DNA from: a virus | DNA length: 25,753 nucleotides | IMG/VR virus record: IMGVR_UViG_3300009593_000107 | Location: 1-25,753 of that record | Reading direction: 5' to 3' (one strand) | Part shown: positions 1-25,753 of the stretch, one piece after another | Layout of the letters: each line of letters starts with the position of its first letter | Position numbering within the stretch: position 1 is the stretch's first letter | The notes under the pieces: generated by a model | Told to the model about the DNA's origin: nothing | The model's database searches: none | What the model saw: only the letters and a program-made list of their open reading frames with translations | Program-made: the position numbers and the translations under genes

Positions 1-1734
1 GAGGCATTAAGAGCTCAAGCTAACGATAAAAGACTTCAGGCCTTATACGCAAGTATAGACGATACAACTAGAGCCTCAATTGACAATACATTGGCAATGA
101 TGGGTAACGTTGGTCCAGAGTTTAAAGAAGGAATTACAGAATTAATTGCTACAGGTGGTGCTCCGTTAAGTGATTATGGTAAAGGTTTAATTGCAACTAT
201 GCCTGAGATGGGCGAAGCGGCAAGACAATTAAAAGCAGGACAAATTACAAACGAAGAATTTATTGAAATAGCTAAACAGGCCCAAGCAAAACAAAGACAG
301 ATGCTAAATGAAAACGGCGAGATGGTAGGAACATACGCGGCTATGGGCGGGACTTTATATAACGCATCATTAGATATTGCTAAAGCAGGTGAAATTGGTG
401 GTAAGTTATCTGAAGCACAGCAACAACAACTAGACGCACAGAAAAATGCTGAAAGAGGATTAACAGAATTTGAAAGTAAAATTACACAAATAAGAAACAC
501 AATTCTTAGTAAACTTATTGATAGTGGTGTGTTTGATCAATTAGCACTAATACTTACAGAAGTAGCTGATGTGTTTACAGGATTGTTTGGTAAAGGTGGA
601 TCAGGTACAAAAACATTAGACAGTTGGTTTGACAGTATTGCTAAATGGATCGACGATGTTAAAAATGCCTTTGGTGCTGGAGCATCAATAGGTGATGTAT
701 TAAAAGAATATGTATGGAAACCTATTAAGAAAGCACTCAGTAATTTCTGGAGTGGTACAGGAGAAACAACTACAACTGAAAACGAAGATGGATCAACTAC
801 TACATCAGTTGACAAAGGATTAAAAGGTCAATTCATTGACAGTCTTAAAAGTGTAGGAAAATATTTGTTTGTAGGTGGTTTGGCTTTAGGAGCCATAATA
901 CTTGCAATGAGTGTAGCCATTGGGGCATTGGCGGCGCCATTAAATCTTGCTAGTCCAGGACTACTTGCACTAGGAGCCGCGTTTGCAGGTATAGGTGTAG
1001 CGGCTGGTGGTATATCATTATTAATAGATGCCATTACAGGTTCAGTAGGTAAGCTGGCCGACGGTGCTAAAAAGTTTGAAGAGCTTGATGCTGATCAACT
1101 TAAACTAGTAGGCGGAGGATTAAAAGAACTTACAGGACCAATAATGGATCTTGCTAAAGGTGGTATAGTTGCAAACTTTGTTGGTTCAGGTGCATTTAAA
1201 AACCTAGCAGATGGTGTTAAAGAATTTGAAAGTGTAAATCCAAGTAACTTACACGCAGTAGGACCTGCATTAACAAGTTTACACAAAGGTATGAGTGCAT
1301 TTACAGGAGATGGTGTACTTGACAGCATTGGTAAAGCATTAGGAAGTTTATTTGGTGGTGGTACTGATAATTTACATACCATAGCAGAAGATGTTAAACT
1401 ATTTGCTGACGTAGACGCACAAGGATTAAAAGCAGTTGGCGACGGATTACAAGGTATTGCTAACTTTATTGAAGCAATGGACGGAGCCAATTTACGTACT
1501 GTTTCCAAATCACTTTCAGAACTTACAAAACAGTTACAAAAATACCAAGAAGAATACAGTAAAATGGATGCAGACACTAAAGCCAATCTTGTTAGCAACT
1601 TTACAAGTTTTGGAGAAGGCCAGAAAGGTGCCGCAGACAAGCTAGATCAGTTAAATAATAGTGTACAAATGATGCTAGTAGAATTAAGAAAACAAACAAG
1701 AGGCATCAACACTACCGCTGATGCGATAGGATAG
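1..1734 (+). CDS. Tape-measure-like structural protein, C-terminal part (5' end outside window)
   Basis: The reading frame is open from base 1, so this is a 577-residue 3' fragment; the first ATG at 91 is internal. The N-terminal part is helical and Gln/Ala/Lys-rich. A long hydrophobic stretch (about bases 850-1040, rich in Gly/Ala/Leu/Ile) could form two membrane-spanning helices, as is usual in phage tape-measure proteins. After it come degenerate repeats of about 50-60 residues around a G-V-K-x-F-x-x-V/L-D/N-x-x-x-L-x-x-V-G-x-x-L core (near 1060-1130, 1210-1275, 1387-1450, 1465-1515), then a coiled-coil-like tail. Tape-measure proteins set tail length and may enter the host membrane at infection. 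It sits 8 bp upstream of the portal gene, where T4 has the tail-tube gene gp19, so the assignment rests on composition rather than synteny. It could be another membrane-active virion protein. Confidence 0.55.
   Translation, partial: EALRAQANDKRLQALYASIDDTTRASIDNTLAMMGNVGPEFKEGITELIATGGAPLSDYGKGLIATMPEMGEAARQLKAGQITNEEFIEIAKQAQAKQRQMLNENGEMVGTYAAMGGTLYNASLDIAKAGEIGGKLSEAQQQQLDAQKNAERGLTEFESKITQIRNTILSKLIDSGVFDQLALILTEVADVFTGLFGKGGSGTKTLDSWFDSIAKWIDDVKNAFGAGASIGDVLKEYVWKPIKKALSNFWSGTGETTTTENEDGSTTTSVDKGLKGQFIDSLKSVGKYLFVGGLALGAIILAMSVAIGALAAPLNLASPGLLALGAAFAGIGVAAGGISLLIDAITGSVGKLADGAKKFEELDADQLKLVGGGLKELTGPIMDLAKGGIVANFVGSGAFKNLADGVKEFESVNPSNLHAVGPALTSLHKGMSAFTGDGVLDSIGKALGSLFGGGTDNLHTIAEDVKLFADVDAQGLKAVGDGLQGIANFIEAMDGANLRTVSKSLSELTKQLQKYQEEYSKMDADTKANLVSNFTSFGEGQKGAADKLDQLNNSVQMMLVELRKQTRGINTTADAIG
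1048..1512 (+). repeat. Degenerate tandem repeats in the tape-measure-like protein
   Basis: Four imperfect copies of a short helix-turn-helix-like unit follow the hydrophobic segment. Three copies share a run of the type VKxFxxxDxxxLxxVGxGL (starts near 1066, 1216 and 1390); the fourth, near 1468, keeps only the AMDGANLRTVSKSL portion. Spacing is irregular (about 150-175 bp), so these are protein-level repeats, not DNA satellites. Confidence 0.6.
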
Positions 1735-1742
1735 GATACTAA

Positions 1743-3497
1743 ATGAGTTGGAAAAGATACTTTAACCCAGTAGAAACAGATAAAGGAACGTCTGGCAACT
1801 ACTCACCTTTAGGGGGAGCGGGTAATAATGGTATGGGTCCAGCCCAAGCAAATTATTCATCATACTTACCAGATGTTTACGTTGGTAGTCCAAACCGTAT
1901 TGAACGTTATGGACAATACAACACAATGGATTTAGATTCAGAAGTAAATGCCGCATTAGATATTTTAGCAGAATTTACAAGTCAAAAAAACAAAAACAAT
2001 CAATCACCATTTGTAATTGACTATAAACAAGATGCAACAAATTCAGAAGTACAAGCATTAAAATTGTACTTACAACAATGGTGTAAAATACAAAATTTTG
2101 AAACTAAAATGTTTCGTATATTACGTAACATTTTTAAATATGGTGATGCTTTTTTCATTAGAGATCCTGAAACTAAACGTTGGTTCCATGTTGACCCAGC
2201 AAACGTTTCACGTATTATTGTAAATGAATCACAAGGTAAAACACCAGAACAATACATTGTTAAAAATGTAAACTTAAACTTTAAAAATGCAGTAGCAACT
2301 ACTCCGCATCAAACAAACGGAAATGTTACAGGTGGTGGAGATGGATACTTAACAGGTTCAGTACGTGGACAAGTAGGTGCTCCTAATCAATCAATGAGCG
2401 GTGGACGTTTCCAAAAAGACGTTCAAGAAATTGCCATTGATGCAGAGAACATGATACATTTAAGTTTAAGTGAAGGACTTGATAACAACTTTCCATTTGG
2501 TAACAGTTTGTTAGAAAGTATATTTAAAGTATACAAACAAAAAGAATTACTTGAAGATGCAATTATAATATACAGAGTACAAAGAGCGCCTGAACGTAGA
2601 GTGTTTTATGTAGATGTAGGTAATATGCCATCACACTTGGCTATGCAATTTGTTGAACGTGTTAAAACAGACATTCACCAAAGACGTATACCTAGTGCAA
2701 CAGGTGGCGGACAAAATGTTATTGATAGTGCATACAATCCATTATCAATTAACGAAGACTACTTCTTTCCACAGACTGCTGAAGGGCGTGGCTCTAAAGT
2801 TGAAACATTACCAGGTGGTACTAATTTAGGGGAAATTGATGATCTTAAATATTTTACTAATAAGCTGGTACGTGGTTTGCGTATTCCTAGTTCTTATCTT
2901 CCTACAGGGCCTGACGATGGTGCTACTCAATTCCAAGATGGGCGAGTGGGTACTGCATACATACAAGAATTAAGATTTAACACATATTGTGAAAGATTAC
3001 AAAATTTAGTAGTAGAAGAATTTAATCAAGAGTTTAAACGTTACTTGTTAGAAAAAGGCGTAAACATTGATACTGCTATGTTTGATTTAAGATTCCAACC
3101 ACCACAAAACTTTGCAAGTTACAGACAAAGTGAAATTGATAATGCAAGAGTACCAACTTATACACAAATGAGTGCTATACCTTACATTTCAAATAGATTT
3201 GCACTTAAACGTTTCTTAGGAATGACAGAAGAGGAACTTGCAGAAAACGAAAGATTGTGGCGTGAAGAGAATGATGAAAATATTACACCACCACCAACAG
3301 ATTCAGCAGGTGAATTAAGAAGTGCTGGAATCTCAAGTGCAGGTATGTCAGCAGACATGGCCGGTGCAGGAGCAGGTGAAGACGTAGCGGCTGACGGAGA
3401 AGAGCCAGCACCAGTAGATGGTGGAACAGCACCTCCTCCAGGAACAGCAACAGGTGGACCAGCAGGCGGTGGCGGAACACCACCAGCAGGAGTATAA
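1743..3497 (+). CDS. 20: Portal vertex protein (T4 gp20 family)
   Basis: The product of 584 residues (T4 gp20 has 524) forms the dodecameric ring at the unique head vertex that starts prohead assembly, docks the terminase and later joins the tail. The N-terminus (MSWKRYFNP, then a YVGSPNRIERYGQYNTMDLDSE block and ALDILAEFTSQKN) is the typical opening of marine T4-like portals. The central YRVQRAPERRVFYVDVGNMP and TLPGGTNLGEIDDLKYFTNKL blocks and the SSYLPTG...TQFQDGR segment are conserved gp20 motifs. The last 70 or so residues are a low-complexity Gly/Ala/Pro tail, probably disordered. It starts 8 bp after the preceding stop. Its own stop codon lies inside a perfect late-promoter motif (3493-3500). 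Identification is secure. Confidence 0.96.
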   Translation: MSWKRYFNPVETDKGTSGNYSPLGGAGNNGMGPAQANYSSYLPDVYVGSPNRIERYGQYNTMDLDSEVNAALDILAEFTSQKNKNNQSPFVIDYKQDATNSEVQALKLYLQQWCKIQNFETKMFRILRNIFKYGDAFFIRDPETKRWFHVDPANVSRIIVNESQGKTPEQYIVKNVNLNFKNAVATTPHQTNGNVTGGGDGYLTGSVRGQVGAPNQSMSGGRFQKDVQEIAIDAENMIHLSLSEGLDNNFPFGNSLLESIFKVYKQKELLEDAIIIYRVQRAPERRVFYVDVGNMPSHLAMQFVERVKTDIHQRRIPSATGGGQNVIDSAYNPLSINEDYFFPQTAEGRGSKVETLPGGTNLGEIDDLKYFTNKLVRGLRIPSSYLPTGPDDGATQFQDGRVGTAYIQELRFNTYCERLQNLVVEEFNQEFKRYLLEKGVNIDTAMFDLRFQPPQNFASYRQSEIDNARVPTYTQMSAIPYISNRFALKRFLGMTEEELAENERLWREENDENITPPPTDSAGELRSAGISSAGMSADMAGAGAGEDVAADGEEPAPVDGGTAPPPGTATGGPAGGGGTPPAGV

Positions 3498-3500
3498 ATA
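3493..3500 (+). promoter_or_regulatory. T4-type late promoter (TATAAATA), overlapping the portal stop codon
   Basis: This is an exact TATAAATA, the T4 late -10 element read by the gp55-type sigma. The TAA inside it is the stop codon of the portal gene. In T4 the motif spans about -13 to -6, which puts +1 near 3506, the A of the next start codon, so a transcript begun here would be leaderless or nearly so. Confidence 0.6.
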
Positions 3501-3505
3501 GTATT

Positions 3506-3751
3506 ATGATATTACGTGAGCTATTCTATTTCGATAAAGAAACACTTGAGCCAGTAGAGAACAAGGGTTATGATCCATCTATGGACGATTCTATTGTTTC
3601 AAAAGATGATACACGTAAGACTAGATTAACACTACGTCAGATTAATAAGATTCGTAAAGCAAGTGAACTACATAAAGAAGAGCAAGAGAAAGAATTGCAC
3701 TTCGTTAGACAAATGTACGGCTTGGCCGCTAACGCAGAGCAGGCAGTTTAA
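3506..3751 (+). CDS. Small conserved head-module protein, function unknown
   Basis: An 81-residue charged protein. The second half holds the block DDTRKTRLTLRQINKIRKASELHKEEQEKEL, strongly basic then acidic and predicted helical, which could act as a nucleic-acid or scaffold-binding segment. A small protein of this type between portal and protease genes is, to my recollection, common in marine T4-like phages, in the position where T4 carries the prohead-core genes 67 and 68. No real Shine-Dalgarno sequence lies upstream; translation may depend on coupling with the portal gene 8 bp away or on a leaderless late transcript. I assign no activity; a minor prohead component is an inference from position only. 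Confidence 0.75.
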   Translation: MILRELFYFDKETLEPVENKGYDPSMDDSIVSKDDTRKTRLTLRQINKIRKASELHKEEQEKELHFVRQMYGLAANAEQAV

Positions 3752-3768
3752 CTTTACGAGGAAATTAA

Positions 3769-4407
3769 ATGTCCACAGCCTTTGTAATAGGTAATGGAAA
3801 ATCAAGAATACCAATCCCACTAGAAGCATTAAAGCAACACGGTAAGCTATATGCCTGTAATGCGGTTTATAGAGAGTTTGAACCCGACTACCTAGTTGCT
3901 GTTGATACTAAAATGATCAGCGAGATCAATAGACATAAGTGGCAATACAATCATGAAGTATGGACTAATCCTAATAAAGCATACGACAATATGAATCTTT
4001 TTAACTTCTTTGAGGAGCCATTGGGTTGGAGTAGTGGACCTACAGCATTATGGTTAGCAACGTATGGCGATAAAAAGAACCCTACTGCACACCAGCATGA
4101 TACAATATATATACTAGGGTTTGATTTTAAAGGTACAACACCAGATAACTTAAAAGGTGAGGGCGGATCGCTTAATAATATATACGCAGATACAGAAAAT
4201 TATAAAAAATCAAACGACCCTGCTACATACCACGGTAATTGGGCCAGGCAGGTTGGCATAGTTTGTCAGAAAAATCCTCAAAAGAGATATATAAGAGTAG
4301 TAACAAACAAACAGGATTACTGTCCGGACAACTTAACGCAGTTAGTTAACTTTTCGAACATGGAAACGGCAGAATTCATGCAAAACTTTAAGATTCTACA
4401 ATCTTAA
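3769..4407 (+). CDS. DUF115/MptE-like Rossmann-type protein, possible enzyme
   Basis: A 212-residue protein beginning MSTAFVIGNGKSR, a glycine-rich loop after a beta strand, followed by GKLYACNAVYREFEPDYLVAVDTKMI: strand, then the phrase 'your position, the place where it lives, Asp'. This order (IGNGxSR, then a CNAVY-like segment, then PDYLVAVD) resembles the DUF115 / 6-hydroxymethylpterin pyrophosphokinase MptE-like fold, which also occurs in sugar-transfer loci. Further on are GWSSGPTALWLATYG and IYILGFDFKG, which look like a substrate pocket and a second strand-turn. It follows a GAGGAA ribosome site and lies 17 bp after the 81-aa gene, inside the head module. An enzyme here is unusual; the T4 head cluster has none between gp20 and gp21 apart from structural proteins. 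Function is inferred from fold-like motifs only. Confidence 0.7.
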   Translation: MSTAFVIGNGKSRIPIPLEALKQHGKLYACNAVYREFEPDYLVAVDTKMISEINRHKWQYNHEVWTNPNKAYDNMNLFNFFEEPLGWSSGPTALWLATYGDKKNPTAHQHDTIYILGFDFKGTTPDNLKGEGGSLNNIYADTENYKKSNDPATYHGNWARQVGIVCQKNPQKRYIRVVTNKQDYCPDNLTQLVNFSNMETAEFMQNFKILQS

Positions 4408-4457
4408 TGTAAAACCGGCGTATTTTCGCCTATATCTACGCACTTTTCTTCATAAAC

Positions 4458-4465
4458 CATAAATA
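4458..4465 (+). promoter_or_regulatory. Late promoter variant (CATAAATA)
   Basis: CATAAATA differs from the T4 late element by one base and lies in the only sizeable gap (4408-4509) of the head module. The predicted +1 is about G4471, giving a leader of some 39 nt with an AGGAGG-type ribosome site ahead of the gene at 4510. It would drive the core protein, protease, scaffold and capsid genes, which are needed in large amounts. Confidence 0.7.
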
Positions 4466-4509
4466 CAAGTGACAGCCTTACCACATCTAAACAATAGGAG
4501 GATAATAAA

Positions 4510-5526
4510 ATGGCAAATCAATCTAAATTTGAAGCGATGCTTGAAAAGTTAATCGCAGAAGACAAAGCGGGAGCTGAAGAATTATTTCACGAAATAGTTG
4601 TTGAGAAATCTCGTTCAATATACGAAGATTTACTTGAAACTGACACAGCAGAAGTTGAAGTTGACGAAGCGAAAGCAGATGCTAAATCAGAAGATAAAGT
4701 AGAAGAAAAAACAGAAGAAGCTAAAGAAGACGAAAAAGTTGAAGAAGTTGCAAAAGACGAAGAAGCAAAAGAAGACAAAGTTGAAGAAAAAGCTGAAGCT
4801 GATGCAGAAGACAAAGTTGAAGAAAAAGCTGAAGATTCTAAAGACGAAGAAGTTAAAGAAGAATTAGTTGACATTCAACCAGTTGCAGACGAAATTACAC
4901 CAGAAGATGACATGGGTGGCGATGCCGCTGATGACATGATTGCTGACATCGAAGACGGTGAAGGTGAAGAAGGTGAAGAAGATAAAGGTGACGACGAAGA
5001 CTTAGAAGACAGAGTTGTTGACCTTGAAGATGCTCTTGATGATCTTAAAGCTGAATTTGACGGCATGATGGCTGACAAAGACGGTGACGACGCTGAAGCA
5101 GATGCAGAACCAGAAATGGATGCAGACGCAGATGGCGAAGAAGGTGACGAAGAGAAGGAAGATGAAGCTGTTGATACAGAAGCTACTTCCGAACTTGAGC
5201 AACCTGCGTTTGAAAATGCTGAGAAACCAGTACAATCAAGCACAGAGCTAATGAGAGAATACGTAACTAAAGTTGCTGAACCTAAAAGAGATTCAGGAAC
5301 AGACGGTACTAAATCTCCAGTAGCTGGAAAAAATGATATGGGCGGCGACGCTGGAAACATTGCCAAAGGTGGTGAAGAATCCGGAAGTAAAGCGGCAAGT
5401 CCAAAAGAAGACTCTGCAGGGAACGTTAACGTACCAGGCGGAAAAGCTTCTAAATCATTAAAAAGCTCAAAAGCGGCTGTTACAGCCGAAAAGGGTGCCG
5501 ACACTGATTCAGTTATCGGTTCCTAA
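4510..5526 (+). CDS. Hyperacidic prohead-core protein (gp67/gp68-like position)
   Basis: A 338-residue protein. The first 40 residues (FEAMLEKLIAEDKAGAEELFHE...) are an amphipathic helical module like the starts of prohead-core proteins of marine T4-like phages. Residues about 45-235 are almost only E, D, K, A and V, with repeats of the VEEKAEAD / AEDKVEEK type. The C-terminal third is less charged (SPVAGKNDMGGDAGNIAKGG...) and recalls other marine phage core proteins. T4 gp67 and gp68, the core components encoded between gp20 and gp21, are also small and charged; this is much longer. The role inferred is internal prohead core, removed by the protease encoded next. It has an AGGAGG ribosome site and precedes the protease gene by 24 bp. 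The long antisense Ser-rich frames opposite it are a by-product of its composition. Confidence 0.72.
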   Translation: MANQSKFEAMLEKLIAEDKAGAEELFHEIVVEKSRSIYEDLLETDTAEVEVDEAKADAKSEDKVEEKTEEAKEDEKVEEVAKDEEAKEDKVEEKAEADAEDKVEEKAEDSKDEEVKEELVDIQPVADEITPEDDMGGDAADDMIADIEDGEGEEGEEDKGDDEDLEDRVVDLEDALDDLKAEFDGMMADKDGDDAEADAEPEMDADADGEEGDEEKEDEAVDTEATSELEQPAFENAEKPVQSSTELMREYVTKVAEPKRDSGTDGTKSPVAGKNDMGGDAGNIAKGGEESGSKAASPKEDSAGNVNVPGGKASKSLKSSKAAVTAEKGADTDSVIGS

Positions 5527-5550
5527 TAGTTTGTTGTTAAGGAGAACTAG

Positions 5551-6183
5551 GTGATAAACTTAAGAGAGAACTTGACGTTCGACCAAGCAAAATTGGTTTT
5601 AGAGACTACTGAGAACGACAAGGGTGGAAAAGACCTTTACATGAAGGGAATTTGCATCCAAGGCGGAGTAAAAAATGCTAACCAGCGAGTTTACCCTGTT
5701 ACCGAGATTAGTAGGGCTGTCAACACACTCAACGACCAAATAACTGGTGGATATTCAGTTCTTGGAGAAGTTGATCATCCAGAAGGACTTAACATAAACT
5801 TAGACCGTGTTTCGCACATGATCACAGAAATGTGGATGGACGGACCAAACGGTTATGGGAAACTTAAAGTATTACCTACGCCGATGGGACAACTAGTTAA
5901 AACAATGCTGGAAAGCGGAGTTAAACTAGGTGTTTCATCACGTGGTAGCGGAAACGTCATGGAAGACGGGTCCGGTCAAGTAAGCGATTACGAGATTATT
6001 ACAGTCGATGTAGTTGCTCAACCCAGTGCTCCAGGTGCCTACCCGACACCAATTTACGAGCATTTATTAAATGCCCGTGGGGGGTACAAGGCACTAGAAT
6101 TAGCACGAGAAGTTCGAGGCAACGAGAAGGCGCAAAAGTATTTGAAGGAATCTTTGGTTAATATAATCAAAGGCCTCCAGTAA
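5551..6183 (+). CDS. 21: Prohead core protease (T4 gp21 family)
   Basis: A 210-residue serine protease (T4 gp21 has 212) that digests the prohead core and trims capsid proteins after L/I-x-E motifs before DNA packaging. The likely catalytic His is H76 in GEVDHPE; the likely nucleophile is a serine of GVSSRGSG (S129 or S130); D153 in ITVDVVAQPSAPGAYP is a plausible third member. All these blocks are family hallmarks. The start is GTG, chosen because AAGGAG lies at the correct distance and MINLRENLTFDQAKL reads as a normal N-terminus. It sits 13 bp before the scaffold gene, as in T4. Confidence 0.95.
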   Translation: MINLRENLTFDQAKLVLETTENDKGGKDLYMKGICIQGGVKNANQRVYPVTEISRAVNTLNDQITGGYSVLGEVDHPEGLNINLDRVSHMITEMWMDGPNGYGKLKVLPTPMGQLVKTMLESGVKLGVSSRGSGNVMEDGSGQVSDYEIITVDVVAQPSAPGAYPTPIYEHLLNARGGYKALELAREVRGNEKAQKYLKESLVNIIKGLQ

Positions 6184-6196
6184 TAAGGAGAAAAAT

Positions 6197-7300
6197 ATGT
6201 TGGAAGCACTGAAATCACTTTTTGAAAACAACGCAATTTCAGAAGAAATCAGAGCAGACATCCAAGAAGCATGGGACAAACAGATTGCTGAAAACAAGCT
6301 GAATGTTACTGCTGAACTTCGTGAAGAGTTCGCTAAAAAATACGAACATGATAAAGCTACTATGGTTGAAGCAATTGATTCCATGGTGACAACAAAACTT
6401 CAAGAAGAAATTTCCGAATTCGCTGAAGACAGAAAACAATTAGCAGAAGCAAGAGCCAAATATGCTGTTGCTATGCGTGAAAACGCAGGCTTGTTAAAAG
6501 GTTTTGTATTTGAACAGTTGAAAAAGGAAGTGGGTGAGCTACATGAAGACCAAAAAGTAATGTCAGATAAGTTTGGCAAACTTGAGGAATTCGTTGTAGA
6601 AGCTCTTGCTAAAGAAATTGCAGAGTTCCACGAAGATAAAAAAGACTTGGCTGAAACTAAAGTAAGATTAGTTAGAGAAGCCAAAGAACACTTGACAAAA
6701 GTACGCAAGTCTTTTGTTGAGAAAAGTGCAAAAATTGTATCTGAAGGAGTTAGTAAAAAACTTACAAGTGAAATTACTCAACTTAAAGAAGATATTGATT
6801 CAGCACGTAAGAATGATTTTGGTCGCAAAATTTTCGAAACGTTTGCAGGCGAGTATGCAAATAGCTACTTAAACGAAAAATCTGAAACAGCTAAACTTTT
6901 AAAAGTTGTAGACGTTAAAGAAAAAGCAGTTGAAGAAGCTAAAGCAGAAGTCGAAGAAGTTAAGAAAATCGTCGAGAGTAAAGACGCAGAAATTAATAAA
7001 ATTTCTGATGCGGCTAAACGTAAAGAAGTAATGCACGAATTAACTGGACCTTTGAGCAAGGACCAGCGTGAGATTATGGTAGACTTACTGGAAAATGTAC
7101 AGACAGATGGTTTGAGAAAAGCATTTGATAAGTATATTCCGGCAGTAATTGACGGTAAAACTCCAGCGAAGAAGAAGGCGACATTAACAGAGTCAGAGGC
7201 AAAAGAAATCACAGGCAATAAAGAATCTAACGTTAGTAGAGTAAGTCAAGAAGAGAATAATAATATTATTCACATTCAAAAACTTGCTGGATTGAAATAA
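6197..7300 (+). CDS. 22: Prohead core scaffold protein (T4 gp22 family)
   Basis: A 367-residue, nearly all-helical protein (T4 gp22 has 269), the main internal scaffold around which gp23 assembles. The middle has internal repeats around E-x-x-E-F/L-x-E-D-x-K/R-x-L/M-A/S-E/D (near residues 70-90, 110-130 and 140-158), consistent with coiled-coil packing. It contains many L-x-E tripeptides (for example LRE, LQE, LAE, LHE, LKE, LNE, LLE, LTE), the recognition pattern of gp21, as expected of a protein reduced to peptides during maturation. The C-terminus NIIHIQKLAGLK resembles the short hydrophobic tail of marine gp22 proteins. Ribosome site AAGGAG; 13 bp after gp21 and 10 bp before gp23. The name rests on order and composition, since scaffolds diverge fast. 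Confidence 0.9.
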   Translation: MLEALKSLFENNAISEEIRADIQEAWDKQIAENKLNVTAELREEFAKKYEHDKATMVEAIDSMVTTKLQEEISEFAEDRKQLAEARAKYAVAMRENAGLLKGFVFEQLKKEVGELHEDQKVMSDKFGKLEEFVVEALAKEIAEFHEDKKDLAETKVRLVREAKEHLTKVRKSFVEKSAKIVSEGVSKKLTSEITQLKEDIDSARKNDFGRKIFETFAGEYANSYLNEKSETAKLLKVVDVKEKAVEEAKAEVEEVKKIVESKDAEINKISDAAKRKEVMHELTGPLSKDQREIMVDLLENVQTDGLRKAFDKYIPAVIDGKTPAKKKATLTESEAKEITGNKESNVSRVSQEENNNIIHIQKLAGLK

Positions 7301-7310
7301 GGAGAAAACA

Positions 7311-8477
7311 ATGTCAGAACTACTAGAAAGTCGCTGGCAGGATACCAAAACTGCTCTTTTAGAAGGCCTTAATGGCAACAAAAAAGCTGTAATGGCAAGT
7401 ACTCTAGAAAACACACGCAAGTGGTTGAATGAGACTGCAACAGCTGGTTCTACAAGCGCCGGTAATGTAGCAACTCTAAATAGAGTTATCCTACCAGTAA
7501 TCAGAAGGGTCATGCCTACTGTAATAGCCAACGAATTAGTTGGTGTACAGCCTATGACAGGACCAGTGGGTCAAATCCACACATTAAGAGTACGTTACGC
7601 AGATTCATCTGATGGTAACGAAGTTGGTGAAGAAGCATTATCACCATTTAAGATCGCGGCGGCATATTCAGGTAACGCCACTGACGCAACACCAAAAGGT
7701 GGAGCAACAGCGGCACTTGAAGGTCAAGCAGGTAAGAGATTATCTATCCAGATCTTAAAGCAAACTGTCGAAGCAAAAACTAGAAAGCTATCAGCTAGAT
7801 GGACTTTTGAAGCGGCACAAGATGCTCAAGCACAGCAAGGCATCGATATTGAAGCAGAAATTATGGCGGCATTAGCCCAAGAAATTACTGCTGAGATCGA
7901 TCAAGAAGTATTAGCTTCTTTAAGAGCTTTGGCTGGAACGCAAAACCAACAAGCATACGACCAGAACGCTGTAAGCGGTACTGCAACATTCGTAGGTGAT
8001 GAACACGCGGCTTTGGCTGTGATGATCAACCGTGTTGCTAACAACATCGCACAGAGAACTAGACGTGGTGCTGGTAACTATGCTGTGGTATCACCACACG
8101 CATTAACTATCCTACAATCTGCAACAACTTCAGCGTTCGCAAGAACTACTGAAGGTGCATTTGAGGCTCCTACAAATACTAAAATGGTTGGAACATTAAA
8201 TTCAGCTATGAAAGTATATGTAGATTCATATGCCACTGATGCAACAGCAGTATTAGTTGGATACAAAGGTTCAAGTGAATCAGACGCACCTGCGTTCTAC
8301 TGCCCTTACATTCCTTTAATGTCAAGTGGCGTAGTACTAGATCCGTCTAGCTTTGAACCAGTAGTAAGTTTCATGACTAGATACGGATATGTTGAGTTAA
8401 ACAACACAGCATCTTCACTAGGTAATGCGGCTGACTACTTAGGTACAGTTACTATTGCGAACGTAACTTTTAGCTAA
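7311..8477 (+). CDS. 23: Major capsid protein (T4 gp23 family)
   Basis: The 388-residue HK97-fold shell protein. The block VIRRVMPTVIANELVGVQPMTGPVGQIHTLRVRYA (residues about 64-98) is the family signature of T4-like capsids. The motif ARWTFEAAQDAQAQQGIDIEAEI and the C-terminal FMTRYGYVELNN region are also typical. The N-terminus has candidate gp21 sites after E6, E18 and E41; cutting after LNE (E41) would give a mature start TATAGST, in the same place as the known cut of T4 gp23 relative to the signature. The protein is much shorter than T4 gp23 (521), so the extra inserted domain is probably small or missing. AAGGAG ribosome site. A strong terminator follows 31 bp after the stop. Confidence 0.98.
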   Translation: MSELLESRWQDTKTALLEGLNGNKKAVMASTLENTRKWLNETATAGSTSAGNVATLNRVILPVIRRVMPTVIANELVGVQPMTGPVGQIHTLRVRYADSSDGNEVGEEALSPFKIAAAYSGNATDATPKGGATAALEGQAGKRLSIQILKQTVEAKTRKLSARWTFEAAQDAQAQQGIDIEAEIMAALAQEITAEIDQEVLASLRALAGTQNQQAYDQNAVSGTATFVGDEHAALAVMINRVANNIAQRTRRGAGNYAVVSPHALTILQSATTSAFARTTEGAFEAPTNTKMVGTLNSAMKVYVDSYATDATAVLVGYKGSSESDAPAFYCPYIPLMSSGVVLDPSSFEPVVSFMTRYGYVELNNTASSLGNAADYLGTVTIANVTFS

Positions 8478-8508
8478 TCCATAGGGTTAGTTACTGAGTA
8501 ACAACTTT

Positions 8509-8538
8509 AGATAGGCCCTTCGGGGCCTATCTTTTTTT
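8509..8538 (+). terminator. Rho-independent terminator after the capsid gene
   Basis: A perfect 10-bp stem (left arm AGATAGGCCC 8509-8518, right arm GGGCCTATCT 8523-8532) is closed by a TTCG tetraloop (8519-8522) and followed by a T run to 8538. It ends the head-module transcript and separates it from the riboswitch cassette. Confidence 0.95.
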
Positions 8539-8541
8539 ATG

Positions 8542-8549
8542 GCTAAATA
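8542..8549 (+). promoter_or_regulatory. Late promoter variant (GCTAAATA) ahead of the riboswitch
   Basis: GCTAAATA differs at two positions from TATAAATA, and the same octamer recurs at 11790 ahead of a fibre gene. It lies between the terminator and the aptamer; using T4 spacing, +1 falls at about A8555, only 7 nt upstream of aptamer helix P1. The position supports real use, the mismatches weaken it. Confidence 0.55.
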
Positions 8550-8561
8550 CTAGTACAAAAT

Positions 8562-8605
8562 CGTTCATCCTATCTAGGACGGAAGTAGCATAATGCGAAG
8601 GAACG
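8562..8605 (+). ncRNA. L-glutamine riboswitch aptamer (Downstream-peptide / glnA class)
   Basis: The leader folds as the small three-helix glutamine aptamer. P1 pairs CGTTC 8562-8566 with GAACG 8601-8605. P2 pairs TCCT 8568-8571 with AGGA 8576-8579. P3 pairs GCA 8588-8590 with TGC 8594-8596. The conserved joining segments are present: CGGAAGTA at 8580-8587 and GAAGGAACGC at 8597-8606, both hallmarks of this class. Downstream-peptide RNAs are known ahead of short ORFs in cyanobacteria and marine metagenomes, and exactly such an ORF follows. The P2 5' strand with flanks (ATCCT 8567-8571) can also pair with AGGGT 8626-8630 in the ribosome site, a possible translation switch. P3 is very short, but the core is convincing. 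The direction of regulation cannot be read from sequence. Confidence 0.87.
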
Positions 8606-8633
8606 CACTCAAACTTTAACAGGGGAGGGTGTT

Positions 8634-8831
8634 ATGAACAGATTCGATCATTTACATAAACAGTACCGTGAGCAAAAACTGAGAGCTCGTAAAGAACGCA
8701 TATTAGCGAACAGCAGAGATGTTGTTGAGGTTAATGGCAATGGTACTTCTGGATATCGTATCAAACACGGTGAAAACAAAGATCGTGTTGCCGGTCATTT
8801 AACGGTTGATCATCCAAATAAGAAAATATAA
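8634..8831 (+). CDS. 65-aa basic protein under glutamine-riboswitch control
   Basis: A 65-residue basic protein: by my count 15 Lys/Arg plus 5 His against 8 Asp/Glu. The first half is a likely amphipathic helix with many Arg/Lys (FDHLHKQYREQKLRARKERI); the second half (NGNGTSGYRIKHGENKDRVAGHLTVD) looks like beta hairpins. It has a strong AGGGGAGGG ribosome site, 27 nt after the aptamer, and no partner genes. Short ORFs are the defining targets of Downstream-peptide RNAs. Cyanobacterial glutamine-synthetase inactivating factor IF7 is also a basic protein of about 65 residues, and glutamine riboswitches control IF-type genes in cyanobacteria, so an inhibitor of host glutamine synthetase is one hypothesis. 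I cannot show homology to IF7. A small virion protein is the alternative. Confidence 0.8.
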   Translation: MNRFDHLHKQYREQKLRARKERILANSRDVVEVNGNGTSGYRIKHGENKDRVAGHLTVDHPNKKI

Positions 8832-8871
8832 CATTTTGGTAAACCTTTTTACAAATAATGGCATTTTTAGG

Positions 8872-8900
8872 TTGATTATTTGAAAAAGAGGTGTTATATT
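8872..8900 (+). promoter_or_regulatory. Sigma70-like promoter in the gene-free gap
   Basis: TTGATT (8872-8877) and TATATT (8895-8900) are separated by exactly 17 bp, a good match to a housekeeping-sigma promoter, in contrast to the late octamers elsewhere. The predicted start is near 8907. No gene begins within 340 nt downstream, so it appears to serve a noncoding transcript or to supply early transcription of the region. Confidence 0.6.
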
Positions 8901-8906
8901 AGTAAT

Positions 8907-9150
8907 ATAAGCATTAGGAGAGTAATTAACTCTTAATTATAGTGCAAGGAAGAGCCCTTTACCAGAAGGGGCGAACTTGACTGTCCAGGGGTGGTACCCA
9001 GGGTTTGTAGTAGAAATACGCAGATTCACATCGCATTCACTAGCGGGGATAGGTTGTACGTATTAGAATGGTATTCCGGTACGTGCTTGTAGGTGTAACC
9101 AAGTCCTACCTATTTTGCTTATACTTTCCAAACCCACTTCCAATAACTTT
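8907..9150 (+). ncRNA. Candidate noncoding RNA between sigma70-like and late promoters
   Basis: No credible ORF lies here. Several local stems can be drawn: AGAGT 8919-8923 with ACTCT 8929-8933; CCCTT 8955-8959 with AAGGG 8966-8970 around a TACCAG loop; a GGGG..CCC hairpin near 8988-8999; and GAAT 9066-9069 with ATTC 9073-9076 inside a GTAC..GTAC closure. Purine-rich and C/G-rich patches are more frequent than in the flanking coding DNA. I saw no tRNA T-loop, no intron core motifs and no clear 3' terminator. It does not match an RNA family I can name. The call depends on the promoter and on the absence of coding, so it stays tentative. Confidence 0.4.
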
Positions 9151-9158
9151 GATAAATA
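9151..9158 (+). promoter_or_regulatory. Late promoter variant (GATAAATA)
   Basis: GATAAATA is one base from the T4 late element and the same octamer recurs at 20961. The T4 spacing puts +1 at G9164, which is the first base of helix P1 in the leader RNA. It drives the virion gene cluster that starts at 9253. Confidence 0.75.
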
Positions 9159-9163
9159 CTTGT

Positions 9164-9229
9164 GTCTATAGAGCGAGCCGCATTAAAAGGATTTTAACGG
9201 CGGACTTATGGGGACAGAACCCCGTAGAC
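9164..9229 (+). promoter_or_regulatory. Three-way-junction leader RNA of the virion gene cluster
   Basis: The predicted leader closes on itself. P1 pairs GTCTAT 9164-9169 with GTAGAC 9224-9229. P2 pairs GCCG 9177-9180 with CGGC 9198-9201 and continues, after a CA bulge, as TTAAAA 9183-9188 with TTTTAA 9192-9197. P3 pairs GGGG 9210-9213 with CCCC 9220-9223 around ACAGAA. The ribosome site AAAGGAG follows at about 9240. The structure could protect the 5' end of an abundant late mRNA, or sense something; I do not recognise a riboswitch class. The P3 hairpin with its CCCCGTA tail recurs at 13400. Confidence 0.6.
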
Positions 9230-9252
9230 CTAGAACGTCAAAGGAGAAACAA

Positions 9253-9699
9253 ATGGGAAGACCAATTAATAAAAGATTTTTCGGAACACCTACAGCAGGT
9301 GGAAACGAAATAAAAGTAGACTTTCATGATGGCTCAGCTGTTACTGAAGGTTATATCGTTAAACAATTAGGATCAAAAAAGTTCCGTGTTAAAGAAATCG
9401 GTGGCTCAACAGAGTACGATCGTTTTTTAACTACAGGTAAATTAGCTTCTGCACTTACAGGTACAGAAATGGCTATTACTGTAAAAGGTGACGACAACGA
9501 AACTTATCAAATTGAAAAGATTGCAGGTAGAAAAGCTACTGTGATTGCACCAGATGGTACAGGTTCAAATGCACTATCAGGAACATCATTATCTTGGACA
9601 TTTACAGCATCTGGTTCAGATGGAGCGGCACAGGTTGAAGAAGCTGGTGACGATGACACTAAAGCAGGTACTGATGACGACGATTTCACAAATGCGTAA
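9253..9699 (+). CDS. Virion structural protein (MGRPINKRFFG family)
   Basis: A 148-residue protein. I start it at 9253 because AAAGGAG lies just upstream and MGRPINKRFFG is a recurrent N-terminus of virion proteins in marine T4-like phages; the ATG at 9208 lies inside the leader hairpin. The body is beta-rich (VDFHDGSAVTEGYIVKQLGSKKFRVKEI, TYQIEKIAGRKATVIAPDG, SWTFTAS) and seems to hold two or three small barrels or sandwiches. The C-terminal 25 residues are strongly acidic (DDDTKAGTDDDD), probably flexible. First gene of its transcription unit; a hairpin without a T run follows. A capsid-decorating or tail-associated role is inferred from context. Confidence 0.78.
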   Translation: MGRPINKRFFGTPTAGGNEIKVDFHDGSAVTEGYIVKQLGSKKFRVKEIGGSTEYDRFLTTGKLASALTGTEMAITVKGDDNETYQIEKIAGRKATVIAPDGTGSNALSGTSLSWTFTASGSDGAAQVEEAGDDDTKAGTDDDDFTNA

Positions 9700-9708
9700 T
9701 TAGTTTGT

Positions 9709-9732
9709 TTGTGGGGGCTTTGGTCCCCACAA
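9709..9732 (+). terminator. Stable hairpin after the 9253 gene, no T run
   Basis: TTGTGGGG (9709-9716) pairs perfectly with CCCCACAA (9725-9732) around an 8-nt loop. There is no T tract, so it is either a weak or factor-aided terminator, or an mRNA 3'-end stabiliser that sets different expression for the first gene and for those downstream. Confidence 0.6.
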
Positions 9733-9752
9733 CACTTTAAGGAAAATTGTAA

Positions 9753-10724
9753 ATGGCAAAGAATTTAGTAGTAGACGGCGATTATAGAATCAAGACACAG
9801 GATTCAGGAACAATCTTCTTGGATACAGGGACTCAGATCGGTCAAGTTTATATGACTGGTAACCTTGTTGTCAAAGGTAATACAACATCCGTTGAAGCTA
9901 CTGACCTTGCTTTAAAAGATAATATTATTGAAGTTAACTCAGGAGAACAGGGTGCAGGTGTTACACTTGGTACTGCTGGTATTCAAGTTGACAGAGGTAG
10001 TTTAGTTGATACGCAAATTGTTTTTGATGAAAGTGTAAGTTGGAATGATCCAGTTACAAATACAATCAAGACAGGTGCGTTTAAATTAAGAGATGTTAAC
10101 GGTGGTAACATTGGACTAGAAGTTAGAAGTATTGCAACAGGTGGTGCTGACTTATTTTTAATTAATGCTGGTACAGGTGTTATAAGTGTTAGCGGAACTA
10201 ACTCATATGAAAATCAAATTACTGATGACGATGATATTCCTAATAAAAAATATGTAGACGTTGCTATTGCGGCTCAGGTTGCCGCGGCAGACTTCCAGAA
10301 AATTAGAGATGGAAGTGTAAGTCATACAGAGATGGTTGTTGAAGATTTTGAAACTTCAGGAAATCCAAGTCAAGCAAGAGTTACAGTTGATGGAAACAAT
10401 CACGTTACATTTTGGGATAACAGAACTGAGTTACACGATTTAAGAATAACAGGTTCAACAATTCAAACTACTACTAGTGGTTCTGATTTAACGTTATCTG
10501 CTCCAGGAACAGGTTCAGTAGTTATTGACGACCAATTACAAATTTTAACAACACCTAGTCCAGATGATGCTAGTGTAGATCCAGCACAACCAACAGATGG
10601 TTTAAAGATTTATGCTAAGACTCAAGGCGTAGGTAAGACAGGCTTATATTATGTAAATAGTAATAATGTAAGAGACGAAATAATAAGTAAAAACAGATCA
10701 TTGCTTTTAAGCATGATCTTTTAA
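9753..10724 (+). CDS. Beta-rich virion/fibre-like structural protein
   Basis: A 323-residue protein. It starts MAKNLVVDGDYRIKTQDSGTIFLDTG and shows a TGNLVVKGNTTSVEATDLALKDNIIEVNSGE block typical of marine T4-like fibre-associated proteins. The middle contains DDDDIPNKKYVDVAIAAQVAAADFQKIRDG, a short helical joint. Later DLRITGSTIQTTTSGSDLTLSAPGTGSVVIDDQ is the same beta-repeat unit found many times in the proteins at 11815 and 13430. The C-terminus (LYYVNSNNVRDEIISKNRSLLLSMIF) is hydrophobic and may be a docking tip. Ribosome site AAGGA. It lies 10 bp ahead of the next gene and is probably in one operon with the genes to 11783. Confidence 0.75.
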   Translation: MAKNLVVDGDYRIKTQDSGTIFLDTGTQIGQVYMTGNLVVKGNTTSVEATDLALKDNIIEVNSGEQGAGVTLGTAGIQVDRGSLVDTQIVFDESVSWNDPVTNTIKTGAFKLRDVNGGNIGLEVRSIATGGADLFLINAGTGVISVSGTNSYENQITDDDDIPNKKYVDVAIAAQVAAADFQKIRDGSVSHTEMVVEDFETSGNPSQARVTVDGNNHVTFWDNRTELHDLRITGSTIQTTTSGSDLTLSAPGTGSVVIDDQLQILTTPSPDDASVDPAQPTDGLKIYAKTQGVGKTGLYYVNSNNVRDEIISKNRSLLLSMIF

Positions 10725-10733
10725 GGATAAAAA

Positions 10734-11066
10734 ATGGCAATAGCACAAGCGGCAATAGGAAATACAGATACAGTAGTTTTAACTGTACCGGCAAGTACTG
10801 AATATGCAATTACAACTATTATGGTTTGTAATCATGCAGGCTTTAACGCAGGTGGCACTAATGATACGTCATTCGATTTACACTTTGTAAAGAGTGGACA
10901 AGCAAAGTCCAACACTAACATGGTTGTAAAAGAAATTCCAGTACCAGGTGGAGAAACATTTACACTTGATACTGAGAAAGTTATCTTAGAAGCAGGCGAT
11001 AAAGTAACAGTATTAGGTCAAGCACCGTTGAATCTAGCAATTACTGTAAGTTATTTGGTAGTATAA
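10734..11066 (+). CDS. 110-aa virion protein, paralogue of the 14908 gene product
   Basis: A 110-residue all-beta protein, likely a single beta sandwich. Its pattern (N-terminal strand with a VPASTEYAITTIMVCN segment, a middle with VKEIPVPGGETFTLDTEKVILEAGDKV, ending VTVSYLVV) matches the protein at 14908 in length, in the order of strands, in the G-x-K/E-x-x-L/I-x-A segment and in the V-x-x-S-Y end. Each copy precedes a second small gene linked tightly. Preceded by an AAGGA site and 9 bp from the previous stop. Function unknown; a fibre-attachment or head-tail adaptor is possible. Confidence 0.7.
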   Translation: MAIAQAAIGNTDTVVLTVPASTEYAITTIMVCNHAGFNAGGTNDTSFDLHFVKSGQAKSNTNMVVKEIPVPGGETFTLDTEKVILEAGDKVTVLGQAPLNLAITVSYLVV

Positions 11067-11067
11067 T

Positions 11068-11571
11068 ATGAGATTTCTACGTAGACAGTCAACAAACAGT
11101 CGTGGTCTTTACGGACAAGATGATATCCGTAGGGATATTAACGGCCAAGTTGTACTTGATAGTACAGATATGTTGATGGTTCCTAAAGGCACAGCGGCAC
11201 AAAAAGTTACTAGCCCAGTAAACGGCCATATGAGATACAACACAGATACAAATGTATTTGAAAACTACCAAGGTGGTAGTTGGGCACCTATTAGAAGATT
11301 TGAACCAGCTAGTATCGTTATGCAAAGTTTAGGTAACGGTAATGATGTTGAAACAAAATTTGGTCCATTAAACAATGGAGACACATATAATCCAACACCA
11401 GCGGCGGCACAAAATTTAATTGTACTAATTGAAAACGTATTTCAACTTCCAACAACTAACTACACACTAGAACAAAACCCAGGCGGATATGCCGCAGGTT
11501 GGTATGTAGTATTTGGTACAGCAGTACCAACAGGAAAACCAGTTACGGTTCTCCACAACTTCGACAAATAA
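11068..11571 (+). CDS. Virion protein with one fibre 'VPKGT-RYNT' module
   Basis: A 167-residue protein. Residues about 37-75 form the module VPKGTAAQKV...NGHMRYNTDTNVFENYQGGSWAPI, which recurs four more times in the fibre-like proteins downstream and is common in tail fibres, where it forms a small beta unit. The second half, with FELPT-like NVFQLPTTNYTLEQNPGGYAAGWYVVFGTAVPTGKPVTVLHNFDK, looks like a separate beta domain. It starts one base after the previous stop, with no clear ribosome site, so translation is probably coupled; its own stop overlaps the next start (TAATG). Confidence 0.75.
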   Translation: MRFLRRQSTNSRGLYGQDDIRRDINGQVVLDSTDMLMVPKGTAAQKVTSPVNGHMRYNTDTNVFENYQGGSWAPIRRFEPASIVMQSLGNGNDVETKFGPLNNGDTYNPTPAAAQNLIVLIENVFQLPTTNYTLEQNPGGYAAGWYVVFGTAVPTGKPVTVLHNFDK

Positions 11572-11783
11572 TGTCAGACAACGGTATATCACACTTAACA
11601 TATAAAAGACAACGTCAAGAAGCAAAGTTAAAACTTGCGGCCGAAAAACGTGCGGCAACAGGTAAAAGAGCTACACTTAAAAAAGGTAATATGCCTACAT
11701 TATATCAGCCTGGCCAAAACGACTCTAGTAAATTAAAACAAATCACAACAGGTACTTTAAAAACTGGCCGTCCTTGGACATAG
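11571..11783 (+). CDS. Small basic virion-cluster protein (SHLTYKRQRQ family)
   Basis: A 70-residue basic protein. The start at 11571 is chosen because it overlaps the preceding stop (TAATG, translational coupling) and because MSDNGISHLTYKRQRQEAKLKLAAEKRAATGKRA matches a small protein I recall from other marine T4-like phages; an earlier in-frame ATG at 11499 lies within the upstream gene. The first half is a Lys/Arg-rich helix, the rest is polar and ends in TGRPWT. No catalytic features. A minor structural or assembly role is inferred. Confidence 0.72.
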   Translation: MSDNGISHLTYKRQRQEAKLKLAAEKRAATGKRATLKKGNMPTLYQPGQNDSSKLKQITTGTLKTGRPWT

Positions 11784-11789
11784 TATTCC

Positions 11790-11797
11790 GCTAAATA
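11790..11797 (+). promoter_or_regulatory. Late promoter variant (GCTAAATA)
   Basis: The same octamer as at 8542. Predicted +1 is near 11803, leaving a 12-nt leader that keeps the TAGGAG ribosome site (11804-11809) of the 11815 gene. It lies in a 31-bp gap after the 11783 stop. Confidence 0.5.
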
Positions 11798-11814
11798 TAG
11801 TATAGGAGTACAAT

Positions 11815-13287
11815 ATGGCAATAGCTAGAATATCAGGTCCATTATTAGCGGCGAATCTAAAGAGAACGCAGTCTAATCTTGCGTTTGAAACTGATCTTTT
11901 ATACATTGGTGCGTTGAATGACAGAATAGGTATTAAGACTAGTTCACCTGCATCTACCTTTAACATTAATGGTCAAATTAATGCTCCTAGTACATACGCA
12001 ACAAACTATTACGCAGGTAACTTACATATTGATACTGATGGTGTTCGTGCAGTAGTAGGAGATATAAACTTAAATGCTGTAGAAAAAATTAAAATAGATA
12101 ATTTAAAAACTACAGGCGTTCGTAAATTACAGATTAATAATAATGACATTATGTCGTTTGAAAATAATGATGACATTGTTTTTAATCCTAATCAAAGTGG
12201 TGTTACAAACTTTTTAAAAGATACAACTGTTAATGGTAACGTAAGTGCAACAGGAAACGTTGTTGTTCCAGGTAACGTTACAGCAGGTGGTAACTTTGAT
12301 TTAGGTAATCAATCAACTGATACAGTTGACTTTGATTTTGTAAAATTTACACAAGATTTAGTTCCAAGAAGAACTGAAGATTTATTAAGTTTAGGTAGTG
12401 CTACAAAACGTTGGAATGATATTAATGCTGGAATGTTAGACGTTGGCGATATTAATATTGATACTAATGTTATAACTACAAAATCATTTAATAGTAATTT
12501 CTATATTAGACCATCAGGTACTGGTGCTATTGTAGTTGAAGATTTACGTTTTAGTGCAAATGTTTTATCATCTACAGGTTCTAATGATATAGAATTTGCA
12601 CCAGGTGGCCAAGATATAGGAATAACTGCTACGGGATCTTTAAAAGTTCCGGCTGGTACAGAAGCTCAAAGACCGTCAACAGCAACTGATGTACGTTTTA
12701 ATACTACAACTAACTTCTTTGAATTATTTTCAACTGCATATACTCCTTTAAGAGGTATATGGAGTGAAGATAGAAACACTTATGTATTAGCAAATGTTGA
12801 CAATAGCTTTAGTTTTGTTACAAACGGTCAAACAAATACTACTTTAACAGCAGATGGATTAGTAACAAATAAACTAATTTCACAAGATAATATTACTATT
12901 GATAATGCTAATATTACAAGTGCTTCAACAAACGCAGATATAGTTCTTACAGCAAACGGATCAGGTACAGTTAATATAGGTAGCTTTAAAATTAACGGAA
13001 ATTTAATTCAAAATACAGGTACTGGGGACTTTATTTTTAACCATGCTGGATCTGGTGATTTAGGTGTTTTAAAATTTGGTGGAACTGGTGGATTTGTTAT
13101 ACCTGCAGGATCACTTGCTGACAGACCAGCAGGGGTTGGCATTGGTGCAACACGTTATAATACTACATTAAAATACTTGGAAACTTGGGAAGGTACTGAG
13201 TGGGCCAACGTATCAGGTGCTGGAGATTCTGTTACTGAAGAGTATATGCAGGAACTTGTTAATATCTATACCTTAGCACTGGGTTAA
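11815..13287 (+). CDS. Modular beta-rich fibre-like protein A (paralogue of 13430)
   Basis: A 490-residue protein. It shares its N-terminus (MAIARISGPLLAANL...LAFETDLLYIG...RIGIKTSSP) with the next large gene. The body is a series of short beta units of the type I-x-x-N-x-I-x-S/T-x-x-S/T-N-x-D-I-x-L/F-x-P-x-G-x-G, ideal for a trimeric beta fibre. Two VPAGT-RYNT modules (about 12640-12760 and 13090-13220) divide it. The C-terminus EEYMQELVNIYTLALG is amphipathic and probably a docking tail. Ribosome site TAGGAG. The role inferred is a tail or side fibre, or a virion decoration that supports the giant fibres. Confidence 0.78.
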   Translation: MAIARISGPLLAANLKRTQSNLAFETDLLYIGALNDRIGIKTSSPASTFNINGQINAPSTYATNYYAGNLHIDTDGVRAVVGDINLNAVEKIKIDNLKTTGVRKLQINNNDIMSFENNDDIVFNPNQSGVTNFLKDTTVNGNVSATGNVVVPGNVTAGGNFDLGNQSTDTVDFDFVKFTQDLVPRRTEDLLSLGSATKRWNDINAGMLDVGDINIDTNVITTKSFNSNFYIRPSGTGAIVVEDLRFSANVLSSTGSNDIEFAPGGQDIGITATGSLKVPAGTEAQRPSTATDVRFNTTTNFFELFSTAYTPLRGIWSEDRNTYVLANVDNSFSFVTNGQTNTTLTADGLVTNKLISQDNITIDNANITSASTNADIVLTANGSGTVNIGSFKINGNLIQNTGTGDFIFNHAGSGDLGVLKFGGTGGFVIPAGSLADRPAGVGIGATRYNTTLKYLETWEGTEWANVSGAGDSVTEEYMQELVNIYTLALG

Positions 13288-13298
13288 TATCCAAAACG

Positions 13299-13306
13299 TA
13301 TAAATA
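13299..13306 (+). promoter_or_regulatory. T4-type late promoter (perfect TATAAATA)
   Basis: An exact TATAAATA in the 142-bp gap between the two paralogous fibre genes. Predicted +1 is about A13312, giving a long leader of some 118 nt before the GTG start. Confidence 0.85.
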
Positions 13307-13311
13307 CATAT

Positions 13312-13429
13312 AACATAAGACAAGACCATCTGAGGGAGAGAAGCCCGAAGACGTTTTATGGGACAAACCGTGGTTATCCAGCGATGTAATTAGGGTAGAG
13401 GGACAGGATCCCCGTATTAGGAGAAAAAG
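13312..13429 (+). promoter_or_regulatory. Long structured leader of the second fibre gene
   Basis: Noncoding and rich in G/C patches compared with the genes. Possible helices: CATC 13327-13330 region with GATG 13383-13386, enclosing a GGG 13334-13336 / CCC 13344-13346 hairpin and a TGG / CCA pairing (13359-13361 with 13378-13380); then a separate hairpin GGGA 13400-13403 / TCCC 13409-13412. The last hairpin and its CCCCGTA tail closely resemble P3 of the 9164 leader. The ribosome site AGGAG follows at 13420. No named riboswitch class recognised. Confidence 0.5.
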
Positions 13430-14881
13430 GTGGCTGTAGGTCGTATATCGGGTCCGCTTTTAAAGGCAAATCTTCTGCGTAATGGCGTAGATTTGGCATT
13501 TGAGACGGATTTACTTTACTTGGATGTTAATAATAGCAGAATCGGGATTAAGACTGCATCTCCTCAATACGATTTAGACATTAACGGAACTACAAGATCA
13601 ACAGACATAGTTACAACAGGAACATCATATATAGGTGATGTTAGAATTTCTGGCAACACTATTGATTCAGTTGGCACTACATTAAACTTAACAACTGTAG
13701 GTTCAGACAAAGTTACAGCATTAAAAACTCTTGATATTGACGATTTAAGATTTGATACAAACGTAATTTCAAGTACAGTTTCAAATGCAAATATAGATAT
13801 TCTACCACACGGATCAGGTAAGGTAGATGTACAAGGAAATTTAGCAGTTACAGGTAATATAGATATTACAGGTAATTTAGTTGCTGATGGTGATATTACA
13901 ATTTCAGGTAATGTTCAAATTGGTGACGAAGCAACTGATACAATCAGCATTACAGCAGGTATTACTTCAGACTTAAAACCAGATGCATCAGGAACATATA
14001 ATTTAGGTACTCCAAGTAAAAAGTGGAATGCTGTTCATTCATCTGCGGCTTACATTGATGACATACAAATAGATACAAACGTAATTCAAAATACAGTTTC
14101 TAATGCAGACTTAGAATTAAGAACAAACGGGTCAGGATACATTATTGTTGATGACTTCTTAATGAAAGCAAACAGAATAGAAACTGCTACTAGCGATATG
14201 ATATTTAATCCTGGTAGTGGAACTGTTAAGATTGACTCAACAGGTTCAGTTAGAATACCATCAGGAACAACTGCACAAAGACCAGCTGTTCCGGCAGTAG
14301 GTATGATACGTTACAATACTACTACTTCTAAATTTGAAGGATATGATGGTAACTGGATTGTATTAACAGGTGTATATGACTTAGATGCTGACACTTATAT
14401 TACAGCAGAATTAACACCAGGTGCAAATGATAACACTATTAGATTTTATTCAAATGGTACTAAAATTGCAGATATTACACAAACAGAATTTAACGTTGCT
14501 AAAATCAACGTAGATAGTATACAAATTGACGGAAATACAATTAGTACAACTACTGCTAATACAGACCTTAATTTAACACCAAATGGAACAGGTGGGGTAC
14601 AAATAGACAATTTCAATATTAGCGGAAGTACTATAAATAACACTAGTAGCGGTGCTATTAGTGTGTTAGATCCAGGTACCGGATACTTCAAAATTGAAGG
14701 TACAGACGCATTTATTGTTCCAGCTGGTACAGGTTCCGAACGTCATGCAAGTCCTGTTTTAGGAATGACACGTTGGAATACTACAGATGGAAGATTAGAA
14801 ATATTCGATGGAACAGTATGGGACACAGTTGCAGGTAGTTCTGGAGCAGTTTCCCAACAGACGCACAAAACATCGCATTAG
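13430..14881 (+). CDS. Modular beta-rich fibre-like protein B, C-terminus altered by frameshift
   Basis: A 483-residue protein with a GTG start, supported by AGGAG upstream and by alignment of its N-terminus (MAVGRISGPLLKANLL...LAFETDLLYLDVNNSRIGIKTASP) with the 11815 product. It carries several N-x-I-x-x-T/S-x-S-N-A/T-D-L beta units and two VPAGT-RYNT modules (about 14250-14370 and 14710-14830). The last residues AVSQQTHKTSH look unnatural. Reading one base back from the TTTCCC run at about 14850 gives a tail ending DAQNIALELVLSLG with a stop at 14902-14904, matching the LVNIYTLALG tail of the paralogue and stopping 3 bp before the next gene. So this copy has lost or gained a base, or uses frameshifting, or the base is a sequence error. 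Confidence 0.78.
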   Translation: MAVGRISGPLLKANLLRNGVDLAFETDLLYLDVNNSRIGIKTASPQYDLDINGTTRSTDIVTTGTSYIGDVRISGNTIDSVGTTLNLTTVGSDKVTALKTLDIDDLRFDTNVISSTVSNANIDILPHGSGKVDVQGNLAVTGNIDITGNLVADGDITISGNVQIGDEATDTISITAGITSDLKPDASGTYNLGTPSKKWNAVHSSAAYIDDIQIDTNVIQNTVSNADLELRTNGSGYIIVDDFLMKANRIETATSDMIFNPGSGTVKIDSTGSVRIPSGTTAQRPAVPAVGMIRYNTTTSKFEGYDGNWIVLTGVYDLDADTYITAELTPGANDNTIRFYSNGTKIADITQTEFNVAKINVDSIQIDGNTISTTTANTDLNLTPNGTGGVQIDNFNISGSTINNTSSGAISVLDPGTGYFKIEGTDAFIVPAGTGSERHASPVLGMTRWNTTDGRLEIFDGTVWDTVAGSSGAVSQQTHKTSH

Positions 14882-14904
14882 AATTGGTATTAAGTTTAGG
14901 ATAA
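14849..14904 (+). other. Conserved C-terminal tail of fibre protein B in the -1 frame
   Basis: In the frame one base back, this segment encodes about FPTDAQNIALELVLSLG and a stop. The ELVLSLG end corresponds to ELVNIYTLALG of the paralogue at 13287. The switch point lies in or near the GTTTCCC run at 14849-14855. It is not part of the annotated 0-frame product. Confidence 0.65.
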
Positions 14905-14907
14905 GCA

Positions 14908-15237
14908 ATGGCAACATTTTTTAAAAACAAAGTAGTAAAACAAGTAGGTACAGTACCTATTGAAATTTTATCAGTTCCAGGTGGATCTAAAGTTACTGCT
15001 ATTGGTTTATCGATTGCAAACTTACTAGATGGTAATACTAGAGTTAGTATTCAAGTTAAAGACGATACTAGTGTAACAGGTTATTATGTTAAAGATGTCA
15101 TGATAGCCCCGAACGCCAGTTTAAGAGCAATCAACGGAGGTGAGAAATTAGTCTTACCAGCAACAAATGGACTTATAATTACAGCAGATCAAAATGATGC
15201 TGTTGATGTAATTTTAAGTTATGTGGAGATCGTATAA
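14908..15237 (+). CDS. 109-aa virion protein, paralogue of the 10734 gene product
   Basis: A 109-residue all-beta protein (VKQVGTVPIEILSVPGGSKVTAIGLSIANL..., then a DDTSVTGYYVKDVMIAPNASLRAINGGEKLVLPATNGLIITADQNDAVDVILSYVEIV half). It is similar in size, strand order and ending (VILSYVEIV against ITVSYLVV) to the 10734 product. It is linked to the next gene by TAATG overlap, as its paralogue is tightly linked to its own neighbour, which suggests that a two-gene unit was duplicated. Function unknown; probably a virion component. Confidence 0.7.
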   Translation: MATFFKNKVVKQVGTVPIEILSVPGGSKVTAIGLSIANLLDGNTRVSIQVKDDTSVTGYYVKDVMIAPNASLRAINGGEKLVLPATNGLIITADQNDAVDVILSYVEIV

Positions 15238-15638
15238 TGAGTTTTAATTACGTAGGAAGTGCACCACTGGCAGGTGATACAGGTGAACGTTATTTCTATG
15301 CATTACGTAGAGATGATGATGGACAAATGTTTATTCAAAAAGTAGACATGGCATCTCCAACAGATTCAGCACAAATTAACAGACCAGGTGGTACTGACGG
15401 TAACTATACAGAATTCCAAGCTGGAGAAGATTTCTTTGAAGGTAGAAATCCAAACCACGTATTAGTTTTTGATAACTTACTTTATGAACAAATGCGTTGG
15501 GACGATAAAAACATTTATTATTATGTAAATGATGAAGGTGAATTAATTTTAAGAGTTAATACAAAATACGAATATGATAACGGAGTATCAGGTGATCATT
15601 TAGTGTTTGGTACTAACGCAACAGGATACGCAGGATAA
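15237..15638 (+). CDS. 133-aa conserved virion-cluster protein
   Basis: A 133-residue, Asp/Tyr-rich protein (MSFNYVGSAPLAGDTGERYFYALRRDDDGQMFIQKVD..., EGRNPNHVLVFDNLLYEQMRWDDKNIYYYVNDEGELILRVN). Predicted mainly beta. Both its start and its stop overlap neighbouring genes by one base (TAATG), so it is translationally coupled to the 14908 gene and to the giant fibre gene that follows. That stoichiometric linkage suggests a structural partner, adaptor or chaperone of the giant fibre. No domain I can name. Confidence 0.7.
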   Translation: MSFNYVGSAPLAGDTGERYFYALRRDDDGQMFIQKVDMASPTDSAQINRPGGTDGNYTEFQAGEDFFEGRNPNHVLVFDNLLYEQMRWDDKNIYYYVNDEGELILRVNTKYEYDNGVSGDHLVFGTNATGYAG

Positions 15639-18600
15639 TGGCACAGTTTAATTTAGCAAGAATTAGATATAACTGGAAAAACGTTTGGTTACCAGGAGCA
15701 ACGTACATCAAAGATGATATTGTACGTAACGGTGGTAACACTTATGTTTGTATGGTTGGACACGTTTCCGATCAAACAAGTTTTAAAACAGATTTAACTG
15801 CAAGTCCAGGTAAGTGGTTATTAAATGCAGAAGGTTACCAATGGAAAGGTGACTGGGAAGTTAACGTAAGATATGGTGTAAATGATTTATTCAAATACAA
15901 TGGTGTTGTTTATAGAGTTTTAGAAGAACATCTTTCTAACTCAAATGCGGCAGTAGGTATTACAAACGATTTAGGTAAACTTCAAGGTTATGCTAAAACT
16001 CCAAACTGGAGAATAGACTGGACACCTGCTACAAGATATAGAGTAGATGATGTTGTTAAGTATGGTGGACTTTTATATCAATGTTTAGAAGAACATGATT
16101 CTTCAACTACGGTTGCTGGACTAGAACAAGATCAAGCTAGATGGGATTTAATTAGTAGAGGTGACGATTGGAAAACAGATTGGGCACCTTCTACAAGATA
16201 CAAAAAAGATGACTTTGTACGTTACGGTGGACGTATGTACAGATGTAACACAGGACATACTTCAGCGGCAACAACTATATTAGGATTAGAACAAGATCTT
16301 GCTAAATGGGACGTTACACTTGAAGGTATTGTTTACAAAGGTGAATGGCAAAGTAATTTAGATTCATCTGGACTAAGATACAAAGTTGGAGATATTGTTA
16401 AGTATGGTCCAACATTATGGAAATGTAAAACTTATCATAGTTCATTAGCAAGTTTTGACGAAGCAAAATTTGACATATGGTGTCCTGGATTAGGATACGA
16501 AGCTGTTTGGAATACTAATGCAGTTTACCAACCAGGTGACATTGTAATATACGGAGGATACACTTATGTATCAATGACAAATAACACAGCAAGTCCTCCA
16601 AGTGTTACTGGTGTATTCTACGAAGGCGAAAGTTTACAAGGTTTATATGACTGGGAATTAATGATAACTGGTTACCAAATGAAAGGTGAGTGGGACAGTG
16701 GTCAGGCTTACAGAACTGGTGACGTTGTTAGAAATAAAGGTTTTGTTTATATTGCTGTACAAGATAGCACTAACCAACAACCTGATGCATTAGATCCTGA
16801 GTCAAGAGGATATTACGATCCAGGTTCAACTAGATCCACAGAAGGATCAATTAGTATGTACTGGCAATTATTAATTACTGGTATCTATTACAGAGGTGAA
16901 TGGTATGCAAGTCAGGCATACGTACTTGGAGATATTGTTGCACATAAATCAACAACTTATAAATGTATACAAGCACACGCAGGTGATGATTCATCGCTTG
17001 TTACTCCAGACTTAGATACAACAAATAGTTATTGGATCAAATACATTGGTGGTACACCAGGTAACGTAACACAATACAGAGGTGACTTAAGAACTCATGA
17101 TGGTAGTAATCATACTAGACTTGCTATTGGTTCTCCAGGTCAAGCATTAAAACAAGTTAGTGGAGTACCAACTTGGGAAAGACTAGGCGAACAAGCAAAA
17201 GTTTACTATGTTGCACCAGGTGGTAAAGATGATTCAGGATTTGGTTTAACAATTTCGGCTCCATTTGCAAGTATCAAATATGCAACACAATATATTTTAC
17301 AAGATGAAGCCAGCAGAGCTCCAGCAACTATATTTGTAAGTACAGGAATTTATGAAGAAATAACTCCAATCAATGTACCGGCGGGTGTTGCTATTGTTGG
17401 TGATGAATTAAGAAGTACAACTGTTAAACCTAGAACAGGTTATGAAACTAATGATATGTTTAGAGTTAGAAACGGTTGTGGTATTAGAAATTTAACAATG
17501 GAAGGAATGTCTGGTTTACTAGGAACTGTAGACAACTATGGTGCACAGGTTCCTAACACAGGTGCTTATGTGGCACTTGATCCAGGTTCAGGACCAGCAG
17601 ATACAACTGTATGGGTTACTAATAAATCAACATACGTACAAAACTGTACTACAATAGGTACAGGTTGTATAGGAATGAAAATAGATGGAGCATTACACAA
17701 TGGCGGAAACAAATCTATTGTTGCTAATGACTTTACACAGGTATTAAGTGATGGTATAGGTATGTGGTGTAACGCAGATGGTAGAGCAGAACTTGTTTCT
17801 GTGTTTACTTACTTCTGTCATATTGGTTACTATTGTACAGCAGGTGGTAAAATACGTGCTACTAACGGTAACAACTCATACGGAAAATATGGATCATTTG
17901 CAGAAGGAGAATTTGCGGCAGAAACTCCAATTACTGCGGTACTTAATAACAGATATTACGATGCATCAGCACCAATAGTTTATAATAACGCAAACAGAAT
18001 TTTTGGATTAGGTTATACACACGCAGGTCAAAATTATGATGATGCAACATTTACAATTACAGGTTCAGGTACTGGTGTTAGTGTTGATAACGATTTTATT
18101 GAACAACGTAACGCAAGTATTTCAGAAATAAGATTACTTGATCCAGGTGATTCAAGTTTACCAGGTGGTAGAGGACACTTAACAGGTATAAGAAACTCTG
18201 CACAAAGCGGAACTAATCTTTGGATTAAAATTGCACAATCAGATGCAGAAACTACTGCGGCAAAATATGTAGGTAGAAGTATACTTACAGTTAATAATAT
18301 TTCGGCGGCAGATGCAAACAGAGTTCAAAATCCATTAGACCATCCTATTACATATACAGGTGTAACAGGAACTTCAAATAACCAATTTGCAAATGTTACA
18401 GGAATGACATTTACTATTGTTATTGATGATACAGGAGCCGCGGCAGTTACAATAACTAACGGTGGTGACAGTCATAGAGTTGGAGATACAATTACTATTT
18501 TAGATTCAGATATAGGTAACTTTGGTGGAGCAAACTTAACTTTCCAAGTTGCAACAATAAGTGAATCAATGCAAATCTTTATTGAAGAAGGTAAAGGTGT

Positions 18601-20959
18601 TGGACAATATGCAATTATAGATGAATACTTTATAACTACAAAACAAATTAATGTTGTTAGACCATCAGATGGCGTTAAAGGTTGGGATCATATTATTCCA
18701 GGACAAGCTATTGAATTAAGTTTAGACGGTTCAACAACTTATAGAATTGAACCTAGAGTTGAAGTTGCTAAACCAACTTATAGTGCAGATGCTAACAATA
18801 CAAACCGTACAGATACTTGGATGCCTGTTGCAGGTGGAGTAGGAACTACTATGGTAGCCTTTCCGGCAACACACAGCGACAAAGCAATTTACAGTGATGC
18901 AGGTGGATCTAGTTGGTCAGCGGCAACTATTGATGTAGGATTTGTAAGACCAACTTGTATGGTAAAATGTAAAGGTAACTTAAAATACTTTATTGCATTA
19001 GGTAATGGAACTAGAGCTAACTTGTCAACAGCAGGAACAGCCTGGGGATCAGAACCATATCCAATTACACAAAGACCTTGGGTAGATATTGCAGAAGGTC
19101 CTTTTAGTGATACATCACATACAGTTATTGCAATAGCAAGTGACTCAGATGAACTTGCATTTAGTACATCAAATGGAACTACTTGGACTTATGCGGCTTC
19201 AGGTATGGGAACAGGATTAGCACATATTAGATACGGTAATGGTAAATGGATTGCTATTAAGGCAGACGGTCTTGCTTGGGAAAGTATAGACAATGGAACA
19301 ACTTGGACATCAACAACTAGAGTATGTCCAACAACTTATACTGTAACAGATTTTGCGTACGGTAATGGATTATTTGTAGTTGCGGCAAAACCAAACGGAA
19401 CTGCAACGTTTCCATTTAACCCAGCAACACCATCTACGATGATTAGTGGTGGTGGATCAACTACAAGTGCAACATTTGGATTGCCTTCAACATTCTTTAT
19501 AAGTGAAACAAATTATGCAGAAGGAGCCAACAACGCAACTTGGAGAGCAGTAACACATTCAGGAATTGTTAACGAACTTGATTGGGGATTAGATTACAGC
19601 GACGGAGTATTTTGTGCTGTAGACACAGCTGGTAATGTTAGAACTTCCGATGGTGGTGATGTTTGGATTTCACAAAGTTCAATTAGTCCGCCAGTAGGAT
19701 CATTTAGACCAAAAGTAAATCCAATGACAGGTGGAGCAGGTCCTAAATTCTTATTCATAGATACAGGATCAACTGCAACAGTTAATAGTATTAAAACAGG
19801 AGCTCAAGCACAAATGAGAGCAACTGTTGAAACAGGAAGAATTACACAATTTGTTATGACAGAAACAGGTTCAGGTTATGATGCTTCGAATCCACCTACA
19901 GTAACAATTCATTGTACACAAAAAACTGCTGAAGCTAATAAACAAATTAGAATTAGAGATAGAGTATTAGGACAACCTGCATTTAAAAACAGAGGTGCGA
20001 TGTATACTAAATTTAATGCAGTAACTATTACTGGTAACGGATTTACTGACAAGTATCAAACTGGAGGAGAAGTAATTGTTGATAACTTAACATTATTACC
20101 AAGTCCAGGTGATAACTTAAGGTTCCCAAGTATTACAGATATCATTTATAAAATTGGAACAGCAACAACTATATCAGGTAGTGCTCCAAACATAAGAGCA
20201 AAATTAAGTATTGCACCAACAATGGGAATTCAAGAATCTCCAGAGCATGGAGAAAATGTTACAATTAGACAAAATTACAGTCAGGTTAGATTAACAGGAC
20301 ATGACTTCCTAGATGTAGGAACAGGTAATACAACAACTACTAACTATCCACAACTTTACACACAAGGATATGGATCAATTAATCCACCAGAACAACCTTG
20401 GGAAACACAAGAATATAATGGTGGTAGAGTTTTCTACGCAAGTACAGACCAAGATGGTAACTTTAGAGTTGGTGAACTATTTAAAGTTGAACAGTCAACA
20501 GGTATTGTTACAATTAATGCATCACAATTTGATTTATCTGGATTAGATGAATTAAGATTGGGAGCGTTTATACTTGGTGGGACAAACGCTGTAATCAGAG
20601 AATTTTCAAAGGAACAAACATTTGTTGCTAATAGTAACAGTATTGTTCCAACACAAAAGGCCGTTGCCGCATATATTCAAAGTAGAATATCAGGTGGTGG
20701 TGCAAACGTGGCCGCTAACGCACTTACGGCTGGAACTTGTAAATTTAGTCAAATAAATCACTTATCAAACACTGGTGATTTACCGATTAATATTCCAGTA
20801 GCTGTACATGGTACAAAAATGCCAGGCGGAACTATGGTTGCACAGGCATTTAACAATGTTGGTATAGATACTATGGCTATGATGGAATTTGCAGATGACT
20901 TTGAGGGGGATGGAAATTATTACAACGGTAGCGGTAACGGACACGGTGGTACTCCATAA
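15638..20959 (+). CDS. Giant modular fibre/adhesin A: eight CBM-like repeats, beta-helix, Asp-box section
   Basis: A 1773-residue virion protein, probably a tail fibre or receptor-binding adhesin. Residues about 13-472 hold eight repeats of about 50-65 residues with the pattern W-x-x-x-W-x-x-x-x-x-Y-x-x-x-D-x-V-x-x-G-G-x-x-Y-x-C, like carbohydrate-binding modules of the chitinase type (CBM5/12). From residue about 522 (YYVAPGGKDDSG...PFASIKYATQYI, then FVSTGIYEEITPINVPAGVAIVGDELRSTTV) is a pectate-lyase-like beta-helix with stacked-turn motifs (VQNCTTIGTGCIGMKIDG). A shared 88-residue module lies at 888-975. Residues about 1085-1345 carry four Asp-box-like motifs. The C-terminus has FVANSNSIVPTQKAVAAYIQSRISGGG, a conserved marine-phage fibre tail. 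Start overlaps the previous stop. Confidence 0.85.
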   Translation: MAQFNLARIRYNWKNVWLPGATYIKDDIVRNGGNTYVCMVGHVSDQTSFKTDLTASPGKWLLNAEGYQWKGDWEVNVRYGVNDLFKYNGVVYRVLEEHLSNSNAAVGITNDLGKLQGYAKTPNWRIDWTPATRYRVDDVVKYGGLLYQCLEEHDSSTTVAGLEQDQARWDLISRGDDWKTDWAPSTRYKKDDFVRYGGRMYRCNTGHTSAATTILGLEQDLAKWDVTLEGIVYKGEWQSNLDSSGLRYKVGDIVKYGPTLWKCKTYHSSLASFDEAKFDIWCPGLGYEAVWNTNAVYQPGDIVIYGGYTYVSMTNNTASPPSVTGVFYEGESLQGLYDWELMITGYQMKGEWDSGQAYRTGDVVRNKGFVYIAVQDSTNQQPDALDPESRGYYDPGSTRSTEGSISMYWQLLITGIYYRGEWYASQAYVLGDIVAHKSTTYKCIQAHAGDDSSLVTPDLDTTNSYWIKYIGGTPGNVTQYRGDLRTHDGSNHTRLAIGSPGQALKQVSGVPTWERLGEQAKVYYVAPGGKDDSGFGLTISAPFASIKYATQYILQDEASRAPATIFVSTGIYEEITPINVPAGVAIVGDELRSTTVKPRTGYETNDMFRVRNGCGIRNLTMEGMSGLLGTVDNYGAQVPNTGAYVALDPGSGPADTTVWVTNKSTYVQNCTTIGTGCIGMKIDGALHNGGNKSIVANDFTQVLSDGIGMWCNADGRAELVSVFTYFCHIGYYCTAGGKIRATNGNNSYGKYGSFAEGEFAAETPITAVLNNRYYDASAPIVYNNANRIFGLGYTHAGQNYDDATFTITGSGTGVSVDNDFIEQRNASISEIRLLDPGDSSLPGGRGHLTGIRNSAQSGTNLWIKIAQSDAETTAAKYVGRSILTVNNISAADANRVQNPLDHPITYTGVTGTSNNQFANVTGMTFTIVIDDTGAAAVTITNGGDSHRVGDTITILDSDIGNFGGANLTFQVATISESMQIFIEEGKGVGQYAIIDEYFITTKQINVVRPSDGVKGWDHIIPGQAIELSLDGSTTYRIEPRVEVAKPTYSADANNTNRTDTWMPVAGGVGTTMVAFPATHSDKAIYSDAGGSSWSAATIDVGFVRPTCMVKCKGNLKYFIALGNGTRANLSTAGTAWGSEPYPITQRPWVDIAEGPFSDTSHTVIAIASDSDELAFSTSNGTTWTYAASGMGTGLAHIRYGNGKWIAIKADGLAWESIDNGTTWTSTTRVCPTTYTVTDFAYGNGLFVVAAKPNGTATFPFNPATPSTMISGGGSTTSATFGLPSTFFISETNYAEGANNATWRAVTHSGIVNELDWGLDYSDGVFCAVDTAGNVRTSDGGDVWISQSSISPPVGSFRPKVNPMTGGAGPKFLFIDTGSTATVNSIKTGAQAQMRATVETGRITQFVMTETGSGYDASNPPTVTIHCTQKTAEANKQIRIRDRVLGQPAFKNRGAMYTKFNAVTITGNGFTDKYQTGGEVIVDNLTLLPSPGDNLRFPSITDIIYKIGTATTISGSAPNIRAKLSIAPTMGIQESPEHGENVTIRQNYSQVRLTGHDFLDVGTGNTTTTNYPQLYTQGYGSINPPEQPWETQEYNGGRVFYASTDQDGNFRVGELFKVEQSTGIVTINASQFDLSGLDELRLGAFILGGTNAVIREFSKEQTFVANSNSIVPTQKAVAAYIQSRISGGGANVAANALTAGTCKFSQINHLSNTGDLPINIPVAVHGTKMPGGTMVAQAFNNVGIDTMAMMEFADDFEGDGNYYNGSGNGHGGTP
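15674..17053 (+). repeat. Eight CBM5/12-like repeats in giant fibre A
   Basis: Each copy begins with a W-x-x-x-W or Y-x-x-x-W pair, then Y-x-x-x-D-D/I-V-x-Y-G-G-x-x-Y-x-C-x-x-x-H, and ends with a W-D or W-x-L. Copies 3 and 4 are most alike (KYGGLLYQCLEEHDS, RYGGRMYRCNTGHTS). Copies 6 and 7 have longer loops. The aromatic pairs are the usual sugar-stacking residues of such modules, so binding to a host or matrix polysaccharide is likely. Confidence 0.8.
18299..18562 (+). repeat. Shared 'SAADA-NGG-VATI' module, copy 1
   Basis: About 88 residues of giant fibre A (ISAADANRV...FTIVIDDTGAAAVTITNGGDSHRVGDTITILDSDIGNFGGANLTFQVATIS). The same module occurs twice in giant fibre B, in two different structural contexts. 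Its repeated strands suggest a small beta sandwich or beta-helix turn unit. Confidence 0.75.
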
Positions 20960-20960
20960 T

Positions 20961-20968
20961 GATAAATA
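20961..20968 (+). promoter_or_regulatory. Late promoter variant (GATAAATA)
   Basis: The same octamer as at 9151, in the 33-bp gap between the two giant fibre genes. Predicted +1 is about A20974, leaving a 19-nt leader before the ATG at 20993 that includes TAAGG. Confidence 0.7.
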
Positions 20969-20992
20969 ACAGTAATAAGGATTTAAACTAAA

Positions 20993-23900
20993 ATGGCTGA
21001 ATTTAAACTAGGTAGAATTAGATTTGTATGGAAAGGTGCATGGGCGGCATCTACAACCTATTATAAAGACGATATTGTCAGACACGGCGGAAGAACTTAC
21101 TATTGTTCAGTTGGACATACATCAACTACACTATTCACAACAGACGAAGCTACAAAATGGAATTTATTTGCTGATGGTCAAGCATGGCAAGGCGACTGGG
21201 TAGCAGGAACTTACTACAAACAAAATGATATTGTTAAGTATGGTGGTTACCTATATGTTGCAAACACGGCTCACACAGCAGAAGCTGATGGTGGAAGTGC
21301 TGGAAAATTAGAAACTGATCAAGCTAAATGGGATTTATTCGCAGAAGGTTTTGATTGGAAAAACTTATGGACAGTTGCAACAACTTACAAAGTAAATGAC
21401 ATAGTAAAATATGGTTCAACAATTTATCTTTGTAAAACAGCACATACTTCAAGTGCAACTTTTGCCGCTGACTCAGATGGTTTAGAAGCCGACCAGGCTA
21501 AATGGGATATCTTTTCAAAAGGTATTGACTGGAAAACAGATTGGACAATAGCAACAAAATACAGAGTTAACGACACAGTACGTTACGGTGGACAACTTTA
21601 TATTTGTAACGAAGGTCACTTATCAGCATCAAGTTTAGCATTAGGTTTAGAAGCGGATCAAAGTAAATGGGATTACGCACACAAAGGAATTGAATACAAA
21701 TCAGTTCACGCAACTACAACAAGATATAAAGTTAACGACATTGTTAAGTACGGTGGCGGACTATGGATTTGTACAAGAGAACATACATCAGGTGCAACTA
21801 ACCTAGCAAGTGATAATGCAGTAACAGGCGTTGTTGCAACAGTAGGATCAATTAGTGCCGCAGATGCAACAAGAACAGCTGGAACTTACAAAGACGTTGG
21901 AGGTTCATCAGGTGGTTCAGGTACAGGACAAAGATTTACTATTGTTATTGATGGTAGTGGAGCGGCAACAGTTACAGTAACTAATGGCGGTTCAGGACAC
22001 TCTGCATCAGATGTAATTACAGTAACAAACGGATTTATTGGAGGCACAGGTGCTTCTTTAACTTTTAATGTTGCAACGATAACACAAACAACAAACTGGT
22101 CACAGTTTGTTCCAGGTTTAGAATTTGAAGACAGTTGGTCAAGTGCAACAAGTTACCAACCAGGTGACTTTGTAACTTACGGTGGTTACTCTTATGTTGC
22201 AAAAACAAATCACACTAACGTTGTTCCATATAACAATGCGGCAACTTGGGATTTATTTACAACTGGATTTAGTTTAAAAGGTGACTATGCAAGTGCAACA
22301 GCGGCAGTTAACGGTACAACATCAAGTACAACTGCATTAGTTGTTGACGGAAACGTTGGAACTATTGTACAAGGCATGGTAGTAACTGGTACAGGTATTT
22401 CTGGAACAGTAACAGTACAAACAGTAACAGATCAAAACAATTTAGTATTAAGTTCAGCACAAAGTTTAACTAACGATGTTGCTTTATCTTTTAACACAGC
22501 ATACAGAACAGGTGATGTTGTTAGAGTTGGTGGTTACACTTACTTAAACATAGCTGACTCAACAGGTAACAGACCACCGAATACAACTTACTGGGAAAAA
22601 CTTAACGAAGGTATTAACTGGAGAGATACTTGGACTAACGCAACTGCTTACGATGTAGGTGATGCTGTTAGAGGTATTAACAATGTTAACTCTTATATTT
22701 GTATAACTGCACACACATCAGATCAAGTTTCTGCACAAAACAGACCAGATCAAGATGTTGACGGTAGTGAATGGAAATTAATTTCAGGTGGTGCAGAGTC
22801 AGGCAACTTAACAACTGCTGGTGACTTATTGTACTACGGTGGATCAGGACCAACTAGATTACCAGTTGGTGTTGCAGGACAGGTATTAAAAGTAAATGAT
22901 GAAGGTAATGCTCCGGAATGGTCATATTTTGGACAAGTAGATCAAGTTTACTACGTAGGTAAAAACGGTGCAGACAATCCAGCACCAGGATCAGGTGTTA
23001 CTATTGATAAACCTTGGAAAACTTTAAGACACGCATTACAAGAAATTAGATTTGGTCCAAGAAATCCAATAGCAAAAGACATTTTAGTAAGAAACAAAGA
23101 ATTCGTTATGCGTGAAGCTGGTGAAGAATATCCAGCATGGCAAGTTGCAAATGCTGGTGGATCTGGTATTTGGAATGGTTACTCACATACAGTTGCAAAA
23201 TGTAGAAGAGATATTGGCTACATTATGGACGCAATTATTTGGGATATTGGACATGGTGGTAATGAACGTTCAAGAGAGATGGCAGAAACTTTCTTTAAAG
23301 CAGGTGGTGGAAGTTATATTTCAGGACAAACTGCACAAACAGTTGAAGTTATCAATTACGCAAACACAATGTTACAAAGAATTGTACAGAACTTAACTGT
23401 TACAACAAATTATCAATCACTTAATAGTGCTTCTAATGTAGTTACACAATATACTCCAGCAAGTACAACTCCTGAATCAGGATTAACAACAGTAATTGCT
23501 AGTTTAATAGGAATTATAACTGAAGTTATTACAGCTGGAAACTTAACAGGACTAGATCCTTTAGTAAAACCAAATACAACATTATTTGTTAAAACAGGAC
23601 AGTACACAGAAGTACTTCCATTAATTATTCCTGCGGATTGTGCCGTTGTTGGTGACGAACTACGTTCAACTGACATTGGTGTTTACCCAACAGGAACTAC
23701 TTTAGTAAATGATGCTACACTTAATATGGCGGCAATCGTTAGATTAAAAGCTATTATGAGTGATTTAATTTTAGGAAATGCAATTACAAAAACACCAGCA
23801 GGTGCAATGGTTAAAGTTGATACTTTTGGTGCCGCTGATGCAAGTAGAACAGCAGGTACATACAATGGTGTTGCTGGATCAAGTGCAGGATCAGGTACAG

Positions 23901-25753
23901 TAGGAACGTTTAACGTAACTGTTGATGCTTCAACTGGTAATGTTTCAAATGTAGAAATAGTAACAGGTGGATCAGGACACGCAGTTAATGACACAATAAC
24001 TATTCAAGATAGTGCATTAGGTAGCGGTGGTGCGGCAAACTTTACTTTTGACGTTGCCGAAATTGCTACAGGTAATACACAAACTCAAGTTACAGCTAAT
24101 CCAGATGGTGACGCAACTTCAGTAACTAATACAAATTTATTATGGGATGACATTACTAACAAAATTAACTTTGGTGTTAACGGTGTAGGTTCAGATGTTA
24201 CAGTAACAGGACAAACTACAACTAACGGCAGAGAAGGTGATGTTTATGCTAGAGGCAGAATTTATGCTAACATAGATTTCTTAATATATGAAGGACAAGA
24301 ATACATTAAAGCTAACAATACAAAAATGTATATGGAGAAAGAAGCAACTTATGGTTCTACTCACGATGCAAAATGTAGAGATGATTTAAAACGTTTCATC
24401 AGAGCAATCCTTTGGGATTTAGAAAACTACGGAAACTATCAATCAGTGTTAGCGGCAAGATATCTTGTAAATGCAATCCAAGGATCTGCACTAGAAGATA
24501 TGTTCTACATGGAAAACGGTACTGGTTTAAGAAACTGTACAGTTAGAGGATTAAGTGGTGCGTTAGGAAGTGCAAATGCTTATGGAACTAAACGTCCAAC
24601 AGCAGGTGCTTTTGTTTCACTTAACCCAAGTTGGGGACCAGCAGATTCAAGAGCTTGGATTACTACAAGATCTCCATACGTACAAAACTGTACAACTTTT
24701 GGAACTAAATGTATTGGATTAAAAATTGACGGTGATATTCACTCAGGCGGTAATGACTCTATTGTTGCTAACGACTTTACACAGGTACTTGATGAAGGTA
24801 TAGGTTGTTGGGTAACTAACTTAGGTAGAGCAGAGCTTGTTTCCGTGTTCTCATACTACGGACACATAGGATACCTAGCAGAAAACGGTGGAAAAATTAG
24901 AGCAACAAACGGTAACAGTTCATATGGTGACTTTGGATGTGTTGCTGAAGGTGTTGACTTAACAGAAACTCCAATTGAAGCGTGGGTTGATAACAGATCA
25001 TTTGATGCTTTAGTAGGAGCAACAATAACAGATAACAATAATATTATTGCACTAGAATACACTCATGCAGGAAGAGATTATAATGTATCATCTACTACAA
25101 TTAGTTTAAGTGGTGATGGTTATGGCGTAACAGGATTAACTCCTGTTGTTGTAACAGGTGGTTTAATGGAAGTTAGACTAACAGGTAACTCAGCTACATT
25201 TGGTGGTGCAGACTATAAAACTGCAACTAACACTCCACAAACAGGTGACACTACAAGCATTACATTATCAAACACTGATGTAGCCTTAAGTGCGGCGTAT
25301 GTTGGAATGGCTGTATTCATTACAGGCGGTAAAGGTGCTGGACAATATGGTTATGTTGACACATACAACGCAGGTACAAAAGTTGCGGCAATTAAAAAAT
25401 ATTCAGATAACACAGCAGGTTGGGATCAAATTATAAATGGTAGAGCTATTGAGGCTTCATTAGATAATACTACGGTTTATAGTGTTGAACCAAGAGTTAC
25501 TGTAAGTGCTCCAGGAAATGATGGATCAACAGCAGTATCAACTGCATTATGTAGAGCCAAAGTAGCAGATGGAAAAATTAGTGAAGTAAGAATTATACAC
25601 CCAGGTGCTTCTTATACAGCGGCTCCAACTATAACATTTACAGATCCAAACAATACAGCAGATGCTCCATTAGAAACATTTATTGGAGATGGTGTATTAG
25701 GTCAACCAGCATTTACTTCAAGAGGTACAGGATTTACAACTTTAAGTGCAACA
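20993..25753 (+). CDS. Giant modular fibre/adhesin B, paralogue of A (3' end outside window)
   Basis: Open in frame from the ATG at 20993 to the last base (1587 codons) with no stop, so the C-terminus is missing. The N-terminus MAEFKLGRIRFVWKGAWAASTTYYKDDIVRHGG is clearly homologous to fibre A (MAQFNLARIRYNWK...). Eight CBM-like repeats follow to about residue 600; repeats 5 and 7 are interrupted by foreign modules. Next is a joint (YYGGSGPTRLPVGVAGQVLKV), then a pectate-lyase-like beta-helix (VYYVGKNGADNPAPGSGVTIDKPWKTLRHAL; LFVKTGQYTEVLPLIIPADCAVVGDELRST). The stacked turns VQNCTTFGTKCIGLKIDG, SIVANDFTQVL, GRAELVSVFSYYGHIGY and GGKIRATNGNSSYG align closely with A. A second host-binding fibre with different sugar specificity is likely. 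Confidence 0.85.
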   Translation, partial: MAEFKLGRIRFVWKGAWAASTTYYKDDIVRHGGRTYYCSVGHTSTTLFTTDEATKWNLFADGQAWQGDWVAGTYYKQNDIVKYGGYLYVANTAHTAEADGGSAGKLETDQAKWDLFAEGFDWKNLWTVATTYKVNDIVKYGSTIYLCKTAHTSSATFAADSDGLEADQAKWDIFSKGIDWKTDWTIATKYRVNDTVRYGGQLYICNEGHLSASSLALGLEADQSKWDYAHKGIEYKSVHATTTRYKVNDIVKYGGGLWICTREHTSGATNLASDNAVTGVVATVGSISAADATRTAGTYKDVGGSSGGSGTGQRFTIVIDGSGAATVTVTNGGSGHSASDVITVTNGFIGGTGASLTFNVATITQTTNWSQFVPGLEFEDSWSSATSYQPGDFVTYGGYSYVAKTNHTNVVPYNNAATWDLFTTGFSLKGDYASATAAVNGTTSSTTALVVDGNVGTIVQGMVVTGTGISGTVTVQTVTDQNNLVLSSAQSLTNDVALSFNTAYRTGDVVRVGGYTYLNIADSTGNRPPNTTYWEKLNEGINWRDTWTNATAYDVGDAVRGINNVNSYICITAHTSDQVSAQNRPDQDVDGSEWKLISGGAESGNLTTAGDLLYYGGSGPTRLPVGVAGQVLKVNDEGNAPEWSYFGQVDQVYYVGKNGADNPAPGSGVTIDKPWKTLRHALQEIRFGPRNPIAKDILVRNKEFVMREAGEEYPAWQVANAGGSGIWNGYSHTVAKCRRDIGYIMDAIIWDIGHGGNERSREMAETFFKAGGGSYISGQTAQTVEVINYANTMLQRIVQNLTVTTNYQSLNSASNVVTQYTPASTTPESGLTTVIASLIGIITEVITAGNLTGLDPLVKPNTTLFVKTGQYTEVLPLIIPADCAVVGDELRSTDIGVYPTGTTLVNDATLNMAAIVRLKAIMSDLILGNAITKTPAGAMVKVDTFGAADASRTAGTYNGVAGSSAGSGTVGTFNVTVDASTGNVSNVEIVTGGSGHAVNDTITIQDSALGSGGAANFTFDVAEIATGNTQTQVTANPDGDATSVTNTNLLWDDITNKINFGVNGVGSDVTVTGQTTTNGREGDVYARGRIYANIDFLIYEGQEYIKANNTKMYMEKEATYGSTHDAKCRDDLKRFIRAILWDLENYGNYQSVLAARYLVNAIQGSALEDMFYMENGTGLRNCTVRGLSGALGSANAYGTKRPTAGAFVSLNPSWGPADSRAWITTRSPYVQNCTTFGTKCIGLKIDGDIHSGGNDSIVANDFTQVLDEGIGCWVTNLGRAELVSVFSYYGHIGYLAENGGKIRATNGNSSYGDFGCVAEGVDLTETPIEAWVDNRSFDALVGATITDNNNIIALEYTHAGRDYNVSSTTISLSGDGYGVTGLTPVVVTGGLMEVRLTGNSATFGGADYKTATNTPQTGDTTSITLSNTDVALSAAYVGMAVFITGGKGAGQYGYVDTYNAGTKVAAIKKYSDNTAGWDQIINGRAIEASLDNTTVYSVEPRVTVSAPGNDGSTAVSTALCRAKVADGKISEVRIIHPGASYTAAPTITFTDPNNTADAPLETFIGDGVLGQPAFTSRGTGFTTLSAT
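21851..22084 (+). repeat. Shared 'SAADA-NGG-VATI' module, copy 2 (inside a CBM repeat)
   Basis: About 78 residues (ISAADATRTAGTYKDVGG...FTIVIDGSGAATVTVTNGGSGHSASDVITVTNGFIGGTGASLTFNVATIT). It lies between the HTS and closing NWSQF parts of CBM repeat 5, so it is a domain inserted into a domain. Confidence 0.78.
22309..22494 (+). repeat. Second type of beta module inserted in CBM repeat 7
   Basis: About 62 residues (VNGTTSSTTALVVDGNVGTIVQGMVVTGTGISGTVTVQTVTDQNNLVLSS...LSF) separate the opening KGDYASATA from the AYRTGDVVR continuation of repeat 7. The VDGNxGTIxxGMxVTGTGI pattern occurs in other phage virion proteins as a stand-alone beta unit. Confidence 0.65.
23825..24067 (+). repeat. Shared 'SAADA-NGG-VATI' module, copy 3 (inside the beta-helix)
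   Basis: About 81 residues (FGAADASRTAGTYNGVAGSSAGSGTVGTFNVTVDASTGNVSNVEIVTGGSGHAVNDTITIQDSALGSGGAANFTFDVAEIA) placed within the beta-helix part of fibre B after a GAMVKVD turn. Confidence 0.77.

Follow-up and report, generated by a model that had tools for sequence, protein, structure and literature searches.

A predicted glutamine-ON late switch on a phage version of a SAR11 small protein

A metabolite riboswitch directly behind the capsid gene of a virus raises the question of which gene it controls, in which direction it switches and what the controlled protein might do in the host. The window, namely the whole stretch of 25,753 bases analysed here, is a complete virus record (IMGVR_UViG_3300009593_000107) that probably represents a genome fragment. 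The gene for the major capsid protein (7311..8477), with 67-71% identity to jumbo T4-like phages such as Vibrio phage 2.275.O, lies directly 5' of the cassette and is followed, all on the plus strand, by a terminator, a late-type box, a glutamine-I aptamer, a Shine-Dalgarno sequence and an ORF of 65 amino acids. The intrinsic terminator of the capsid gene (8510..8538, GATAGGCCC / GGGCCTATC) was read directly from the sequence as a hairpin at 8510-8531 and a U7 run at 8532-8538. The putative promoter box GCTAAATA at 8542-8549 is a variant of the T4-type late promoter octamer TATAAATA (-10). TAAATA was found within 35 nt 5' of the aptamer in 75 of the 119 viral glutamine-I aptamers listed, compared to 8.1 ± 2.8 in shuffles, and at exactly 4 nt in 39 of these 75 listed box-bearing aptamers.

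The aptamer (8560..8609) consists of P1 (8562-8566/8601-8605), P2 (8568-8571/8576-8579) and P3 (8588-8590/8594-8596). It matched RF01739 over the full length of the model (positions 1-53) with 59.5 bits, a gathering cut-off of 35 and an E-value of 5.4e-11, and all core nucleotides of the class are present. By covariance model, the element is a glutamine-I riboswitch, for which glutamine is the expected ligand. The original prediction of a terminator, a late-type octamer and a glutamine aptamer detectable by covariance model was borne out, while the Downstream-peptide form it had considered was rejected, as glutamine-II (RF01704) reached 22.2 bits, below its cut-off of 33. The aptamer ends 24 nt before the ATG of the ORF (8634..8831), and this 5' UTR contains the Shine-Dalgarno sequence AGGGGAGG (8621..8628, including GGGGAGG) within a covarying hairpin. 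When the leader of the window was folded as a lone RNA, the aptamer fold was not favoured and P2 paired with the Shine-Dalgarno region (z -1.15); this minimum-energy model is not informative. An alternative pairing of the Shine-Dalgarno sequence with the 5' strand of P2 was dismissed because it is not conserved among the relatives, as read from the alignment.

Two further RNA-like stretches were observed downstream. The one at 8914-9119 scored 45.1 bits against manA RNA (RF01745; E 3.7e-10), under the cut-off of 55.2, and has 71% identity to a stretch of phage Mosig that is itself over the cut-off at 64 bits. The other, at 9182-9255, resembles freshwater-2 RNA (RF02980), again under the cut-off (36 vs 49.9 bits, E 0.0013). 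It is preceded by a GATAAATA box at 9151 and has its 3' end at the ATG at 9253, which is probably the start of the following gene instead of 9208.

The expression platform hairpin P4 (8606..8631, C8606-C8610 with G8627-G8631) spans from the first base after P1 to just before the start codon and covers the 3' part of the Shine-Dalgarno sequence. A stem of at least 5 bp was present in 71 of 92 distinct leaders, compared to 40.4 ± 2.7 with swapped 3' strands and a maximum of 49 in 500 swaps. The strands covary across families with the combinations CAC/GTG, CAT/ATG, CAAT/ATTG, CGC/GCG and CTC/GAG. In the published structure of a glutamine riboswitch, the pair G23-C60 is formed only with glutamine bound, and C60 directly follows the terminal P1 pair C1:G59 (PMC11477058, PMC6698751). 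By this position, its equivalent in the window is C8606, with which P4 begins. Since the linchpin pair and P4 would use the same C, they are expected to compete, which predicts an ON switch. Expression of both type 1 and type 2 cyanobacterial glutamine riboswitches rises with glutamine (PMC6316151). The platform therefore suggests a glutamine-ON translational switch. Transcription from the late phage promoter would begin the mRNA a few bases ahead of the aptamer. Without glutamine, the ribosome-binding site would be partly hidden by P4 (8606-8610 with 8627-8631). Once glutamine is bound, C8606 would instead pair with G8582 as the ligand-dependent linchpin, P4 would become weaker and the 65-aa protein could be translated.

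Relatives of the 65-aa protein (family F1, phrog_32989) were found at 49 loci in IMG/VR, 46 of them with the aptamer directly upstream. F1 directly follows the same capsid gene at 21 loci, while at least 23 aptamer-bearing relatives sit elsewhere in unrelated gene neighbourhoods, where the following gene is often encoded on the opposite strand. Given that the pair is kept in such varied surroundings, aptamer and ORF stay together when the location changes, and as the next gene frequently points the other way, the one small protein is the target. The ORF evolves under purifying selection, with dN/dS values of 0.07-0.40 in this family. No homology was found to DUF4278 or to entries of Pfam, NCBIfam or PDB, and comparison with ten IF7-like proteins encoded behind cyanobacterial aptamers yielded an hhalign probability of 0.4% (E 0.14), hence no homology to IF7 either. 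The AlphaFold model is weak (pLDDT 67) and suggests an N-terminal helix (5-27) followed by a beta hairpin. In one phage group (L043, 5233-6560), the genes after F1 encode a carbon-nitrogen hydrolase and an AlgH-like (DUF179) protein. Podo- and siphophages of Pelagibacter (L187, L189, L190) encode small proteins with the pattern NGNGT..Y..K.G and another N-terminus, apparently without an aptamer.

A pattern scan of IMG/VR yielded at least 120 stretches, whose aptamers were then confirmed with the covariance model. Among the 113 viral glutamine-I aptamers listed with a callable ORF, the next ORF had at most 70 amino acids in 105 cases (median 45 aa), a frequency biased by sampling with an exact core pattern. 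These small ORFs had a mean net charge of +5.9 (96% positive) behind the listed aptamers, and dN/dS was well below 1 for most pairs tested. A small ORF behind glutamine-I is thus the rule among marine phages. The arrangement had been called unusual and the ORF an orphan; both descriptions have to be given up in view of these counts, the frequent promoter boxes and the homologues in viruses and SAR11 genomes. The proposal of promoter, aptamer and one small protein as a unit was confirmed by its persistence in the F1 relatives across gene contexts.

The viral ORFs fall into several families without sequence kinship, namely F1, F2, F3, F4 and YRG. F2 (about 30 aa, W-C motif) takes in an unannotated 32-aa ORF directly behind the aptamer of Methylophilales phage Melnitz, and F3, with the C-terminal end SRPRxEKNxxxxDPRLQKI, takes in Mosig_00116 (51 aa) directly behind that of Pelagibacter phage Mosig. 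F4 ends with LPxYIxxNPYYP. The YRG proteins are kin to DUF4278, and psbA was found in this group, which identifies its members as cyanophages. In Melnitz (L002, 3999-4170), a Shine-Dalgarno sequence and the conserved 32-aa ORF lie 23 nt after the aptamer, with a dN/dS of about 0.2 against L077. Tandem glutamine-I aptamers 5' of a single small ORF were observed at L005, L006, L007, L011-L013, L060 and L123. In cells, a genome scan detected glutamine-I aptamers in SAR86, SAR116, SAR11 and other proteobacteria (L192-L310); this contrasts with a review limiting the class to cyanobacteria. The genes behind the proteobacterial aptamers, read by eye, encode glutamine synthetase, ammonium transporters (amt) and glutamate synthase, and the cyanobacterial ones precede IF7-like and YRG proteins. 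Some SAR86 chromosomes carry the aptamer with a phage-type small ORF beside ilv or sec genes.

Glutamine riboswitches in phages were already known (PMC9004378, PMC9964418). Melnitz and Mosig are marine T4-like phages with RF01739, like the window, and their riboswitch was published as tmRNA control (PMC9004378); with the 32-aa ORF so close behind the Melnitz aptamer, this target appears doubtful. Cyanophage S-CREM1 with its glnA and manA RNAs (PMC9964418) carries the same RNA families; its targets were left unresolved there, whereas the psbA-bearing contigs examined here point to a DUF4278-like YRG protein. The glutamine-I riboswitch (type 1, glnA; RF01739) of Synechocystis gifB/IF17 shares with the window the aptamer class, a platform close to the start codon and a small basic target, but the window differs by its phage late promoter and by a target without sequence kinship to IF7 or IF17.

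Among 297 SAR11-family genomes, the F1 profile picked out 236 with a homologue, almost always a single copy; the best E-value was 1.6e-21. Phage and SAR11 proteins have the motif NGNGTSGYxIKxGxN in common. Among 289 genomes drawn from the Alphaproteobacteria, the homologue was present in two, both of the SAR11 family, and in none of the other 287. This distribution makes SAR11 the probable host, a conclusion drawn from gene content alone. By homology, the 65-aa ORF is a viral copy of the gene for a putatively nitrogen-linked small protein of SAR11.

These distributions also bear on other readings of the locus. A minor role of the protein in the virion or in head assembly, with glutamine control acquired by chance, would agree with the late promoter and with the 21 loci directly after the capsid gene; still, it is quite improbable given the aptamer-bearing relatives elsewhere and the single-copy gene on SAR11 chromosomes. 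That the phage aptamer is a passenger or decayed, with no ligand-dependent role, is hardly credible, as its core is invariant and P4 covaries over many unrelated small-protein families. An OFF switch deserves somewhat more weight, although it too is unlikely. Glutamine would then steady P1, which would stack on P4 and hide the ribosome-binding site, so that the protein would be made when glutamine is scarce. P1 and P4 indeed abut (G8605, C8606), and the secondary structure lets both coexist; however, the ligand-dependent G23-C60 pair takes the first base of P4, and in characterised riboswitches of either type, glutamine turns expression on.

In SAR11 itself, the aptamer was found at only two of the 30 F1 copies first examined, and anywhere in the genome in only two of 46 genomes. 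The other copies have a leader composed of a tandem pair of small H-type pseudoknots, both with a stem of 4-7 bp and a loop of 4-5 nt that pairs with a tetranucleotide past an A-rich linker. The unit was present in 37 of 37 leaders tested and practically absent from shuffled leaders. Loop and partner covary (CTAC/GTAG, CCAC/GTGG, TCAC/GTGA, CGAC/GTCG, TCGC/GCGA, TCTC/GAGA and AGTC/GACT). Five examples scanned against Rfam gave no match at E ≤ 1, and blastn against known phages returned chance-level matches only. A first viral search pattern was too strict and gave zero matches; the leader stands ahead of F1 at four phage loci (L048, L049, L427, L441). Much weaker SAR11 matches to F1 (MRDTK-type paralogues) have no RNA leader. 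The SAR11 candidate RNA ahead of HIMB5 RS05825 (PMC6429828) likewise precedes a SAR11 protein of unknown function; it was described with three hairpins and an internal loop in P2 and is set apart from the tandem pseudoknot by this text description, though the two may overlap.

In SAR11 genomes without F1, the tandem pseudoknot was found ahead of an F3 homologue. F3 was present in seven of 99 SAR11 genomes, all seven among the 31 without F1 (P 1.8e-4, ancestry ignored), and stood behind the tandem pseudoknot in six of seven, while phage F3 stands behind glutamine-I. Thus, F1 and F3 replace each other between SAR11 genomes, and the two leaders replace each other ahead of these unrelated genes. 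Two RNA leaders swapped on the same genes are the usual sign of the same or a linked signal. As both F1 and F3 show the same two leaders, the two RNAs presumably serve the same function. The tandem pseudoknot is accordingly put forward, tentatively, as a candidate for a further riboswitch class for glutamine or nitrogen status. It was absent from the SAR11 glnA and amt leaders, which weakens the case for glutamine as its ligand.

Upstream of SAR11 genes, a 13-base box GCATANCTGATAT (up to two mismatches) was found for glnA (7/8), amt (7/16) and F3 (7/7), counts that serve as a lead, since part of the sequences counted had also supplied the consensus. The box also occurs upstream of two F1 genes without RNA leader, with a background of 4.4% of 200-nt windows. 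It is possibly a nitrogen-regulon operator. The loci concerned are L351-L379, L462, L463 and L471-L477.

Taken as a whole, a glutamine-ON late switch on a phage version of a SAR11 nitrogen-linked protein is favoured with a probability of about 0.68. Late in infection, the phage would bring in a nitrogen regulator of the host type that is triggered by glutamine. Its nitrogen function is most likely, by analogy with the cyanobacterial inactivating factors (IFs) under the same riboswitch, to damp nitrogen assimilation of the host; the parallel lies in the same aptamer, a small basic protein and its induction by glutamine. Glutamine synthetase as the direct target is a rather doubtful guess.

Judged by the openly licensed papers searched, what is new is the rule of small proteins behind viral aptamers, the origin of the target in SAR11, the covariation of the platform and the candidate RNA class. 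With the nearest target being a tiny protein and not tmRNA, the Melnitz riboswitch can be reread. With either leader able to precede the same genes, the evidence points towards a riboswitch class that is probably new and for which a candidate ligand can be named. Among marine heterotrophs, SAR11 is the most abundant group (PMC10030771); according to a 2013 mBio paper as cited in PMC13198564, it has been reported to answer nitrogen limitation without PII. A glutamine-controlled small protein common to SAR11 and its phages would, if true, be a testable missing part of this nitrogen control and would give the virus a route to act on nitrogen use of its host late in infection.
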